NCBI RefSeq assembly: GCF_028747205.1
Contig: NZ_CP112880.1
Coordinates: 6,324,001-6,388,000 of the forward strand
DNA from: Streptomyces sp. CA-278952
GTDB taxonomy: Bacteria; Actinomycetota; Actinomycetes; Streptomycetales; Streptomycetaceae
Direction of reading: 5' to 3'
DNA: 64,000 nt
Positions 1-64,000 of the stretch are shown piece by piece. The notes beneath the pieces were generated by a model. It was not told the DNA's origin, ran no database searches, and saw nothing but the letters and a program-made list of their open reading frames with translations. Made by a program: the position numbers and the translations under genes. Within the stretch, counting starts at the first letter, position 1. Every line of letters begins with the position of its first letter.

Positions 1-111
1 GGCGTGAACGGCGTGATCGGCGCGAGAGACGGCGTGGGCAGCGTGAACGCGGTGAACGCGATGTATGTACGGGGAAGTTCGGACGTGTCTCAGGGGGGCA
101 GCCGCAGGTGA
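1..111 (+). CDS. 3' end of an upstream gene (partial, probably ABC transporter ATPase)
   Basis: Frame 1 is open from the window edge to a TGA at 109-111, giving 36 residues rich in Gly, Val and Asn with a repetitive GVNGVIG/GVGSVNAVNA pattern. The stop overlaps the GTG of the ABC-2 permease by 4 bp, so the two genes are probably translationally coupled. In such pairs the first gene usually encodes the ATP-binding subunit, but no ATPase motif is visible in this fragment. That identity is an inference from position only. Confidence 0.6.
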   Translation, partial: GVNGVIGARDGVGSVNAVNAMYVRGSSDVSQGGSRR

Positions 112-950
112 CGAGCATCATTCCGGCCAGGACCGCACCGCCGAGCGTCCGGCCCGCGCCCGGCACCTCCGGTACGGGTGCCGCCCGTACCGTCGCCGCG
201 CCCCTCGCGCCGCGCGCCCGGCTGCTGCCCTCGCTGGCCGCCGTCTACCGCGCCCAGCTCTCCCGGGCGCGCGTCGCCCGGATCCCGCTGCTCTTCGTGG
301 CGACCTTCCAGTCCGTCGGGATCATGGTCCTGATGCGCGGCGTCGTGGACGGCGGCGCGGAGGCCCGCGCGGTGGTCGCGGGATCCAGCGTCCTGGTCGT
401 CGCGTTCGTCGCGCTCAACCTGCTCGCCCAGTACTTCGGGCAGCTGCGGGCTGGCGGCGGGCTCGACCACTACGCCACCCTGCCGGTGCCGCCCGCCGCG
501 GTGGTGCTCGGCGCGGCCGCCGCCTATGCCTCGTTCACCGTGCCCGGCACGGTCTTCACGGCGATCACCGGAAGCGTCCTGTTCCAGCTGCCGATGACCC
601 ATCTGTGGGTCCTGGTGGCCGTCGTCCCGCTCTCCGGCGCGGCCCTGGCCGGTCTCGGCGCCGCCCTCGGGCTCCTCGCCCCGCGCCCGGAGCTGGCGAC
701 CCTGCTGGGCCAGCTGGGGATGTCCGCCGCCCTGCTGCTCGGGGTGCTGCCGGCCGACCGGCTGCCGGAGCCGGTCGGGTGGGCGCGTGACCTGCTGCCC
801 TCGACGTACGGCGTCGAGGCGCTGGCCCGGTCCTTCGACGCCCGCCCGGACTGGGGGCTCATCGCGTTCTTCCTGGCGATCTGTGCGGCGGTGGGGGTTC
901 TCTCGCTGGCCGTGGCGACGTGGGCGTACCGGCGGGCCGCCGTACGGTAG
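108..950 (+). CDS. ABC-2 type transporter permease
   Basis: This 280-residue membrane protein has a Pro/Ala-rich cytoplasmic N-terminus of about 40 residues, then about six hydrophobic segments, of which those near residues 63-80, 95-115, 165-185 and 255-275 are clear. This is the layout of ABC-2 permeases, which form the channel of drug or polymer exporters. The start is the GTG at 108, which overlaps the stop of the preceding gene in the GTGA arrangement. The substrate cannot be read from the sequence. The N-terminal 40 residues look disordered and could include an over-long start. Confidence 0.82.
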   Translation: MTSIIPARTAPPSVRPAPGTSGTGAARTVAAPLAPRARLLPSLAAVYRAQLSRARVARIPLLFVATFQSVGIMVLMRGVVDGGAEARAVVAGSSVLVVAFVALNLLAQYFGQLRAGGGLDHYATLPVPPAAVVLGAAAAYASFTVPGTVFTAITGSVLFQLPMTHLWVLVAVVPLSGAALAGLGAALGLLAPRPELATLLGQLGMSAALLLGVLPADRLPEPVGWARDLLPSTYGVEALARSFDARPDWGLIAFFLAICAAVGVLSLAVATWAYRRAAVR

Positions 951-1006
951 GCCCGGGCGCGGCATCCGGTGAGGCGCCTCACAGGGTGGCCTGGCACGAT
1001 GGCACG

Positions 1007-1717
1007 GTGACCGCACCTCTGACGCCGCCCCACCAGCCCGGCCCCCACGACCCGTGGCAGGCCCCGCCCTCGGGCTCCCACCCCGCGCCCTCGGTGGGCG
1101 ATCCGGACAACCCGGACACGGCCACCGAGCTTCGTCAGGCCGCCGTTGTCGTCGTTCTGGTCGCGCTCGCGGGCATCGTGCTGGGGCTGCTGTGGCTGTG
1201 GCTCGCGCCGCGGGTGCCGCTGGTCTCCGACGACACGGCCGTCTTCCTCAGGAACAGCGAGGGCGAGGAGGCGATCGGGGCGGACGGAACGTTCGTCCTG
1301 CTGGCCCTCGGCTTCGGCGCGCTCTCCGCCGCCGCCGTCTTCTGGCGGCTGCGTCGCGGGGGCGTCCTCGTGGTCGTGGGGCTGGCGCTGGGCGCGCTGC
1401 TCGCCTCGCTGGTGGCGTGGCGGGTCGGCATCTGGCTGGGGCCGTCGTCCGACGTGGTGGCCCGGGCCCGGGAGGCCGGCCAGGGCGTGACGTTCGACGC
1501 GCCGCTGGAGCTGCACTCGGTGTGGGTGGCGGTGCTGGCGTGGCCGTTCGCGGCGATGGGGATCCATCTGCTGCTCACGGCGGCGTTCGGGCCGCGGGAT
1601 GTGGAGCCGGGGTGGTCGGGGTACGGGTCGTACTACGACGGGCCCGTGCAGGGGCCCCTGGCGGGGCCGGCGTCCGGGCCCCCGTCGTCGCCCGCCGGTG
1701 GCGGTGGGGCGGCCTAG
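1007..1717 (+). CDS. DUF2567-like four-helix membrane protein
   Basis: The 236-residue product has a Pro-rich N-terminus (PPHQPGPHDPW), four hydrophobic helices near residues 46-66, 95-113, 118-142 and 185-206, and a Gly/Pro/Tyr-rich C-terminal tail. This pattern fits the actinobacterial DUF2567 family, whose function is unknown. The start is the GTG at 1007, because the open frame further upstream would run back into the permease gene. The extracellular loop after helix 1 (VPLVSDDTAVFLRNSEGEEAIGA) is acidic. Family assignment rests on recall and topology, not on a catalytic motif. Confidence 0.65.
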   Translation: MTAPLTPPHQPGPHDPWQAPPSGSHPAPSVGDPDNPDTATELRQAAVVVVLVALAGIVLGLLWLWLAPRVPLVSDDTAVFLRNSEGEEAIGADGTFVLLALGFGALSAAAVFWRLRRGGVLVVVGLALGALLASLVAWRVGIWLGPSSDVVARAREAGQGVTFDAPLELHSVWVAVLAWPFAAMGIHLLLTAAFGPRDVEPGWSGYGSYYDGPVQGPLAGPASGPPSSPAGGGGAA

Positions 1718-1788
1718 AGTCGCCTGCGGCGGGCTGTTCCCCACCCCGCCCCTTCCCGAAACCGGGGCGCCGCCCCGGACCCCGCTCC

Positions 1789-1850
1789 TCAATCGCCGGA
1801 GGGGCTGAAAATCCCAGCCCGTCCGGCGATGAAGGACATCTTTCAGCCCC
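1789..1850. terminator. Convergent terminator built from the dispersed Streptomyces palindrome
   Basis: Positions 1789-1807 and 1815-1832 are near-perfect inverted copies (core CGCCGGA..GGGCTG / CAGCCCGTCCGGCG) around a 7-base loop. A second overlapping pair, GGGGCTGAAA at 1801-1810 and TTTCAGCCCC at 1841-1850, allows an alternative fold. The element lies between the plus-strand DUF2567 gene and the minus-strand ybaK gene, so it can stop transcription from both sides. Its right edge overlaps the last codons of ybaK. Confidence 0.7.
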
Positions 1851-2346
1851 CCCGGGCGATCTCCGCGAACACCGCCCCCGTCAGCTCCGCCAGATCCGTC
1901 GCCGCCAGTTCCACCTCCAGGCCCCGGCGGCCCGCCGACACGCAGATCGTGGTGTGGGCGCGCGCCGACGTGTCCAGCACCGTGCGCAGGCGCTTGCGCT
2001 GGCCCAGGGGGGAGATGCCGCCGCGTACATAGCCCGTGGTGCGTTCCGCGGCGGCCGGGTCCGCCATCGCGGCGCGTTTGCCGCCCACCGCGGAGGCCAG
2101 GGCCTTGAGGTCCAGGGAGCCGGCCACCGGGACCACCGCGACCGTCAGAGCGCCGTCCACGTCCGCCACCAGGGTCTTGTAGACCCGGTCGGGGGAGACG
2201 CCCAGGGCCTCGGCGGCCTCCTCGCCGTAGGACGGGCTCGCCGGGTCGTGGTCGTAGGCGTGGACCGTGAAGGCGGTGCCCGCCGCGGTCAGGGCGACCG
2301 TGGCCGGGGTGCCGCCCGACTGCTGCTTCTTGGGTTTTTTCGCCAC
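1843..2346 (-). CDS. ybaK: Cys-tRNA(Pro)/Cys-tRNA(Cys) deacylase, YbaK type
   Basis: The 167-residue protein is a free-standing editing domain that removes mischarged amino acids from tRNA in trans. It begins with a Lys-rich MAKKPKKQQ segment and continues with the YbaK/EbsC fold: a VYKTLVADVDG segment near residue 56, KALASAVGGKRAAMA near 81, and the GYVRGGISPLGQRKRLRT segment near 104 that is characteristic of the family. Length matches the family norm of about 160. The gene is followed on its 3' side by a hairpin shared with the convergent neighbour. Which mischarged species it hydrolyses is inferred from the family. Confidence 0.88.
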   Translation of the reverse strand: MAKKPKKQQSGGTPATVALTAAGTAFTVHAYDHDPASPSYGEEAAEALGVSPDRVYKTLVADVDGALTVAVVPVAGSLDLKALASAVGGKRAAMADPAAAERTTGYVRGGISPLGQRKRLRTVLDTSARAHTTICVSAGRRGLEVELAATDLAELTGAVFAEIARGG

Positions 2347-2362
2347 CGGGGGCCTGTTCTCG

Positions 2363-3127
2363 TCAGTTGGGGTGGGTGGGGGCCCGGGTCAGGTCGGTCG
2401 CGGGCAGCGAGGGCAGGTGCCGGATGACCGCGGTCTCCTTGCGCAGCAGCGTCAGCTCCTCGCGCAGCCGCGTCGCCGTGTCCGGGGCCTGGAGCAGGCG
2501 CTGCTTGGTGGGGACGTCCAGGACCGTCGCCGCCGCCACCAGGTAGGAGATCACGGACGGGTCGTCGGGGAGGTCGGCGCCGGTCGCCAGCGATCGTTCG
2601 CTCGCCCCGGCCAGCCGCTTCTGGTAGGCGCGGAAGGCCCGCAGGACGCCCTCGGCGAGCGCTCCCGCCTCGTCCCCCTCGTCCTCGCCGGGCGGTTCCT
2701 CGGTCAGCTCCTCGACCTCGGCGGTCAGATACGGGCCGCCCGCCTCGACGGACAGCAGCCTGACCCGGGTGGTGCCGGTGGCCAGGACCTCGAAACTGCC
2801 GTCGGCACGCTCGCGGATCGTCGCCGCGTCGGCGACGCAGCCCACCCGGTGAAAGGTCTGGATCGGGTCGGGGCCGAAGCCCTCCGCCGGGGCGCGCTCG
2901 TGGGGAGGGGCGGCCGCGACGGTGTCCGGCATGCCGGTGGCCGTCGGGGCGGTCTCGCGGCCGTCGCGGATCGCGACCACGACGAAGCGGCGAGGTTCGT
3001 CCTCGTCGCTCTTCAGCAGTTCCCGCATCATGGCGCGATATCGCTCTTCGAAGACGTTGAGCGGCAGCACCAGGCCGGGGAACAGCACCGCGTTGAGCGG
3101 GAAAAGGGGAAGGCGGGCGGTGGTCAC
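2363..3127 (-). CDS. LON peptidase substrate-binding (N) domain protein
   Basis: The product is 254 residues from a GTG at 3127. It opens with TTARLPLFPLNAVLFPGLVLPL, followed by NVFEERYRAMM, the hallmark of the Lon N-terminal domain, but has no AAA or protease domain. Stand-alone LON-domain proteins of this size are common in actinobacteria and their role is not settled. The C-terminal half (about residues 140-230) is helical and Glu-rich. The gene starts 5 bp after the stop of the upstream minus-strand gene, so the two are probably co-transcribed. A TTG at 3136 is an alternative start that would overlap that stop by 4 bp. Confidence 0.85.
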   Translation of the reverse strand: MTTARLPLFPLNAVLFPGLVLPLNVFEERYRAMMRELLKSDEDEPRRFVVVAIRDGRETAPTATGMPDTVAAAPPHERAPAEGFGPDPIQTFHRVGCVADAATIRERADGSFEVLATGTTRVRLLSVEAGGPYLTAEVEELTEEPPGEDEGDEAGALAEGVLRAFRAYQKRLAGASERSLATGADLPDDPSVISYLVAAATVLDVPTKQRLLQAPDTATRLREELTLLRKETAVIRHLPSLPATDLTRAPTHPN

Positions 3128-3132
3128 AACGC

Positions 3133-4161
3133 TCAAGCGTAATGGCCCCGGGGGCGGCCGTGGTCGGCCCGGTCGCGCAACGGGGTCAGGGAGGCCGCCT
3201 GGAGGCGTGCGCCGTCCCGCGCGTCCAGGAACCGGCCGAGCGCGTCCTCGGACACCGACGACCACGGGAACGACGTCGCGTGCAGGCCGATCAGGTTGAA
3301 CTGGTGCAGCGCCTCCGCCGAGCGCCCCCGGGCGAGCAGGACGTACGCGAGGAGGTTGCGGACCTCGGCCGGCCAGGGATCGCCGGGCCGGTAGGCGGCG
3401 GAGAGCCGGATCGCCAGGTCGGCCGCCGCGTCGATCCGCTCCTCCAGTACGGAAGTGGTGCGGCCCGCCGCCTGGGCGTCCAGGAGCAGCGCGAAGGCCG
3501 CCCGGGCGGGGAGGGCCTGCACCAGGGAGTCGGGCAGCGCGTCCTCGGCCGCCCGCTCGGCGAAGTCGAAGCACTCGCGGTGCGAGCCGTACCAGGCGGC
3601 GGAGAGATAGCGCAGGGCCGCCACATGGCAGCCGTAGTGGTGCGCGGAGCGCCGTACGGCCTGCTCCCACAGCGCTTCGAAGGCGGTGTGCGTGGCGTGG
3701 GTGCCGCGTGCGTGGTCCAGGGCGAGCCGCCACGGCACGGGGTCGCGCGGGTCCGCGTCGGCGGCGGCGGTGATCAGCGGGCCGACCTCGCGGAGCCGCT
3801 CCGCGCGGGCGGGCGACTCCCAGGCCCGGCGGACCGACAGCTCCGCCTTGACCAGAGCTGCGTCCGGGTCGCGCGGGGCGGCGGCCAGCCAGTCGACGAG
3901 CCAGCCGTCCCGGCCGCGGGCGAAGGCGACGAGCCGGCCGAGGTAGCGGTCCCGGTTCTCCCAGTCGGCGGCGGACCGGGTGGCGGCGAGCAGCTCGGCG
4001 GCGGGTTCGTAGTCGCCCACGGCAGCGGCGACCAGCGCGGGAGAGAGCCGCTCGTCCGGGGCGTCGAGCAGCACCGCGTCGTCCGCGGACCGTCCGGTGG
4101 ACAGCGGAGGGCTGTGCCGGATCATGCGCGCGGTACTGAGCAGAGCGCGAAGGAATGCCAT
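3133..4161 (-). CDS. Uncharacterised alpha-helical (TPR-like) Streptomyces protein
   Basis: I do not recognise a named family. The 342-residue product (ATG at 4161; a second in-frame ATG lies at 4173) is almost entirely helical, rich in Ala, Arg and Leu. Repeated pairs such as RYLSAAWYGSHRECFDFAE and LLAYVLLARGRSAEALHQF suggest tetratricopeptide-like helices. There is no signal peptide or membrane segment. It runs directly into the LON-domain gene with a 5-bp gap, so the two are probably one transcript. No good ribosome-binding site precedes either ATG, which leaves the start uncertain. Confidence 0.72.
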   Translation of the reverse strand: MAFLRALLSTARMIRHSPPLSTGRSADDAVLLDAPDERLSPALVAAAVGDYEPAAELLAATRSAADWENRDRYLGRLVAFARGRDGWLVDWLAAAPRDPDAALVKAELSVRRAWESPARAERLREVGPLITAAADADPRDPVPWRLALDHARGTHATHTAFEALWEQAVRRSAHHYGCHVAALRYLSAAWYGSHRECFDFAERAAEDALPDSLVQALPARAAFALLLDAQAAGRTTSVLEERIDAAADLAIRLSAAYRPGDPWPAEVRNLLAYVLLARGRSAEALHQFNLIGLHATSFPWSSVSEDALGRFLDARDGARLQAASLTPLRDRADHGRPRGHYA

Positions 4162-4173
4162 GGTGCAGACCAT

Positions 4174-4392
4174 TGAAAAGCGCTGGTGAGGGCCGCGCCA
4201 GAGGTGTGCTGTGAAGCTTCTGTGCCGAGTGAATGGGTTGTATCGGACCGGGTCAAGAAAGGGCAAAGGAAATGTCCTTCGCTGGCTTGATCGCACCCTC
4301 CCGTGACGCTCGCTCCTCCCTCCGGTCAGCCGGTGCGGGCGGTCGGGCCCCTGGCCCCGACCGCCCACCGCCTGCCGAAGAGCCCTCCGCGG
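4174..4392. other. Intergenic gap, no gene seen
   Basis: About 220 bases separate two minus-strand genes. The part next to the TPR-like gene (4180-4280) is less G+C-rich than its surroundings and probably holds that gene's promoter. I see no coding potential and no convincing hairpin followed by a T-run. Confidence 0.5.
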
Positions 4393-5994
4393 TCAGCCCC
4401 TGCGCAGCATCCGGGACGCCCCCGCCGCCACGGTGGTGGCCAGAACCCACCCCACCAGCACCAGACCGGCCGCGGCCCACTGCCAGGCGTCCTCCATCCG
4501 CCAGTAGCCGTCCTGACCGAGGTTGATCACCGGGATCAGCAGATCCAGCGCGTACAGGGCGGGGTTCCACTGCGGATGCTCCTCGCCCTTGATGGAGGGC
4601 GGAACGTGCTGCGCGAACGCCGCCGTGCCCGCCGCCCACAGCACCGCCATCCACACCGCGGCCCGCCCCGGCCGGTAGCCGTACGCCACCGTCCAGTCCT
4701 GGAGGTAGCCCCACGCCTTCGCGGCGGGCGGCAGCGTCTCGCGGCGGCGGCGCTGCTTGGCCAGCAGCACCTCGCGCGCGTCCGCGTCCTCGCCGCAGCT
4801 GCGCATCACCGTGGCCAGCCGCTCGTACGGCTCGGGGACGTACTCCGGGGTCGCCGCCTGCACCCACTCCAGCCGCCGGGAGAGCGGGAAGTGGCCGTAG
4901 GGGACGAGGTTCTCGTAGACGAAGCCGCCCATCGCCAGACCGCCCGGGCCCGGCCAGCTCGTCGACAGGTCGATCAGGGTCACCACCTTCGCGCCGTTCA
5001 GCACGACCCGGCCCTCCTCCGGGCGCTCCGCGTTGAACCGGAGCTCCGGCGTCACGATCCGGCGCAGCGACAGCTCCTCCTGCCGGGTCATGGTGAACCG
5101 GGCCTTGTGCAGGTCCACCGCGTCGCCGAACCGCCCGTCGTCGAGCCGCACCCCGCCCCGGCACTCGAAGATCTGCGAGCGGGTGCCGCGCGCCGGCGTC
5201 GGGGCGTAGACCACGCCGTACGGGGGAGTGGTGCCCTGGTTCCCCGTGTCGACGCTCACCCACGCCTCGGTCATGTAGAGCGTGCGCTCCACCGTCAGCT
5301 GCGGGGCGTTCAGCGCGCGGCGGTCCTCCGCGGCGCGCAGCCGGCTGCCGCGCAGGCTCAGCGAACCGCCCACCTTCGCCCCGCGCAGGCTCAGCTCGCC
5401 GAGCGTCTCGATCATCTCGGCCTGGAGGTCCTGGGCCACCGCCATGCCGTCCCCGACGATGGCCCGCCCGTGCCGGTCCGGGCCGACGCTGAGCTGGTTG
5501 ATCAGCAGATCCGTCCCGATCTGGGCGTCGGTCAGCCGGATGCCCCGGTCGACCCGGCAGCGCGGCAGATGCAGATCGCCCTCCGTGTGCAGCCGCGCGG
5601 CCTCCAGCCGGGGCAGCGCGCACCCCACCAGCCGCAGGGTCGTGAAGTGGCACTCGGGGAGCACCACCTCCTGCTCGAAGCGGCAGCCGGTCAGCTCCAC
5701 GTACGGAGCCACCCGGCCACCCGCCAGGTCCAGCTTTCCGGTGATCCGCACCCCCCGGAGCTTCAGCGCCGCCACCCGGCCGGGCCGGGCCGGCGGGCCG
5801 CTCAGCAGCAGCCGCGCCACCGTACGCGCGCCGACGCTCCGCTCCGGTCCCCACACCTGCGGGGCGAACGGGTCGTTGTGGGCCGGGTCATAGCTGCGTA
5901 AGTCGTAGGTGGTCCCGTTGCGGAAGGACTGCCACATGCCCAGCTCTGCTGCGCTGAGGCCGTCCGGGATATCGCCTTCGTGCGGCTCGGTCAC
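4393..5994 (-). CDS. Large beta-helix-like protein with C-terminal membrane segments
   Basis: The 533-residue product is of unknown function. Residues about 80-360 form repeated short strands, for example LKLRGVRITGKLDLAGGRV, LSLRGAKVGGSLSLRGSRL and VRLDDGRFGDAVDLHKARF, the periodicity of a pentapeptide-like beta-helix. The C-terminus has two hydrophobic helices, about 440-460 and 500-525. Streptomyces homologues are often labelled membrane-associated oxidoreductase, but I see no cofactor motif that supports enzymatic activity. The start is the GTG at 5994, because GGAGGG lies seven bases upstream. An ATG at 6015 lacks such a site. Confidence 0.75.
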   Translation of the reverse strand: MTEPHEGDIPDGLSAAELGMWQSFRNGTTYDLRSYDPAHNDPFAPQVWGPERSVGARTVARLLLSGPPARPGRVAALKLRGVRITGKLDLAGGRVAPYVELTGCRFEQEVVLPECHFTTLRLVGCALPRLEAARLHTEGDLHLPRCRVDRGIRLTDAQIGTDLLINQLSVGPDRHGRAIVGDGMAVAQDLQAEMIETLGELSLRGAKVGGSLSLRGSRLRAAEDRRALNAPQLTVERTLYMTEAWVSVDTGNQGTTPPYGVVYAPTPARGTRSQIFECRGGVRLDDGRFGDAVDLHKARFTMTRQEELSLRRIVTPELRFNAERPEEGRVVLNGAKVVTLIDLSTSWPGPGGLAMGGFVYENLVPYGHFPLSRRLEWVQAATPEYVPEPYERLATVMRSCGEDADAREVLLAKQRRRRETLPPAAKAWGYLQDWTVAYGYRPGRAAVWMAVLWAAGTAAFAQHVPPSIKGEEHPQWNPALYALDLLIPVINLGQDGYWRMEDAWQWAAAGLVLVGWVLATTVAAGASRMLRRG

Positions 5995-6096
5995 GGCCGC
6001 TCCCTCCGTGCACACATGCTGTAGTGCTGTTCTTCCCTCTGTGTGACGCCGTGAAAGCTAGCGGTCAGCAGTGACAGCCGGACAAGGCCGAGACGC

Positions 6097-6148
6097 GTAT
6101 CGGCCACTGGTACGGACGACCGGTATCAGCCAGTGATACGGGCGACCG
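6097..6148. promoter_or_regulatory. Operator-like 26-bp tandem repeat upstream of hisD
   Basis: Two adjacent 26-bp units, 6097-6122 and 6123-6148, differ at only four positions. The second contains a perfect inverted repeat GTATCA-N5-TGATAC (6123-6139), and the first has a degenerate version. The pair ends about 30 bp before the hisD start. Position and symmetry suggest a repressor or activator site controlling the histidine operon. No regulator gene adjoins it. Confidence 0.6.
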
Positions 6149-6179
6149 GCCGCTCCGAGCGGTCTGAGAGAATTGCCGT

Positions 6180-7502
6180 GTGATCTCTCGAATCGATCTG
6201 CGCGGTGACGTCCTCCCCGAGGGCGCCGCCCTGCGCGACCTGCTGCCCCGTGCCGAGTTCGACGTGGAAGCCGCCCTGGAGACGGTGCGGCCCATCTGCG
6301 AGGACGTACGCCATCGTGGCTCCGCGGCAGTGATCGACTGGGGGGAGAAACTGGACGGTGTCCGGATCGCGTCGGTCCGGGTGCCCGCCGACGCCCTCTC
6401 CCGCGCCTTTGCGGAGCTGGATCCGGCCGTCCGGGCGGCACTCGAGGAGTCGATCCGCCGCGCCCGCCTCGTCCACCGCGAGCAGCGCCGCACCACGCAC
6501 ACCACCCAGGTCGTCCCCGGCGGCACCGTCACCGAGAAGTGGGTGCCCGTCGAGCGCGTCGGGCTCTACGTCCCCGGCGGCCGCTCGGTCTACCCCTCCT
6601 CCGTCGTGATGAACGTCGTCCCGGCCCAGGAGGCGGGCGTTCAGGGCGTCGCCGTCGCCTCCCCGCCGCAGAAGGACTTCGGCGGGCTGCCGCACCCCAC
6701 GATCCTCGCCGCCTGCGCCCTGCTCGGCGTCGACGAGGTGTACGCCGCCGGCGGCTCCCAGGCCATCGCGATGTTCGCGTACGGCACCGAGGACTGCCTC
6801 CCGGTCAACCTGGTCACCGGCCCCGGCAACATCTACGTCGCCGCCGCCAAACGCCTCCTCAAGGGCCGCATCGGCATCGACGCCGAGGCCGGGCCCACCG
6901 AGATCGCGATCCTCGCCGACGCCACCGCCGACCCGGCGCACGTGGCCGCCGACCTGATCAGCCAGGCCGAGCACGACCCGATGGCCGCCGCCGTCCTGGT
7001 CACCGACTCCGAGGAGCTGGCCGCCGCCACCGAGGCCGAGCTGGTCCCCCAGGTCGCCGCCACCAAGCACATCGAGGACCGCGTCGAGCCCGCCCTCGCC
7101 GGCCGCCAGTCCGCCATCGTCCTGGTCTCCTCCATCGAGGACGGCCTCAAGGTCGTCGACGCGTACGGCGCCGAGCACCTGGAGATCCAGACCGCCGACG
7201 CGGCCGCCGTCGCCGACCGGGTCCGCAACGCCGGAGCGATCTTCGTCGGCCCCTTCTCGCCGGTCTCGCTCGGCGACTACTGCGCCGGCTCCAACCACGT
7301 CCTGCCCACCGGCGGCTGCGCCTGCCACTCCTCGGGCCTGTCCGTGCAGTCCTTCCTGCGCGGCATCCACATCGTCGACTACAGCCGCGAAGCGCTCGCC
7401 GAGGTCACCCACCACGTCGTGACCCTCGCCGAGGCGGAGGACCTCCCCGCCCACGGCGCCGCCCTCAAGGCAAGGTTCGGCTGGAAGGTTCCGCAGCAGT
7501 GA
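6180..7502 (+). CDS. hisD: Histidinol dehydrogenase
   Basis: HisD catalyses the last two steps of histidine synthesis, oxidising L-histidinol to histidine with two NAD+. The 440-residue product has the family landmarks in order: [16 protein letters not shown] near residue 119, [16 protein letters not shown] near 216, [16 protein letters not shown] near 232 and [21 protein letters not shown] near 357. The last of these supplies zinc and substrate ligands. Translation starts at the GTG at 6180 with GAGAG upstream. It is the first gene of the his operon and overlaps hisC by 4 bp. Confidence 0.97.
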
Positions 7503-8626
7503 CGAACAACCCCGCGCCCGGCAACCCCTGGGACCAGCTCCCCATCCGCGACGAACTGCGCGGCCAGTCCCCGTACGGGGCACCCCAGCTCGACGTCCCC
7601 GTACGGCTCAACACCAACGAGAATCCGTACCCGCTCCCCGAGGCGCTGGTCGACCGGATCGCCGAGCGGGTCCGCGAGGTTGCCCGCGGCCTCAACCGCT
7701 ACCCCGACCGGGACGCCGTCGAGCTCCGCACCGAGCTGGCCCGCTACCTGTCCCGCACGGCGGGGCACGAGGTCGGCACGGCCAACGTGTGGGCCGCGAA
7801 CGGCTCCAACGAGGTCCTCCAGCAGCTGCTCCAGACCTTCGGCGGGCCCGGCCGCACCGCGATCGGCTTCGAACCCTCGTACTCCATGCACGCCCTGATC
7901 TCGCGGGGCACCGGCACCGGCTGGATCTCCGGGCCGCGCACGCACGACTTCACCATCGACGTGGACACCGCCCGCGCCGCCATCGCCGAGCACCGGCCCG
8001 AGGTCGTCTTCATCACCTCGCCCAACAACCCCACCGGCACCGCCGTCGACGCGGAGACCGTCCTCGCGCTGTACGACGCCGCCCAGGCCGCCGGTCCCTC
8101 GATGGTCGTCGTCGACGAGGCCTACGGAGAGTTCAGCCACCACCCGTCGCTGCTCCCGCTGATCGAGGGCCGCCGCAACCTGGTCCTCTCCCGGACCATG
8201 TCCAAGGCGTTCGGCGCGGCCGGGCTCCGCCTCGGCTACCTCGCCGCCGACCCGGCCGTGGTCGACGCGGTCCAGCTGGTACGGCTGCCGTACCACCTCT
8301 CCTCCGTCACCCAGGCCACGGCGCTCGCCGCCCTGGAGTACACCGATACGCTGCTGGGATACGTCGCGCAGCTCAAGAGCGAGCGCGACCGGCTGGTGGC
8401 CGAGCTGCGCGCCACCGGCTACGAGGTCACCGACTCGGACGCCAACTTCGTCCAGTTCGGCCGCTTCGACGACAGCCACGCCGTCTGGCAGCAGATCCTC
8501 GACCGGGGCGTCCTGGTCCGGGACAACGGCGTACCGGGATGGCTGCGGGTCTCCGCGGGAACCCCGGCAGAGAACGACGCGTTCCTCGATGCGGTACGCG
8601 AACTGAAGAAGGAGCACGACGCATGA
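7499..8626 (+). CDS. hisC: Histidinol-phosphate aminotransferase
   Basis: HisC is a PLP enzyme that transfers an amino group from glutamate to imidazole-acetol phosphate. The 375-residue product shows fold-type I features: [11 protein letters not shown] at about 37, ANGSNEVL at 100, SPNNPTG at 174-180, [10 protein letters not shown] with Asp206, and [17 protein letters not shown] with the PLP-binding lysine at position 236. The GTG start at 7499 overlaps the hisD stop as GTGA, and its own stop overlaps the hisB ATG, which indicates translational coupling through the operon. Confidence 0.97.
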
Positions 8627-9219
8627 GCCCCCGCGTAGGCCGCGTGGAACGCACCACGAAGGAAACGTCCGTGCTCGTCGAGATCAACCTCGACGGCACC
8701 GGCAAGGTCGATGTCGCCACCGGGGTCGGCTTCTACGACCACATGCTCGACCAGCTCGGCCGCCACGGCCTCTTCGACCTCACGGTCAAGACCGAGGGCG
8801 ACCTGCACATCGACAGCCACCACACCATCGAGGACACCGCGCTCGCGCTCGGCGCCGCCTTCAAGCAGGCCCTCGGCGACAAGGTCGGCATCTACCGCTT
8901 CGGCAACTGCACCGTCCCGCTGGACGAGTCGCTCGCCCAGGTCACCGTCGACCTCTCCGGCCGCCCCTACCTCGTGCACACCGAGCCCGAGAAGATGGCG
9001 CCGATGATCGGCGAGTACGACACGACGATGACCCGGCACATCCTGGAGTCCTTCGTCGCCCAGGCGCAGATCGCCCTGCACGTCCACGTGCCGTACGGGC
9101 GCAACGCCCACCACATCGTCGAGTGCCAGTTCAAGGCGCTCGCCCGCGCCCTGCGGTACGCCAGCGAGCACGACCCGCGCGCCGCCGGCATCCTGCCTTC
9201 CACGAAGGGCGCCCTGTGA
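8623..9219 (+). CDS. hisB: Imidazoleglycerol-phosphate dehydratase
   Basis: The 198-residue enzyme removes water from imidazoleglycerol phosphate. It is the monofunctional type, with no HisN-like phosphatase domain at the N-terminus. The metal-binding signatures are clear: [16 protein letters not shown] near residue 30, [18 protein letters not shown] near 61, and [22 protein letters not shown] near 158. The ATG at 8623 overlaps the hisC stop. The next reading frame starts with GTG overlapping this stop. Confidence 0.97.
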
Positions 9220-9383
9220 CCGGCCTCAACACCATCCTGATCGTCGTCGGCCTCTTCCTGGCCGGCGGCGTCTACTCCTTCGCGAAGCAGGGGATGCCCA
9301 AGGGCGTCATCGTGCTGCTGTCGATCGGCTCCGTGATGTGCGTGGTGGCGGGCATCCTGCGGATCCAGGGACTGTGGGACTGA
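9216..9383 (+). CDS. 55-residue membrane protein inside the his operon
   Basis: This small frame starts at a GTG that overlaps the hisB stop as GTGA and ends 10 bp before hisH. It encodes two hydrophobic helices (residues about 4-18 and 31-47) joined by a short basic turn, FAKQGMPKG. It has no known enzymatic motif. Tight coupling between hisB and hisH implies it is translated. I recall a comparable short gene in the same position in other Streptomyces. A role in histidine synthesis is not shown. Confidence 0.8.
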
Positions 9384-9393
9384 GAGGCACGCT

Positions 9394-10107
9394 GTGACTG
9401 ACAAATCGACTGGCAAATCGACTGGCAAGCCGGCTGACGAAGTGGCTGACGCATCGGGTCGCACATCGGCCGGCAAGAAGAAGGTCGTCGTCTTCGACTA
9501 CGGCTTCGGCAACGTCCGTTCCGCCGAGCGGGCCCTCGCCCATGTCGGCGCCGACGTCGAGATCACCCGCGACTACGACCGCGCGATGAACGCCGACGGG
9601 CTCCTCGTCCCCGGCGTCGGCGCGTTCTCCGCCTGCATGGACGGGCTCAAGCGGGCCCGCGGAGACTGGATCGTCGGCCGCCGGCTCTCCGGCGGCCGCC
9701 CCGTCATGGGCATCTGCGTCGGGATGCAGATCCTCTTCGAGCGCGGCATCGAGCACGGCGTGGAGACCGAGGGCCTGGACGAATGGCCCGGCACGGTCGG
9801 CCCCCTGAAGGCCGACGTCGTCCCGCACATGGGGTGGAACACCGTCGAGGCCCCCGAGGACTCCCGGCTCTTCGCGGGCCTGGACGCCGAAGCCCGGTAC
9901 TACTTCGTGCACTCCTACGCGGCGCACGACTGGTCCCTCGAAGTGACCAACGCCAAGATCCGTGCCCCCAAGGTCACCTGGGCCACGCACGGCGAACGGT
10001 TCGTGGCCGCCGTGGAGAACGGCGCGCTGTGGGCCACCCAGTTCCACCCCGAGAAGTCCGGCGACGCCGGCGCCCAGCTGCTGACCAACTGGATCGAGAC
10101 GCTGTAA
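9394..10107 (+). CDS. hisH: Imidazole glycerol phosphate synthase, glutaminase subunit
   Basis: HisH releases ammonia from glutamine and channels it to HisF. The class I amidotransferase triad is visible: nucleophile Cys108 in MGICVGMQ, and His218 and Glu220 in QFHPEKSGD. The 237-residue product is longer than usual because of a polar N-terminal extension of about 28 residues containing [19 protein letters not shown]. At DNA level this comprises short tandem repeats. The conserved domain begins at [15 protein letters not shown]. The GTG at 9394 is the listed start, but the extension has no obvious purpose. Confidence 0.96.
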
Positions 10108-10832
10108 TGCCGAAGCTTGAACTGCTCCCCGCCGTCGACGTCCGCGACGGCCAGGCCGTCCGCCTCGTGCACGGCGAGTCCGGCTCCGAGACCTCCTACG
10201 GATCCCCGTTGGAGGCCGCCCTCGCCTGGCAGCGCGCCGGCGCCGAGTGGCTGCACCTCGTCGACCTGGACGCCGCCTTCGGCACCGGCGACAACCGCGC
10301 CCTGATCGCCGAGGTCGCCCGGGCCATGGACATCAAGGTCGAGCTGTCCGGCGGCATCCGCGACGACGCCTCGCTCGCCGCCGCCCTCGCCACCGGCTGC
10401 CGCCGGGTCAACCTCGGCACCGCCGCCCTGGAGACCCCGGAGTGGGTCGCCAAGGTCATCGCCGAGCACGGCGACCAGATCGCCGTCGGCCTCGACGTCC
10501 GCGGCACCACCCTGCGCGGCCGGGGCTGGACCCGAGACGGCGGCGACCTCTACGAGACCCTCGCCCGCCTCGACGCCGAGGGCTGCGCCCGCTACGTCGT
10601 CACCGACATCGCCAAGGACGGCACGCTGGAGGGCCCCAACCTGGGCCTGCTGCGGGACGTCTGCGCGGCCACCGACCGCCCGGTCGTCGCCTCCGGCGGC
10701 GTCTCCTCCCTCGACGATCTCCGCGCCATCTCCCTCCTCGTCCCCGAAGGCGTCGAGGGCGCGATCGTCGGCAAGGCGCTGTACGCGAAGGCGTTCACGC
10801 TGGAAGAGGCCCTCAAGGCGGTCGCCGCATGA
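10107..10832 (+). CDS. priA: Bifunctional phosphoribosyl isomerase PriA (HisA/TrpF)
   Basis: In actinobacteria this (beta-alpha)8 barrel isomerises both ProFAR in histidine synthesis and phosphoribosyl anthranilate in tryptophan synthesis. The 241-residue product keeps the residues reported for the Streptomyces enzyme: Asp11 in PAVDVRDG, Arg19, Trp141 in GRGWTRDGG and Asp171 in [12 protein letters not shown]. No trpF gene is present in the trp clusters of this window, which supports dual function. The ATG at 10107 overlaps the last base of the hisH stop region, and the gene is coupled to the next by ATGA. Confidence 0.95.
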
Positions 10833-11251
10833 CCGGTTCACCCGAGTCCACCGCCGCTTCCTCCGTACGCCGGATCTCCACCGGCGCGCCCTGGGAGGAG
10901 AAGTTCGGCTACTCGCGCGCTGTCGAGCTCCCCAACGGGCTCGTCCTGGTCGCCGGCTGCACCTCCATGGTCAACGGCCAGATCTCCGCGGGCTCACCCT
11001 ACGAGCAGGCGATCACCTCCTTCGACGTCGCGTTCGCGGCGCTGGAGCAGGTGGGCCTCACCCGGGAGGACGTCGTCCGCACCCGGATGTACCTCACGCA
11101 CGCCCGGGACGTGGAGGACATCGGCCGCGCCCACAAGGAGCTGTTCGACGCCGTGCGCCCCGCCGCCTCCATGATCATCGTGTCCGGTTTCGTGGACCCG
11201 AGCCTGGTCGTCGAGGTCGAGGTCGAGGCCTACCGGGGAGGCGCGAAGTGA
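10829..11251 (+). CDS. RidA/YjgF family enamine deaminase
   Basis: The 140-residue product belongs to the RidA/YjgF/YER057c family, which hydrolyses reactive enamine and imine intermediates. Visible features are the hydrophobic strand [15 protein letters not shown] near residue 37, [25 protein letters not shown] near 67 and the C-terminal [15 protein letters not shown], where the core Arg/Glu positions of the family lie. It is translationally coupled to priA upstream and to hisF downstream (4-bp overlaps). The exact substrate is unknown, and a link to the amidotransferase step is inferred from location only. Confidence 0.88.
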
Positions 11252-12003
11252 GCCTCGCCGTACGGGTCATCCCCTGCCTGGACGTCGACAACGGCCGGGT
11301 CGTCAAGGGCGTCAACTTCCAGAATCTGCGCGACGCGGGCGACCCCGTCGAGATGGCCAAGCTGTACGACGCCGAGGGCGCCGACGAGCTGACCTTCCTC
11401 GACATCACCGCCTCCAGCGGCGACCGCGAGACGACGTACGACGTGGTCCGCCGCACCGCCGAGCAGGTCTTCATCCCGCTGACCGTCGGCGGCGGCGTCC
11501 GCACCCCGGACGACGTCGACAAGCTGCTGCGCGCCGGGGCCGACAAGGTCGGCGTCAACACCGCCGCCATCGCCCGCCCCGACCTCATCCGTGAGATCGC
11601 CGAACGCTTCGGACGCCAGGTCCTGGTGCTCTCCGTCGACGCCCGCCGCACCCCGGAGGGCACGTTCGAGGTCACCACGCACGGCGGCCGCAAGGGCACC
11701 GGCATCGACGCCGTCGAGTGGGCCCACCGGGCCGCCGAGCTGGGCGCGGGCGAAATCCTGCTCAACTCGATGGACGCCGACGGCACGAAGGACGGCTACG
11801 ACACCGAGATGATCGAGGCGGTACGGAAGCACGTCACCGTCCCCGTCATCGCCTCCGGCGGCGCGGGCCGGCTCGCCGACTTCGCCCCGGCGATCGAGGC
11901 GGGGGCCGACGCGGTGCTCGCCGCGTCCGTCTTCCACTTCGGCGACCTGCGGATCTCCGAGGTCAAGGGCGCCCTGCGGGAAGCCGGCCACCCGGTCCGC
12001 TGA
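11248..12003 (+). CDS. hisF: Imidazole glycerol phosphate synthase, cyclase subunit
   Basis: HisF is the (beta-alpha)8 partner of HisH. It makes imidazoleglycerol phosphate and AICAR from PRFAR and ammonia. The 251-residue product begins [18 protein letters not shown] with the catalytic Asp at position 12, has [23 protein letters not shown] near 77 and ends with [13 protein letters not shown] plus [14 protein letters not shown] near 205-230, both phosphate-binding segments. It starts at a GTG that overlaps the RidA stop. It is the last gene of the operon and is followed after 15 bp by a 17-bp-stem hairpin. Confidence 0.97.
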
Positions 12004-12018
12004 GCACGTGACGAGAAC

Positions 12019-12059
12019 CGGCGGTATCACCGGCCCACCCGAGGCCGGTGATACCGCCG
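12019..12059 (+). terminator. Hairpin terminator of the his operon
   Basis: A perfect 17-bp stem (12019-12035 with 12043-12059) encloses a 7-base loop. There is no T-run, as is usual for terminators in high-G+C actinobacteria. The stem contains GGTATCAC/GTGATACC, the same half-sites as the operator-like repeat upstream of hisD. Confidence 0.75.
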
Positions 12060-12203
12060 ATGCGTGTTCACGGGACGCGGCGTGAGAGTGGCGAACGCCG
12101 ACGGACGACGTCGGCGGCCACGCGGCGCACCCCGAGCCCCCGGACGACGGGCTTCACAGGCCTCGCGTGGTGTGGTTCCGCCACCACCGAGAGGATCCCC
12201 CTC

Positions 12204-13127
12204 GTGCAGCAGCACCTCCTCCCCTCGCACCAGCACCCCCCACGCCCGAGCCGCCCCCGTACGCTCGCGGGTCTGCTGACCGCCGCCGCGGCCACCGCCG
12301 GTCTCCTGATGACCGCCCTGGTCCCGGGCGCCCAGGCCGCCGACAACCCCTACGAGCGCGGCCCGGCCCCCACCAACGCCTCCATCGAGGCGAGCCGCGG
12401 CTCCTACGCCACCTCGCAGACCTCCGTCTCCTCGCTCGTCGTGAGCGGGTTCGGCGGCGGCACCATCCACTACCCGACCTCCACCGCCGACGGCACGTTC
12501 GGCGCGGTCGTCATCTCGCCCGGCTTCACCGCCTACGAGTCCTCCATCGCCTGGCTCGGCCCGCGCCTGGCGTCCCAGGGCTTCGTGGTCTTCACCATCG
12601 ACACCAACACCACGCTCGACCAGCCCGACAGCCGGGGCCGCCAACTCCTCGCCGCGCTGGACTACCTGACCCAGCGCAGCTCGGTGCGGACCCGCGTCGA
12701 CGCCTCCCGGCTCGGGGTGATGGGCCACTCGATGGGAGGCGGCGGCAGCCTGGAGGCGGCCAAGAGCCGCACCTCGCTGAAGGCGGCGATCCCGCTGACC
12801 GGCTGGAACACCGACAAGACCTGGCCCGAACTGCGCACACCGACCCTCGTGGTGGGTGCGGACGGTGACTCGGTCGCCCCCGTCTCCACGCACTCCGAGC
12901 CGTTCTACGAGTCGCTTCCCGGCTCCCTGGACAAGGCCTATCTGGAGCTGCGCGGCGCCTCGCACTTCACGCCGAACAGCTCCAACACGACGATCGCGAA
13001 GTACAGCATTTCCTGGCTGAAGCGATTCATCGACAACGACACCCGCTACGAGCAGTTCCTCTGCCCGCTCCCGCAGCCGAGCCTGACCATCGCGGAGTAC
13101 CGGGGCAACTGCCCGCACACCGCGTAA
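12204..13127 (+). CDS. Secreted cutinase / PET-hydrolase-type polyester esterase
   Basis: The 307-residue alpha/beta hydrolase closely resembles actinobacterial cutinases that cleave polyesters, including PET. It has a Sec-type signal peptide with a Leu/Ala-rich core and cleavage after AQA (residue 45), leaving a mature enzyme of 262 residues. The catalytic triad is Ser176 in GHSMGGG, Asp222 in GADGDSVAP and His254 in GASHFTPN. The oxyanion hole should use Phe108 and Met177, and Trp201 lines the cleft. Cys287 and Cys303 can form the C-terminal disulfide of this family. The GTG start at 12204 has GAGAGGA upstream. The gene lies between two hairpins and is probably monocistronic. Confidence 0.93.
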
Positions 13128-13147
13128 TCCCGGCGTCCTCCGGCCCC

Positions 13148-13175
13148 GCCGCGCTGTGCTCCGGCACAGCGCGGC
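13148..13175 (+). terminator. Hairpin terminator after the cutinase gene
   Basis: A perfect 12-bp stem (13148-13159 with 13164-13175) around a TCCG loop lies 20 bp after the cutinase stop. There is no T-run. Confidence 0.7.
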
Positions 13176-13273
13176 AGGGCTCCGGCTGGGAGCGCGCACC
13201 GCACCGGGCCGACCCCGCCGGGGACCTGGACGCGGCGCTTCCACCCTCGCCGCCGCGACCGTACGGTGCCGGT

Positions 13274-16200
13274 GTGACCCCATCGACGACCGTGCGCAGT
13301 CCGCTCCGGCTGTACGGCCGGGACGATGAACTCGCCACTCTGGAAAGCCTGTTGGAGCTGCTGTGGCGGGGTGACGGAGGTGCGCTCGTGCTGGCCGCAC
13401 CGCCCGGTCTCGGCCGTACGGCGCTGCTGCGCGCCGCCGCCGAAGCACACCGCGACCGGGGCCCCGTGCTGTACGCCACGGCCGGCTCCGCCGGACGGTC
13501 GATGCCGGGTGGCGGGCCGGTCTCTCTGCTCGGCCCGTCGCTCGCCAGCGGTCTGTCGCCCGCCACCCCGTACCCGGTCCTCACCCCCGAGGCGCTGGCC
13601 CGCCGACTGCGGGAACCGGGCACCGGGCGCCCCCTGTTGGTCTGCGCCGACGACGCGCATGCCTGGGACCGGGCGTCCCGGTCCGCCCTCGCCTTCGCGG
13701 CCCGCGGGCTGGGCCCGGGCAGCCGGACCGCCGTCCTGCTCTCGGCCGCCGACGGCACCGCCTTCGCCGGGCTGCCCACGCTCCACCTCGCCCCCCTGGA
13801 CGAGGGTGCGGCCTCGGCGCTCCTGGACCGGCTGACCGGCGGCGCGGCTCTCGGCGCGGACCCCGGTACGGCCCCCGGCACGGCCCTCGGGTCGACTCCT
13901 GATACGGCCCCCGGTACGGCCGGTGGTGCGGCCTTCGGTACGCCCCCCGGTACGGCTTTCGGGTCGGCTCCCGGTACGGCCCCCGGCACGGCTCTCGGGT
14001 CGGCTCCCGGTGCGGAGGGGGTCGACCCGGTCGTGCGGGCCGAGCTACTCCGTGAGGCGGCCGGAAACCCGCGCCTGCTCGCCGGGCTCACGGGCCGCCT
14101 CACCCCGGACCAGCTCGCCGGCCGCACCCCGCTGCCCTATCCGCTGCCCGGCGGCGAAGCGGTGCTCGCCGCCCACGCCGAACGGCTCGACGGCCTCCCG
14201 GACCGGACCCGCACCCTGCTCCTGCTCGCCGCCGCGGCCCAGGAGCACGAGCCGGACGGCGCCGGGGCGGACGCCCTGCTCCTGCTGCGCGCGGGCACCC
14301 GCGGAGGACTGCCCCGGGACTTCCTGGACCGGGCCCTGTTCGGTACCACCGCCACCGACGGCCTCCTTCAACGGGCGGGCAGCCGCGTCCACTTCGCCCA
14401 CCGCCTCGTCGCCCGCGCCGTACTCCACCATGCCCCTCGGTCCCACCGTCGCGCCGCCCACGAACTGCTCGCCACCCTGTTGGCGGAGACCGGCGACCGG
14501 GCTTTCCCGGGCACCTCCACCTCGTCCTCCCCGTCCCCGCCGCCCTCCCCGTCCCCTCCGCACACCCCGGCCACCGCGCCCCCACCCGTCCCGCTCCCCG
14601 CCCTCGTCCAGCGGGCCTGTGCCGCGCCCGGGCCGGACGCCGCGCTGGCCGCCCGGCTCGAAGCGGCCGCCAAAGCCCCCTTCCCGCACGCCGAACGTTC
14701 CGCCGCCCTGGCCCGCGCCGCCCTGCTCTCCACCGAACCTGCGCTGCGGGCGGCCCGCCTCGCCGCGGCGGCCGAGCAGGCGGGGCTCGCGGGCGACCCG
14801 GCCCTGGCCCGGGCCCTGCTGGCCAGGGCCGGACCCCGGGCGCCCGGCGCGGAGGGGCCGGCCCCCGAGTCCGTGCGGGGCCTCGCCCCCTACGTCCACG
14901 GCATGCTGGCCCTGCGCTCCGGGCCCGCGGCCGACGCCCACGAAGCGCTGCTCGCCGCGGCGACGCTGCTCGGCCCGCACGATCCGCGCCGGACCCTCGA
15001 CGCCCTCCTCGGCGCCGCCGAGGCGGCTTGGTCGGCGGGGGACGCGTTCGGCTACCTCGACGCCATGAACCGTCTCGCCCGCACCCCGCTGGAGGCGGGC
15101 CTGGAGGAGTACCGGGCCGGCATGTGCGCCGTGCTGGAAGGCCGCACCGCCGAGGGGCACACCCTGCTCCGTCACTGCCTCGACCCCGCCGGGGACCCCG
15201 GCGCCCCGGCCGCGCTGCTCCGCGCCGGGGTCGCGGCCCTGGTCCTCGGGGACGTCGCCGCCGCCTGCCGCGCGGGCGCCCGCGCGCTCGCCGCCGTACG
15301 GACCAGGGGCCCCGACGCGCTGCTGCCCCAGGCCCTCGAACACCTCGCCTACGCCGAACTGCGGGCCGGACGCCACGCCGGAGCGCGGGCCCACGCCCTG
15401 GAGGGGCTGCACGCCGCCCGCCGTACGGGGCAGCCCAACAGCTCCGCCCATCTGCACGCCGTGCTCGCCCTCGCCGCCTCGGTGGAGGGGCCCGCCGAGG
15501 CGTGCGCCGCGCACGCGGACGCCGCGCTGACCGGGGCAGGACCGCACGGGCTGGCCCAGGCGGTCACCCTCGCCACCTGGGCCCGGGCCCGCGCGGACCT
15601 GGCCTCCGGGCGGCCCGGCGAGGCGGCCGCCCGGCTGGCCCCCCTCGTCGGGACCGGCCCCGGGCGGGGCCACTTCGCCGCCCGGATGCTCGCCGTGCCC
15701 TGCTGGGTCGAGGCCGCCGTGCTGGGCGGCCGACAGCCCGAGGAGTCCCGCGGACTCGACGCCGCCGTCGACGAGTTCGCGTCCTGGGCCGCCCGGACCG
15801 CCGACCCGGGGGCCCCCGCCCAACTGGCCCGCTGCCGGGCCCTGCTGGCCCCCGCCGACGAGGCCGACACCCGTTACGCCGAGGCCCTGGCCCACCACGG
15901 CCGGGCGGGCGGCGACTTCGAACGGGCCCGCACCCAACTGCTCTACGGGCAGTGGCTGCGCCGCCGTCGGCGCACCCGCGAGGCCCGCGGCCCGCTGCGA
16001 GACGCCCTGGTCGCCTTCCAACGCTGCTCGGCCCGTGCCTGGGCCGACCGGGCGGCCGGGGAGCTGCGGGCGGCGGGGGAGCCGGTCGGGACCCCGCGGA
16101 ACGCGGCGGACGGACCGCTGGCGGCGCTCACCCCCCAGCAGCTGCGCATCGCCCGCTGCGTCGCCGAAGGGGCCACCAACAGGGAAGTGGCGCTGCGCTT

Positions 16201-16300
16201 GTCGCTCAGCCCCCGCACGGTCGACCACCACCTCCGCAACGTCTTCGCCGCCCTCGGCATCCGCTCCCGCACCGAACTGGTCCGGCTGCTCGCCGGTTAG
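13274..16300 (+). CDS. Large ATP-binding LuxR-family (LAL) transcriptional regulator
   Basis: The 1008-residue product has the LAL architecture: an N-terminal STAND-type NTPase, a long helical TPR-like middle, and a C-terminal LuxR helix-turn-helix (LTPQQLRIARCVAEGATNREV, then LSLSPRTVDHHLRNVFAALG, about residues 950-1005). Walker B is LLVCADDAHAWD with Asp126-Asp127. The P-loop is APPGLGRTAL (residues 42-50), with Arg48 where lysine is expected, so ATP use may be altered. Residues about 193-247 are a low-complexity insertion of PGTAPGTALGS-type repeats, and residues about 415-440 are Pro/Ser-rich. Target genes are unknown. Confidence 0.9.
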   Translation: MTPSTTVRSPLRLYGRDDELATLESLLELLWRGDGGALVLAAPPGLGRTALLRAAAEAHRDRGPVLYATAGSAGRSMPGGGPVSLLGPSLASGLSPATPYPVLTPEALARRLREPGTGRPLLVCADDAHAWDRASRSALAFAARGLGPGSRTAVLLSAADGTAFAGLPTLHLAPLDEGAASALLDRLTGGAALGADPGTAPGTALGSTPDTAPGTAGGAAFGTPPGTAFGSAPGTAPGTALGSAPGAEGVDPVVRAELLREAAGNPRLLAGLTGRLTPDQLAGRTPLPYPLPGGEAVLAAHAERLDGLPDRTRTLLLLAAAAQEHEPDGAGADALLLLRAGTRGGLPRDFLDRALFGTTATDGLLQRAGSRVHFAHRLVARAVLHHAPRSHRRAAHELLATLLAETGDRAFPGTSTSSSPSPPPSPSPPHTPATAPPPVPLPALVQRACAAPGPDAALAARLEAAAKAPFPHAERSAALARAALLSTEPALRAARLAAAAEQAGLAGDPALARALLARAGPRAPGAEGPAPESVRGLAPYVHGMLALRSGPAADAHEALLAAATLLGPHDPRRTLDALLGAAEAAWSAGDAFGYLDAMNRLARTPLEAGLEEYRAGMCAVLEGRTAEGHTLLRHCLDPAGDPGAPAALLRAGVAALVLGDVAAACRAGARALAAVRTRGPDALLPQALEHLAYAELRAGRHAGARAHALEGLHAARRTGQPNSSAHLHAVLALAASVEGPAEACAAHADAALTGAGPHGLAQAVTLATWARARADLASGRPGEAAARLAPLVGTGPGRGHFAARMLAVPCWVEAAVLGGRQPEESRGLDAAVDEFASWAARTADPGAPAQLARCRALLAPADEADTRYAEALAHHGRAGGDFERARTQLLYGQWLRRRRRTREARGPLRDALVAFQRCSARAWADRAAGELRAAGEPVGTPRNAADGPLAALTPQQLRIARCVAEGATNREVALRLSLSPRTVDHHLRNVFAALGIRSRTELVRLLAG
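13849..14014 (+). repeat. Degenerate in-frame tandem repeat within the LAL regulator gene
   Basis: About 165 bp are built from variants of CCCGGTACGGC and CTCGGGTCGGCTCCC. They translate to Pro-Gly-Thr-Ala and Leu-Gly-Ser runs. The repeat stays in frame and lies just after the NTPase segment, so it probably encodes a flexible linker prone to slippage. Confidence 0.75.
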
Positions 16301-16363
16301 AAGGGGTCGGGAAGGCCCGGAGGTTGCGAGACCGTGATGACGAGTTCCGCGCAGACCCCTAGG

Positions 16364-16379
16364 TACCGACTGGGCGGTA
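16364..16379. promoter_or_regulatory. TetR-type operator-like palindrome
   Basis: TACCGACTGGGCGGTA is an imperfect palindrome with arms TACCG/CGGTA. It resembles the ACCGACCGGTCGGT-type sites bound by many actinobacterial TetR regulators. It lies about 106 bp upstream of the PucR-type gene. No TetR gene adjoins it, so the regulator is unknown. Confidence 0.4.
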
Positions 16380-16485
16380 TGTCATTCTGCGGGCGTCAGG
16401 ATCGTGTCGCCGCGCTCGCGCCCCGCCCGGGCCGGGTGCCGGGCCCGCCGCTCGCGCGGCCGGTCGATTCCCGGTGGAGGCCGCC

Positions 16486-17769
16486 ATGCCACAGGTCGTA
16501 CGTTCGCGGATCGGGGCGCCGCACCGCCCGTCCCCGGCAACGCCGTTGCCGCACCGCTTCCGGTCCCTGGCCGACCGCGAGGCCGTCGAGGTGCTGCACC
16601 GGGCCGCCCGGGTCCTCGTCGCCTCGCTGCCGGCCCTCACCGACCGGCTCGTCGAGGCCCTGTACGCCCAGGAGCCCGGCTACCGGGCGGCCATCGACTC
16701 CGGCCGGGCCGAGGTCTGGCAGGAGGTCCACCACTCGCTGCGGCACAACGTCGGCTCCCTGATCCAGCCCCGGGAGTTCCGGGAGCCCGCCCACCGCACC
16801 TCCCGCTGGATCGGTGAGATCCGCGCCGAGCAGGGCGTGCCGCTCGACGCCGTCCTGCACGCCTTCCGGATGGGCGGCGCGATGGTCTGGCAGGACCTCG
16901 TGGACGAGACCGCCCGGCGCGACCCCGACGACGTGCGGCTGCTCGTCCATGTCGCCGCCGACGTGTGGAACTTCGTCGATGAGCACTGCGGGATCGTCGC
17001 GGACGCCTACCGGCAGGCCGAGCGGCGGCTGTCCTGGCGGCGCGAGAACCGCCAGCGGCTCATGGTCGCCGCCCTGCTGGACGGGACCGCCCGGATCGCG
17101 GACCTTGCCGAGGCGGCCGCGATGCTGGGCCTGCCGGAGCAGGGCCGCTACGCCGTGCTCGCGGTGGCCGCCGCCCCGCGCGGTCCGGGGTCCGCCGCCC
17201 GCCCGCCGTTGACGCTGCCCGCCGCCGCCCCGGACGCCCCGGCGCTCTGGCACCCGGGCCCGGACGCCGAGTTCGCCATCCTGCCGCTGGCGGGCCCGCC
17301 CGGCGAGCTGGGCGAGCTGGCCGCCGCGCTGGACGTGCCGGCCGGCGTCCGGGCCGGGATCGGCTCCGCCGTCGAGGGCCTGGCCGCCCTCGGCGACGCC
17401 CGGAGGCTGGCGGAGACCGCGCTGCGCGCCTGTCCCGCGTCCGGGGGCACCGTCCTGCTCGACGAGCACCTCCCGGACGCCCTGGTCGTGTCCTCCCCGG
17501 CGCTCGCCGGGGCGCTCGCCGACCGGGTGCTGGGCCCGCTGGACCGCCTGGACCCCGCCGACCGCGACGTCATCGTGGAGACCCTCACCGCCTGGCTGGA
17601 CGCGGACGGCTCGGCGCAGCGGGCGGGCGCGAAGCTCTACTGCCACCGCAACACCGTCCTCAACCGCCTCCGCCGCTTCGAACAGCTCACCGGCCGCTGC
17701 CTGACCCGCCCCCGGGACGCGGTCGAGGTCTCGCTCGCCCTGGCGGCGCGGCGGCTGCTCGGCACCTGA
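16486..17769 (+). CDS. PucR-type helix-turn-helix transcriptional regulator
   Basis: The 427-residue product has a helical N-terminal sensor region (about 10-190), a GGDEF-like middle segment with TLPAAAPDAPALW near 240, and a C-terminal PucR helix-turn-helix (TLTAWLDADGSAQRAGAKLY then CHRNTVLNRLRRFEQLTG, about 365-403). Such regulators often control purine or aromatic-compound metabolism. No such target adjoins this gene, so its regulon is unknown. The ATG at 16486 is chosen because GGAGG lies five bases upstream. An in-frame GTG at 16474 lacks this. The start codon is preceded by about 185 bp without a gene. Confidence 0.85.
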   Translation: MPQVVRSRIGAPHRPSPATPLPHRFRSLADREAVEVLHRAARVLVASLPALTDRLVEALYAQEPGYRAAIDSGRAEVWQEVHHSLRHNVGSLIQPREFREPAHRTSRWIGEIRAEQGVPLDAVLHAFRMGGAMVWQDLVDETARRDPDDVRLLVHVAADVWNFVDEHCGIVADAYRQAERRLSWRRENRQRLMVAALLDGTARIADLAEAAAMLGLPEQGRYAVLAVAAAPRGPGSAARPPLTLPAAAPDAPALWHPGPDAEFAILPLAGPPGELGELAAALDVPAGVRAGIGSAVEGLAALGDARRLAETALRACPASGGTVLLDEHLPDALVVSSPALAGALADRVLGPLDRLDPADRDVIVETLTAWLDADGSAQRAGAKLYCHRNTVLNRLRRFEQLTGRCLTRPRDAVEVSLALAARRLLGT

Positions 17770-17823
17770 AGAGCTGACATCCGAAGAGTCGGCACTTGAA
17801 GAGCCGGCACCTGGAGAACTTCG
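17764..17823 (+). repeat. Four 15-bp tandem units spanning the stop of the PucR-type gene
   Basis: Units with core TGAAGAGCCGGCACC repeat every 15 bp from 17764. The TGA stop of the upstream gene is in the first unit. The last unit is degenerate and runs into the ArsR operator. Confidence 0.6.
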
Positions 17824-17850
17824 CAACAAATATTGCGCAATTATTGTTGC
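17823..17850. promoter_or_regulatory. AT-rich palindromic operator upstream of the ArsR-like gene
   Basis: A 28-bp near-palindrome with outer arms GCAACAA/TTGTTGC and inner TTGCGCAA lies 31 bp before the ArsR-type start. A further perfect GTTGCGCAAC begins at 17846. It is the most AT-rich spot in this region and probably overlaps the promoter. It is the likely autoregulatory site of the adjacent repressor. Confidence 0.65.
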
Positions 17851-17881
17851 GCAACTTTTCCTGTGCATCTACGGTCGAGTC

Positions 17882-18469
17882 ATGCCCAGTGAAGAACGAC
17901 GCCGCGTCTCCGACCTCGACACCCTCAAGGCGATCGGCCACCCCCTGCGCCTGAAGCTCTACCGAGCCCTGCACATCAAGCGCACCGCCACCGCCTCCCA
18001 GCTCGCCGACCAGGTGGACGAGGCGGTCTCCCTCGTCAGCTACCACCTGCGCAAGCTCGCCGACCACGGGTTGATCGAACCGGCCGAGGGCCAGGGCACC
18101 GACGGCCGGGAGCGCTGGTGGCAGCCGTCCTCCCGAGGGCTGACCTTCAGCGACACGGACTTCGACGACGCGCCGGACAAGGCGGCCGTCTACGCCGCCG
18201 CCGGCCGGATGTCCTTCGACCAGCACGTCGAGCTCTACCGGGCCCACCAGGACACACGGCACACCTGGGACGCGGAATGGCGCGGCGCCTCCTGGAGCGC
18301 GGAGAACCTCCTGCGGCTCACCGCGGAGGAACTGGCCGCCCTCGGCCGGGAGATGGGCGCCCTGATCGACCGCTACGAGGCAGCGGGCCGCACCCGCGAG
18401 GAAGCGGGCGACACGGAGGGCCGCGAGAGCGTCGCGCTGCACACGTACGGATTCCCCTTCCGCCCCTGA
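17882..18469 (+). CDS. ArsR-family winged-helix transcriptional regulator
   Basis: The 195-residue product has an N-terminal winged helix of the ArsR/HTH_20 type: LDTLKAIGHPLRLKLYRALH (12-31), then ATASQLADQVDEAVSLVSYHLRKLADHGLIE. The C-terminal half is a helical dimerisation region with no ArsR metal-binding Cys cluster. This points to a ligand other than a heavy metal. The gene sits 31 bp after a strong palindrome and 31 bp before an MFS exporter. It is therefore probably a local repressor of the pair, induced by a substrate of the exporter. Confidence 0.88.
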   Translation: MPSEERRRVSDLDTLKAIGHPLRLKLYRALHIKRTATASQLADQVDEAVSLVSYHLRKLADHGLIEPAEGQGTDGRERWWQPSSRGLTFSDTDFDDAPDKAAVYAAAGRMSFDQHVELYRAHQDTRHTWDAEWRGASWSAENLLRLTAEELAALGREMGALIDRYEAAGRTREEAGDTEGRESVALHTYGFPFRP

Positions 18470-18500
18470 GCCCGTCACCCCGCCGGGAAGGACGAACCAC

Positions 18501-19781
18501 ATGACCGTCACCGCCGTGGAAGCCCCCGAACGCCCCGCCCACCGCGACCCCAACGTCCTGCGCTGGCTCGGCGCGTACACCGCGTCGATGATCGGCGACA
18601 GCATCTACTTCATGGCCCTCGCCTGGGCCGCGGCCCGCACCGGCAGCGCCTCCGGCACCGGCCTGGTCCTCGCCGCCGGCTCGATACCCCGGGCGCTTCT
18701 CATGCTCGGCGGGGGAGTGCTCGCCGACCGGCTCGGGCCCCGTCGCGTCGTCATCGGCAGCGACGCCGCCCGTGCGCTGCTCGTCCTCGGGCTCGCCGCG
18801 ACCCTGGTCCTCACCGCGCCCACCGTGGGCGTCCTGGTGGCCGTCGCCCTGCTCTTCGGCGCGGTCGACGCCCTGTTCCTGCCCGCCGTCGGAGCCCTGC
18901 CGCCCCGGATCAGCCCTCCGGGCCAGCTCGCCCGGATCCAGGGCCTGCGCGGACTCGCCGCACGTGGCGCCTCGGTCATCGGCGCGCCGCTGGGCGGGGT
19001 CGCCGTGGCGACCGGCGGCCCCTCGCTCGCCCTCGCCGCCGCCGGAGTGCTGTTCGCCCTGTCCCTGCCGCTGCTCCTGAGCCTGCGAATCGGACCGCTG
19101 CCCGGGCCGGTCAAGGACGGCGGGACCCCGGCCGAGTCCGACGAGGCGCCCGCCGACACCGAGGGGACACCGAACGCCTGGCAGGACCTCGTCGACGGGC
19201 TCCGGTACATCCGCCGCCACCCCGTGCTCGGCCCGCTCATGATCGTCATAGGCCTCAGCGAGCTCGGCTTCGTCGGGCCGCTCAACCTCGGGATGATTCT
19301 GCTCTCCGAGCAGCGCGGCTGGGGTGCGGCCGGCATGGGCTGGATCGTCGCCGGATTCGCCTCCGGCGCGGCCGGGTCCGCCCTTCTCCTCGCCGTCCGG
19401 GGCCGGGTGCCGCGCGCCGGGCTGGTGATGTGCCTGGCCGCCTTCGTCGGCGCGACGGGCATCGCGGCCCTGGCCCAGGTCCCCTCGGTGGCCCTCGCCG
19501 CCGCGGCCGCCGCGTTCGTCGGCCTCGTCGGCGGACTGGCCGGCGCACTGTGCGGAGCCCTCGTCCAGACCGCCGCCGATCCGGCGTACCTGGGCCGGGT
19601 CACCTCCGTATCGACGTTCTTCACCTACGCGCTCATCCCGCTGAGCTACCCCGTCACGGGGGCTGCCATCGCCCTCTGGGGTACCGGCCCGGTCTACGCC
19701 GTCAGTGCGGCCGTGTGCGCGACAGGTGGCGCGGCGGGCCTCGCCTTCACCGCTCTCCGCCGCGCCCAACTGCCCCGCTGA
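18501..19781 (+). CDS. MFS transporter
   Basis: The 426-residue product has about twelve hydrophobic helices in two halves separated by a charged loop near residues 205-225 (GGTPAESDEAPADTEGTP). The motif after helix 2, GGGVLADRLGPRRVVIGSDAAR (about 72-93), is the MFS loop 2-3 signature. It resembles drug exporters of the MFS_3/enterobactin-exporter type common in Streptomyces. Start is the ATG at 18501 with GGGAAGGA upstream. It is likely co-transcribed with the ArsR-type gene. The substrate is unknown. Confidence 0.88.
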   Translation: MTVTAVEAPERPAHRDPNVLRWLGAYTASMIGDSIYFMALAWAAARTGSASGTGLVLAAGSIPRALLMLGGGVLADRLGPRRVVIGSDAARALLVLGLAATLVLTAPTVGVLVAVALLFGAVDALFLPAVGALPPRISPPGQLARIQGLRGLAARGASVIGAPLGGVAVATGGPSLALAAAGVLFALSLPLLLSLRIGPLPGPVKDGGTPAESDEAPADTEGTPNAWQDLVDGLRYIRRHPVLGPLMIVIGLSELGFVGPLNLGMILLSEQRGWGAAGMGWIVAGFASGAAGSALLLAVRGRVPRAGLVMCLAAFVGATGIAALAQVPSVALAAAAAAFVGLVGGLAGALCGALVQTAADPAYLGRVTSVSTFFTYALIPLSYPVTGAAIALWGTGPVYAVSAAVCATGGAAGLAFTALRRAQLPR

Positions 19782-19807
19782 CCCGGCCCCCGGCTGACCC
19801 GGCACTT

Positions 19808-19847
19808 CCGGATGCCCCGGCGCCTCCGGATGCCCCGGCGCCTCCGG
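19808..19847 (+). repeat. Two 18-bp tandem units between convergent genes
   Basis: Two identical 18-bp units (19808-19825 and 19826-19843) and a partial third lie between the MFS gene and the minus-strand TIGR03085 gene. No hairpin terminator is evident in this gap. Confidence 0.5.
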
Positions 19848-19857
19848 AGCCCTGGGT

Positions 19858-20490
19858 CTACATGCCCAGCTCGGCCGTCTTGAGCCGCTCCACCGCCGCC
19901 TGGTCGCCCTCCACCCCGACGTCCGCCGCGTCCTGCCGGCCGAACGCGTACAGCAGCAGCTCGGCGGGCTCCCCGGTCACCGTCACCACCGGCGTCCCCT
20001 TGTGGGCCACCGCCGTCTGGCCGTCCGGGCGGCGCAGCACCAGTCCCACCGGCGACCTGCGGCCCAGCAGCCGGGCTGTCTTCTCCGTCCGGGACCACAG
20101 CACGTCGGCGAAGACCGGGTCCAGCTCGCGGCGCGACCAGTCGGGCTGGGCCCGGCGCACGTCCTCCGCGTGGACGAAGAACTCCACGGTGTTCGCCGCC
20201 TCGTCGATCTGCTTGAGGGACATCGGGGAGAACCGGGGCGGACCGGTGCGGATCAGCTGGATCAGTTCCTCGTACGGCTTCGCCGCGAACTCCGCCTGCA
20301 CCCGCAGCAGCCGGGCCTTCAGCGCGCTCACCAGCAGCCCGCCCGCCGCGTCCGCGCGGCGTTCGCGGACCACCACATGGGCGGCCAGATCGCGGGTCTT
20401 CCAGCCGTCGCACAGGGTGAGTGCCTCGGGACCTGCCGCTTCCAACAGATCGGCTAGCAGAAGACGTTCACGCTTCGCATGGGTCGACAT
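19858..20490 (-). CDS. TIGR03085 family (DinB/MDMPI-like metal-binding) protein
   Basis: The 210-residue product starts [23 protein letters not shown], followed by [15 protein letters not shown], the N-terminal pattern of the mycothiol-dependent isomerase/DinB fold (PFAM MDMPI_N). The conserved His in LAAHVVVRE and the later His in [14 protein letters not shown] near residue 127 are the expected metal ligands. The function is unknown. Start is the ATG at 20490. It is transcribed away from hisI, with an 84-bp divergent gap between them. Confidence 0.85.
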
Positions 20491-20574
20491 GCCCGCCAGC
20501 GTACGACCGTCACCCCTGGTCCGCCCAGTGGACGTCCGCCCGGAAGGCCCTCGCGGCCACGGCACAATGGGCCC

Positions 20575-20955
20575 ATGACGAGCACGCCCGGCACCACGCC
20601 GCCCGCCAGCAGTCTCGACCCGGCCGTCGCCGCCCGCCTCAAGCGCGGCGCCGACGGTCTGGTCCCGGCCATCGCCCAGCAGTACGACACCGGGGAGGTG
20701 CTGATGCTCGGCTGGATGGACGACGAGGCGCTGCACCGCACCCTCACCACGGGCCGCTGCACCTACTGGTCGCGCAGCCGCCAGGAGTACTGGGTCAAGG
20801 GCGACACCTCCGGTCACGTCCAGCACGTGAAGTCCGTCGCCCTGGACTGCGACGCCGACACCGTCCTCGTCAAGGTCGACCAGACCGGCGCCGCCTGCCA
20901 CACGGGTGACCGCACCTGCTTCGACGCCGACGTCCTGCCCCTCCTCGACAGCTAA
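20575..20955 (+). CDS. hisI: Phosphoribosyl-AMP cyclohydrolase
   Basis: HisI opens the purine ring of phosphoribosyl-AMP, the third step of histidine synthesis. The 126-residue product is the monofunctional type without the HisE pyrophosphohydrolase domain. Zinc and magnesium ligands are visible in [27 protein letters not shown] (about 89-115). [27 protein letters not shown] fits the family. It lies 9 bp before trpE, so one his gene is transcribed with the trp genes rather than with the main his operon. Confidence 0.96.
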
Positions 20956-20964
20956 GGTCCGGCC

Positions 20965-22458
20965 ATGGATCTCGACACCTTCCGCAAACTGGCCGTCGAC
21001 CGGCGCGTCGTTCCCGTCAGCCGCCGCCTCCTCGCGGACGGCGACACCCCGGTCGGCCTGTACCGCAAACTCGCCGCCGAACGCACCGGCACCTTCCTCC
21101 TGGAGTCCGCCGAGAACGGCCGGACCTGGTCGCGCTACTCCTTCATCGGCGTCCGCAGCGACGCCACCCTCACCGCCCGCGACGGCGAGGCCCAGTGGCT
21201 CGGCACCCCGCCCGTCGGCGTCCCGGTCACCGGCGACCCGCTGGACGCCCTGCGCGCCACCGTCGAGACCCTCCACACCCCCCGCGACCTGGTGAGCGAC
21301 GCGGGCCTTCCGCCCTTCACCGGCGGCATGGTCGGCTACCTCGGCTACGACGTCGTGCGCCGTCTGGAGAAGATCGGCGAGCACGGCGGGGACGACCTGA
21401 AGCTGCCCGAGCTGACCATGCTCCTCACCTCGGACCTCGCCGTCCTCGACCACCGGGACGGCACCGTCCTGCTGATCGCCAACGCGATCAACCACAACGA
21501 CCTCGACACCGGCGTCGACGAGGCGCACGCGGACGCCGTCGCCCGCCTCGACGCGATGGAGCGGGACCTGCGCCGCCCGGTCGCGAACGCCCCCGCCGTC
21601 CTGCCCCCGTCCGAGCTGCCGCCGTACACCGCACCGTGGGGCGGCGAGGCCTACAGGGACGCCGTCGTGGACATCAAGGAGCGCATCAGGGCGGGCGAGG
21701 CCTTCCAGGTCGTCCCCTCCCAGCGCTTCGAGACCCCGTGCACGGCGAGCGCCCTGGACGTCTACCGGGTGCTGCGGGCCACCAACCCGTCCCCGTACAT
21801 GTACCTCTTCCGCTTCGACGGGTTCGACGTCGTCGGCTCCAGTCCGGAGGCCCTCGTCAAGGTCGAGGACGGCCGGGCCATGGTCCACCCGATCGCCGGG
21901 ACCCGGCACCGGGGCGCCACCCCGCAGGAGGACCAGGCGCTCGCCGACGAACTCCTCGCCGACCCCAAGGAGCGGGCCGAGCACCTGATGCTCGTCGACC
22001 TCGGCCGCAACGACCTGGGGCGGGTCTGCGAACCCGGCAGCGTCGAGGTCGTCGACTTCATGTCGATCGAGCGCTACTCCCACGTGATGCACATCGTCTC
22101 CACCGTCACCGGCCGCGTCACCGAGAACCGCACCGCCTTCGACGTACTGACCGCCTGCTTCCCCGCGGGGACCCTCTCCGGCGCCCCCAAGCCCCGCGCC
22201 ATGCAGATCATCGAGGAGCTGGAACCGAGCCGCCGCGGCCTGTACGGGGGCTGCGTCGGCTACCTCGACTTCGCCGGGGACTCCGACACCGCCATCGCCA
22301 TCCGGACCGCCCTGCTCCGCGACGGCACCGCGTACGTCCAGGCCGGGGCCGGGGTCGTCGCCGACTCCGACCCGGTCGCCGAGGACACCGAGTGCCGCAA
22401 CAAGGCGGCGGCCGTACTCCGCGCCGTCCATACGGCCAACCGGCTCCACGACCGCTGA
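20965..22458 (+). CDS. trpE: Anthranilate synthase component I
   Basis: TrpE converts chorismate plus ammonia to anthranilate. The 497-residue product shows the feedback-inhibition motif LLES in [20 protein letters not shown] (about 47-66) and the chorismate-binding core: [19 protein letters not shown] near 234, [20 protein letters not shown] near 310, [10 protein letters not shown] and [21 protein letters not shown] near 397. No trpG lies nearby, so the amidotransferase subunit must be encoded elsewhere. Start is the ATG at 20965, directly after hisI. Confidence 0.97.
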
Positions 22459-22506
22459 ACCGCTGACGGCCGACCGGCTCCACGGGCGTCGGGGCGGTAG
22501 GGGATA

Positions 22507-23181
22507 GTGGAGGGCGTGAGCGCTGTCCCCGTACCCCAGCCCCGTGCCCGAACCGCCGACTCCGCGTCCGGCGCCGCGCCCGACTCCGCAGGGAGCCGAC
22601 GCAGTCTCGCGGCCGGTCTGCTCCTCGGCGCGGCCGGCGCGACCGTCGTCCTCCTCGCCTCCGGGCAGACCTGGGCCGAGGGCGACGCGGCCACCGGCGG
22701 CGGCGTCCTCCCGCTGACCGTCGACGGCCAGGACATCACCGGAGCCCCGGCCGCCCTGGCGGTCGTCGGCCTCGCCGCCCTCGTCGCGGTCTTCGCCGTA
22801 CGCGGCGTCGGCCGCCGGATCGTCGCCGCGCTCCTCGCCCTCAGCGGCCTCGGGGCGACGCTCAGCGCGTGGGCCGGCGGCTCCGACACCTCGGCCCTCG
22901 ACGAGGAAGCCGCCAGAACCACCGGCGACGCGGCGGCCACCATCCACGCCATCGGTTACACCGCCTGGCCCTACGTCACCGCCGCCGGCGGCCTGCTGAT
23001 CCTGCTGGCCGGGCTCCTCGCCCTGCGCTACGGCAGCCGCTGGCCGGCCATGTCCGGAAAGTACGAGCGCGACGGCACCCCCCGCCCCGGCAAGGCGCCC
23101 CGCACCGCCCCCGACCCGGACCGGCCCGAGGACCTGTGGAAGGCCCTGGACCGCGGCGAGGACCCGACGCGCGAGGCCTGA
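22507..23181 (+). CDS. Tryptophan-operon-associated membrane protein (TIGR02234 type)
   Basis: The 224-residue product has four hydrophobic helices (about 36-54, 76-96, 99-121, 155-180) and a basic, Asp-rich C-terminal tail (PRTAPDPDRPEDLWKALDRG). TIGR02234 proteins occur in actinobacteria beside trp genes and have an unknown function. It follows trpE by 48 bp in the same direction. The start could be the GTG at 22507 (AGGGG a few bases upstream) or the GTG at 22516. Confidence 0.82.
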   Translation: MEGVSAVPVPQPRARTADSASGAAPDSAGSRRSLAAGLLLGAAGATVVLLASGQTWAEGDAATGGGVLPLTVDGQDITGAPAALAVVGLAALVAVFAVRGVGRRIVAALLALSGLGATLSAWAGGSDTSALDEEAARTTGDAAATIHAIGYTAWPYVTAAGGLLILLAGLLALRYGSRWPAMSGKYERDGTPRPGKAPRTAPDPDRPEDLWKALDRGEDPTREA

Positions 23182-23201
23182 CCCCACGCTCACCTCTCAA
23201 G

Positions 23202-23215
23202 GTCCCGTACGGGAC
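23202..23215. promoter_or_regulatory. Perfect 14-bp palindrome upstream of the HGxxPAAW gene
   Basis: GTCCCGTACGGGAC is fully self-complementary and lies about 80 bp upstream of the small membrane-protein start. It may be an operator or part of the transcript leader. CCGTACGG cores are frequent in Streptomyces, so chance is possible. Confidence 0.35.
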
Positions 23216-23293
23216 AATGGAACCCGAGCCGTCCCCGGGCGGCGGCCACACGTACAGCGCCACCCACGGCGCAACACCAACGAGGAGCAACTC

Positions 23294-23545
23294 ATGGCGG
23301 GCACGAGCCACGGACACACCCCGGCCGCCTGGACCGGTGTCATCATCGCTTTCATCGGCTTCTGCGTCGCAGGCGTCTTCATGGTCGCGGCCAACCCGCT
23401 CGGCTTCTGGGCCGGTATCGCCGTCATCTTCGCGGGCGGTCTCGTGGGCCTCGCCATGAAGGTGGCCGGCCTCGGCATGCCGAAGGAGTCGGCCGAGCTG
23501 ATCGAGGCCAGGGAGCGCGCCGGTCGGGCGCAGATCTCCCACTGA
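23294..23545 (+). CDS. HGxxPAAW motif small membrane protein
   Basis: The 83-residue product carries the family's defining N-terminal motif, here HGHTPAAW at residues 6-13. Two hydrophobic helices follow (about 15-35 and 37-57), then a charged tail, KESAELIEARERAGRAQ. The family is conserved in Streptomyces and relatives with no known function. It usually lies in the trp gene neighbourhood. Start is the ATG at 23294 with GAGGAG upstream. A T-tailed hairpin follows 40 bp after the stop. Confidence 0.88.
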   Translation: MAGTSHGHTPAAWTGVIIAFIGFCVAGVFMVAANPLGFWAGIAVIFAGGLVGLAMKVAGLGMPKESAELIEARERAGRAQISH

Positions 23546-23584
23546 CCCGGACGCCGGCCCGTCCCGGCGACCGACACGCCGACA

Positions 23585-23615
23585 GGCGCAGCCCTCGCCC
23601 GGGGCTGCGCCTTTT
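23585..23615 (+). terminator. Intrinsic terminator with T-run
   Basis: A perfect 10-bp stem (23585-23594 with 23602-23611, GGCGCAGCCC/GGGCTGCGCC) is followed directly by TTTT. It ends the HGxxPAAW transcript just before the DUF2752 gene. Confidence 0.88.
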
Positions 23616-23640
23616 CGTGTCGTCGGGGGACAATCAGCGG

Positions 23641-24438
23641 GTGGACGCCTCGCCTACCCCCTCCGCCGCCCAGCCCCCGGACCCGGAATCGGCCCCTCAA
23701 CAGGGTTCCGGCCCATGGAACCTGCCTCTGACGGTCTGCCCGACCCCCGACATGGCCCGGCCCACCCCAGCCGGTCCGGTGTCCGAGGACGGAACTCCCG
23801 CCGGTGTGGGACCACACCCAGCCCGTCCGGCGTTTGAGGACGGAACCCTCGCCGGGGTGGGCCCGGAGCCCACTGGCCCCTCGGGTGAAGGGCCCTCGCA
23901 GGTGCCCGGCCCCCACGGCCACGGTTCCGTCCTCAAGCGCCGGACGGGCTGGTTGGGCGCCCCGGAACGCCGGACGGGCTGGTTGGGCGCCCCCGAACGC
24001 CCGGAGGGCTGGACGGGCACGCCCGAGCCAGTCCGCCCGGCAGGCCGGGTGCGCCGCCTGGCCACCCCCATCGGCATCCTCGCCGCCGTCGCGGGCGCCT
24101 TCGCGTACGTCGGCACCGTCGACCCCAACGAGTCCGGCCACTACCCGGTCTGCCCGCTGCTCAAGCTGACCGGCGTCCTCTGCCCCGGCTGCGGCGGGCT
24201 GCGCAGCGCCCACGCCTTCATCCACGGAGACCTCGGCGCGGCGCTCGAAGCCAACGCGATCGCCACCGCCGGCTACTTCCTCTTCGCCGCGGTCTGGGTC
24301 CTGTGGCTGGTCCGGGCCTGGCGCGGACAGCCCCTGCGCATCGGGCTGGCACCCGTCTGGTGGTGGGGCGTGGGCGCCGTCCTGCTGATCTTCACCGTGG
24401 TCCGGAATCTGCCGTTCGGCTCGGCCCTGGCCCCCTGA
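23641..24438 (+). CDS. DUF2752 membrane protein with repeat-expanded N-terminus
   Basis: The C-terminal half (residues about 135-265) is a DUF2752 domain: a helix at 138-155, the family motif CPGCGGLRSAHAFIHGD near 182, and two further helices. Function is unknown. The first 130 residues are unlike any domain. They contain three 10-residue tandem units of the type RRTGWLGAPE, encoded by copies of the dispersed Streptomyces palindrome. The GTG at 23641 (or 23617) is formally the start, but the true start may lie further downstream, just before the first helix. The gene begins right after a terminator, so it needs its own promoter. Confidence 0.72.
   Translation: MDASPTPSAAQPPDPESAPQQGSGPWNLPLTVCPTPDMARPTPAGPVSEDGTPAGVGPHPARPAFEDGTLAGVGPEPTGPSGEGPSQVPGPHGHGSVLKRRTGWLGAPERRTGWLGAPERPEGWTGTPEPVRPAGRVRRLATPIGILAAVAGAFAYVGTVDPNESGHYPVCPLLKLTGVLCPGCGGLRSAHAFIHGDLGAALEANAIATAGYFLFAAVWVLWLVRAWRGQPLRIGLAPVWWWGVGAVLLIFTVVRNLPFGSALAP
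23818..24027 (+). repeat. Dispersed palindrome copies and 30-bp tandem expansion inside a coding region
   Basis: One forward copy of the CAGCCCGTCCGGCG..TGAGGAC element lies at 23818-23843 and an inverted copy begins near 23927. Three 30-bp units then follow in frame at 23938-23967, 23968-23997 and 23998-24027, the third degenerate. A more diverged forward copy sits at 23766-23792. Confidence 0.75.
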
Positions 24439-24574
24439 GCGCCCGGCCCGGCCCGGGCGAATGACCAGGAAGTGGGACGCGACGTGGCCGGATGCGGGCC
24501 CCGGGGCGTCCTGCGGATACCATCGGTAGGGCTGACCCAGTCCACCGTCAACCGTTCGGAAGGGGGCCGCTCGC

Positions 24575-25384
24575 GTGAGTGTGCTCGACGAGATCATCGA
24601 CGGCGTTCGCGCCGACCTCGCGGAGCGGCAGACGCGCGTCAGCCTCGACGAGCTGAAGGAACGCGCGGCCCGCGCCCCCCAGGCAAAGGACGGAGTCGCC
24701 GCCCTGCGCGGCGAGGGCGTGACCGTCATCTGCGAGGTCAAGCGCTCGTCCCCCTCCAAGGGGGCCCTCGCCGCCATCGCCGACCCGGCCGCGCTCGCCG
24801 CGGACTACGAGGCGGGCGGTGCGTCCGTCATCTCGGTCCTCACGGAGGAGCGCCGCTTCGGCGGTTCGCTCGCCGATCTGGAGGCCGTCCGCGCCAAGGT
24901 CGACACCCCGATCCTGCGCAAGGACTTCATCGTCACCTCGTACCAACTGTGGGAGGCCCGCGCCTACGGCGCCGACCTCGCCCTGCTGATCGTCGCCGCC
25001 CTCGACCAGGAGGCCCTGGTCTCCCTGATCGAGCGCGCCGAGTCGATCGGGCTCACCCCGCTCGTCGAGGCGCACGACGAGGAGGAGGCGGAGCGCGCCG
25101 TGGACGCCGGAGCCAAGATCATCGGCGTCAACGCGCGCAACCTGAAGGACCTCAAGGTCGACCGCTCCACCTTCGAGCGCGTCGCCCCCGAGATCCCCGA
25201 CCACATCGTCAAGGTCGCCGAGTCCGGCGTCCGGGGCCCGCACGACCTGATCGCGTACGCCAACGCGGGCGCCGACGCCGTCCTGGTCGGCGAGTCCCTG
25301 GTCACCGGCCGCGACCCGCGCGCCGCCGTCGCCGACCTCGTCGCCGCAGGCGCCCACCCGGCGCTCCGCCACGGCCGCGGCTGA
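24575..25384 (+). CDS. trpC: Indole-3-glycerol phosphate synthase
   Basis: TrpC closes the indole ring from CdRP. The 269-residue (beta-alpha)8 barrel begins [18 protein letters not shown] and has the catalytic segments [12 protein letters not shown] near residue 51, [22 protein letters not shown] near 111, [13 protein letters not shown] near 185 and [10 protein letters not shown] near 215. Start is the GTG at 24575. It is monofunctional, with no TrpF domain fused, in line with PriA performing the TrpF step. It is followed after 17 bp by the small trpM frame. Confidence 0.97.
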
Positions 25385-25401
25385 CCGGGGACGAAGCGAC
25401 C

Positions 25402-25614
25402 ATGACCGACCGTCCCGTGCGCCGCACCCGGCTGGGCCTCCGCCCGGCCGGGGCTCCGGCCCGGGACCCGCACGCCCCGCTGGCGCGCGGGTGCAGGCCG
25501 CGAGGCTGCCGCGCCCCCGCCCGGCGCGTGCACGGCCGACGCGTCCGGTACGTCATCGGCGACGAGCCCGGCCAGGTGAACGGCATGCGATGGCGCCCGG
25601 GGTCCGCGCTGTAG
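25402..25614 (+). CDS. trpM: TrpM-like small protein
   Basis: The 70-residue, Arg-rich product lies between trpC and trpB, where Streptomyces coelicolor has trpM, a small gene reported to affect tryptophan production and development. The C-terminal part, [20 protein letters not shown] followed by [22 protein letters not shown], looks like the conserved segment, while the N-terminus is variable. Two cysteines in [10 protein letters not shown] are notable. Start is the ATG at 25402. The molecular function is not established. Confidence 0.75.
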
Positions 25615-25753
25615 GCGAGCCCCGGCCGACGTACCGCAGTACCCCTTCTCGTACGTACGACCGCTCCGCCGCGACCGCATGCCGGTCCCGGTGGCGCTCG
25701 CCGCTTCGCGCATACGGTCAACCCATCCGTTGCCATGCCAAGGAGCACGTCGC

Positions 25754-27040
25754 ATGTCGTCCGACTTCTTCATTCCGGACCCCGAGGGTCTGATCCCCAG
25801 CGCCGAGGGCTACTTCGGCGCGTACGGCGGCAAGTTCATCCCGGAGGCGCTCGTCGCCGCCGTGGACGAGGTCGCCGTCGAGTACGACAAGGCCAAGGCC
25901 GACCCCGCCTTCGCCGCGGAACTCAACGAGCTCATGGTCGACTACACGGGCAGGCCCAGCGCGCTGACCGAGGTCCCGCGCTTCGCCGAGCACGCCGGCG
26001 GCGCCCGGATCTTCCTCAAGCGCGAGGACCTGAACCACACCGGCTCGCACAAGATCAACAACGTGCTGGGCCAGGCCCTCCTCACCAGGCGCATGGGCAA
26101 GACCCGGGTCATCGCCGAGACCGGAGCAGGCCAGCACGGCGTCGCCACCGCGACCGCCTGCGCCCTCTTCGGCCTCGAATGCACCATCTACATGGGTGAG
26201 ATCGACACCGAGCGCCAGGCGCTGAACGTGGCCCGGATGCGCATGCTCGGCGCCGAGGTCGTCGCCGTGAAGTCCGGTTCGCGGACGCTGAAGGACGCCA
26301 TCAACGAGGCGTTCCGCGACTGGGTCGCCAACGTGGACCGCACGCACTACCTCTTCGGCACGGTCGCGGGCCCGCACCCCTTCCCGGCGATGGTCCGCGA
26401 CTTCCACCGCGTCATCGGCGTCGAGGCCCGCCGCCAGATCCTGGAGCGCGCCGGCCGCCTCCCGGACGCGGCGGTCGCCTGCGTCGGCGGCGGCTCCAAC
26501 GCCATCGGCCTCTTCCACGCCTTCATCCCCGACGCCGACGTCCGCCTGGTGGGCTGCGAGCCCGCCGGGCACGGGGTGGAGACCGGCGAGCACGCGGCGA
26601 CCCTCACCGCGGGGGAGCCCGGCATCCTGCACGGTTCGCGCTCCTACGTCCTCCAGGACGACGAGGGCCAGATCACCGAGCCGTACTCCATCTCGGCGGG
26701 TCTGGACTACCCCGGCATCGGCCCGGAGCACGCCTACCTCAAGGACGTCGGGCGCGGCGAGTACCGCGCGGTCACCGACGACGCGGCCATGCAGGCCCTG
26801 CGCCTGCTGTCCCGCACGGAGGGGATCATCCCGGCCATCGAGAGCGCCCACGCCCTCGCCGGAGCCCTGGACCTCGGCAAGGAGCTCGGCCAGGACGGGC
26901 TGATCCTCATCAACCTGTCCGGCCGCGGCGACAAGGACATGGACACCGCCGCCCGCTACTTCGGGCTCTACGACACGGACTCCGCCGTCGAGGCGGACGC
27001 CGACAGCGACCGCGCCGAGATCGAGGGGGACGCCAAGTGA
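25754..27040 (+). CDS. trpB: Tryptophan synthase beta subunit
   Basis: TrpB condenses indole with serine using PLP. The 428-residue product has the PLP-lysine motif HTGSHKINN with Lys100, [25 protein letters not shown] near 130 and the phosphate-binding [15 protein letters not shown] near 242. The C-terminus is a short acidic extension ([14 protein letters not shown]). The ATG at 25754 has AGGAG eight bases upstream. The stop overlaps the trpA GTG, consistent with synthesis of a 1:1 alpha2-beta2 complex. Confidence 0.97.
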
Positions 27041-27849
27041 GCGGCAACATCGAGCTGTTGAACACCACCCTGGCCGCCACCAGGGCCGCGGACAGGGCGG
27101 CGCTCATCGCCTACCTCCCGGCGGGCTTCCCGACCGTCGACGGCGGCATCGAGGCGGTCAAGGCCGTCATCGCGGGCGGCGCGGACATCGTCGAGATCGG
27201 GCTCCCGCACAGCGACCCGGTCCTGGACGGGCCGGTCATCCAGACCGCCGACGACATCGCCCTGCGCGGCGGCGTCCGGATCGCCGACGTGATGCGCACG
27301 GTCCGCGAGGCGCACGAGGCCACCGGCGTCCCGATCCTGGTCATGACGTACTGGAACCCCATCGACCGCTACGGCGTCGAGCGCTTCACCGCCGAGCTGG
27401 CCGAGGCCGGCGGCGCCGGGTGCATCCTGCCCGACCTGCCGGTCCAGGAGTCCGCGCTCTGGCGCGAGCACGCCGACAAGCACGGCCTCGCGACCGTGTT
27501 CGTCGTCGCCCCCAGCAGTGAGGACGCCCGCCTCGCCACCATCACGGCGGCCGGGAGCGGCTTCGTCTACGCCGCGTCCCTGATGGGCGTCACCGGCACC
27601 CGCGCCTCCGTCGGCGCCCAGGCCCAGGACCTGGTGGGACGCACCCGCGCCACCACCGATCTCCCGGTCTGCGTCGGCCTCGGCGTCTCCAACGCGGCGC
27701 AGGCCGCCGAGGTCGCCGGGTTCGCGGACGGCGTCATCGTCGGCTCGGCCTTCGTCAAGGCCATGCTGGACGCCCCCGACGAGGCCGCCGGTCTCGCCGC
27801 CGTCCGCTCCCTGGCGGGCGAACTGGCCGAGGGTGTTCGAAAGCGCTGA
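27037..27849 (+). CDS. trpA: Tryptophan synthase alpha subunit
   Basis: TrpA cleaves indole-3-glycerol phosphate and passes indole through a tunnel to TrpB. The 270-residue barrel carries the catalytic Glu53 in [10 protein letters not shown] and Asp64 in VLDGPVIQ, and the phosphate loop [26 protein letters not shown] near 210. It starts at a GTG overlapping the trpB stop as GTGA. It is the last gene of the trp operon and is followed by a hairpin. Confidence 0.97.
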
Positions 27850-27882
27850 GCCCTTGAATCACCCGAATGGGTGGATTGTGGA

Positions 27883-27910
27883 CCGGGGAGGCGCGGAGGT
27901 GCCTCCCCGG
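27883..27910 (+). terminator. Hairpin between trpA and the DsbA-like gene
   Basis: A perfect 10-bp stem (CCGGGGAGGC with GCCTCCCCGG) around an 8-base loop is followed by TTCGTT. It lies 33 bp after the trpA stop and only 14 bp before the next start codon, so it may also affect translation of the downstream gene. Confidence 0.6.
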
Positions 27911-27924
27911 TTCGTTCCCCGGGT

Positions 27925-28794
27925 GTGAGCGACAAGATCCCTGAGGGAAACAGAAGCGCGCGCGAGCGCCTGGCCCAGCAGCGCGAGCGGGAGAAGGGGC
28001 GCGAGAAGCGCCGCCGGACCCTGATCGTCGCCTCGGCGGTGGTCGGGGTCCTCGCCCTGGCCGCCGTGGTCGGCCTGATCGCGGCCAACGCGGGCAAGGA
28101 CGACGGCGGCGACACCGCTTCCGGCCCCGCCATCGCCCCTTCGGGCGCGACCGGCGAGGACGCCCTGACCCTGCCGGTCGGCGCGGCGGACGCCCCGTCC
28201 ACCCTCACGATCTGGGAGGACTTCCGCTGCCCCGTCTGCGCCCAGTTCGAGACCGCCTTCCGGGACACCATCAAGGAGCTGACGGACGACGGCCGGCTCA
28301 AGGTGGAGTACCACCTGGCCACGATCATCGACGGCAATCTCGGCGGCAAGGGGTCGCTGCGCGCCGCCAACGCCGCCGCCTGCGCCCAGGACGCCGGCAA
28401 GTTCGCGCCGTACCACGACGTGCTCTTCGCCAACCAGCCCCCGGAGCCGGACGACGCCTTCGGCAAGAACAGCCGGCTGATCGAGCTGGCGGGCGAGGTC
28501 GAGGGGCTCGACACGCCGGGCTTCCGCAGCTGCGTGGAGGACGGCGAGCACGACAGCTGGGTGCAGAAGTCCGACACGGCGTTCCGCGAGGGCGGCTTCC
28601 AGGGCACGCCGACGGTGCTGCTCAACGGCGAGTCCGTCTTCCCGAGCAAGGGCGACGAGCAGATCTCCCCGGAGAATCTGAAGAAGTGGGTCGCCGCGGC
28701 CAACAAGGGCAAGAAGCCGGGCACCGCCACCCCGTCCGCCCCGGCCGACGGGTCCTCCGGCCCGGCCGACCCGTCGTCGGCCCCCGCTTCCTGA
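27925..28794 (+). CDS. Membrane-anchored DsbA-like thioredoxin-fold protein
   Basis: The 289-residue product has a highly basic cytoplasmic N-terminus (RERLAQQREREKGREKRRRT), one membrane helix (32-54) and an extracytoplasmic thioredoxin-like domain with the redox motif CPVC (Cys102, Cys105) in WEDFRCPVCAQFE. The cis-Pro loop is GTPTVLLNG near residue 230. The Ala/Pro/Ser tail looks disordered. Proteins of this type catalyse or assist disulfide formation in secreted proteins. It shares its direction with lgt, 97 bp downstream, also an envelope-biogenesis gene. Confidence 0.9.
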   Translation: MSDKIPEGNRSARERLAQQREREKGREKRRRTLIVASAVVGVLALAAVVGLIAANAGKDDGGDTASGPAIAPSGATGEDALTLPVGAADAPSTLTIWEDFRCPVCAQFETAFRDTIKELTDDGRLKVEYHLATIIDGNLGGKGSLRAANAAACAQDAGKFAPYHDVLFANQPPEPDDAFGKNSRLIELAGEVEGLDTPGFRSCVEDGEHDSWVQKSDTAFREGGFQGTPTVLLNGESVFPSKGDEQISPENLKKWVAAANKGKKPGTATPSAPADGSSGPADPSSAPAS

Positions 28795-28891
28795 CCGCGT
28801 CCGCGCCCGCCCGTGAGGCGGTCCTCGTTACCCAGACGTTGCCGGGTGGCTTGCCGTACCCACCGCCCGGCAGGGTAGCGTCGACCTCGCC

Positions 28892-29890
28892 ATGAATCTT
28901 GCCTTCATCCCCAGTCCGTCGACCGGCGTGATCGAGCTCGGCCCGATCCCGCTCCGCGGCTACGCGTTCTGCATCATCATCGGTGTCTTCGTCGCCGTCT
29001 GGTTCGGCAACAAGCGCTGGGTAGCCCGGGGCGGCAAAGCCGGCACCGTGGCCGACGTCGCCGTCTGGGCGGTGCCCTTCGGCCTCGTCGGCGGCCGGAT
29101 CTACCACGTGATCACCGACTACCAGCTGTACTTCAGCGACGGTGAGGACTGGGTCGACGCCTTCAAGATCTGGGAGGGCGGCCTCGGCATCTGGGGCGCC
29201 GTCGCCTTCGGCGCCGTCGGAGCCTGGATCGCCTGCCGCCGCCGGGGCATCCCGCTGCCCGCCTGGGCCGACGCACTGGCCCCGAGCCTCGCCATCGCCC
29301 AGGCCATCGGCCGCTGGGGCAACTGGTTCAACCAGGAGCTGTACGGCAAGCCCACCGATCTCCCCTGGGCGCTGGAGATCAGCGAGGGCCCGAACCGGGT
29401 CGCCGGGACGTACCACCCGACCTTCCTGTACGAGTCGCTGTGGTGCATCGGCGTCGCGCTCCTGGTCATCTGGGCCGACCGCCGCTTCCGGCTCGGCCAC
29501 GGACGGGCGTTCGCGCTGTACGTCGCCGCCTACTGCGCGGGACGCGGCTGGATCGAGTACATGCGGGTCGACGAGGCCCACCACATCCTCGGTCTCCGCC
29601 TGAACGTGTGGACCGCGATCATCGTCTTCGTCCTCGCCGTCGTCTACATCGTGATCTCCGCGAAGATCCGTCCGGGCCGCGAGGAGATCGTCGAGCCCGA
29701 CCGGGACGCCGCCCCCGCGAAGGGCTCCGGCCAGGACGGCCCCGACGAGGACGGCTCCGTGAAGGCGGACACCGACGAGCCGGACGCCGGGGCGAAGAAG
29801 GACCCGCTCACGAAGGACGGGCCCGGCAAGGACGCCACCGCCGAGAACTCCGAAGCGGCCGGCGCAGCCGGGGCAGCCGAGAAGAGCTGA
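28892..29890 (+). CDS. lgt: Prolipoprotein diacylglyceryl transferase
   Basis: Lgt attaches diacylglycerol to the lipobox cysteine of prolipoproteins in the membrane. The 332-residue product has about seven helices and the family signature GRWGNWFNQELYGKPT near residue 144, along with the LVGGRIYHVITD segment near 69 and HPTFLYESLW near 177. About 70 extra residues at the C-terminus are highly charged (KDPLTKDGPGKDATAENSE) and probably cytoplasmic. Start is the ATG at 28892. A 16-bp-stem hairpin terminates the gene. Confidence 0.96.
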   Translation: MNLAFIPSPSTGVIELGPIPLRGYAFCIIIGVFVAVWFGNKRWVARGGKAGTVADVAVWAVPFGLVGGRIYHVITDYQLYFSDGEDWVDAFKIWEGGLGIWGAVAFGAVGAWIACRRRGIPLPAWADALAPSLAIAQAIGRWGNWFNQELYGKPTDLPWALEISEGPNRVAGTYHPTFLYESLWCIGVALLVIWADRRFRLGHGRAFALYVAAYCAGRGWIEYMRVDEAHHILGLRLNVWTAIIVFVLAVVYIVISAKIRPGREEIVEPDRDAAPAKGSGQDGPDEDGSVKADTDEPDAGAKKDPLTKDGPGKDATAENSEAAGAAGAAEKS

Positions 29891-29927
29891 CCGGCCGCGC
29901 CCCTGGGCGCACCCCCGCACACCTCCC

Positions 29928-29969
29928 GCTCGCCGGGCGGGCCCGCAGTCTCAGGCCCGCCCGGCGAGC
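29928..29969. terminator. Bidirectional hairpin between lgt and the CitE-like gene
   Basis: A perfect 16-bp stem (29928-29943 with 29954-29969) around a 10-base loop lies between two convergent genes. Its right arm falls inside the last codons of the CitE-like gene. Confidence 0.8.
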
Positions 29970-30817
29970 GCGATCGTCCGGCGGGCGGACGCCACCACCG
30001 CCGCGTCCACGAACCTCCCGTCCGGCAGCGCCAGCGCCCCGGCCTCCACCGCCGAGGCCGCGACGATCTCCTCGGCCGCCTCGATCTCCTCGGCCGTCGG
30101 CCGGAACGCCCGCTCGATCACCGGCAGCTGGCGCGGGTGGATCGCCGCCCGGCCCAGCATCCCGAGCGCCCGTCCCCGCCCGCACGACGTCCACAGCCCG
30201 TCCAGGTCCCGGATGTCCGGGAAGACCGACTGCGCGGGAGGTGGCAGCGCGGCCGCCCGGGCCGCCACCACGACGCGGCTGCGCGGCCAGTCGAGCCCGG
30301 CGTCCTCCCGTACGCCCAGATCCGCCCGCAGATCCGCCTCGCCCAGGGCGATGCCGTGCACGGCGTGATGGGCCGAGGCGATCGAGTACGCGTGCTCGAT
30401 CGCGAGCGCCGACTCCAACAGCGGGTACAGCGCCACGCCCGGGGCCAAGGCCGCCACATGGGACACCGAGACCGCATGGGTGATCTTCGGCAGCCGGAAC
30501 GCGGTCAGGCCCGGTAGCTCCGCCAGCGCCCGGATGTCGTCCTCGCCGTGCACCCGGACATGGACCGGCACCGCGTCCGGGGCCGCCGTGACCTGGTCGC
30601 CGAGGAGTTCGGCGGTGGCGGAGCGCGCGTACTCCTTACGGTCCGGGGCGACGGCGTCCTCCAGGTCGACGATCACCACGTCCGCCCCGCTGCCCAGCGC
30701 CTTGGCCACCACCTCCGGCCGGTCCCCGGGCACGTACAGCCAGGTCAGCGGCGGCCGTCCGGCGGGTGGCGGCGGGCCCTCGGGCAACGGCGGGGCGGGG
30801 ATCGGCCGGCCGGTCAC
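29951..30817 (-). CDS. CitE-like HpcH/HpaI aldolase/citrate lyase family protein
   Basis: The 288-residue TIM barrel resembles CitE-type CoA-ester lyases that cleave citramalyl- or malyl-CoA-like esters. Visible landmarks are LYVPGDRPEVVAKALGSGADVVIVDLEDAVAP (about 27-58), VRVHGEDD near 88, LPKITHA, PLLESALAIEHAYSIAS near 130 and ALGEADLRADLG, which provide the phosphate and magnesium ligands. It has no CitD/CitF partners, so it is not a classical citrate lyase. Its GTG at 30817 overlaps the stop of the CaiB-type gene, so the two CoA-chemistry genes are coupled. Confidence 0.88.
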   Translation of the reverse strand: MTGRPIPAPPLPEGPPPPAGRPPLTWLYVPGDRPEVVAKALGSGADVVIVDLEDAVAPDRKEYARSATAELLGDQVTAAPDAVPVHVRVHGEDDIRALAELPGLTAFRLPKITHAVSVSHVAALAPGVALYPLLESALAIEHAYSIASAHHAVHGIALGEADLRADLGVREDAGLDWPRSRVVVAARAAALPPPAQSVFPDIRDLDGLWTSCGRGRALGMLGRAAIHPRQLPVIERAFRPTAEEIEAAEEIVAASAVEAGALALPDGRFVDAAVVASARRTIALAGRA

Positions 30818-32013
30818 AGCGCCCCCTGGTCCCGCAGCGCCGCGATCCGGGTCTCCGAGAGGCCGAGGCGGGCCAGGATCTCCTCGGTGTCCGCACCGTG
30901 CGGCCGGCCGGCCCACCGGATCCGGCCGGGGGTCTCCGAGAGCCGGAAGAGGACGTTCTGCATCCGCAGCGGCCCCAGCTCCGGGTCGTCGACCTCGGTG
31001 ACGGTGTCCAGCGCCCGGTACTGCGGGTCCTCCATCACCTCCCGTACGTCGTGGACCGGGGCGACGGCCGCCTCCGCCTTCTCGAAGCCGCCCAGCACCT
31101 CCTCGCGGCTGTGCCGCGAGATCCAGTGGCCCACGGCCGCGTCCAGCTCCTCGGTGTGCTCGGCCCGGGTGGTGCCCGCGCCGAACCAGGGTTCGTCGAT
31201 CAGGTCGGGGCGGCCGACCAGGCGCATCACCCGCTCCGCGACGGACTGGGCGGAGGTGGAGACCGCGACCCAGTGGCCGTCGGCGGTGCGGTAGGTGTTG
31301 CGCGGGGCGTTGTTGCGGGAGCGGTTGCCGGTGCGCGGCTGGACGTAACCGAGCTGGTCGTACCAGAGCGGCTGCGGTCCCAGCACGGTGAGGATCGGCT
31401 CGATGATCGCCAGGTCCACCACCTGCCCCTCGCCGGTCTTCTCGCGCCCCGCGAGCGCGGCCATCACCGCGTACGCCGTGGCCAGCGCCGCGATGGAGTC
31501 CGCGAGCCCGAACGGCGGCAGCGTCGGCGGCCCGTCCGGCTCCCCGGTCATCGCCGCGAAGCCGCTCATCGCCTCGGCGAGGGTGCCGAAGCCGGGGCGG
31601 TGGGCGTACGGCCCGAACTGGCCGAAGCCGGTGACCCTGGCCAGCACCAGACGCGGGTTGACGGCGTGCAGCTCCTCGGGGCCCAGGCCCCAGCGCTCCA
31701 GGGTCCCGGGCCGGAAGTTCTCGATGATCACATCCGTCCCGGCGGCCAGCTCCAACAGCACGTCCCGGCCGCCGGGCGCGGACAGGTCGAGGGTCAGGTT
31801 GCGCTTGTTGCGGCCGAGCAGCTTCCACCACAGGCCGATCCCGTCCTTGGCGGGCCCGTGCCCGCGCGAGGGGTCCGGCTTGCGGGGGTGCTCGACCTTG
31901 ATCACATCGGCGCCGAAGTCCCCGAGCATGGTGGCGGCGAGCGGTCCGGCGAAGAGGGTGGCCAGGTCGATGACGCTCAGCCCGGTCAGGGGTCCTGCTG
32001 CGGTGGCGCTCAT
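30814..32013 (-). CDS. CaiB/BaiF (family III) CoA-transferase
   Basis: The 399-residue product matches family III CoA-transferases, which move CoA between carboxylic acids without a ping-pong acyl donor step. Characteristic segments are LSVIDLATLFAGPLAATMLGDFGADVIKVEHP (12-43), VIIENFRPGTLERWGLG near 95, and LADSIAALATAYAVMAAL, where Asp172 is the expected catalytic residue. Start is the ATG at 32013, overlapping the ribokinase stop. Followed by a CitE-like lyase, it could activate a dicarboxylic acid for cleavage. That substrate is not evident. Confidence 0.9.
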   Translation of the reverse strand: MSATAAGPLTGLSVIDLATLFAGPLAATMLGDFGADVIKVEHPRKPDPSRGHGPAKDGIGLWWKLLGRNKRNLTLDLSAPGGRDVLLELAAGTDVIIENFRPGTLERWGLGPEELHAVNPRLVLARVTGFGQFGPYAHRPGFGTLAEAMSGFAAMTGEPDGPPTLPPFGLADSIAALATAYAVMAALAGREKTGEGQVVDLAIIEPILTVLGPQPLWYDQLGYVQPRTGNRSRNNAPRNTYRTADGHWVAVSTSAQSVAERVMRLVGRPDLIDEPWFGAGTTRAEHTEELDAAVGHWISRHSREEVLGGFEKAEAAVAPVHDVREVMEDPQYRALDTVTEVDDPELGPLRMQNVLFRLSETPGRIRWAGRPHGADTEEILARLGLSETRIAALRDQGAL

Positions 32014-32894
32014 GAGGCCTCGATCTCGCTGCGGTAGGGCATGGACGTGGACGCGCCGGGCTTCTGGACGCAGAGCGCGGCGGCCGAGGAGGCGAACGCC
32101 ACGGCCTTGGCCACCGGCCGCCCCTCGCCGAGCGCCACGGCCAGCGCCCCGACGAAGGTGTCCCCGGCGCCGGTCGTGTCGACGGTGGTCACCGAAGGTG
32201 CCGCGAAGAGCACCGGCTCGCCGCCCCGGGCCGCGTACAGGCAGCCCTTCGCGCCGAGCGTGACGATGATCTCGGGCACCCGGCGGAGCAGGATCTGGGC
32301 GGCGGCGTGCGGTTCGGCCTGCCCGGACAGCTCGGCGGCCTCGTGCTCGTTTGGCACCAACAGGTCGATGTGGTCGAGGAGTTCATCGGGCAGGGGCTGT
32401 GCGGGCGAAGGGGTGAGGATGGTCCGTACCCCCTGGGCCCGGGCCGCGCGGGCTCCCTCGACGACGGCGGGCAGGGGGAGTTCGAGCTGCATCAGCAGCA
32501 GATCGGCTGCGGCGATCGCGGCGATCTCCCCGGGCCCCAGCGCGGTGACGACGCCGTTCGCGCCGGGGACCACCACGATCGCGTTGGCCCCGGTGTCGTC
32601 CACCACGATGTGCGCGGTGCCGCTGGGGCCCTCGGCGGTGTGCAGGAGGTCGGTGTCCACCCCCGCGTGTTCGAGGCCGTCGCGCAGCAGGACGCCGTAG
32701 GCGTCGTCGCCGACCGCGCCGATCATCGTCACCTCCCCGCCCGCGCGGGCGGCGGCGACGGCCTGGTTGGCGCCCTTGCCGCCGGGGACCGTCCGGAACT
32801 CCCGGCCGGTGACGGTCTCGCCGCGCCCGGGGGCGCGGGGCGTATACGCGACGAGGTCCATGTTGGTGCTGCCGAGCACCGCGATGCGGGTCAT
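32010..32894 (-). CDS. rbsK: Ribokinase
   Basis: The 294-residue PfkB-family kinase carries the two family signatures: GGKGANQAVAAARAGG (38-53) and DTTGAGDTFVGAL (239-251), with the catalytic base at Asp245. Similarity is strongest to ribokinase (SxNxDLVAYTPRAPGRGETVTG at the start). No ribose ABC transporter or RbsD adjoins it. Instead it lies directly downstream of four ADP-ribosylglycohydrolase genes, with 4-bp overlaps on both sides. Phosphorylation of ribose released by those enzymes is a plausible role. Confidence 0.9.
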   Translation of the reverse strand: MTRIAVLGSTNMDLVAYTPRAPGRGETVTGREFRTVPGGKGANQAVAAARAGGEVTMIGAVGDDAYGVLLRDGLEHAGVDTDLLHTAEGPSGTAHIVVDDTGANAIVVVPGANGVVTALGPGEIAAIAAADLLLMQLELPLPAVVEGARAARAQGVRTILTPSPAQPLPDELLDHIDLLVPNEHEAAELSGQAEPHAAAQILLRRVPEIIVTLGAKGCLYAARGGEPVLFAAPSVTTVDTTGAGDTFVGALAVALGEGRPVAKAVAFASSAAALCVQKPGASTSMPYRSEIEAS

Positions 32895-34258
32895 GGGCGC
32901 AGAGCCTCCTGGTGGGTCAGTGCGGCGAGGGTGTCGAACCCGGTCCGGTCGTAGCCGGGTACGGAGGTGGTGAGCCGGTTCTTCAGCGGGGCCGTCCAGT
33001 GTTCGGGCAGGGCGTCCGGCCCGCCCGCCAGGAGTCCGGCCAGCGATCCGGCGGTCGCCCCGTTGGAGTCGGTGTCCCAGCCGCCGGAGACCGCGAGGCC
33101 GATTCCCCGGGTGAAGTCGCCGTCGGCGTGGGTGAGGGCGGCGGCCAGCAGCGCGGCGTTGGGCAGCACGTGCACCCAGTGGTGGGTGTCCGCGTAGACG
33201 GCGTGCAGCCGGTCCACGACGGTGTCGAACTCCCTTTCCGTACGGGCCGTTTCGATGCCGAGGCGGATCGCGCGGGCGTACCGCGAGTGCGGCGGCACCA
33301 CCCGCAGCCCGGCGGCCAGACAGCCGTGCACATCGCTCTCGCCGCCGGCCGCGACGGCGAGGGCCGCCGCTGTGAACATCGCGCCGTAGACCCCGTTGCC
33401 GGTGTGGGTGAGGACCGCGTCGCGGTGGGCCTGTGCGGCGGCTCCGGCCGGGTCGCCGGGGTGGGTCCAGCCGTGCACGTCGGCCCGGATCTGCGCGCCG
33501 ATCCACTCCCGGAACGGGTTGCGGCGGCGCGCGGTCTCCGGGGGCTCGACGCCCGCCAGGAGGTTGCCGTACGCGATCCGCTCGGCGGTGAACGTACGGC
33601 CCGCCGGGAGTTCGTCCAGCCAGAGCCGGGCCAGGTCCGCGGTGGTAAAGGAGCGGCCGTGCCGCTGGAGCAACAGCAGGGTGAGGAGCGGATAGTTGAG
33701 GTCGTCGTCCTCCGGCATGCCGTCGATGTTCTCGGCCAGGGACGTGGATGCCGAGCGGCGGTTCCAGGGGTGGGCGGCCAGCAGTTCGGCCGGTACGCCG
33801 TGTGCGGTGAACCAGCTGGTCGGGGGCCAGTCGCCGGTGGCGCGGGCCAGGGCGCGGATGCCCTCCAGCGGCAGCTTCTCGACCGGTTTGCCGAGCAGGC
33901 AGCCCGCCGCCCGGCCGAGCCACGCCGCGTGCAGCCGGTCCCGGCCGACGGCGGGTGCGCTGTCCACCGGGCCGGGCCAGTGCGGGCAGGCGGCCACGAT
34001 CTCGTCCAGCCCGGTCGGCTCATCGGCCGCCAACGGCGAAGCCAGCAGGGCGAGTTCGTCGAGAAGTCGTTCGGCCAGCGCACGCAGGCGCGGCGGTGCG
34101 GCCGGCTCGGATGCGCCTGCCCGGGCCGGGGCGGGGTCGCCCCCGGCCGCGTACCACCGCTCCTCGATCTCCCGGGCGTCCCGGCCGTCCTGTGCGGCCT
34201 GCCGCAGCTCGTGGCCGACCAGGTCCTCGGGCTGCACCCAGGTGAGGCGGACGTTCAC
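32891..34258 (-). CDS. ADP-ribosylglycohydrolase family protein (divergent, first of four in map order)
   Basis: The 455-residue product has an N-terminal extension of about 110 residues before the core starts at RLHAAWLGRAAGCLLGKPVEKL. The metal-binding TDDT motif of the family is replaced by a degenerate EDDDLNYPLLTLLLLQRHG segment. The C-terminal Asp pair is kept in SGGWDTDSNGATAGSLAGLLAG. GNGVYGAMFTAAALA is the central helix. Substrate specificity therefore probably differs from classical DraG/ARH enzymes. It overlaps its upstream neighbour and the ribokinase by 4 bp each. Confidence 0.87.
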   Translation of the reverse strand: MNVRLTWVQPEDLVGHELRQAAQDGRDAREIEERWYAAGGDPAPARAGASEPAAPPRLRALAERLLDELALLASPLAADEPTGLDEIVAACPHWPGPVDSAPAVGRDRLHAAWLGRAAGCLLGKPVEKLPLEGIRALARATGDWPPTSWFTAHGVPAELLAAHPWNRRSASTSLAENIDGMPEDDDLNYPLLTLLLLQRHGRSFTTADLARLWLDELPAGRTFTAERIAYGNLLAGVEPPETARRRNPFREWIGAQIRADVHGWTHPGDPAGAAAQAHRDAVLTHTGNGVYGAMFTAAALAVAAGGESDVHGCLAAGLRVVPPHSRYARAIRLGIETARTEREFDTVVDRLHAVYADTHHWVHVLPNAALLAAALTHADGDFTRGIGLAVSGGWDTDSNGATAGSLAGLLAGGPDALPEHWTAPLKNRLTTSVPGYDRTGFDTLAALTHQEALRP

Positions 34259-35451
34259 CGCTCACCGGCCAGTGCGCCGAACGCCTGCTCATGGGCCCGG
34301 CGGCGCTCCAGGTCCCGGGCGAAGACCTCCCGGGCGACCTGTGCCAGCACCCTCGCCGGGGTGTCCAGGTCCAGTCGGCTCGCCTCCGCGACCGTGGCGG
34401 CCCAGTCGGCGGGGACCTCGCCGCCCAGGGCGCCCGCGATCGCCCCGCTCATCGTCGCGATGGAGTCGCAGTCCCGCCCGTAGTTCACCGAACCGAGCAC
34501 CGTGCGCCGGTAGTCACCGCACCCGACCAGCAACATGCCCAGCGCGATGGGCAGTTCCTCGATGGCGTGCAGCCGGGAGGGGCGGCGCGCGCCGAGCGAG
34601 GGGCTCCGGTAGTCGGGGCCGACCGTGTCGAAGGGCTCCACGGCCGCCCGCAGCGGGGCGAGCGCGGTCTCGAAGTCCTCGTGGCGCACGGCCACTTCGG
34701 CCACCGCCTCGATCGCGGACCGGGTGCCGTCCCTGGCCGTGGAGAGGGCCGCGTCGACCACGGTGCCGGGGGTGGCGCCCGGGCGGCAGGCGGCGGCGAC
34801 GGCGGCGGCGAAGACCCCGGCGGCCTCCCGGCCGTAGGAGGACTGGTGGGGGGCCGCGACCTCCAGCGCCTCGGCGTACGCGGCCTCCGGGTGGCCGGCG
34901 TTGACCAGGCCGACCGGCGCCATGTACATCGCCGCCCCGCAGTTGACGATGTTGCCCGCACCGGCCTCCCGCGGGTCCACGTGCCCGTAGTGCAGCCGGG
35001 CCACGATCCACTTCTCCGCCAGGAAGATCCGCTGGAGGGGGAGCGCGTCCGCCTCCAGCTCGGGGATCCAGCGGGGCGACAGCAGGTCCGGGACGAGGTG
35101 GTCCGCGACGGCGTACGCGTCGAGGTGGTCGCGGACCCGGTCGTAGACCCGGATCAGGGCGTGGGTCATCAGGGTGTCGTCGGTGACGTGCCCGTCGCCC
35201 TTGTGATATGGGGCGATGGGGCGCGCGGTGCGCCAGTCCTCGCCGAACCAGGGGCCGACGATCCCGGTCACCCGGCCGCCGTGGCGCTCGGCGATCTGGT
35301 CGGGGGTCCAGCCCTCGACCGGGCCGCCGAGGGCGTCGCCGACGGCGGCTCCGACGAGGGCCCGGCGGACGCGTTCATCGAGTCCGGGCGTGGTGGGGGA
35401 GGAGAGGTGCGGGGCCGAGAGAGCGGCTTCCATGGCTGTTGTGGGCGTCAT
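34255..35451 (-). CDS. ADP-ribosylglycohydrolase family protein (canonical motifs)
   Basis: The 398-residue product keeps the full family signature: ALVGAAVGDALGGPVEGW (31-48), TDDT at 90-93 in GHVTDDTLMTHALI, GAAMYMAPVGLVNAGHPEAAYAEAL in the middle and NYGRDCDSIATMSGAIAGALGG near 340. These provide the two-magnesium site that hydrolyses N- or O-ADP-ribosyl bonds. Start is set at the ATG at 35451, although this overlaps the preceding gene by 77 bp. An ATG at 35433 is an alternative. It runs without a gap into the divergent paralogue downstream. Confidence 0.9.
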   Translation of the reverse strand: MTPTTAMEAALSAPHLSSPTTPGLDERVRRALVGAAVGDALGGPVEGWTPDQIAERHGGRVTGIVGPWFGEDWRTARPIAPYHKGDGHVTDDTLMTHALIRVYDRVRDHLDAYAVADHLVPDLLSPRWIPELEADALPLQRIFLAEKWIVARLHYGHVDPREAGAGNIVNCGAAMYMAPVGLVNAGHPEAAYAEALEVAAPHQSSYGREAAGVFAAAVAAACRPGATPGTVVDAALSTARDGTRSAIEAVAEVAVRHEDFETALAPLRAAVEPFDTVGPDYRSPSLGARRPSRLHAIEELPIALGMLLVGCGDYRRTVLGSVNYGRDCDSIATMSGAIAGALGGEVPADWAATVAEASRLDLDTPARVLAQVAREVFARDLERRRAHEQAFGALAGER

Positions 35452-36790
35452 GCCGGAATTGTCCACCCGAGGTGGCCGGTTCCGTGGCTGCCAGCAGCCC
35501 GGCGAGTTCGATCAGGTCCGTGCCCGCGAGCCGGGGCAGTGCACAGCCCGCCAGCGTCCGGCACGCCTCGCGCCAGCCCGCCGGCACGGCCGTGACCGAG
35601 CCGATCGCCCCGGTCAGCGCGCCGGCCAGGGCGGGCGCGGAGTCCGCGACCCGGGACAGGCAGGCGGCGGCCGGGACCGCCTGGGCGATCTCGCCCCGGG
35701 CCGCGGTGGTGAGGGCCAGGGCGACGGGCACGGTCTCCGCCGCCGCGATCCCGTAGCTGTAGACGTGGTCCACGATCTGGTGTTCCAACACCGGGACCAG
35801 GGCGAACGCCCCGGCGGGCTCGTCCGCGAACTCCCGGGCCAGGCGGACGGCGTGCACGGCGTTGCGGGCGATCTCGGTGCCCTCGGGGAGCCGGTCGAGG
35901 GCCGCGTTCACCACGGTGTCGACGTCCGCCCCGGCCAGCGCCACGGCGATCGCGGCGGCCACGGCCCGTGCCCCGTGTACCCCGTCGCCGTCCTGGGTGT
36001 AGCGGGCGTCGAACTCGGCGAGCGCCGCCGCCTCGTCCGGGTCGCCCGGGTGGACCACGGCGAGGACGGCGGCCCGCACGCAGGCGGCGTCGTCGAAGTA
36101 GTGCGGGTTGTCGTGCCCGGTGGCGGGCGGCCGCAGCCCGGCGGCCAGGTTGCCGAGCCCGGCCCGCACCGAGATCCGGGCCCGCAGCGGGAGCACCGCG
36201 GCCTCGACCTCGGGGGCCCGGGCGCTGGCGGCGGCGACCGTGGCGGCCAGCGCGTTCCAGGCCCGGTCGACCGCGTCCCGCATCCGGCGGCCCGGGGCCA
36301 GGCCCACCGCGTCGTCGGCCGCCGCCGCCAGCACCGTGCGGGCGGCGAACGCGGCCCACTCGGCGTCGTCGGACGGGCCGAGCCGCAGCGGTTCGGGAGG
36401 CTGGTTGAGGGCGATGGGCACCGGCAACGTGGTGGTGGCGTTCTGCTCGGCGAAGGTGTCCAGCTCCCGGGTGAGCCGCCGGGTCCACTCGGGCATCCGG
36501 GCCGCCCGGTGCCGGGCGGCGGGCCAACCGGCGGCGTCGCCCGCCGCGAGACCGAGCAGCAGCCCCTCGATCCGGGCGCGGCGGGAGGGGGCGGGGAGCC
36601 CGGGGACGGCCGTCCCTGTCCCCGCCCCTGTCCCCGTCCCCGTCCTCGTCCCCGGGCTCCCCGGGACGGCCGTCGGTCCGGCCGCGTCGCGTGCCGTCTC
36701 CGTCGGGTCTCCCGCCGGGTCTCCCGCGGGGCCTCCGCGTGGTGTGGTCACGGCTGGTCCGCCTCCGGTCGCCCCGCCTGCCGTCGTCAT
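35375..36790 (-). CDS. ADP-ribosylglycohydrolase family protein (degenerate active site)
   Basis: The 471-residue product begins with about 55 low-complexity residues (Gly, Thr, Pro; the segment GTRTGTGTGAGTGTAVPG is encoded by hexamer repeats near 36615-36655). The core then starts at ARIEGLLLGLAAGDAAGWPAA. The TDDT motif is replaced by PSDDAEWAAFA, and the C-terminal GxDxDS becomes SRVADSAPALAGALTGAIG. At least one metal ligand is thus missing, and it may be inactive or recognise a different substrate. The ATG at 36790 overlaps the upstream stop. Its own 3' end overlaps the next gene by 77 bp, which is unusual. Confidence 0.8.
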   Translation of the reverse strand: MTTAGGATGGGPAVTTPRGGPAGDPAGDPTETARDAAGPTAVPGSPGTRTGTGTGAGTGTAVPGLPAPSRRARIEGLLLGLAAGDAAGWPAARHRAARMPEWTRRLTRELDTFAEQNATTTLPVPIALNQPPEPLRLGPSDDAEWAAFAARTVLAAAADDAVGLAPGRRMRDAVDRAWNALAATVAAASARAPEVEAAVLPLRARISVRAGLGNLAAGLRPPATGHDNPHYFDDAACVRAAVLAVVHPGDPDEAAALAEFDARYTQDGDGVHGARAVAAAIAVALAGADVDTVVNAALDRLPEGTEIARNAVHAVRLAREFADEPAGAFALVPVLEHQIVDHVYSYGIAAAETVPVALALTTAARGEIAQAVPAAACLSRVADSAPALAGALTGAIGSVTAVPAGWREACRTLAGCALPRLAGTDLIELAGLLAATEPATSGGQFRHDAHNSHGSRSLGPAPLLPHHARTR

Positions 36791-37923
36791 CGCCGGTCCT
36801 CCCGCGCGGGCAGTGAGGAGGCCGCCGCGGACGCCATGTTCCGTACGGGCTCGAAGGGAGCCGCCACCGCCGCCAGGTCCCATACGGCCGACGGCTCGCC
36901 GCCGCCCCGCTCCTGCGGGAACCCCGCCGGTGCGGTCCCGTCCGGGTCCTCCGGGGTCAGCAGTTCCGCGATGTCCAGCACGTGGTAGCCGCGCATCGAG
37001 GGCAGGCAGCTGCCCCGGACCGGGCCGATGGCGCCCGCCCAGTCCGGCGGGATGGCACTCTCCCCGTTCAGCGCACCGGCCAGGGCGCCCGCCACCGCCG
37101 CCGTGGTGTCCGCGTCGCGGCCCATGTTGACGGCCGTGAGCACCGCCGTCCGGAAGTCCCCGCGCGCCGCCGTGAACGCCCCGAACGCCAGGCCCACCGC
37201 CTCCGGCGCGAGGTCCGTCCACGGGTAGCCGGCGATCACCACCGCCGAGCGCACCGCCCGCTCCATCGTGAGCCGGTCGGGGTGGGGCCGCTGGGCCGCC
37301 GCCACCGCCCGGCGCAGCGACCGGGCCGTCCAGGAGTCCATCGGGACCACCGAGAGCGCGGCCGCGATCACCGAGGCGAGGCCCGAGCCGACCATAGCCG
37401 CCGCCACCCCGGCGGCCACCGCCTGGCCCCCGTAGATCCCCTCGCCCTCGTGGCTGACCCGGCCGTCCACCGCGACCAGCCGGGCCGCCTCGGCGGGACG
37501 GCCCGCCGCGAAGACCCCGAAGGGGGCCGCCCGCATCGCGAGCCCGTCGCTCCAGGCATGCCGGTGCTGGGCGGAGATGGGGGCGGCGAGGCCCCGGCGC
37601 AGGTTCTCCAGCGTGCCGCGCTCGCTGAACCCGGCCCCCCGGAACGGGCCCTCGTCCAGATCGGCGATCCAGTGGTGCCAGGCCCGCTCCACATGGGAGA
37701 CGTCGAGCGCCGAACCGTGCCGGGCCAGCAGCAGCCCGGAGAAGATCGCGTACTCCGTGTCGTCGGTGCCCGCCGGATCATCGCTCACGAAGCCCTCGAT
37801 CCGCCCCCAGCGGCGGCGGATCTCGGAGGGCCGCAGGTTCTCCGCCGGGGCGCCGAGCGCGTCCCCGACCGCCAGTCCCAGCAGCGCACCCCTGGCCCGG
37901 TCATTGCCGACGGCCGTGTTCAT
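36787..37923 (-). CDS. ADP-ribosylglycohydrolase family protein (canonical, first gene of the operon)
   Basis: This 378-residue protein is the promoter-proximal gene of the run. It has the standard landmarks: RGALLGLAVGDALGAPAENL (11-30), TDDT at 53-56 in DPAGTDDTEYAIFSGLLLA, SHEGEGIYGGQAVAAGVAAAMVG in the centre and NMGRDADTTAAVAGALAGALNG near 280. The start is the ATG at 37923 with AAGGGCG upstream. It is transcribed divergently from the VIT-family transporter, 310 bp away. Confidence 0.92.
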   Translation of the reverse strand: MNTAVGNDRARGALLGLAVGDALGAPAENLRPSEIRRRWGRIEGFVSDDPAGTDDTEYAIFSGLLLARHGSALDVSHVERAWHHWIADLDEGPFRGAGFSERGTLENLRRGLAAPISAQHRHAWSDGLAMRAAPFGVFAAGRPAEAARLVAVDGRVSHEGEGIYGGQAVAAGVAAAMVGSGLASVIAAALSVVPMDSWTARSLRRAVAAAQRPHPDRLTMERAVRSAVVIAGYPWTDLAPEAVGLAFGAFTAARGDFRTAVLTAVNMGRDADTTAAVAGALAGALNGESAIPPDWAGAIGPVRGSCLPSMRGYHVLDIAELLTPEDPDGTAPAGFPQERGGGEPSAVWDLAAVAAPFEPVRNMASAAASSLPAREDRR

Positions 37924-38233
37924 CGCGTCGCCCTTCGCTCGTCCGGCGGTGTGCATCCGCATCCGGGTCCGGATCCGATTCCGTTTCCGGGCCCTGTCGC
38001 ATCTGTGCCACGCGGAGGGCGGAGGGAGGCGGAAAAGGTGGGGAAAGGGGCCAGGCGGATGAGGGGCCAGATAGCTAAGGCTGGCCTTTCTTCGCAGGTC
38101 AGAGGGGTGGTTAGCCAGGCCTGGCTTGCTGGCGGAGGTCACCCGGACAGCGTAGTTTGGACTTTGTCGAAAGTTGTATTCAGCGGGAAATGGCGGGGTG
38201 ACGGCCCGCCGGAGCGAAGGGGAGAAGCACGCC
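37924..38233. promoter_or_regulatory. 310-bp divergent promoter region with three palindromes
   Basis: Three inverted repeats lie between the ARH operon and the VIT gene: AAGGC-TG-GCCTT at 38077-38088, the perfect AGCCAGGCCTGGCT at 38113-38126, and ACTTT-GTCG-AAAGT at 38161-38174. The stretch 37955-37999 is a degenerate TCCGGN hexamer repeat. The first two have a loose likeness to DtxR/IdeR-type boxes (TTAG..AGGC..CCT), which would suit a metal transporter. The match is weak, so the regulator is not assigned. Confidence 0.5.
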
Positions 38234-38965
38234 GTGGCCATCATCGAGACCGAAGCCGTCCTGCACGAGGCGCACCGGGACAACCACACCCACCGGGATG
38301 TGAACGGCGGCTGGCTGCGCCCCGCCGTCTTCGGCGCGATGGACGGTCTGGTCTCCAACCTCGCCCTGATGACCGGTGTCGCGGGCGGCGCGGTCTCCCA
38401 GCAGACCATCGTGATCACCGGCCTGGCGGGGCTCGCGGCCGGCGCCTTCTCCATGGCGGCGGGCGAGTACACCTCCGTCGCCTCGCAGCGTGAGCTGGTC
38501 GAGGCCGAGCTCGACGTCGAGCGCCGTGAGCTCCGCAAGCACCCCAAGGACGAGATGGCCGAGCTGGCCGCTCTGTACGAGTCCCGAGGCGTGGACGCCC
38601 CGCTGGCCCGCGAGGTCGCCCGGCAGCTGTCGCTCGACCCGGAGCAGGCGCTGGAGATCCATGCCCGCGAGGAGCTGGGCATCGACCCCGGCGACCTGCC
38701 CTCGCCGCTCGTGGCCGCCGTCTCCTCGTTCGGCGCGTTCGCGCTCGGCGCCCTGCTGCCCGTCCTGCCCTACCTCCTCGGCGCGAGCGCCCTGTGGCCC
38801 GCGGTGCTCCTCGCGCTGATCGGCCTGTTCGCCTGCGGTGCGGTGGTGGCCCGGGTGACCGCCCGCACCTGGTGGTTCAGCGGGCTGCGCCAGCTCGCCC
38901 TGGGTGGTGCGGCGGCGGCGATGACGTACGGACTCGGCACCCTGTTCGGCGTCGCCGTCGGGTGA
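38234..38965 (+). CDS. VIT1/CCC1-family iron/manganese transporter
   Basis: The 243-residue product resembles VIT1/CCC1 proteins that move Fe2+ or Mn2+ across membranes by proton exchange. It has about five helices. The first contains LRPAVFGAMDGLVSNLALMTGVAGG (about 27-51). A long cytoplasmic acidic helical segment (about 85-150) follows with SQRELVEAELDVERRELRKHP, comparable to the metal-binding domain of VIT1. Start is the GTG at 38234, with AAGGGGAG nine bases upstream. The upstream region carries several palindromes, so expression is probably metal- or stress-responsive. Confidence 0.88.
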   Translation: MAIIETEAVLHEAHRDNHTHRDVNGGWLRPAVFGAMDGLVSNLALMTGVAGGAVSQQTIVITGLAGLAAGAFSMAAGEYTSVASQRELVEAELDVERRELRKHPKDEMAELAALYESRGVDAPLAREVARQLSLDPEQALEIHAREELGIDPGDLPSPLVAAVSSFGAFALGALLPVLPYLLGASALWPAVLLALIGLFACGAVVARVTARTWWFSGLRQLALGGAAAAMTYGLGTLFGVAVG

Positions 38966-39055
38966 CGAGCGTCTCCCCGGGCTGTACGGCCGGCATTCTG
39001 CGGCATACAGGTTGCTTCGGCGTACGCGTTTCACCCGGTGACGGGTTTCTCCGGT

Positions 39056-39100
39056 GCACGGCGGAGGCACGGCCCGCCACGGGCCGTGCCTCCGCCGTGC
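39056..39100. terminator. Bidirectional terminator with 20-bp perfect stem
   Basis: Positions 39056-39075 pair perfectly with 39081-39100 around a GCCAC loop, between the convergent VIT and FG-GAP genes. It is one of the longest uninterrupted stems in the window. Confidence 0.85.
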
Positions 39101-39111
39101 GCACGCGATCG

Positions 39112-41241
39112 TTACCGGATACCGGCGAAGCTCTTCCAGCCGGTGCCGATCTTGACCCCCGCGCCGACGCCCCCCGTGCCGTTGCCGGCGTACCGGTAGA
39201 GGTCGCCGCCCGTCGTGCGGGCCAGAACGTCGTCCGCGCCGTCGCCGGTGAGGTCGCCGATGCCGACGATGTCTGCCATCCCGCCCCAGCCGGTGCCGAA
39301 CTTCACGCCGTTGCCGATGGTGCCCTTGCCGGTGCCGGCGTAGCGGTAGAGGTCGCCGTTGGCGGTGCGGGTGACGATATCGGCGTGCTTGTCACCGTTG
39401 AGGTCACCCGCGCCGACGATGGTCAGGTTCTTCCAGCCGGTGCCGATCCTGCCCGTGCGGGTGAGGCCGCCGCCGACGGTGCCCGCGTACAGGTAGAGGT
39501 CGCCGGTCGCGGTCTCCCGGGCCACCAGGTCGGGCCGGCCGTCCGCGGTGAAGTCGCCGGAGTAGGTCAGGCTGTCGAAGGGCTTCCAGCCGCTGCCGAT
39601 CTTCGCCGCCGGGGTCTGGGGCGTTATGACGCGGCCCCGCTGCGGGCTGTGGCGGTACAGGCCGCCCGCCTCGTCCGTCACCAGGGTGTCGTTCGCCCCG
39701 TCGCCGTCGAGGTCCCCGAAGGGGATCAGTGTGGACGTCGCGGGCCAGGTCCCGCCGTCGGCGAAGGTTGACACCTTCCCCGCCGCGTCGCCCTGGTACA
39801 CGCGCAGCGAGCCGTTCGTCCCCTGTGCGTACAGGTCCGGGAAGCGGTCGTCGCCGACGTGGTCCCGGCGCGACGGCTTCGCCGCTCCGGTGGCCGTCGC
39901 CCAGACCTGTTCGATCGGGTAGTGGTCGCCCGTCATTCCGAGCTGCTTGTTCCATACGGCGACGGCGCGGCCGTCCGTACCGGCGGCGACGGAGCCGTCC
40001 GTGTAGGGATCGAGGCGACCGACGTGTACGGGATAGTGCCAGGTGCCGTCCGAGCGCGTCAGCGCCCACAGGTCGTTCTCGAATGTCTCCCACATGATGG
40101 CGAACGTGCCGTCCTGGCCGATGCTGGGGCCGCCCCAGACCCTGAACCCTTCGCGCTCCTCGGCCACCGTGCGGGTCTGCGACCACGTGCCGTTCACCGC
40201 GCGGGTCGCCGTCCGGAGACCAGTGCTCTCGAATGCCCAAAACGCCGTCACCCGGCCGTCCGCTTCGAGCTGCGGCGGCGTGGTGGTGCTCGTGCTCTCT
40301 TCCGGGGGAAGGTACTCGGCCCGGCCCCACGTCGTGCCGCCGGCTGGGCGGTAGACGAAGGAGCGGGCGGAGCTGATCCCCGACCAGCTGACCAGGGCCG
40401 CACCGTCGACCGCCGCCTGCACGTCGAGCTCGATCGGCGTCGAGTTGCCGTTCCTGATGACCTCGGGTGCACTCCAGTCGGCCGAGCCCGCTGCCCGCGT
40501 CGACACGCGCAGCGCTTCCGGTCCGGAGATGACGGCCTGCCAGGCGACGGTCACCGTGCCGTCGCCCGCCGTCGCCGCGCGCAGCTCGTAGGCGGACCCG
40601 CTGCTGATCTGCACGGCGTCCGACCAGCCGGCTCCCGGACTCGGCAGGTCGGAGGCGAACACCCCCACGTCGCTCTCGTCCTCCCCGGGGGTCGGATTGC
40701 CGTTCCAGACAGCGGTGATGCGGCCGCCGGGGCCGCTCAGCAGCATGAGGTCGGACCCGAAGGGCGCGGACGTGATCGGTGCGGGCGCCGTCCAGGCCTC
40801 GGCGCCGGGCAGAAGCGTCGAGGTGCTGTGCGAGTCGAAGCGCTCCGACGTGAAGCGGTCCCAGGCGACGGTGGCGGAGCCGTCCCGGCCCGTGACCAGA
40901 TACACGCCGGACACGCGTTCCTGATCGGCGGCGATACGGACCGGGGCGCTCCACGTGGTGGCGTCGGCCGGGCGGGTGGCGCCCCACAGCTCCTGCGGGC
41001 CGTCGGCGGTACCGCTGGTCCACACCGTGACGGCGGTGCCGTCCGACGTGACCTTCACGCCCGCGCCGGTGTTGGCGCCGCGTTCGTCCGTCAGTGCGGC
41101 GGACGTCCCCCACGCCCGCTCGGCGGCGAGGGCCGCCGGAGCACCCACGACGAGGGCTGTGGTGACGCCCGCGCCGACGACGCCGAGCGTCAGTGTGAGC
41201 GTGGGCACGAGAGCGATACCGATGATCTTGACTCTGCGCAT
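39112..41241 (-). CDS. Secreted FG-GAP/VCBS beta-propeller protein
   Basis: The 709-residue product begins with MRRVKIIGIALVPTLTLTLG, a Sec signal peptide probably cleaved after the ALA near residue 40. Residues about 45-465 contain repeats of the type GTVTVAWQA / AVVWSA, which fold as beta blades. The C-terminal 220 residues hold at least four FG-GAP units with Asp-rich calcium loops: FGDLDGDGANDTLV, GDFTADGRPDLVAR, GDLNGDKHADIVTR and GDLTGDGADDVLAR, each followed by a DLYRYAG-type strand. It may bind a polymer or surface partner, and no catalytic domain was seen. The ATG at 41241 follows a strong GGGGGG site. Confidence 0.88.
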   Translation of the reverse strand: MRRVKIIGIALVPTLTLTLGVVGAGVTTALVVGAPAALAAERAWGTSAALTDERGANTGAGVKVTSDGTAVTVWTSGTADGPQELWGATRPADATTWSAPVRIAADQERVSGVYLVTGRDGSATVAWDRFTSERFDSHSTSTLLPGAEAWTAPAPITSAPFGSDLMLLSGPGGRITAVWNGNPTPGEDESDVGVFASDLPSPGAGWSDAVQISSGSAYELRAATAGDGTVTVAWQAVISGPEALRVSTRAAGSADWSAPEVIRNGNSTPIELDVQAAVDGAALVSWSGISSARSFVYRPAGGTTWGRAEYLPPEESTSTTTPPQLEADGRVTAFWAFESTGLRTATRAVNGTWSQTRTVAEEREGFRVWGGPSIGQDGTFAIMWETFENDLWALTRSDGTWHYPVHVGRLDPYTDGSVAAGTDGRAVAVWNKQLGMTGDHYPIEQVWATATGAAKPSRRDHVGDDRFPDLYAQGTNGSLRVYQGDAAGKVSTFADGGTWPATSTLIPFGDLDGDGANDTLVTDEAGGLYRHSPQRGRVITPQTPAAKIGSGWKPFDSLTYSGDFTADGRPDLVARETATGDLYLYAGTVGGGLTRTGRIGTGWKNLTIVGAGDLNGDKHADIVTRTANGDLYRYAGTGKGTIGNGVKFGTGWGGMADIVGIGDLTGDGADDVLARTTGGDLYRYAGNGTGGVGAGVKIGTGWKSFAGIR

Positions 41242-41734
41242 GAGTTCCCCCCTGTTGTGCGTGGACAAACGCCCCTGAACCTAGCAAGGGGAAATGGGTC
41301 CCACCAGCGTCATTTCCACCCCTGCCCGGTGCCTGCGTCGGCGGCCCCGGTGTGACGTACGTCGTGACGCGCACCTCTGGGCGGAGGGCGCGGAGCGGCC
41401 GTAAAATGAGACGCTATGCAGGGCTACACATAAGTAGCCATAACTCGGTGGTTTCGTTCTCCTCGCCACCGGGAATGAGCCGTAGGCACCGCAGGCAACG
41501 ACGCCTGCTCTCTGCGGGTCCCCCGGGCGCCGATTGTTCCGACCGCGACCCACCCCCTGGTCAAGCCGGTCACCTCTGGTCACCCAGTCACTTCCGGTCA
41601 CCACGGTGTCCGCATGTTGGAACACGCCTTCCGCTTCTTGAGAAGCGCCCCATCATGTAACCTGCACGAAATTTCGCAGAGGGCCAACGTCGTCCCTCGG
41701 CACCGCAAATGCCACGACGACGACGGGAGAGCCG
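41242..41734. other. 493-bp divergent intergenic region upstream of gltB
   Basis: No gene was recognised here. It contains the promoters of the FG-GAP gene (minus strand) and gltB (plus strand). The part 41400-41460 is relatively AT-rich (ACATAAGTAGCCATAACTC). A five-fold GTCAC-type direct repeat lies at 41560-41601. TTGAGA at 41638-41643, with TAACCT 14 bp further on, is a possible but poorly spaced promoter for gltB. Confidence 0.5.
41560..41601 (+). promoter_or_regulatory. Phased GTCAC repeats upstream of gltB
   Basis: GTCAA at 41560 is followed by GTCAC at 41569, 41579, 41587 and 41597. The spacing of 8-10 bp is about one helical turn. The phasing suggests cooperative binding of a regulator. 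The motif is reminiscent of, but not equal to, the GTNAC half-sites of GlnR/PhoP. Confidence 0.45.
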
Positions 41735-44700
41735 ATGCGTATCGACGCCTGGTCGCCCATGGACGGTCGCCCCGCCCAGCAGGGGATGTACGACCCCCGT
41801 AACGAACACGACGCCTGTGGTGTCGGGTTCGTGGCCACTCTGACCGGTGTGGCCAGCCATGAGCTGGTCGAGCAGGCGCTGACCGTACTGCGCAACCTCG
41901 AACACCGCGGCGCCACCGGCTCCGAGCCCGACTCCGGCGACGGCGCCGGCGTCCTCTGCCAGGTCCCGGACGCTTTCCTCCGCGCCGAGACCTCCTTCGA
42001 ACTCCCCGAGGCCGGCTCGTACGCCGTGGGCATCGCCTTCCTCCCCGCGGACGACTCCGCCGAGGCCGTCCGGACGGTCGAGCACATCGCCGCGCAGGAG
42101 GGCCTGACGGTCCTCGGCTGGCGCGACGTCCCGGTCACCCCCGCACTTCTCGGCAACGGCGCCCGCGCCACCATGCCCACCTTCCGCCAGGTCTTCGTCG
42201 CCGACGGCGAGTCCACCGGCATCGTCCTGGACCGCAAGGCCTTCGTCCTGCGCAAGCGTGCCGAGCGTGAGGCCGGGGTGTACTTCCCCTCGCTCTCCGC
42301 CCGCACCATCGTCTACAAGGGCATGCTCACCACCGGGCAGCTGGAGCCGTTCTTCCCGGACCTCTCCGACCGCCGCTTCGCCTCCGCGGTCGCGCTGGTC
42401 CACTCCCGCTTCTCCACCAACACCTTCCCCAGCTGGCCGCTGGCCCACCCCTACCGCTTCGTCGCGCACAACGGCGAGATCAACACGGTCAAGGGCAACC
42501 GCAACTGGATGAAGGCCCGCGAGTCCCAGCTCGCCTCCGAACTCTTCGGCCAGGCGCAGCTCGACCGGATCTTCCCCGTCTGCACCCCGGACGCCTCCGA
42601 CTCCGCCTCCTTCGACGAGGTCCTGGAGCTGCTCCACCTCGGCGGGCGCTCGCTGCCGCACTCGGTGCTGATGATGGTCCCCGAGGCGTGGGAGAACCAC
42701 GACTCCATGGACCCGGCCCGGCGCGCGTTCTACCAGTACCACGCCACGATGATGGAGCCCTGGGACGGCCCGGCCTGCGTCACCTTCACCGACGGCGTCC
42801 AGGTCGGCGCGGTCCTCGACCGCAACGGTCTGCGCCCCGGCCGCTACTGGGTCACCGACGACGGCCTCGTGGTGCTCTCCTCCGAGGTCGGCGTCCTGGA
42901 CATCGACCCCGCGAAGGTCGTCCGCAAGGGCCGCCTCCAGCCCGGCAGGATGTTCCTCGTCGACACCGCCGAGCACCGCATCATCGAGGACGACGAGATC
43001 AAGGCGTCCCTCGCCGCCGAGCAGCCCTACCAGGAGTGGCTGGAGACCGGCGAGATCGAGCTGAGCGACCTGCCCGAGCGCGAGCACATCGTGCACACCC
43101 ACGCCTCGGTCACCCGCCGCCAGCAGACCTTCGGCTACACCGAGGAAGAGCTCCGCGTCATCCTCGCGCCGATGGCCCGCACCGCCGGCGAACCGCTCGG
43201 CTCCATGGGCACCGACTCGCCGATCGCCGCGCTCTCCGAGCGCCCCCGGCTGCTCTTCGACTACTTCACCCAGCTCTTCGCCCAGGTCACCAACCCGCCG
43301 CTGGACGCCATCCGCGAGGAGCTCGTCACCTCGCTGCGCTCCTCGCTGGGCCCCCAGGGCAACATCCTGGAGCCGACGGCCGCCGCGTGCCGCAGCGTCA
43401 CGCTGCCCTTCCCGGTGATCGACAACGACGAGCTCGCCAAGCTGATACACGTCAACGCCGACGGCGACATGCCGGGCATGACGGCCGCCACCCTCTCCGG
43501 TCTCTACCGGGTCGGCGGCGGAGGCGACGCGCTGGCCGCGCGGATCGAGCAGATCTGCACCGAGGTCGACGCCGCCATAGAGGACGGCGCCCGCCTGATC
43601 GTCCTCTCCGACCGGCACTCCGACGCCGAGCACGCGCCGATCCCCTCGCTGCTGCTCACCTCCGCCGTCCACCACCACCTCATCCGCACCAAGCAGCGCA
43701 CCCAGGTGGGCCTGCTGGTCGAGGCCGGGGACGTCCGCGAGGTCCACCACGTCGCGCTGCTCATCGGCTACGGCGCCGCCGCGGTCAACCCGTACCTCGC
43801 CATGGAGTCCGTCGAGGACCTGGTCCGCGCCGGCACCTTCATCGAGAACATCGAAGCCGAGCAGGCCATCCGGAACCTGATCTACGCGCTCGGCAAGGGC
43901 GTCCTGAAGGTCATGTCCAAGATGGGCATCTCCACCGTCGCCTCCTACCGCGGCGCCCAGGTCTTCGAGGCCGTCGGCCTCGACGAGGCCTTCGTCGCGA
44001 CGTACTTCAACGGCACCGCCACCAAGATCGGCGGCGCCGGCCTGGACACCGTCGCCAAGGAGGTGGCCGCCCGGCACACCAAGGCGTACCCCGCCTCCGG
44101 CATCGCGGCCTCGCACCGCGCGCTGGAGATCGGCGGCGAGTACCAGTGGCGGCGCGAGGGCGAACCGCACCTGTTCGACCCCGAGACGGTCTTCCGCCTC
44201 CAGCACGCCACCCGCAACCGGCGCTACGACATCTTCAAGCAGTACACGGAGCGGGTGAACGAGCAGTCCGAGCGCCTCATGACGCTCCGGGGCCTCTTCG
44301 GCTTCGACTCCGGCCGCGAGCCGATCTCCCTCGACGAGGTCGAGCCGGCCTCCGAGATCGTCAAGCGCTTCTCCACCGGCGCCATGTCGTACGGCTCCAT
44401 CTCCCGCGAGGCGCACGAGACGCTCGCCATCGCGATGAACCAGCTCGGCGGCAAGTCCAACACCGGGGAGGGCGGTGAGGACCCGGACCGGCTGTACGAC
44501 CCGGCGCGCCGCTCCTCCATCAAGCAGGTCGCCTCCGGCCGCTTCGGTGTGACCAGCGAATACCTGGTCAACGCCGACGACATCCAGATCAAGATGGCCC
44601 AGGGCGCCAAGCCCGGTGAGGGCGGCCAGCTGCCCGGCCACAAGGTCTACCCGTGGGTCGCCAAGACGCGGCACTCGACGCCCGGCGTCGGCCTCATCTC

Positions 44701-46294
44701 GCCGCCGCCGCACCACGACATCTACTCCATCGAAGACCTCGCCCAGCTGATCCACGACCTGAAGAACGCGAACCCCCAGGCGCGGATCCACGTGAAGCTG
44801 GTCTCCGAGGTCGGCGTCGGCACGGTCGCCGCCGGTGTCTCCAAGGCCCACGCGGACGTCGTCCTCATCTCCGGCCACGACGGCGGAACGGGCGCCTCCC
44901 CGCTCACCTCGCTCAAGCACGCGGGCGGCCCCTGGGAGCTCGGCCTCGCCGAGACCCAGCAGACGCTGCTCCTCAACGGCCTGCGCGACCGCATCGTCGT
45001 GCAGACCGACGGCCAGCTCAAGACCGGCCGCGACGTCGTCATCGCCGCGCTCCTCGGCGCCGAGGAGTTCGGTTTCGCGACCGCGCCGCTCGTCGTCTCC
45101 GGCTGCGTCATGATGCGCGTCTGCCACCTGGACACCTGCCCGGTCGGCATCGCCACCCAGAACCCGGTGCTCCGCGACCGCTTCTCCGGCAAGGCCGAGT
45201 ACATCGTCAACTTCTTCGAGTTCATCGCCGAAGAGGTCCGCGAGATCCTCGCCGAGCTGGGCTTCCGCACCGTCGAGGAGGCCGTCGGCCACGCCGAGCT
45301 CCTCGACACCGACCGGGCGATCACCCACTGGAAGGCGCAGGGCCTCGACCTCGCCCCGCTCTTCTACGTCCCCGAGCTGCCCGAGGGCGCGGTCCGCCAC
45401 CGCATCGTCGAGCAGGACCACGGTCTGACGAAGGCGCTCGACAACCAGCTGATCAAGCTGGCCGCCGACGCGCTCGGGGCCGAGACCCCCGAGGCCGCCC
45501 AGCCGGTCCGCGCCCAGGTCGCGATCCGCAACATCAACCGGACCGTCGGCACCATGCTCGGCCACGAGGTGACCAAGAAGTTCGGTGGTCCGGGCCTGCC
45601 CGAGAACACCATCGACATCACCTTCACCGGCTCGGCCGGCCAGTCCTTCGGCGCGTTCCTGCCGAGCGGGGTGACCCTGCGCCTGGAGGGCGACGCCAAC
45701 GACTACGTCGGCAAGGGCCTCTCCGGCGGCCGGGTGATCGTCCGCCCCGACCGGGGCGCCGACCACCTCGCCGAGTACTCCACCATCGCCGGCAACACCA
45801 TCGGCTACGGCGCGACCGGCGGCGAGGTCTTCCTGCGCGGCCGCACCGGCGAACGCTTCTGCGTCCGCAACTCCGGTGCGCTCGTCGTCTCCGAGGGCGT
45901 CGGCGACCACGGCTGCGAGTACATGACCGGCGGCCAGGCCGTCGTCCTCGGCGAGACCGGCCGCAACTTCGCCGCCGGTATGTCGGGCGGTGTCGCGTAC
46001 GTCATCGACCTGAACCGCGACAACGTCAACGTCGGCAACCTCGGCGCGGTCGAGGAACCGGACGACACCGACCGGCAGTGGCTGCACGACGTCGTGCGCC
46101 GCCACCACGAGGAGACCGGCTCCACCGTCGCCGAGAAGCTCCTCGCCGAGTGGGACACCGCCGTGACCCGCTTCAGCAAGATCATCCCGACCACGTACAA
46201 GGCAGTGCTCGCCGCCAAGGACGCCGCTGAGCTCGCCGGTCTCTCCGAGCAGGAGACCACCGAGAAGATGATGGAGGCGGCAACCCATGGCTGA
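41735..46294 (+). CDS. gltB: Glutamate synthase large subunit
   Basis: GltB makes glutamate from glutamine and 2-oxoglutarate. The 1519-residue product has the domain order of the enzyme: a class II amidotransferase whose nucleophile is Cys28 in [10 protein letters not shown] (27 residues are removed in maturation), a central domain, and an FMN-binding synthase barrel with [19 protein letters not shown]. The 3Fe-4S cysteine cluster [15 protein letters not shown] follows near residue 1125, and then the C-terminal beta-helix ([23 protein letters not shown]). Start is the ATG at 41735 after GGGAGAGCCG. It overlaps gltD by 8 bp. Confidence 0.97.
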
Positions 46295-47747
46295 CCCCAA
46301 GGGCTTCCTGACCACCGGACGCGAGGTCGCCCAGACCCGCCCCGTGGCCGAGCGCGTCAAGGACTGGAACGAGGTCTACGTTCCGGGCTCGCTGCTCCCG
46401 ATCATCAGCAAGCAGGCCGGCCGCTGCATGGACTGCGGCATCCCGTTCTGCCACAACGGCTGCCCGCTCGGAAACCTCATCCCCGAGTGGAACGACTACG
46501 CCTACCGCGAGGACTGGACCGCGGCCTCCGAGCGGCTGCACGCCACGAACAACTTCCCGGAGTTCACCGGGCGGCTGTGCCCGGCCCCCTGCGAGTCGGC
46601 GTGCGTGCTCGGCATCAACCAGCCCGCCGTCACCATCAAGAACGTCGAAGTCTCCATCATCGACAAGGCGTGGGACAGCGGCGACGTCACCCCGCAGCCG
46701 CCCGAGCGCCTCTCCGGCAAGACCGTCGCGGTCATCGGCTCGGGCCCGGCGGGACTCGCCGCCGCCCAGCAGCTGACCCGGGCCGGCCACACCGTCGCCG
46801 TCTACGAGCGCGCGGACCGCATCGGGGGCCTCCTCCGCTACGGCATCCCCGAGTTCAAGATGGAGAAGTCGCACATCAACCGCCGCATCGAGCAGATGCG
46901 CCTGGAGGGCACCAAGTTCCGTACGGAGGTGGAGATCGGCAAGGACATCGACGCCGCGAAGCTCCGCCGCCGCTACGACGCGGTCGTCATCGCGGCCGGC
47001 GCCACCGTCTCCCGCGACCTGCCCGTTCCCGGCCGTGAGCTGGGCGGCATCCACTTCGCGATGGAGTACCTGCCGTTCGCCAACAAGGTGCAGGAGGGCG
47101 ACCTGACCGTCGCCCCGATCCACGCCGGCGGCAAGCACGTCGTCGTCATCGGCGGCGGCGACACCGGAGCCGACTGCGTGGGCACCGCCCACCGCCAGGG
47201 CGCGGCCTCCGTCACCCAGCTGGAGATCATGCCGAAGCCGGGCGAGGACCGGAACGCCAACCAGCCGTGGCCGACCTTCCCGATGCTCTACAAGGTCACC
47301 TCCGCGCACGAGGAGGGCGGCGAGCGGGTCTACTCCGTCTCCACCACCCACTTCGAGGGCGACGAGGACGGCAACGTCGCGGCCCTCCACCTGGTGGAGG
47401 TCGAGTTCAAGGACGGTAAGCTGGAGCAGAAGCCCGGCACGGAGCGGCGCATCCCCGCGCAGCTCGTCACCCTCGCCATGGGCTTCACCGGAACCGACCA
47501 GTCCAACGGTCTGGTCCAGCAGTTCGGCCTGGAGCTCGACCAGCGCGGCAACGTCGCCCGCGACGAGCACTACGCGACCAACGTCGACGGCGTCTATGTC
47601 GCCGGTGACGCGGGACGCGGCCAGTCGCTGATCGTCTGGGCGATCGCCGAGGGCCGCTCCGCCGCCCGCGGAGTGGACCGCTTCCTGACCGGGACCAGCG
47701 CTCTGCACGCCCCGATCCGCCCGACGGACCGGTCCCTGCTGGTCTGA
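46287..47747 (+). CDS. gltD: Glutamate synthase small subunit
   Basis: GltD supplies electrons from NADPH to GltB. The 486-residue product has an N-terminal iron-sulfur region ([20 protein letters not shown] near residue 48 and [12 protein letters not shown] near 97), the FAD-binding [13 protein letters not shown] near 152, an NADPH-binding [17 protein letters not shown] near 289 and the C-terminal flavin loop [22 protein letters not shown]. Start is the ATG at 46287 with GGAGG upstream, inside the end of gltB, which ensures coupled expression of the complex. Confidence 0.97.
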
Positions 47748-47757
47748 GCACCACCCG

Positions 47758-47791
47758 GGTTCCCCCTGGGCCACGCGGCCCGGGGGAGCCC
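47758..47791 (+). terminator. Hairpin terminator after gltD
   Basis: An imperfect stem of about 15 bp (47758-47772 with 47777-47791) around an ACGC loop lies 10 bp after the gltD stop, without a T-run. Confidence 0.6.
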
Positions 47792-47906
47792 CCACAAGAC
47801 GTCCCGTACAACGGCGTACGGAACTGAACGCGGCGCCTGCCTGTCCCCGACCGGACTCCAGCGGGCGCCGTGGCGCGTCCGGGGCCGGGCTCCCGCTCCG
47901 GGGCCC

Positions 47907-47948
47907 GGCCTCAGCGCCGACTGGCCTCAGCGCCGACTGGCCTCAGCC
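47907..47948 (+). repeat. 16-bp tandem repeat at the end of the rhomboid gene
   Basis: Two identical 16-bp units, GGCCTCAGCGCCGACT, at 47907-47922 and 47923-47938 are followed by a partial unit that runs into the stop codon of the rhomboid gene. Confidence 0.6.
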
Positions 47949-48854
47949 GCCCGTCAGAGCCGAGGTCTTCAGTACCACCGCCACCGCGAACAGGCCCGCC
48001 AGCACCAGCCCGCCCGCGAGCTGGACCGGCCACACCCGCAGCTTCGCCGGTGCGAAGGCGAGCCCGTACGTCACCAGTGCCCCGGTCAGCAGCCCGCCCA
48101 GGTGACCCTGCCACGACGTGAACGCGGCCGAGATCAGCATCCAGAGCAGGAATCCGGCCATGAAACGGTTGACGGCCGCCATGTCACGGCCGAGCCGCCG
48201 ATGAATGACCCAGTACGCGGCGGCCAGCCCGAAGACCGCACCGGAGGCGCCGACCGTCGAGGTGTCGGGGGCCAGCAGGTACACCAGGACCGAACCGCCC
48301 ACCGCCGACAGCAGGTACAGCGCCAAGTAGCGGGTCCTTCCGAGCTGGCCCTCCACCGCCCGGCCGATGTTCCACAGCGCGAACATGTTGAACACCAGGT
48401 GCATCACCCCGAACGAGGCGTCCGGCGGAAGGTGCAGGAAGGCCCCGGTCACCAGCCGGTACCACTCCCCGTCCGCGATGCCCGTCAGCTCGTACCCGGG
48501 ATACGTGTCACCCCGGTAGTAGTACTGCTCGCCGTCCGGCCCCGTGAGCGCCGCCCCAAGTACCGCGAACCGGTCCACGATCTCCGGCCTGGCCACCTCG
48601 CCGAGGTAGACCAGGACGTTGAGTGCCATGAGGACGTACGTCACGATCGGCGCCGTCGCCCGGGACACCGCACCGCCGAAGACCGTGCGGGCCTGGCGCA
48701 CCGAGCGCTGCCCCTCCTTCACGCACTCCACGCAGTGGTGGCCGACAGCGGCCTCCCTCATGCAGTCCGGGCAGATGTAGCGGTCGCAACGGGTGCAGCG
48801 GACATACGTCTCGTAGGACGGATGGCGGTAACACGCGGTGGCGGCGGCCTCCAT
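47943..48854 (-). CDS. Rhomboid intramembrane serine protease with N-terminal zinc finger
   Basis: The 303-residue protein joins a B-box-like zinc finger (Cys8, His11, Cys20, Cys23, Cys28, Cys31, His39/40, Cys41, Cys44 in CYRHPSYETYVRCTRCDRYI and the following segment) to a rhomboid domain. The latter has about six to seven helices, the catalytic Ser204 in VGASGAVFG and His251 in WQGHLGGLLTG. HLVFNMFALWNIGRAVE near 152 is the conserved helix 2. Rhomboids cut single-pass membrane proteins within the bilayer. The finger may recruit substrate on the cytoplasmic side. Start is the ATG at 48854. Confidence 0.93.
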   Translation of the reverse strand: MEAAATACYRHPSYETYVRCTRCDRYICPDCMREAAVGHHCVECVKEGQRSVRQARTVFGGAVSRATAPIVTYVLMALNVLVYLGEVARPEIVDRFAVLGAALTGPDGEQYYYRGDTYPGYELTGIADGEWYRLVTGAFLHLPPDASFGVMHLVFNMFALWNIGRAVEGQLGRTRYLALYLLSAVGGSVLVYLLAPDTSTVGASGAVFGLAAAYWVIHRRLGRDMAAVNRFMAGFLLWMLISAAFTSWQGHLGGLLTGALVTYGLAFAPAKLRVWPVQLAGGLVLAGLFAVAVVLKTSALTGG

Positions 48855-48998
48855 GGCCGGCTCCTTCACTGGGGATGTGCAACGGGGCCGGTGGGGGCGG
48901 CGGCGATCAAGATAGCGAACCGGTGCGGTGGGCCGTGTGCCCGGGGCCCGGCGGTGGCCTACGCTCAAGGTCCGCGGAGCAGAGAACAGGGGGCCGCC

Positions 48999-49748
48999 AT
49001 GCAGGGTGCGAACACGGCCGTGGGCACCGGCCCGGCCATCAGCCTCACCAAGGTCCGGGAGACCGCTCCGGCCCTGGTCGGCCACTACACGAGCGCCGGG
49101 GTTTCGCTGGAGAAGCACGGCCTCGGCGGTCACCGCGCGGCCGTCTACCTCGTCCTCGACCACTCCGGCTCGATGAAGCCGTACTACAACGACGGCAGCG
49201 TCCAGGCGCTGGCCGACCGGGTGCTGGGCCTGTCGGCCAACCTCGACGACGACGGCACGGTGCCCGTCGTCTTCTTCTCCACCGACGTCGACGCGGTCAC
49301 CGACATCGCCCTCGACAACCACCGCGGCCGGATCGACGAGATCTGGGCGGGCCTCGGGCACATGGGGAAGACCAGCTACCACCTGGCGATGGACGCGGTC
49401 ATCGACCACTACCTCGACAGCGGCTCCACCGCGCCCGCCCTGGTCGTCTTCCAGACGGACGGCGGGCCGATCAACAAGCTCGCCGCGGAGCGCTACCTCT
49501 GCAAGGCCGCGAAGCTGCCCCTGTTCTGGCAGTTCGTCGGTTTCGGCAACACCCGCAGCAGCCAGTTCGACTTCCTCCGCAAGCTCGACGAGCTGGCCGT
49601 CCCCGCGAAGCGGGCCGTCGACAACGCCGGATACTTCCACGCCGGCGAGGACCCCCGGAAGGTCCCGGACTCCGAGCTGTACGACCGGCTCGTCGCCGAG
49701 TTCCCGCTCTGGCTGGCCGCCGCCCGGGAGCAGGGGATCGTCCGATGA
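48999..49748 (+). CDS. vWA-domain (TerF-like) protein
   Basis: The 249-residue cytoplasmic protein is a von Willebrand factor A fold with a MIDAS metal site DHSGSM (Asp54, Ser56, Ser58). The later MIDAS residues should be Thr in MGKTSYHLAMDAV near 128 and Asp in VVFQTDGGPINK near 152. The closest family I recall is the vWA domain of TerF and related tellurite/stress proteins. The start is the ATG at 48999. The gene is coupled to hutD by a 4-bp overlap. Its partner and ligand are unknown. Confidence 0.85.
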   Translation: MQGANTAVGTGPAISLTKVRETAPALVGHYTSAGVSLEKHGLGGHRAAVYLVLDHSGSMKPYYNDGSVQALADRVLGLSANLDDDGTVPVVFFSTDVDAVTDIALDNHRGRIDEIWAGLGHMGKTSYHLAMDAVIDHYLDSGSTAPALVVFQTDGGPINKLAAERYLCKAAKLPLFWQFVGFGNTRSSQFDFLRKLDELAVPAKRAVDNAGYFHAGEDPRKVPDSELYDRLVAEFPLWLAAAREQGIVR

Positions 49749-50308
49749 CGGTACGGATCCTGCGCGCCGCCGACCGCGCGCCCGCCCCGTGGAAGAACGG
49801 CGGCGGGACCGTTCGTGAGATCGCCACCGGCCCCGAGGGCGCCGGGACGGACGCCTTCGACTGGCGGGTGAGCCTGGCGGACGTCACCGCCGACGGGCCG
49901 TTCTCCGCCTTCCCGGGCGTGGAGCGCGTGCTGACCGTGGTCGAGGGCGCGGGCATGGACCTCGTCGTCGGCGGCGAGCACCACATCGTCGACGAGCCGC
50001 TGTGGCCGCACGGCTTCCCCGGCGATCTGCCCACCCAGGGCTTCCTGCTGGGCGGCCCCGTCGTCAATCTCAACGTCATGTACCGCAGGGCCCGTACGCG
50101 GGCGGAGACCGCCGTCGTCTGCGGCACGGTCCGCCTGCTGCCGCCGGAGGGCGGCGCGGTGCTGGCCGTCTCCCTGGACGACGGCGCGGAGTTGGAGGGC
50201 GGGGGCATCCGGCTGGACCGCTACGACGCGGTGCTGGCCGCCGGGGCGTCGCCCGGGGTCCTGCGGACGATGGGCCAGGCGGTGCTCATCACGTTCTCGG
50301 ACGTGTGA
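49745..50308 (+). CDS. HutD/Ves family cupin protein
   Basis: The 187-residue product is a bicupin of the HutD type, recognised by APWKNGGGTVREIAT (12-26), FDWRVSLADVTADGPFSAFPGVERVLTVVEG (about 38-68) and GPVVNLNVMYRR near 103. HutD proteins are linked to histidine utilisation, probably by buffering formimino-glutamate or histidine levels. No other hut gene is present here. The ATG at 49745 overlaps the vWA stop. Confidence 0.88.
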   Translation: MTVRILRAADRAPAPWKNGGGTVREIATGPEGAGTDAFDWRVSLADVTADGPFSAFPGVERVLTVVEGAGMDLVVGGEHHIVDEPLWPHGFPGDLPTQGFLLGGPVVNLNVMYRRARTRAETAVVCGTVRLLPPEGGAVLAVSLDDGAELEGGGIRLDRYDAVLAAGASPGVLRTMGQAVLITFSDV

Positions 50309-50393
50309 CCGGCCTGCCCCGGCGGACCCCAGGGGCTTGCGTGAGCGGGAAACTCGGCTGCCGATCGCCCCGCCGCGGGTTACGGTCGCGGAC

Positions 50394-50918
50394 ATGCCCG
50401 AAAACGCATCCGAAACCGCCGTGATCCGCCGCTATGCCGCCGAGGACGAGAACGCGGCGGTGGACGTCTGGTCCCGTGCCGGCAGCCTGGCGCATCCCTT
50501 CATCCCCGGCGAGGGCGAGGGCGAGCGCGCCCGCAAGATGCGCGAGATCTATCTCGTCCACGCCGAGAACTGGGTCGCCGAGACGGACGGCCGTGTGGTG
50601 GCCCTCCTGGGGCTCCTGGACGCCGAGATCGGCGGCCTCTTCGTGGCCCCGGAGGCACAGGGCACCGGGGTGGGCCGACGCCTGGTCGACCACGCGGCGG
50701 CGCTGCACGGGGCGTTGGCCCTGGAGGTGTACGAGAAGAACACGGGGGCCCGGAGCTTCTACGCCCGGATGGGCTTCGTGGAGGAGAGCCGCCGCGTCGA
50801 CGAGGAGTACGACGAGGTCATGCTGAGGCTCACCCGGCCGGCTCCGGAGAACCACGCCCGAGGCGGTGCGGGCGGTGACGCGGTAGGGCCGGGCGGCGGT
50901 GACGTGGTGACGCGGTAA
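50394..50918 (+). CDS. GNAT family N-acetyltransferase
   Basis: The 174-residue product has the GNAT core: an N-terminal strand TAVIRRYAAEDENAAVDVW, a WVAETDGRVVALLGLLDAEIGGLFVAPEAQG strand pair, the acetyl-CoA loop QGTGVGRRLVDHA (about 88-100) and a C-terminal YEKNTGARSFYARMGFVE helix. The last 25 residues (ARGGAGGDAVGPGGGDVVTR) come from a run of GGTGACG-type repeats that continues past the stop, so this tail is unlikely to be functional. Start is the ATG at 50394. The substrate is unknown. Confidence 0.87.
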   Translation: MPENASETAVIRRYAAEDENAAVDVWSRAGSLAHPFIPGEGEGERARKMREIYLVHAENWVAETDGRVVALLGLLDAEIGGLFVAPEAQGTGVGRRLVDHAAALHGALALEVYEKNTGARSFYARMGFVEESRRVDEEYDEVMLRLTRPAPENHARGGAGGDAVGPGGGDVVTR

Positions 50919-51002
50919 GGCAGTGTGACGGTGACGCCGTGGCGTGATGGCGTTCGATGTGATGCGCCTCGCCGAAATTCGTCCGCCTGTCGCGCGCAAA
51001 TA

Positions 51003-51019
51003 CCGACAGGAGCTGTCGG
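51003..51019 (+). promoter_or_regulatory. Small inverted repeat in front of the PPOX-like gene
   Basis: CCGACAG-GAG-CTGTCGG is a perfect 7-bp inverted repeat 15 bp before the chosen ATG. It could be an operator or a hairpin that hides a GGAG ribosome-binding sequence. Confidence 0.4.
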
Positions 51020-51033
51020 GTATCCGGTGTTCC

Positions 51034-51567
51034 ATGGCATCCATGACGTCTTCATCGCCTTCGCACGCGCCTGTCTCCTGGGACGGCTTCGCCGCCGCCG
51101 AGCCCGAGTTCGCCGACACCGTGCGAGCCCGCTTCCGGCTCTACAAGCACCACGTCCTGGCCACCCTGCGGAAGGACGGCTCACCCCGGGTCACCGGTCT
51201 GGAGGCCGACTTCCGCTTCGGTGAGCTGCTGCTCGGCATGATGCCGAACTCCCGCAAGGCCCTGGACCTGCGGCGCGATCCGCGCTTCGCGCTCCAGGCC
51301 AACCCCGGGCCCGACGCCGAGCTGAACGACGGGGACGTCCGTGTCAGCGGCCGGGCCGTGGAGATCACCGACCCGCAGGTGATCGCCCGCTTCATCGAGG
51401 AGGTGACCCCGCCGGAGCCCTTCCACCTCTTCCGGGCGGAGCTGACCGAGGTGGTCCGCATCGGGCTCGACGGCGAGGCGCTGGTCATCCGGTCCTGGCG
51501 TCCCGGGCAGCCACTGCGCACCGTGCGCCGCACCGGCGACGACACCCCGCCGGCCGACGACTCCTGA
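51034..51567 (+). CDS. Pyridoxamine 5'-phosphate oxidase-like split-barrel protein
   Basis: The 177-residue product resembles the F420/FMN-binding split beta-barrel (PPOX-like) family. Residues about 36-90 include HHVLATLRKDGSPRVTGLEADFRFGELLLGMMPNSRKALDLRRDPR, the usual nucleotide-binding half. HLFRAELTEVVRI near 130 forms a later strand. Actinobacterial members often use F420 or haem. The start is uncertain: the ATG at 51034 gives a compact protein, while the frame stays open back to 50944. Confidence 0.82.
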   Translation: MASMTSSSPSHAPVSWDGFAAAEPEFADTVRARFRLYKHHVLATLRKDGSPRVTGLEADFRFGELLLGMMPNSRKALDLRRDPRFALQANPGPDAELNDGDVRVSGRAVEITDPQVIARFIEEVTPPEPFHLFRAELTEVVRIGLDGEALVIRSWRPGQPLRTVRRTGDDTPPADDS

Positions 51568-51609
51568 ACCGGGGCGGAGCCCGGACCCGGGACGGCGCGC
51601 GCCCGGCCC

Positions 51610-52596
51610 TCAGCCCGCCAGCACCCGGGCCCGGCAGGCGGACGGCGTCCCCCAGGCGTCCCGCAGCGGCCGGGCCCGGCGCAGCCACCACGCGAGGGCC
51701 AGCTCCTCGGTGTAGCCGACCGCGCCGTGCGACTGGAGCGCGGTGAGGGCCGCCGCGTACCCCGCCTCGCCCGCCGCCGCCTTCGCCGCCGCGACCGCCG
51801 CTCCCGCCCCGGCCGATCCGCCGGCCAACTCCACTGCCGCCCCGTACAGCAGCGGGCGCGCGAACTCCAGGCCGAGGAGGGTGTCCGCGAGCCGGTGCTT
51901 GACCGCCTGGAAGGACCCGACGGGCACCCCGAACTGGGTGCGCTGCTTCACGTACGCCACGGTCGCCCGCAGCAGCTCCTCCCCGCAGCCCAGCGCCAGG
52001 GCCGCTGTGGCGAACGCCGCCAGATCGCCCGCCGCCCGCGCCGCCTCGCGCACTGCGGGACCGGCCGCCGCCACCTCGCCGCCCGCCTCCGGCCGGAACA
52101 GCCGCCGCGCCGGATCAGCCGACGCCGACGGCTCCCCGGGTCCCGGCGCGAGCCGCAGTTCGTCGCCGTCCACCGTGAACACCGCGTCCGCCGCGTCCGC
52201 GTCCAGGGCGTACGGCCCGTGCCCCGCCAGCCGCAGCGAGACCACCGCCCCGCCGGAGGCGATCCGGGGCAGCCACTCCTCGGCCGCCGGTCCGCCGGCC
52301 CCGCCCAGCAGCATCCCGGCCGCCAGGGTCTCCGCCACGGGTCCGGGCACCGCGTGCCGCCCCAGCTCGACGCAGGCCACGGCCACCTCCACGGGGAGCG
52401 GCCCCAGGCCTCCGTACGCCTGGGGGACCGCGAGCGCGAACACTCCCGCGTCCGCGAGCCGCCCCCACAGGGCCAGCCCCGGCGCGTGGTCCCCGGCGGC
52501 CCACGCCCGCAGGACCGAGGGTGTGCCGGCCGCGTTGAGCATCGCGTCCAGCGACCGGGCGAACTCCCGCTGCTCGTCGTCGAGGAGGAAACGCAT
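51610..52596 (-). CDS. Acyl-CoA dehydrogenase, small FadE subunit type
   Basis: The 328-residue product is an acyl-CoA dehydrogenase with a full fold (MRFLLDDEQREFARSLDAML at the start, then VKQRTQFGVPVGSFQAVKHRLAD near 235) but shorter than usual. In steroid-degrading actinobacteria such short FadE proteins pair with a larger partner in alpha2-beta2 dehydrogenases (compare FadE31-FadE33). It is translationally coupled to the FadE30-like gene (stop and start overlap at 52596). It probably acts on a CoA-thioester of the ring C/D degradation pathway. The role is inferred from cluster context. Confidence 0.88.
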   Translation of the reverse strand: MRFLLDDEQREFARSLDAMLNAAGTPSVLRAWAAGDHAPGLALWGRLADAGVFALAVPQAYGGLGPLPVEVAVACVELGRHAVPGPVAETLAAGMLLGGAGGPAAEEWLPRIASGGAVVSLRLAGHGPYALDADAADAVFTVDGDELRLAPGPGEPSASADPARRLFRPEAGGEVAAAGPAVREAARAAGDLAAFATAALALGCGEELLRATVAYVKQRTQFGVPVGSFQAVKHRLADTLLGLEFARPLLYGAAVELAGGSAGAGAAVAAAKAAAGEAGYAAALTALQSHGAVGYTEELALAWWLRRARPLRDAWGTPSACRARVLAG

Positions 52597-53741
52597 CAGC
52601 GCCGTCCCTTCGGCAGGCCGAGCAGCCGCTCGGCGATGATGTCCCGCTGGATCTCGTTGGTCCCGGCGTACACGGGGCCCGCGAGCGCGAAGACGTACCC
52701 CTCCGCCCACGCCGTGTCCGCCAGCTCCGCGTCAGGGCCCAGCAGATCGAGCGCCGTCTCGTGCAGCGCGATGTCGTACGTCGACCAGAACACCTTGTTC
52801 AGACTGGACTCGGGTCCCAGCGACGTCCCCGCCGTGAACCGGGCCGCGGAGGCGGCGGTGAACAGCTGATACGCCCGCGCCCCGATCACCGCGTCCGCCA
52901 CCCGGTCCCGCAGCGCCGTGTCCGCCGGGTCGCCCGCCTCCCGCCACAAGGCCCGCAACCGGTCGGCGGCGGCCAGGAAGCGGCCGGGGGAGCGGAGGGT
53001 GAGGCCGCGCTCGTCGCCGGTGGCCGACATGGCGATGCGCCAGCCCTGCCCCGGCTCCCCGATGACGTCCGCGTCCGGTACGAAGACCTCGTCGAGGAAG
53101 ACCTCGGCGAACGCGGGCTTCCCGTCCAGCCGCCCGATGGGGCGGACCGTGACCCCGGGGTCCCGCAGCCCGAACATCAGATACGTGAGGCCCTGGTGCG
53201 GTCTCGCGGCCCCCGGGTCCGTACGGAAGATGCCGAAGGCCCGGTCCGCGAACGCCGCCCGCGAGGACCAGGTCTTCAGCCCCGACAGCAGCCAGCCGCC
53301 GTCCGTGCGCACCGCCCGCGACCGTAGCGCCGCCAGGTCCGACCCGGCCTCCGGCTCCGACCAGGCCTGCGCCCAGATGACCTCGCCGCTCGCCATCGGG
53401 GGCAGCACGCGGGCCCGCTGCTCCGCCGTGCCGTGGGCGAGGAGGGTCGGGGCGAGGAGGCTGATCCCGTTCTGCGAGACCCGGCCCGGCGCGCCCGCCG
53501 CCCAGTACTCCTCCTCGAACGCCAGCCAGCCGAAGAGATCCGCGCCCCGCCCCCCGTACTCCTCCGGCCAGGAGACCGCCGACCACCGGCCGGTGGCCAG
53601 CAGCGCCTCCCACCCCCGGTGCGCGGCGAACCCCTCCCCGGTCTCCAGGGAGGGCAGCGGCCGGGCCGGTACGTGGTCCCGGAGCCAGGCCCGGGCCTCG
53701 GCCCGCAGGGCTGCTGTCCGTGCCGTCTGCGCCAGATCCAT
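52596..53741 (-). CDS. fadE30: Acyl-CoA dehydrogenase, FadE30-like
   Basis: The 381-residue product follows the acyl-CoA dehydrogenase pattern: an N-terminal helical domain with WSAVSWPEEYGGRGADLFGWLAFEEEYWAA (52-82), the FAD-binding WAQAWSEPEAGSDLAALRSRAV near 122 and a C-terminal YAGTNEIQRDIIAERLLGLPKG. This last segment closely resembles mycobacterial FadE30, which lies beside ipdF and kstR2 in M. tuberculosis as here. It should introduce a double bond into a ring D-bearing CoA thioester. Its upstream gap carries the KstR2-like box. Start is the ATG at 53741. Confidence 0.88.
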   Translation of the reverse strand: MDLAQTARTAALRAEARAWLRDHVPARPLPSLETGEGFAAHRGWEALLATGRWSAVSWPEEYGGRGADLFGWLAFEEEYWAAGAPGRVSQNGISLLAPTLLAHGTAEQRARVLPPMASGEVIWAQAWSEPEAGSDLAALRSRAVRTDGGWLLSGLKTWSSRAAFADRAFGIFRTDPGAARPHQGLTYLMFGLRDPGVTVRPIGRLDGKPAFAEVFLDEVFVPDADVIGEPGQGWRIAMSATGDERGLTLRSPGRFLAAADRLRALWREAGDPADTALRDRVADAVIGARAYQLFTAASAARFTAGTSLGPESSLNKVFWSTYDIALHETALDLLGPDAELADTAWAEGYVFALAGPVYAGTNEIQRDIIAERLLGLPKGRR

Positions 53742-53800
53742 GAAGCGCCCGCCTTCCGTCCGGTCGGCACCGTCGCCGAGGCTTCCCGTTCCCCATGTTC

Positions 53801-53820
53801 CCTAACAAGTGTTTGGTAGG
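53801..53820. promoter_or_regulatory. KstR2-like operator between fadE30 and the SDR gene
   Basis: The central AACAAGTGTTTGGT (53804-53817) fits the published KstR2 motif AnCAAGnnCTTGnT at all but one fixed position, and outer CCTA/TAGG arms extend the symmetry. The site is in the 123-bp gap between divergent promoters, so one repressor could block both. Confidence 0.75.
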
Positions 53821-53864
53821 TTAACGTACGGTCCACAGACCGTCGAGAAGCCGGGGGCCGGGCC

Positions 53865-54647
53865 ATGGACACACCGCCGTACCTGCCGGGACACGGACTG
53901 CTGGCCGGCCGCGCCGCCGTCGTCACCGCCGCCGCCGGAGCCGGGATCGGCGGTGCCACTGCCCGCCGCTTCCTGGAGGAGGGCGCCCGCGTCGTGATCG
54001 GCGACGCCCACGCCCGCCGGCTGAAGGAGAGCGCGCGCGCCCTCGCCGACGAGTTCGGCACCGACCGCGTCACCCACCTGACCTGCGACGTCACCGACGA
54101 GGACCAGGTCGAAGCCCTCTTCTCCCACGCCGAACGCGCCCACGGCGGCCTCGACATCGTCGTCAACAACGCCGGCCTCGGCGGCACCGCCGAACTCACC
54201 GAGATGACCGACGACCAGTGGACGAGGATCCTCGACGTCACCCTGAACGGCACGTTCCGCTGCACCCGCGCCGCCCTGCGCTCCCTCAAGGCCGCCGGCA
54301 CCGGCGGAGTCCTCGTCAACAACGCCTCCGTCGTCGGCTGGCGCGCCCAGCGCGGCCAGGCCCACTACGCCGCCGCCAAGGCGGGCGTCATGGCCCTCAC
54401 CCGCTGCGCCGCCGTCGAGGCCGCCGACTACGGCGTACGCGTCAACGCCGTCGCCCCCAGCCTCGCCATGCACCCCCACCTGGCCAAGGTCACCTCCGCC
54501 GAGCTCCTCGCCGAACTCACCGGGAAGGAGGCCTTCGGCCGGTACGCCGAACCCTGGGAGGTCGCCAACGTGATCGTCTTCCTCGCCAGCGGCTACTCCT
54601 CGTACATGACCGGCGAGGTCGTCCCCGTCAGCAGCCAGCATGCGTGA
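53865..54647 (+). CDS. ipdF: Short-chain dehydrogenase/reductase, IpdF-like
   Basis: The 260-residue SDR has the NAD(P)-binding TAAAGAGIGGATARRFLEEGARVVIGDA (about 21-48), NNAGLGG near 102, the catalytic Ser in NNASVVGW near 151 and Tyr-Lys in HYAAAKAG near 164-170. It sits between a FadE30-like dehydrogenase and a KstR2-like regulator, the position of Rv3559c/ipdF in M. tuberculosis. That enzyme oxidises the 5-hydroxyl of the steroid ring C/D fragment. The exact assignment is by synteny. Confidence 0.85.
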   Translation: MDTPPYLPGHGLLAGRAAVVTAAAGAGIGGATARRFLEEGARVVIGDAHARRLKESARALADEFGTDRVTHLTCDVTDEDQVEALFSHAERAHGGLDIVVNNAGLGGTAELTEMTDDQWTRILDVTLNGTFRCTRAALRSLKAAGTGGVLVNNASVVGWRAQRGQAHYAAAKAGVMALTRCAAVEAADYGVRVNAVAPSLAMHPHLAKVTSAELLAELTGKEAFGRYAEPWEVANVIVFLASGYSSYMTGEVVPVSSQHA

Positions 54648-54689
54648 AGGGATGCGTGAACACACCGGCCCCGGGCGGACAATGGCCGG

Positions 54690-55301
54690 GTGCCTACCAA
54701 GAAGAAGCCCCAGGTGACCCCCACGCCGGAGCGACGCCGTGAACTGCTCGCCACCGCCGCCGAGGTCTTCGCCGCGCAGGGATACAACGCGACCACCGTC
54801 CGCCGGATCGCGGACGAGGCAGGGATGCTCGCGGGCAGCCTCTACTACCACTTCGATTCCAAGGAATCGATGATCGACGAGATCCTCTCCACCTTCCTCG
54901 ACGAGCTCTGGCGGGGCTACGACACGGTCCTGGAGGCCGGCCTCGGCCCCCGCGAGACCATCGAGGCCCTGGTCACCGAGTCCTTCCGGGAGATCGACCG
55001 GCACCGCCCCGCCGTCGCGATCTACCAGAAGGAGTCCAAGCACCTCGCCACCCAGCCGCGCTTCGCCTACCTCGTCGACTCGCAGACGAAGTTCGAGAAG
55101 GCCTGGCTCGGCACCCTGGAACGCGGCGTCGCCGAAGGCGCCTTCCGCGACGACCTCGACATCCGCCTCACCTACCGCTTCGTCCGCGACACCGTCTGGG
55201 TCGCGGCCTCCTGGTACCGGCCCGGCGGACACCACAGCCCCGAGGAGATCGCCCGTCAGTACCTCTCGATGGTGCTCGACGGAATCGCCCTGCGTACGTA
55301 A
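54690..55301 (+). CDS. kstR2: TetR-family repressor, KstR2-like
   Basis: The 203-residue product has an N-terminal TetR helix-turn-helix (RRELLATAAEVFAAQGYNAT, then TVRRIADEAGMLAGSLYYHFDSKESM, about 16-61). Its ligand domain resembles mycobacterial KstR2 in distinctive segments: YQKESKHLATQPRFAYL (about 110-126), DLDIRLTYRFVRDTVWVAA and YRPGG near 175-180. KstR2 releases DNA when it binds HIP-CoA. Two matching boxes occur in this window. Start is the GTG at 54690. It lies between the SDR and fadA6 genes, as in actinobacterial HIP clusters. Confidence 0.87.
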   Translation: MPTKKKPQVTPTPERRRELLATAAEVFAAQGYNATTVRRIADEAGMLAGSLYYHFDSKESMIDEILSTFLDELWRGYDTVLEAGLGPRETIEALVTESFREIDRHRPAVAIYQKESKHLATQPRFAYLVDSQTKFEKAWLGTLERGVAEGAFRDDLDIRLTYRFVRDTVWVAASWYRPGGHHSPEEIARQYLSMVLDGIALRT

Positions 55302-55343
55302 CCGGAAACCGGTCCATCCCGAGCGCACCGAGGAGCAGCAGCC

Positions 55344-56501
<1,158 letters not shown>

Positions 56502-56797
56502 GCACCCCCCGGCCCTTGCCGGGCCCCGCCCGTGGACCCCGGCGGCCCCGCTCGTACACCCTCTGGTCAGCCAAGCTTTCCCTCCGGCGGTGCGGCGCGC
56601 TCCGCCGCCCGAGGAGAGGGCGTGCTAGGATGTTTCCCGTTGCAGTTTTGGTACCCATGAACTTTATGTGCGCCTGACGGGAATGCTTCCTCAGGCGCTT
56701 TATTGTTTTCCGGCTTTCTCCGGGTGGGGCTCAATGCGGCGACTTGGAATCCGTAAAGTGCGGGTTCTCGGCACTGCACCTCTTTTAGGAGAATGAC
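56502..56797 (+). promoter_or_regulatory. Long cspA leader with hairpin attenuator
   Basis: The 296-bp gap before cspA contains TAGGAT at 56626-56631 as a possible -10 element and a hairpin (56670-56677 with 56691-56698, plus inner GGAA/TTCC) followed by TTTATTGTTTT. A tiny frame, ATG at 56657 to TGA at 56675-56677 (MNFMCA), ends inside the hairpin. The structure resembles a transcription attenuator or cold-responsive leader. A Shine-Dalgarno AGGAG lies at the end. The region is locally AT-rich for this genome. Confidence 0.6.
56670..56711 (+). terminator. T-tailed hairpin in the cspA leader
   Basis: GCGCCTGA at 56670-56677 pairs with TCAGGCGC at 56691-56698. Inner GGAA-TGC-TTCC extends the stem, and TTTATTGTTTT follows. 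It is a textbook intrinsic terminator placed about 90 bp before the cspA start, so it may end the fadA6 transcript, regulate cspA, or both. Confidence 0.8.
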
Positions 56798-57001
56798 ATG
56801 GCTACTGGAACCGTGAAGTGGTTCAACTCGGAAAAGGGCTTCGGCTTCATCGAGCAGGACGGCGGCGGCGCCGACGTCTTCGCCCACTACTCCAACATCG
56901 CCACCCAGGGCTTCCGTGAGCTCCAGGAGGGCCAGAAGGTCTCCTTCGACGTCACGCAGGGCCAGAAGGGCCCGCAGGCGGAGAACATCGTCCCGGCCTA
57001 A
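56798..57001 (+). CDS. cspA: Cold-shock protein
   Basis: The 67-residue product is a complete single cold-shock domain that binds single-stranded RNA and [21 protein letters not shown] with RNP1 KGFGFIEQ, and RNP2 DVFAHYSNI, ending [11 protein letters not shown]. It begins at an ATG preceded by TTTTAGGAGAATGAC, a strong ribosome-binding site. A terminator follows and the next gene is a DEAD-box helicase, a common cold-adaptation pair. Its leader can fold into a hairpin. Confidence 0.97.
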
Positions 57002-57024
57002 TTGCCGGACGCGTACCTCGCTGA

Positions 57025-57060
57025 CCGGGGCCCGCACCGTGAAGGTGCGGGCCCCGGTTT
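57025..57060 (+). terminator. Terminator of cspA
   Basis: A perfect 14-bp stem (57025-57038 with 57044-57057) around a GTGAA loop, followed by TTT, lies 23 bp after the cspA stop. Confidence 0.88.
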
Positions 57061-57198
57061 GTGCTGTCCGAGCGACAACCCGTCGCAACAACCCGTTCTG
57101 TGCGCACATCCTGGGGGCGCACCCGGACGGTCGGGTCGGCACATCGCAGTAAACCCATTCGGCAGTTGCCCAGGAATCCCCCAGGAGGGCAATTCCGT

Positions 57199-58848
57199 AT
57201 GACCAGCTCCGAACGCCAGGACCGCACCCCCCGCTCGCGACCGGCCCGTGGCCGAGGCCGCGGCCAGGGCGCAGGCACCCAGGCTCCCGCGAACGGCCGG
57301 GGCGGCGCACCCCGCTCCAAGGCCCAGGGCAGCTCCAAGCCCCCGGCCCGCCGTCGCGCCACCCCGCCGCAGGGCGAGTTCGCCCTGCCGGAGACCGTGA
57401 CCCCCGCACTGCCCGCCGTCGACGCCTTCGCCGACCTGGACATGCCCGCCGGGCTGCTGAAGACCCTCACCGCCCAGGGCGTCACCGAGCCGTTCCCGAT
57501 CCAGGGCGCGACCCTGCCGAACTCGCTGGCCGGCCGCGACATCCTCGGCCGCGGGCGCACCGGCTCCGGCAAGACGCTCGCCTTCGGCCTGGCGCTGCTG
57601 GCCCGTACCGCCGGGCGCCGCAGTGAGCCGCGCGCACCGCTCGCCATGGTCCTCGTGCCCACGCGTGAGCTCGCCCAGCAGGTCACCGACGCGCTGACCC
57701 CGTACGCGACCGCCGTGAACCTGCGGATGGCCACGGTCGTCGGCGGCATGTCGATCACCAAGCAGTCCGCCACCCTGCGGCGCGGCGCCGAAGTGCTCGT
57801 CGCCACCCCGGGCCGGCTCAAGGACCTCATCGAGCGCGGCGACTGCCGCCTGGACGAGGTCTCCATCACCGTCCTCGACGAGGCCGACCAGATGGCCGAC
57901 ATGGGCTTCATGCCGCAGGTCGTCGCCCTGCTCAAGCAGGTCGAGGCGGACGGGCAGCGGATGCTGTTCTCCGCGACCCTCGACAAGAACATCGACCGGC
58001 TCGTGAAGATGTTCCTCACCGACCCGGTCGTGCACTCCGTCGACCCGTCCGCCGGCGCGGTCACCACGATGGAGCACCACGTGCTCCACGTCCTGGACGA
58101 GACCGACAAGAAGGCCGTCGCCACGAAGATCGCCGCCCGCGAGGGCCGGGTGATCATGTTCGTCGACACCAAGCGCGCCGCCGACCGCTTCGCCAAGCGG
58201 CTGCTCGCCAGCGGTGTACGGGCGGCCGCCCTGCACGGCGGACGTTCGCAGCCGCAGCGCAACCGGACGCTCGACCAGTTCAAGAACGGGGAGGTCACCG
58301 CGCTCGTCGCGACGAACGTCGCGGCCCGCGGCATCCACGTCGACGACCTCGACCTGGTCGTCAACGTGGACCCGCCGACCGACCACAAGGACTACCTCCA
58401 CCGCGGCGGCCGCACGGCGCGCGCCGGGGAGTCCGGCAGCGTCGTCACGCTGGTGCTGCCCGAGGAGAAGCGCGAGATGACCCGGCTGATGCAGGACGCC
58501 GGCATCGCGCCGCGCACCACGCGGGTCACCTCCAGCGACGCGGAACTGGGCCGGATCACGGGGGCCCGCGAGCCCTCGGGCGTCGCGATCGTCATCGAGG
58601 TGCCGCAGCCGACTCCGCCGAAGCAGCGGACCCGGTCGGGCGGCGCGGCGGGCGGCACCGGCGGGGGCGCGGTGCGGTCCGGCAGCCGGGGACGCGGACG
58701 GCGAGGCACCGGTACGGGTGCCGGGGCCGGCGGTGCCGGTGGCGGCGCGGCACGCTCCGGAGGGGCTGCGCGCGCCGGTGGCGGTGCGGCGCGCTCCGGT
58801 GGCGCAGGCCGCTCCGGCGCGCCCGCGCGGGGGCGTCGGGCCGCGTAG
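57199..58848 (+). CDS. DEAD-box ATP-dependent RNA helicase
   Basis: The 549-residue product has a basic, disordered N-terminus (PRSRPARGRGRGQG), the RecA-like core with Q motif (EPFPIQGATLP near 97), Walker A GRTGSGKT with Lys125, motif Ia PTRELAQQ near 154, the DEAD box at 227-230, SAT and the C-terminal helicase motifs VATNVAARGIHVDDLDLVVN and HRGGRTARAG. The last 80 residues are Gly/Arg/Ala repeats, an RNA-binding tail. ATG 57199 is chosen because AGGAGG lies about ten bases upstream. Together with cspA it suggests RNA remodelling in the cold. Confidence 0.95.
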   Translation: MTSSERQDRTPRSRPARGRGRGQGAGTQAPANGRGGAPRSKAQGSSKPPARRRATPPQGEFALPETVTPALPAVDAFADLDMPAGLLKTLTAQGVTEPFPIQGATLPNSLAGRDILGRGRTGSGKTLAFGLALLARTAGRRSEPRAPLAMVLVPTRELAQQVTDALTPYATAVNLRMATVVGGMSITKQSATLRRGAEVLVATPGRLKDLIERGDCRLDEVSITVLDEADQMADMGFMPQVVALLKQVEADGQRMLFSATLDKNIDRLVKMFLTDPVVHSVDPSAGAVTTMEHHVLHVLDETDKKAVATKIAAREGRVIMFVDTKRAADRFAKRLLASGVRAAALHGGRSQPQRNRTLDQFKNGEVTALVATNVAARGIHVDDLDLVVNVDPPTDHKDYLHRGGRTARAGESGSVVTLVLPEEKREMTRLMQDAGIAPRTTRVTSSDAELGRITGAREPSGVAIVIEVPQPTPPKQRTRSGGAAGGTGGGAVRSGSRGRGRRGTGTGAGAGGAGGGAARSGGAARAGGGAARSGGAGRSGAPARGRRAA

Positions 58849-58857
58849 GGCCATCAG

Positions 58858-58994
58858 TTCCAGCCGTCCGGCGATTGAGGTCCGGGCTCATATCCAGCCC
58901 GTCCGGCGATTGAGGACCGGGGCCCGGGGCAGAGCCCCGAAAGCCCCGGGCCGATGTGGCCGAGGTCTTGTCCTCAAACGCCGGACGGGCTGGA
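58858..58994. repeat. Three copies of the dispersed palindrome between helicase and ipdC
   Basis: Direct copies with core CCGTCCGGCGATTGAGG lie at 58858-58881 and 58894-58918. An inverted copy lies at 58970-58994. The last two can pair as arms of a long stem enclosing another G+C-rich hairpin (58918-58953). The inverted copy encodes the last residues and stop of the minus-strand ipdC gene. Confidence 0.75.
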
Positions 58995-60071
58995 TAGGGG
59001 CTCGGGCTCGGGCCCACGTGGCCGGGGCAGGTCGACCAGAAGTGCGCGAGCCGTCTCCGCCTCGGCCATGACCCGGTCCACCAGCTCCGCCACGCTCGGC
59101 AGGTCCTCGATCAGCGCCGCGACCTGGCCCGAGGCCATGATGCCGAGGTCCGTGCGGCCGTCGACCATCGCCGCCCTCAGCAGCATCGGGGCGTTCGCCG
59201 CCAGCAGCACCTGGCTCCAGGTCAGCTCCTTGCCGTGCCGCATCGCCAGGCCGTCGCGGACCATGCCCGGCCAGCTCAGGCCGGAGATCCGGCGGAAGCC
59301 GGACGCCCGGCGCAGCGCCCGGTACAGGGAGCGCAGCCGGCCCGCACTCTCCAACTCCGCCACCATCTCCGTACGGAGCATCCGGTGCGGGAGGCCGTCC
59401 ACCGCCCTCGTCAGGGTGATGTCCTTGGCGGTCGCCGCCAGATAGCGGGCCTTCACCGCGTTCGGGACCGTCGAGTCCGAGGTCAGCAGGAACCGGGTGC
59501 CCATCGCGACGCCCGCCGCCCCGTACGCCAGCGCCGCCACCAGGCCCCGGCCGTCGTGGAAGCCGCCCGCCGCGACCACCGGGATGTCCACCGCGTCGAC
59601 GACCTGCGGCAGCAGCACCGTGGTGGCGACCTCGCCGGTGTGGCCGCCGCCCTCGCCGCCCTGCACGATCACCGCGTCCGCGCCCCACGCCGCGACCTTC
59701 TCCGCGTGCCGCCGGGCCCCCACCGACGGGACGACGACCACGCCCGCGTCCCTGAGCTCCGCGATCAGCTCCCTCGACGGGGCGAGCGCGAACGACGCCA
59801 CCCGCACGCCCTCCTCGACCATGATCCGGACCCGCTCCCGGGCGTCCCCCGCGTCCGCCCGCAGATTCACCCCGAACGGCGCGTCGGTCCGGGACTTCAC
59901 CTCCCGTACGGCCGCACGCAGGTGGTCCGGTGACATGGTCGCCGACGCGAGGATGCCGAGCGCCCCGGCCCGCGCGGTCGCGGTGACCAGGCGGGGGCCC
60001 GCCACCCAGCCCATTCCGGTCTGCACGATCGGGTGCCGGACACCGACGAGGTCGGTCAGGGCGGTGCGCAT
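58974..60071 (-). CDS. ipdC: Flavin-dependent nitronate monooxygenase-like oxidoreductase, IpdC-like
   Basis: The 365-residue FMN barrel has VGVRHPIVQTGMGWVAGPRLVTATARAG (9-36), a VIVQGGEGGGHTGEVATTVLL flavin-phosphate segment near 137, VVAAGGFHDGRGLVAALAYGA near 167 and MGTRFLLTSDSTVPNAVK. Despite the nitronate monooxygenase label, mycobacterial IpdC acts on a CoA-thioester of the steroid ring C/D fragment, and this product matches its distinctive HRMLRTEMV and RDGLAMRHGKELTWSQV stretches. It overlaps ipdB by a base. The last five or six residues come from a dispersed repeat, so the native C-terminus was probably altered. Confidence 0.88.
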   Translation of the reverse strand: MRTALTDLVGVRHPIVQTGMGWVAGPRLVTATARAGALGILASATMSPDHLRAAVREVKSRTDAPFGVNLRADAGDARERVRIMVEEGVRVASFALAPSRELIAELRDAGVVVVPSVGARRHAEKVAAWGADAVIVQGGEGGGHTGEVATTVLLPQVVDAVDIPVVAAGGFHDGRGLVAALAYGAAGVAMGTRFLLTSDSTVPNAVKARYLAATAKDITLTRAVDGLPHRMLRTEMVAELESAGRLRSLYRALRRASGFRRISGLSWPGMVRDGLAMRHGKELTWSQVLLAANAPMLLRAAMVDGRTDLGIMASGQVAALIEDLPSVAELVDRVMAEAETARALLVDLPRPRGPEPEPLSSPSGV

Positions 60072-60820
60072 CAGGAACGGACCTCCCGGTCCCGGGTGCG
60101 GGCCGGGTCGACGACCTCGCGGATCAGCGAGAGCTCGGTCGGGGAGGGGGCGCGGGTGTACGGGACGTCGTCCGGGACCGTGAGCGCGAAACCCGTCGCT
60201 TCCCGGACCTGGTCCACCGTGACGCCGGGGTGGACCGAGGCGAGGCGCATCGAACGGTCGGGCGTCGCGAAGTCGAAGACCCCGAGATCGCTGACGACCC
60301 GGGGGATGCGGTGGAAGCGGGTGGCGGAGGGGCCCGCCGCCCTCGCGCTGTCGTGGCCGACCCCGCAGATCATGTCGACGCGCCCGACGAAGACCCGGGG
60401 GGAGTGCCGGGGGATCCAGTAACTCACCGGGTTGTTCAGGGTGTTGACCGGAGCTCCGCGTACACCCAGCAGCTGCCGCGAGGGCTGTTCCCAGTCGCCG
60501 ATGCAGGAGATGTTCTGGTTGCCGAAGCGGTCGATCTGGCTCGCGCCCATCATCACGTGCCGCCGCCCGCCGGTCACCAGCGCCAGATGCCTTCGGTAGG
60601 GCAGCCAGCCCTCCGCCACACCGTCCGGGCCGACGAGCGTCGCCTCGCCGTCCGTGAGCAGCAGCTCGGGGGCGAAGGTCAGCCGGGCCAGCCGCGCGCC
60701 GGCCGACGGCACGGCACCCATCGGGCTGGCCAGGATCTCGCCGTCGCCCCGCCACGCCTCGGCGCACGCGATCACGCAGTACTCGGCACGGGTGATGCCT
60801 CCGGTCGCGGACGCTTTCAT
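60071..60820 (-). CDS. ipdB: CoA-transferase family ring C hydrolase, beta subunit IpdB-like
   Basis: The 249-residue protein is a family I CoA-transferase-like subunit. Segments shared with mycobacterial IpdB include GARLARLTFAPELLLTDGEA (40-59), GGRRHVMMGASQIDRFGNQN near 83, RQLLGVRGAPVNTLNN near 113 and the C-terminal VVDPARTRDREVRS. IpdA and IpdB together hydrolyse ring C of the COCHEA-CoA intermediate and lack true CoA-transferase activity. The ATG at 60820 overlaps the ipdA stop as ATGA, consistent with subunits of one complex. Confidence 0.9.
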   Translation of the reverse strand: MKASATGGITRAEYCVIACAEAWRGDGEILASPMGAVPSAGARLARLTFAPELLLTDGEATLVGPDGVAEGWLPYRRHLALVTGGRRHVMMGASQIDRFGNQNISCIGDWEQPSRQLLGVRGAPVNTLNNPVSYWIPRHSPRVFVGRVDMICGVGHDSARAAGPSATRFHRIPRVVSDLGVFDFATPDRSMRLASVHPGVTVDQVREATGFALTVPDDVPYTRAPSPTELSLIREVVDPARTRDREVRS

Positions 60821-61707
60821 TTCTGCTCCTGGTGCCAGGTGCGGACCGCCTGCTGGTAGCCCTGCTCGTCGCCGTCCGGCGGCAGGAAGCGGGCTGCGAA
60901 CTCCGCCCAGGCCGCCGGGTCCGCCGCCGCGGCCGCGTACGCCTTCTGGAACGGCTCGTCACGCGGGTGGTCGGGTACGCAGGACGTGAAGTGCGCCCCG
61001 CCCGGAGTCTCCACCACACCGGTGACCGCATGCCGTTGAACGAGGAGGGTCTGCGGGGCGGTGGCGTTCCCGGTCAACTCCGGCGTCCGCACGATGCGTT
61101 CGCAGGAGACGTACGCCGCGTCCGCCGCTTCGCAGAAGAGGTCGTCGAAGTACGGGTCGGGGCCCAGGTACTGGCCGTTGCCGAGCCGGTCCGCCCGGTT
61201 GAGGTGGACCAGCGCCGCGTCCATCCGCAGGGCCGGCGCCGCCACGAACTCCTCGCCGTCCTCGTACGGTGAAGTCACCGTGCGCAGCTCAGGGTTGACC
61301 CGCATCACATCCGAGCCGATGCCCGCGCGAACCGGCAGGAACGGCAGCCGGTTCGCCGCCGCGTGCAGCCCCCACATGAACATCGCCTCGTCGATCTCCG
61401 TCAGCGCGAACGCCCCGCGCTGCCGGGCCGCCCGGTAGTGCGGCTCCAGCGGGATGGAGTCGAGCGTCACGAACGCCGTGACCAGACGGGCGATCCGGCC
61501 CGCCGCGGCCAGCAGCCCCACGTCCGGGCCGCCGTAGGAGATCACCGTAAGATCGGTGACGGGCGACCGGAGCAGCGCCCTGACCAGGGCCATCGGCTTG
61601 CGGCGCGACCCCCAGCCGCCTATCCCGATGGTCATGCCGCTGCTCAGCCGGTCGACGACCTCCTCGGGTGTCATTGTCTTGTCGCGTGGATGAGGGGGAG
61701 CGGTCAC
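60817..61707 (-). CDS. ipdA: CoA-transferase family ring C hydrolase, alpha subunit IpdA-like
   Basis: The 296-residue product matches mycobacterial IpdA in the segments LSSGMTIGIGGWGSRRKPMA (16-35), LTVISYGGPDVGLL near 54, ANRLPFLPVRAGIGSDV near 113, DPYFDDLF near 183 and GVVETPGGAHFTSC. It starts at the GTG at 61707, 3 bp after the echA20 stop, or at an in-frame ATG 33 bp later. With IpdB it opens ring C of the steroid residue. This pair is the most specific marker of the HIP pathway in the cluster. Confidence 0.9.
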   Translation of the reverse strand: MTAPPHPRDKTMTPEEVVDRLSSGMTIGIGGWGSRRKPMALVRALLRSPVTDLTVISYGGPDVGLLAAAGRIARLVTAFVTLDSIPLEPHYRAARQRGAFALTEIDEAMFMWGLHAAANRLPFLPVRAGIGSDVMRVNPELRTVTSPYEDGEEFVAAPALRMDAALVHLNRADRLGNGQYLGPDPYFDDLFCEAADAAYVSCERIVRTPELTGNATAPQTLLVQRHAVTGVVETPGGAHFTSCVPDHPRDEPFQKAYAAAAADPAAWAEFAARFLPPDGDEQGYQQAVRTWHQEQK

Positions 61708-61710
61708 GGT

Positions 61711-62454
61711 TCAGGCCTCCTTGCCGAAGGTGTCGCGGACCCGGGCGGCGGTCCCGGCGAGGTTCGCCTCAAAGGTGAACCCCTGCTCGAAGCGGTAGCT
61801 GCGCTGTACGTCGACGGGGTCGATGCCGTTCAGTGCGGCTTTCGCGAGCCGCAGCAGATGGCCGTCCTTGGCGGCGATCTCGGTCGCCAACTCCAATGCT
61901 GCATTGGTCAGCTCATGGGCCGGGACCACCCGCCAGACGGAACCGTGGGCGAGCAGCTCGGCCGCGGTGACGGTGCGGGAGGTGTAGTACAGCGTGCGCA
62001 TCAGGTGCTGTGGTACCAGCCGGGCCAGGTGGGTCGCGGCGCCGAGTGCGCCCCGGTCCAGCTCCGGAAGGCCGAAGACCGCGTCCTCGCTCGCGACGAT
62101 CGCGTCGGCGTTCCCGACGAGTCCGACCCCGCCGCCCAGGCAGAACCCCTGCACCGCCGCGACGACCGGGACCTCGCACGTGTACACCGCCGCGAACGCC
62201 TCGGCGCAGCCACGGTTGGCGCCGATCAGGGCCTCGTGCCCCGTATCGCGCTGCAATTCCTTGATGTCGGCGCCCGCGTTGAAGCCGCGCCCGGCGGCGG
62301 CCAGGACGACGCAGCGGACCCCGGGGTCGCGGCCCGCCGCCCGGACGGCGTCCGCCAGGTCGTACCAGCCCTGCACGGGAAGCGCGTTGACGGGGGGACG
62401 GTCCACGGTGACGACGCGGACGCCGTCCGAGGGGCGGGCGGTGGAGACACTCAT
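61711..62454 (-). CDS. echA20: Enoyl-CoA hydratase family ring D hydrolase, EchA20-like
   Basis: The 247-residue crotonase has the oxyanion segments GRGFNAGADIKELQRDTGHEALI (about 65-87) and QGFCLGGGVGLVGNADAIVASEDAVFGLPE (about 113-142), then RGALGAATHLARLVPQHLMR, closely following mycobacterial EchA20 and of the same length. EchA20 cleaves ring D of the intermediate before IpdAB acts. Start is the ATG at 62454. It is the first minus-strand gene beyond the second KstR2-like box, and leads the echA20-ipdA-ipdB-ipdC transcript. Confidence 0.92.
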   Translation of the reverse strand: MSVSTARPSDGVRVVTVDRPPVNALPVQGWYDLADAVRAAGRDPGVRCVVLAAAGRGFNAGADIKELQRDTGHEALIGANRGCAEAFAAVYTCEVPVVAAVQGFCLGGGVGLVGNADAIVASEDAVFGLPELDRGALGAATHLARLVPQHLMRTLYYTSRTVTAAELLAHGSVWRVVPAHELTNAALELATEIAAKDGHLLRLAKAALNGIDPVDVQRSYRFEQGFTFEANLAGTAARVRDTFGKEA

Positions 62455-62473
62455 CGGAGGATCAGCTACCTTT

Positions 62474-62495
62474 CCACCAAACATTTGTTAGGTGG
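62474..62495. promoter_or_regulatory. Second KstR2-like operator between echA20 and the SDR gene
   Basis: On the minus strand the centre reads AACAAATGTTTGGT, two mismatches from the KstR2 motif AnCAAGnnCTTGnT, flanked by CCACC/GGTGG arms that give a 22-bp near-palindrome. It shares 15 of 16 core bases with the box at 53801-53820 and lies in the 158-bp divergent gap. Confidence 0.72.
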
Positions 62496-62612
62496 ACGGT
62501 AGCAGTCCCGCCCCCGGGCGCCAACCGGCCGTCTACCGGTCGCCTACCGGTCGTCAATTGGCCGCCAACGGGCTGCCGGCCGTCAGTAAGCCGTCGATCA
62601 TGGGGAGATGAG

Positions 62613-63545
62613 ATGACCGCACCCATCGCACGCCGTGCCGGACTCTGCGCGGACCGGGTCGTCGCCGTCACGGGCGCCGGGCGGGGGCTCGGCCGGGCCC
62701 ACGCCCTGGCCTTCGCCGCCGAAGGGGCGCGCGTCGTCGTCAACGACCTCGGCGTCGGACCCGACGGGGACGGGGGCTCCGCCGGCCCGGCCCGGGAGGT
62801 CGTCGACGAGATCGTGGCGGCGGGCGGCGAAGCCGTCGTCCACGGCGGCGACATCGCCACGGCCGAGGGCGCCGCCTCCCTGGTCACCACCGCCGTGGAC
62901 GCCTTCGGCCGCCTCGACACCCTGGTCAACAACGCGGGCTTCCTGCGCGACCGGATGCTCGTCAACCTGGACGAGGACGACTGGGACGCGGTGATGCGGG
63001 TCCACCTCAGGGGCCACTTCCTGCCCCTCAAACACGCCGCCGCCCACTGGCGGGCCGAGACGAAGGCGGGGAGGGCGCCGGTCGCCCGGGTGATCAACAC
63101 CAGCTCGGGCGCCGGACTCCTCGGCAGCGTCGGCCAGGGCAACTACGCGGCGGCCAAGGCCGGAATCGTGGCCCTGACCCTGGTCGCGGCGGCCGAGCTG
63201 GGCCGGTACGGGGTCTGCGTCAACGCCCTCGCCCCGGCCGCCCGGACCCGGATGACCGAGCGGACCTTCGCCGAGACGATGGCGGCCCCGGGGGCGGGGG
63301 AGTTCGACGCCATGGCCCCCGCGAACGTCTCGCCCCTGGTCGTCTGGCTCGGCTCCGCCGCGAGCGAGGGGGTGACGGGCCGCGTCTTCGAGGCCGAGGC
63401 GGGCCGCATCACCGTTATGGAGGGCTGGCGCCCGGGCCCCACCGACGACCGGGGCGCGCGCAGGTCCCCGGCCGAGGCGGGCGAAACGGTGCGTCGGCTG
63501 CTGGCCGACGCGGAGGAACCGGGGCGGGTCTACGGGGCGTCCTGA
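62613..63545 (+). CDS. Short-chain dehydrogenase, Rv3548c-like
   Basis: The 310-residue SDR has TGAGRGLGRAHALAFAAEGARVVVND (20-45) for NAD(P) binding, NNAGFLRDRML near 109, Ser in INTSSGAGLLG near 157 and Tyr-Lys in GNYAAAKAG near 171-177. The 50 residues beyond the core are shared with the larger SDRs of the hydroxysteroid-dehydrogenase-4 type. It is divergent from echA20 across a KstR2-like box, as Rv3548c is in M. tuberculosis. Start is the ATG at 62613 with GGGGAGATGAG upstream. The exact substrate is not known. Confidence 0.85.
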   Translation: MTAPIARRAGLCADRVVAVTGAGRGLGRAHALAFAAEGARVVVNDLGVGPDGDGGSAGPAREVVDEIVAAGGEAVVHGGDIATAEGAASLVTTAVDAFGRLDTLVNNAGFLRDRMLVNLDEDDWDAVMRVHLRGHFLPLKHAAAHWRAETKAGRAPVARVINTSSGAGLLGSVGQGNYAAAKAGIVALTLVAAAELGRYGVCVNALAPAARTRMTERTFAETMAAPGAGEFDAMAPANVSPLVVWLGSAASEGVTGRVFEAEAGRITVMEGWRPGPTDDRGARRSPAEAGETVRRLLADAEEPGRVYGAS

Positions 63546-63708
63546 GGGGCGCCCTGCCGGTCATGCCGGGTTCCCGTGCCCGCGCCCCGTGCCCGGGACC
63601 GCGCCCGTGCCTGGGACCGCGCCCGCCGATCGCGTACGGCGCGGGAAACCCGCTTGCGCATCCGTACGGGCGCCCGATATCCAGCAGGGGACACCGGAGG
63701 AGCACACG

Positions 63709-64000
63709 ATGACGCGGCACGGCCCGATGAACGAGTTCTGCTGGATGGACCTCAAGACCCGCGACCCGTCCGGCACCGCCGTCTTCTTCTCCTCGGTACT
63801 GGGCTGGGAGTTCGCCGTGGACGAAGAGGACTGGCGGCGGGCCGTCAAGATCTCCGCCGGGGGCGAGCGGATCGGCGGGGTGAGCGATCTCGCCCAGCCG
63901 GTCTATCCGCCCGGTACGCCGCCGCACATCGCCTATTACCTCGCGGTCGACGACGTGGACCACCGTACGGCTCTGGCGGTGGCGAACGGGGCGCAGGTCG
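63709..64000 (+). CDS. VOC (glyoxalase/bleomycin-resistance) family protein, 3' end beyond window
   Basis: The first 97 codons are present. MNEFCWMDLKTRDPSGTAVFFSSVLGWEF followed by GGERIGGVSDL and PGTPPHIAYYLAVDDVDH shows the beta-alpha-beta-beta-beta VOC module common in Streptomyces tandem-VOC proteins. CGGAGGAGC lies six bases before the ATG. The gene is cut by the window end, and the second VOC half is expected beyond 64000. Confidence 0.88.
   Translation, partial: MTRHGPMNEFCWMDLKTRDPSGTAVFFSSVLGWEFAVDEEDWRRAVKISAGGERIGGVSDLAQPVYPPGTPPHIAYYLAVDDVDHRTALAVANGAQV

Follow-up and report, generated by a model that had tools for sequence, protein, structure and literature searches.

The enzymatic steps of the HIP catabolon, which breaks down the C/D-ring fragment of steroids (HIP), have been established in other bacteria (PMC5380842). 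In Mycobacterium and Rhodococcus these functions belong to the KstR2 regulon, which, as presented in PMC5380842 and PMC3068626, includes IpdF, KstR2, FadA6, IpdC, IpdB, IpdA and EchA20, Rv3548c- and Rv3549c-type short-chain dehydrogenases/reductases (SDRs), FadE31 and FadE32, as well as FadE30, FadD3 and a companion enoyl-CoA hydratase (Ech). The KstR2 motif published in PMC3068626 is AnCAAGnnCTTGnT, with the core CAAGnnCTTG. Operator sites lie between echA20 and an SDR gene and between a divergent fadE gene and the next operon, and the site between Rv3549c and Rv3550 is proven (PMC3068626).

An earlier note on a 64,000-nucleotide stretch of the Streptomyces sp. CA-278952 chromosome (the window; NZ_CP112880.1, positions 6,324,001 to 6,388,000) had proposed a KstR2-type cluster for ring C/D degradation at positions 51610-63545. 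At the level of sequence, orthology, gene order and a palindromic operator bear this proposal out. All ten genes that it listed are present and open, with high third-position GC, but the note did not mention two further genes inside the cluster, encoding a cold-shock protein and a DEAD helicase (Table 1). By comparison with Rhodococcus and Nocardia loci, against which orthologue identities were measured, the cluster comprises orthologues of IpdF, KstR2, FadA6, IpdC, IpdB, IpdA and EchA20 and an Rv3548c-type reductase (SDR2), together with one dehydrogenase of the FadE31 type and one of the FadE32 type. Its gene order agrees with that of Rhodococcus/Nocardia-type reference loci. In contrast to the known regulon, FadE30, FadD3 and the Ech that accompanies fadD3 are absent from the cluster.

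Table 1. Genes and operator-like sites of the cluster, in window coordinates.
Feature	Position	Strand	Evidence or remark
FadE32-type acyl-CoA dehydrogenase, small	51610..52596	-	47-50% to best orthologue, 4 reference genomes
FadE31-type acyl-CoA dehydrogenase, large	52596..53741	-	63-66% to FadE31, 36-43% to FadE30
KstR2-like palindromic operator CCTAACAAGTGTTTGGTAGG	53801..53820	.	between divergent fadE31 and ipdF
IpdF (SDR, 5-oxo/5-OH HIC-CoA)	53865..54647	+	64-65% to reference; NF005880 449 bits, cut-off 336
KstR2 TetR-type repressor	54690..55301	+	PDB 2ibd, 4w97, 4w1u best; 54-58% to references
FadA6 thiolase	55344..56501	+	66-70% to references; NF005865 701 bits, cut-off 591
Cold-shock protein (inserted, probably unrelated)	56798..57001	+	PF00313, 108 bits
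DEAD-box helicase (inserted, probably unrelated)	57199..58848	+	PF00270
IpdC flavin-dependent reductase (NMO/FabK fold)	58974..60071	-	63-65% to reference IpdC; PF03060
IpdB, COCHEA-CoA hydrolase beta subunit	60071..60820	-	PDB 6co6_B E 6.3e-84; 52-56% to references
IpdA, COCHEA-CoA hydrolase alpha subunit	60817..61674	-	PDB 6co6_A E 6.5e-96; 54-55% to references
EchA20 crotonase (ring D hydrolase)	61711..62454	-	65-66% to reference EchA20
KstR2-like operator CCTAACAAATGTTTGGTGGA	62473..62492	. (sequence of minus strand)	between echA20 and SDR2
Rv3548c-type SDR (SDR2)	62613..63545	+	65-67% to reference SDR; NF005861 486 bits, cut-off 373

Searches of the PDB returned 6co6, 6coj and 6con as the best matches of IpdA and IpdB, with the next families at only E 6e-22 and 6e-15, respectively. 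The best matches of the repressor were 2ibd and two KstR2 entries, 4w97 and 4w1u. EchA20 was closest to generic enoyl-CoA hydratases, IpdC to FabK-type reductases and both FadE proteins to other acyl-CoA dehydrogenases. Because the PDB points to no specific family for these proteins, they were named from orthology and the order of genes. The large dehydrogenase had been named FadE30 in the earlier note, an assignment that we reject: its 63-66% identity to FadE31, found in all six reference loci with a FadE31, far exceeds the 36-43% identity to FadE30 across 22 loci. The small dehydrogenase has one standout FadE32 in each of the four reference genomes, with E values of 5e-69 or better against 1.6e-23 for the next best match, and scores only 112 bits with the IpdE2 model, which has a cut-off of 450. 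The FadE proteins were numbered by the order of genes given in PMC5380842 (Table 1); the order in the reference loci is FadD3-Ech-FadE31-FadE32-FadE33. The best candidate for FadE33 (IpdE2) among the stretches retrieved, at 3.23 Mb, has 38.6% identity and 203 bits with the same model.

The cluster recurs within the genus. Among 19 further Streptomyces loci, retrieved via IpdA as stretches of 20 kb in which the gene caller overlooks some genes, FadA6, IpdC, IpdB, IpdA and EchA20 were called in all 19, KstR2 and SDR2 in 18, IpdF in 17, FadE31 in 14 and FadE32 in 7. This recurrence excludes a chance grouping of the genes. No ORF lies between fadA6 and ipdC in Streptomyces loci L123, L129, L130 and L131, and the cold-shock and helicase genes found there in our strain are an insertion, probably unrelated, and another difference from the known regulon.

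A KstR2-like palindrome is present in both divergent promoters of the cluster. The core of the fadE31/ipdF operator, CAAGTGTTTG, is one base from the published CAAGnnCTTG, and that of the echA20/SDR2 operator, CAAATGTTTG, is two bases from it; the latter site occupies the place equivalent to the Rv3549c/Rv3550 site of the KstR2 regulon (PMC3068626). The start of EchA20 at 62454 is favored since the upstream ATG at 62484 falls inside this operator. The published core alone does not discriminate in the window: scanning with it gave 21 matches at one mismatch, where 8.6 were expected, and missed the second site. Each of the 19 retrieved Streptomyces loci has two operator-like sites, with 15-19 of 19 positions matching. 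An exact wider operator pattern occurred in 138 of 199 Streptomyces genomes (none with the backwards control); 136 of these carriers, and none of the 61 genomes lacking the pattern, are IpdA-positive. In the CA-278952 genome the wider pattern matches exactly at three places, namely both operators of the cluster and a site preceding an unlinked SDR gene whose ten best matches (50-56%) are Rv3549c-type SDRs adjoining echA20. The Rv3549c-type gene is missing from the cluster itself, and the unlinked SDR appears to be the relocated reductase, its operator kept. At two mismatches the genome scan shows background (two matches with the backwards control), and a site at genome position 5670654, whose neighbors as judged by eye include no related genes, was not counted. 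Together these sites suggest that the cluster is apparently still controlled by its own KstR2, presumably as a repressor.

The earlier note had seen no fadD3 or ring A/B genes in the window, and this is correct. For the genome as a whole, which it had suggested searching, we found no sign of key ring A/B genes in a search that covered HsaC, KstD and KshA. HsaC had no match in the genome, and neither did KstD, in a search without an independent positive control. The only KshA_C match over the Pfam cut-off is a Rieske protein at 336940 (77-78 bits); we rejected it as KshA, as it shares 26% identity with a Streptomyces KshA whose own score is 298 bits. The same check did find a FadD3-family ligase, at genome positions 3222718-3224268, 3.15 Mb from the cluster (843 bits; NCBIfam cut-off 657). 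Closer by, an AMP-binding search had no match between genome positions 6242874 and 6717652, and the ORFs examined in the first 7.5 kb beyond the cluster are other genes.

IpdA is present in 277 of 392 Streptomyces genomes, 239 of which have no HsaC-like protein scoring 330 bits or more. The remaining 38 account for all HsaC-like proteins in the 392 genomes. Here HsaC-like denotes 330-387 bits, below the NCBIfam cut-off of 450 that none of the 392 genomes reaches; at E 1e-40, 100 genomes match, of which 62 (148-290 bits) were left out of the count. We accepted this range because the adjoining HsaA (614 bits) and HsaD (457 bits) in one Streptomyces genome, G278, exceed their own cut-offs; its ring A/B operon also encodes the KshA_C protein of 298 bits. 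Some Streptomyces have a complete steroid cluster, and that of G278 shares the ipd genes and their chromosomal place with our strain. In G278, SDR2 is followed by the ring A/B operon and then by homologues of our strain's downstream genes; the operon thus occupies the junction where our cluster ends, and it is absent from the equivalent place here. Tree-based contrasts of HsaC-like proteins against the ligase or IpdA did not reach significance (median p 0.5 and 0.125).

The FadD3-family ligase itself is found in 266 of the 277 IpdA-positive genomes versus 4 of the 115 IpdA-negative ones. This link holds up in a contrast test on an rpoB tree, with sequence orientation set by shared words: of 9 independent contrasts, an average of 7.5 had ligase and IpdA changing in the same direction, and none had them changing in opposite directions. 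The ligase of our strain falls in a clade separate from mycolata FadD3, and its locus carries no KstR2-like operator. A ligase-Ltp-ChsH2-Ech block is present in all six neighborhoods examined, our genome included. In the PDB the Ltp is closest to 6ok1, an entry titled 'Lipid-transfer protein' (E 8.5e-100), which we take to be the Ltp2 aldolase, and its DUF35 partner has both ChsH2 Pfam domains (OB/zinc-ribbon). Judged by sequence, the pair resembles the Ltp2-ChsH2 steroid side-chain aldolase. That system uses a MaoC hydratase, whereas the locus at 3.22 Mb has a crotonase-type Ech in its place.

Considering these results, we think it likely that the cluster is a KstR2-controlled catabolon for HIP, or for a bicyclic acid close to it, that persists without a detected ring A/B pathway and is supplied with its acid externally. 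The unlinked ligase would most likely turn the acid into a CoA ester, and the ester would free KstR2 from the two cluster operators and the one before the relocated SDR. The propionate side chain would be shortened by FadE31, FadE32 and the SDRs, and the ring prepared by IpdF and IpdC. EchA20 would then hydrolyze ring D and IpdAB ring C, and thiolysis of the product by FadA6 would lead towards acetyl-, propionyl- and succinyl-CoA. We infer that such an acid may derive from steroids or terpenoids. More tentatively, it is possible, if less than probable, that most Streptomyces divide such a pathway between two loci, independently of ring A/B degradation: at one, the ligase, the Ltp2/ChsH2-like aldolase and the hydratase would make a bicyclic isoprenoid acid ready, and at the other the KstR2-controlled ipd cluster would open both of its rings.

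The same block could instead be a dedicated front end of a retooled module, acting on a bicyclic acid that is non-steroid or side-chain-bearing (a terpenoid, or a C/D fragment with a C17 chain); it would shorten the side chain, and the ipd cluster would finish the acid. The conserved block, its Ltp and ChsH2-like matches, the separate clade of the ligase and its genus-wide tracking of IpdA all agree with such a role. The missing operator at 3.22 Mb speaks against it, as does a second FadD3-family gene in 31 of the 38 HsaC-like genomes, owing to which the FadD3-family genes may differ in role; on balance we regard this reading as rather unlikely.

That a complete steroid pathway once occupied this locus, and that the cluster is what decay has left of it, would fit the position of the ring A/B operon in G278 and the patchy retention of FadE30, Ech and SDR from strain to strain. 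Yet the cluster is intact, all 136 IpdA-positive genomes checked have the operator pattern, the relocated SDR retained its operator and gains and losses of the unlinked ligase tend to coincide with those of IpdA, which makes decay improbable. That an ordinary beta-oxidation or aromatic-acid cluster has been mistaken for Ipd is more improbable still. The unspecific PDB matches of EchA20, IpdC and the FadE proteins would allow it, as would the generic CoA-transferase names of 120 named IpdA relatives among the matches listed, but the scores of IpdA, IpdB and KstR2 far exceed those of other families and the gene order is that of the reference loci.

The biochemistry of the preferred catabolon is already known; what may be new is the genus-wide separation of the C/D module from ring A/B genes in Streptomyces, a C/D-only arrangement of which we found no description in open-licence PMC papers. 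Provided that the module is functional, a genus very common in soil completes the breakdown of what steroids or terpenoids leave behind as bicyclic residues. For the entry point that is missing, the unlinked ligase-aldolase locus offers a concrete candidate. Should the two-locus pathway also hold, Streptomyces would finish off the C/D rings in the turnover of steroids or terpenoids in soil, a role overlooked by surveys restricted to ring A/B markers. Steroid genes have been profiled genome-wide before, Streptomyces included, in a 2016 survey by Bergstrand (PMC4810484), which scored the pathway as lacking in 55 of 57 Streptomyces genomes. As its criterion is given there, six of eight nucleus-degrading enzymes were required, KshA and HsaC among them, so a C/D-only genome would escape that count.

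The ten catabolic genes of the cluster are arranged in three blocks, and between fadA6 and ipdC lie genes for a cold-shock protein and a DEAD helicase (see table below). Searches of the PDB returned KstR2 and IpdAB entries as the closest solved structures for KstR2, IpdA and IpdB (the top KstR2 match, 2ibd, is titled 'possible transcriptional regulator'). PDB matches failed to single out EchA20, IpdC and the FadEs, which were named by orthology with Rhodococcus and Nocardia loci. IpdF, FadA6, EchA20 and the SDR score above NCBIfam cut-offs, though the family names are generic. Among the 120 listed of 7990 IpdA relatives, the named ones are from Streptomyces, with 95% identity for S. griseus. 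Of the 19 Streptomyces loci fetched, 13 have a DEAD helicase called at this position; a long unlabelled ORF occupies its place in L124 and L125, and fadA6 adjoins ipdC directly in L123, L129, L130 and L131.

Locations of the cluster blocks, related loci and the G278 operon (G278, a Streptomyces genome with a complete steroid cluster)
Location	Feature	Strand	Remark
window 51610-63545	three blocks, ten catabolic genes		
	block 1: fadE31-fadE32	minus	
	block 2: ipdF-kstR2-fadA6	plus	
	block 3: echA20-ipdA-ipdB-ipdC	minus	Rv3548c-type SDR divergent from echA20
window 56798-58848	cold-shock gene and DEAD helicase		between fadA6 and ipdC
own genome, 677613	third operator-like site		
L158:9822-10616	SDR behind third site		own-genome stretch
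own genome, ~3.22 Mb	FadD3-family ligase		unlinked
G278 operon	HsaA, HsaD		above cut-offs
G278 operon	HsaC-like, KstD-like		below own cut-offs
G278 operon	hydratase in HsaE place		below cut-offs
G278 operon	acetaldehyde dehydrogenase, aldolase		HsaG and HsaF places
G278 operon	KshA, ferredoxin, reductase		

The earlier note had named FadE30 among the dehydrogenases. In Rhodococcus and Nocardia reference loci (L045, L066, L108) fadE30 is followed by fadD3, an enoyl-CoA hydratase and fadE31, and L145-L148 additionally contain fadE32 and fadE33. The large FadE of the window shares 63-66% identity with FadE31 in six of six loci versus 36-43% with FadE30 in 22 loci, which rules out FadE30, and the small one is, judged by identity to the reference loci, FadE32. 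Because these loci assign FadE31 and FadE32, and neither FadE30 nor FadE33 was found within the window cluster when compared with them, the name FadE30 was wrong; the other names given there were borne out. Elsewhere in Streptomyces, FadE30 is patchily kept next to the ipd cluster (L127, L195), as is the fadD3-adjacent hydratase (L117, L119, L126, L202).

In the published pathway, as far as the relevant passages of PMC5380842 set it out, the side chain of HIP-CoA is shortened to 5-OH-HIC-CoA, IpdF and IpdC yield HIEC-CoA, EchA20 hydrolyses ring D and IpdAB ring C, and FadA6 or another thiolase makes MOODA-CoA, on which FadE32 acts. Orthologues of IpdF, IpdC, EchA20, IpdAB, FadA6 and FadE32 are all present in this strain. 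With no ring A/B-opening enzyme detected, HIP or a similar acid would be taken from outside the cell; it would be activated by the unlinked FadD3-family ligase, and KstR2 would respond to its CoA ester.

HsaC had no match in the strain's genome, in a search that matched the family, below cut-off, in one of 14 control genomes. A Streptomyces KstD query likewise returned no match there at E 1e-10, a search with no independent positive control. The single KshA_C match (77-78 bits) is 26% identical to the KshA of G278, which scores 298. Of 392 Streptomyces genomes, 277 carry IpdA (E 1e-30) and 38 an HsaC-like gene (≥330 bits); all 38 are IpdA-positive, and the two sites are at most 18 kb apart in at least 13. 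The ring A/B operon of G278 lies directly downstream of the SDR. Beyond its end are two genes, one for a trypsin-like protease, whose counterparts in the window genome (63% and 83% identity) lie 2.4-4.3 kb beyond the SDR; in the Streptomyces locus L118, about 120 bases separate the SDR from the first of their homologues. The operon may have been gained or lost, as both fit the sequence comparison made here.

Three intergenic regions are reported to be bound by KstR2 at AnCAAGnnCTTGnT, among them Rv3549c-Rv3550 (SDR/echA20) and Rv3560c-Rv3561 (PMC3068626, in the part bearing on binding sites). Predicted operators are present in the window between fadE31 and ipdF (CCTAACAAGTGTTTGGTAGG) and between echA20 and the SDR (CCTAACAAATGTTTGGTGGA). 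At one mismatch the published core matched the window 21 times versus 8.6 expected, including the fadE31/ipdF site and missing the echA20/SDR site; alone it does not discriminate in the window, whereas the extended site does. The latter occurs twice per locus in all 19 fetched Streptomyces loci, at 15-19 of 19 positions and, as far as genes were called, beside the corresponding genes; in L119 and L122 the second site is the divergent CCTAACGTTTGTTTGGTACG. Of 199 Streptomyces genomes, 138 have an exact match to a wider pattern, CTAACAANNGYTTGGT (backwards control, 0). IpdA is present in 136 of these 138 and in none of the 61 without the pattern. Genomes G144 and G168 have one exact operator each and no IpdA match; their clusters are possibly decayed or incomplete.

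The strain's own genome contains three exact CTAACAANNGYTTGGT matches, two in the cluster and one far from it; G066, G115, G126, G127 and G178 likewise have a third site. Allowing the narrower pattern two mismatches added one match along with two control matches, so this level is background. The third site of this strain lies 193 bases ahead of an SDR whose ten best matches among the fetched loci are echA20-adjacent SDRs of mycolata and Streptomyces (50-56%); the window cluster lacks this Rv3549c-type SDR. This SDR therefore appears, from these similarities, to have moved away from the cluster and retained its operator-like site. In G259 a 73% relative adjoins the Rv3548c-type SDR and a FadD3-family gene.

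A Nocardia FadD3 query gave one standout in the strain's genome, at 519 bits versus 250 for the next match. The protein exceeds the NCBIfam FadD3-family cut-off with 843 bits, outscoring Nocardia FadD3 itself (771), and the family is therefore broad. Its neighbours are an Ltp (best PDB match 6ok1), a protein with both ChsH2 domains, and a crotonase, a four-gene block found in six of six neighbourhoods examined (this strain and five others); some 10 kb beyond is a dehydrogenase resembling FadE33 (38.6%). A tree of 26 ligases placed mycolata FadD3 in one group with the ubiquitous Streptomyces copies and three from HsaC-positive Streptomyces, apart from five other FadDs; mycolata FadD3 and the ubiquitous copies nevertheless form separate supported clades. 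The family occurs in 270 of the 392 genomes (E 1e-160): 266 of 277 IpdA-positive versus 4 of 115 IpdA-negative ones, and of these four, three have a completeness of just 78-79%. Some weaker matches may represent the paralogue.

Whether kinship alone accounts for this coupling was addressed with a tree built from rpoB DNA of 80 genomes hand-chosen from G000-G198 (43 of 63 IpdA-negative and 37 of 136 IpdA-positive; five of the eight IpdA-positive genomes lacking the ligase are included, as is G105, where the ligase occurs without IpdA). IpdA changed state 17 times (15-18 over bootstraps) and the ligase 19 times (17-20). Across nine independent pairs differing in IpdA (starred branches), the ligase differed in the same direction in 7.5 on average and never in the opposite one (median sign-test p 0.008, range 0.008-0.06). 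Twelve ligase-based pairs gave 7.7 in the same direction, none opposite and 4.3 without difference. Kinship alone is therefore an unlikely cause of the association between these unlinked loci. On this 80-genome tree, contrasts for HsaC-like genes were not significant.

The individual parts of this system are already known. Kendall 2010, in the portion concerned, describes high conservation of kstR2 and its regulon across actinomycetes (PMC3068626), so kstR2 outside the mycolata is not new as such. Bergstrand 2016 required nucleus-degrading markers, KshA and HsaC included, and of 57 Streptomyces genomes reported 55 as lacking a pathway; by the marker design described there (PMC4810484), a genome with the ipd cluster and no detected ring A/B markers is invisible. 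No paper on such a module in Streptomyces was found in open-licence PMC, and its genus-wide separation from ring A/B genes, together with the coupled ligase-aldolase locus, looks new.

On contig6.1 of Kitasatospora arboriphila NRRL B-24581 (L102), IpdB is 85% identical to that of R. jostii RHA1 and the gene order resembles mycolata, unlike Streptomyces clusters; mislabelling, contamination or a recent transfer may account for this record. IpdA matched 32 of 72,556 plasmid records (E 1e-30). Among the large plasmids bearing homologues are NZ_CP081497.1 and NZ_CP108854.1 as well as plasmids of Sphingobium and Novosphingobium; two of the replicons belong to Streptomyces (2.8 and 1.5 Mb, 75-78% identity).
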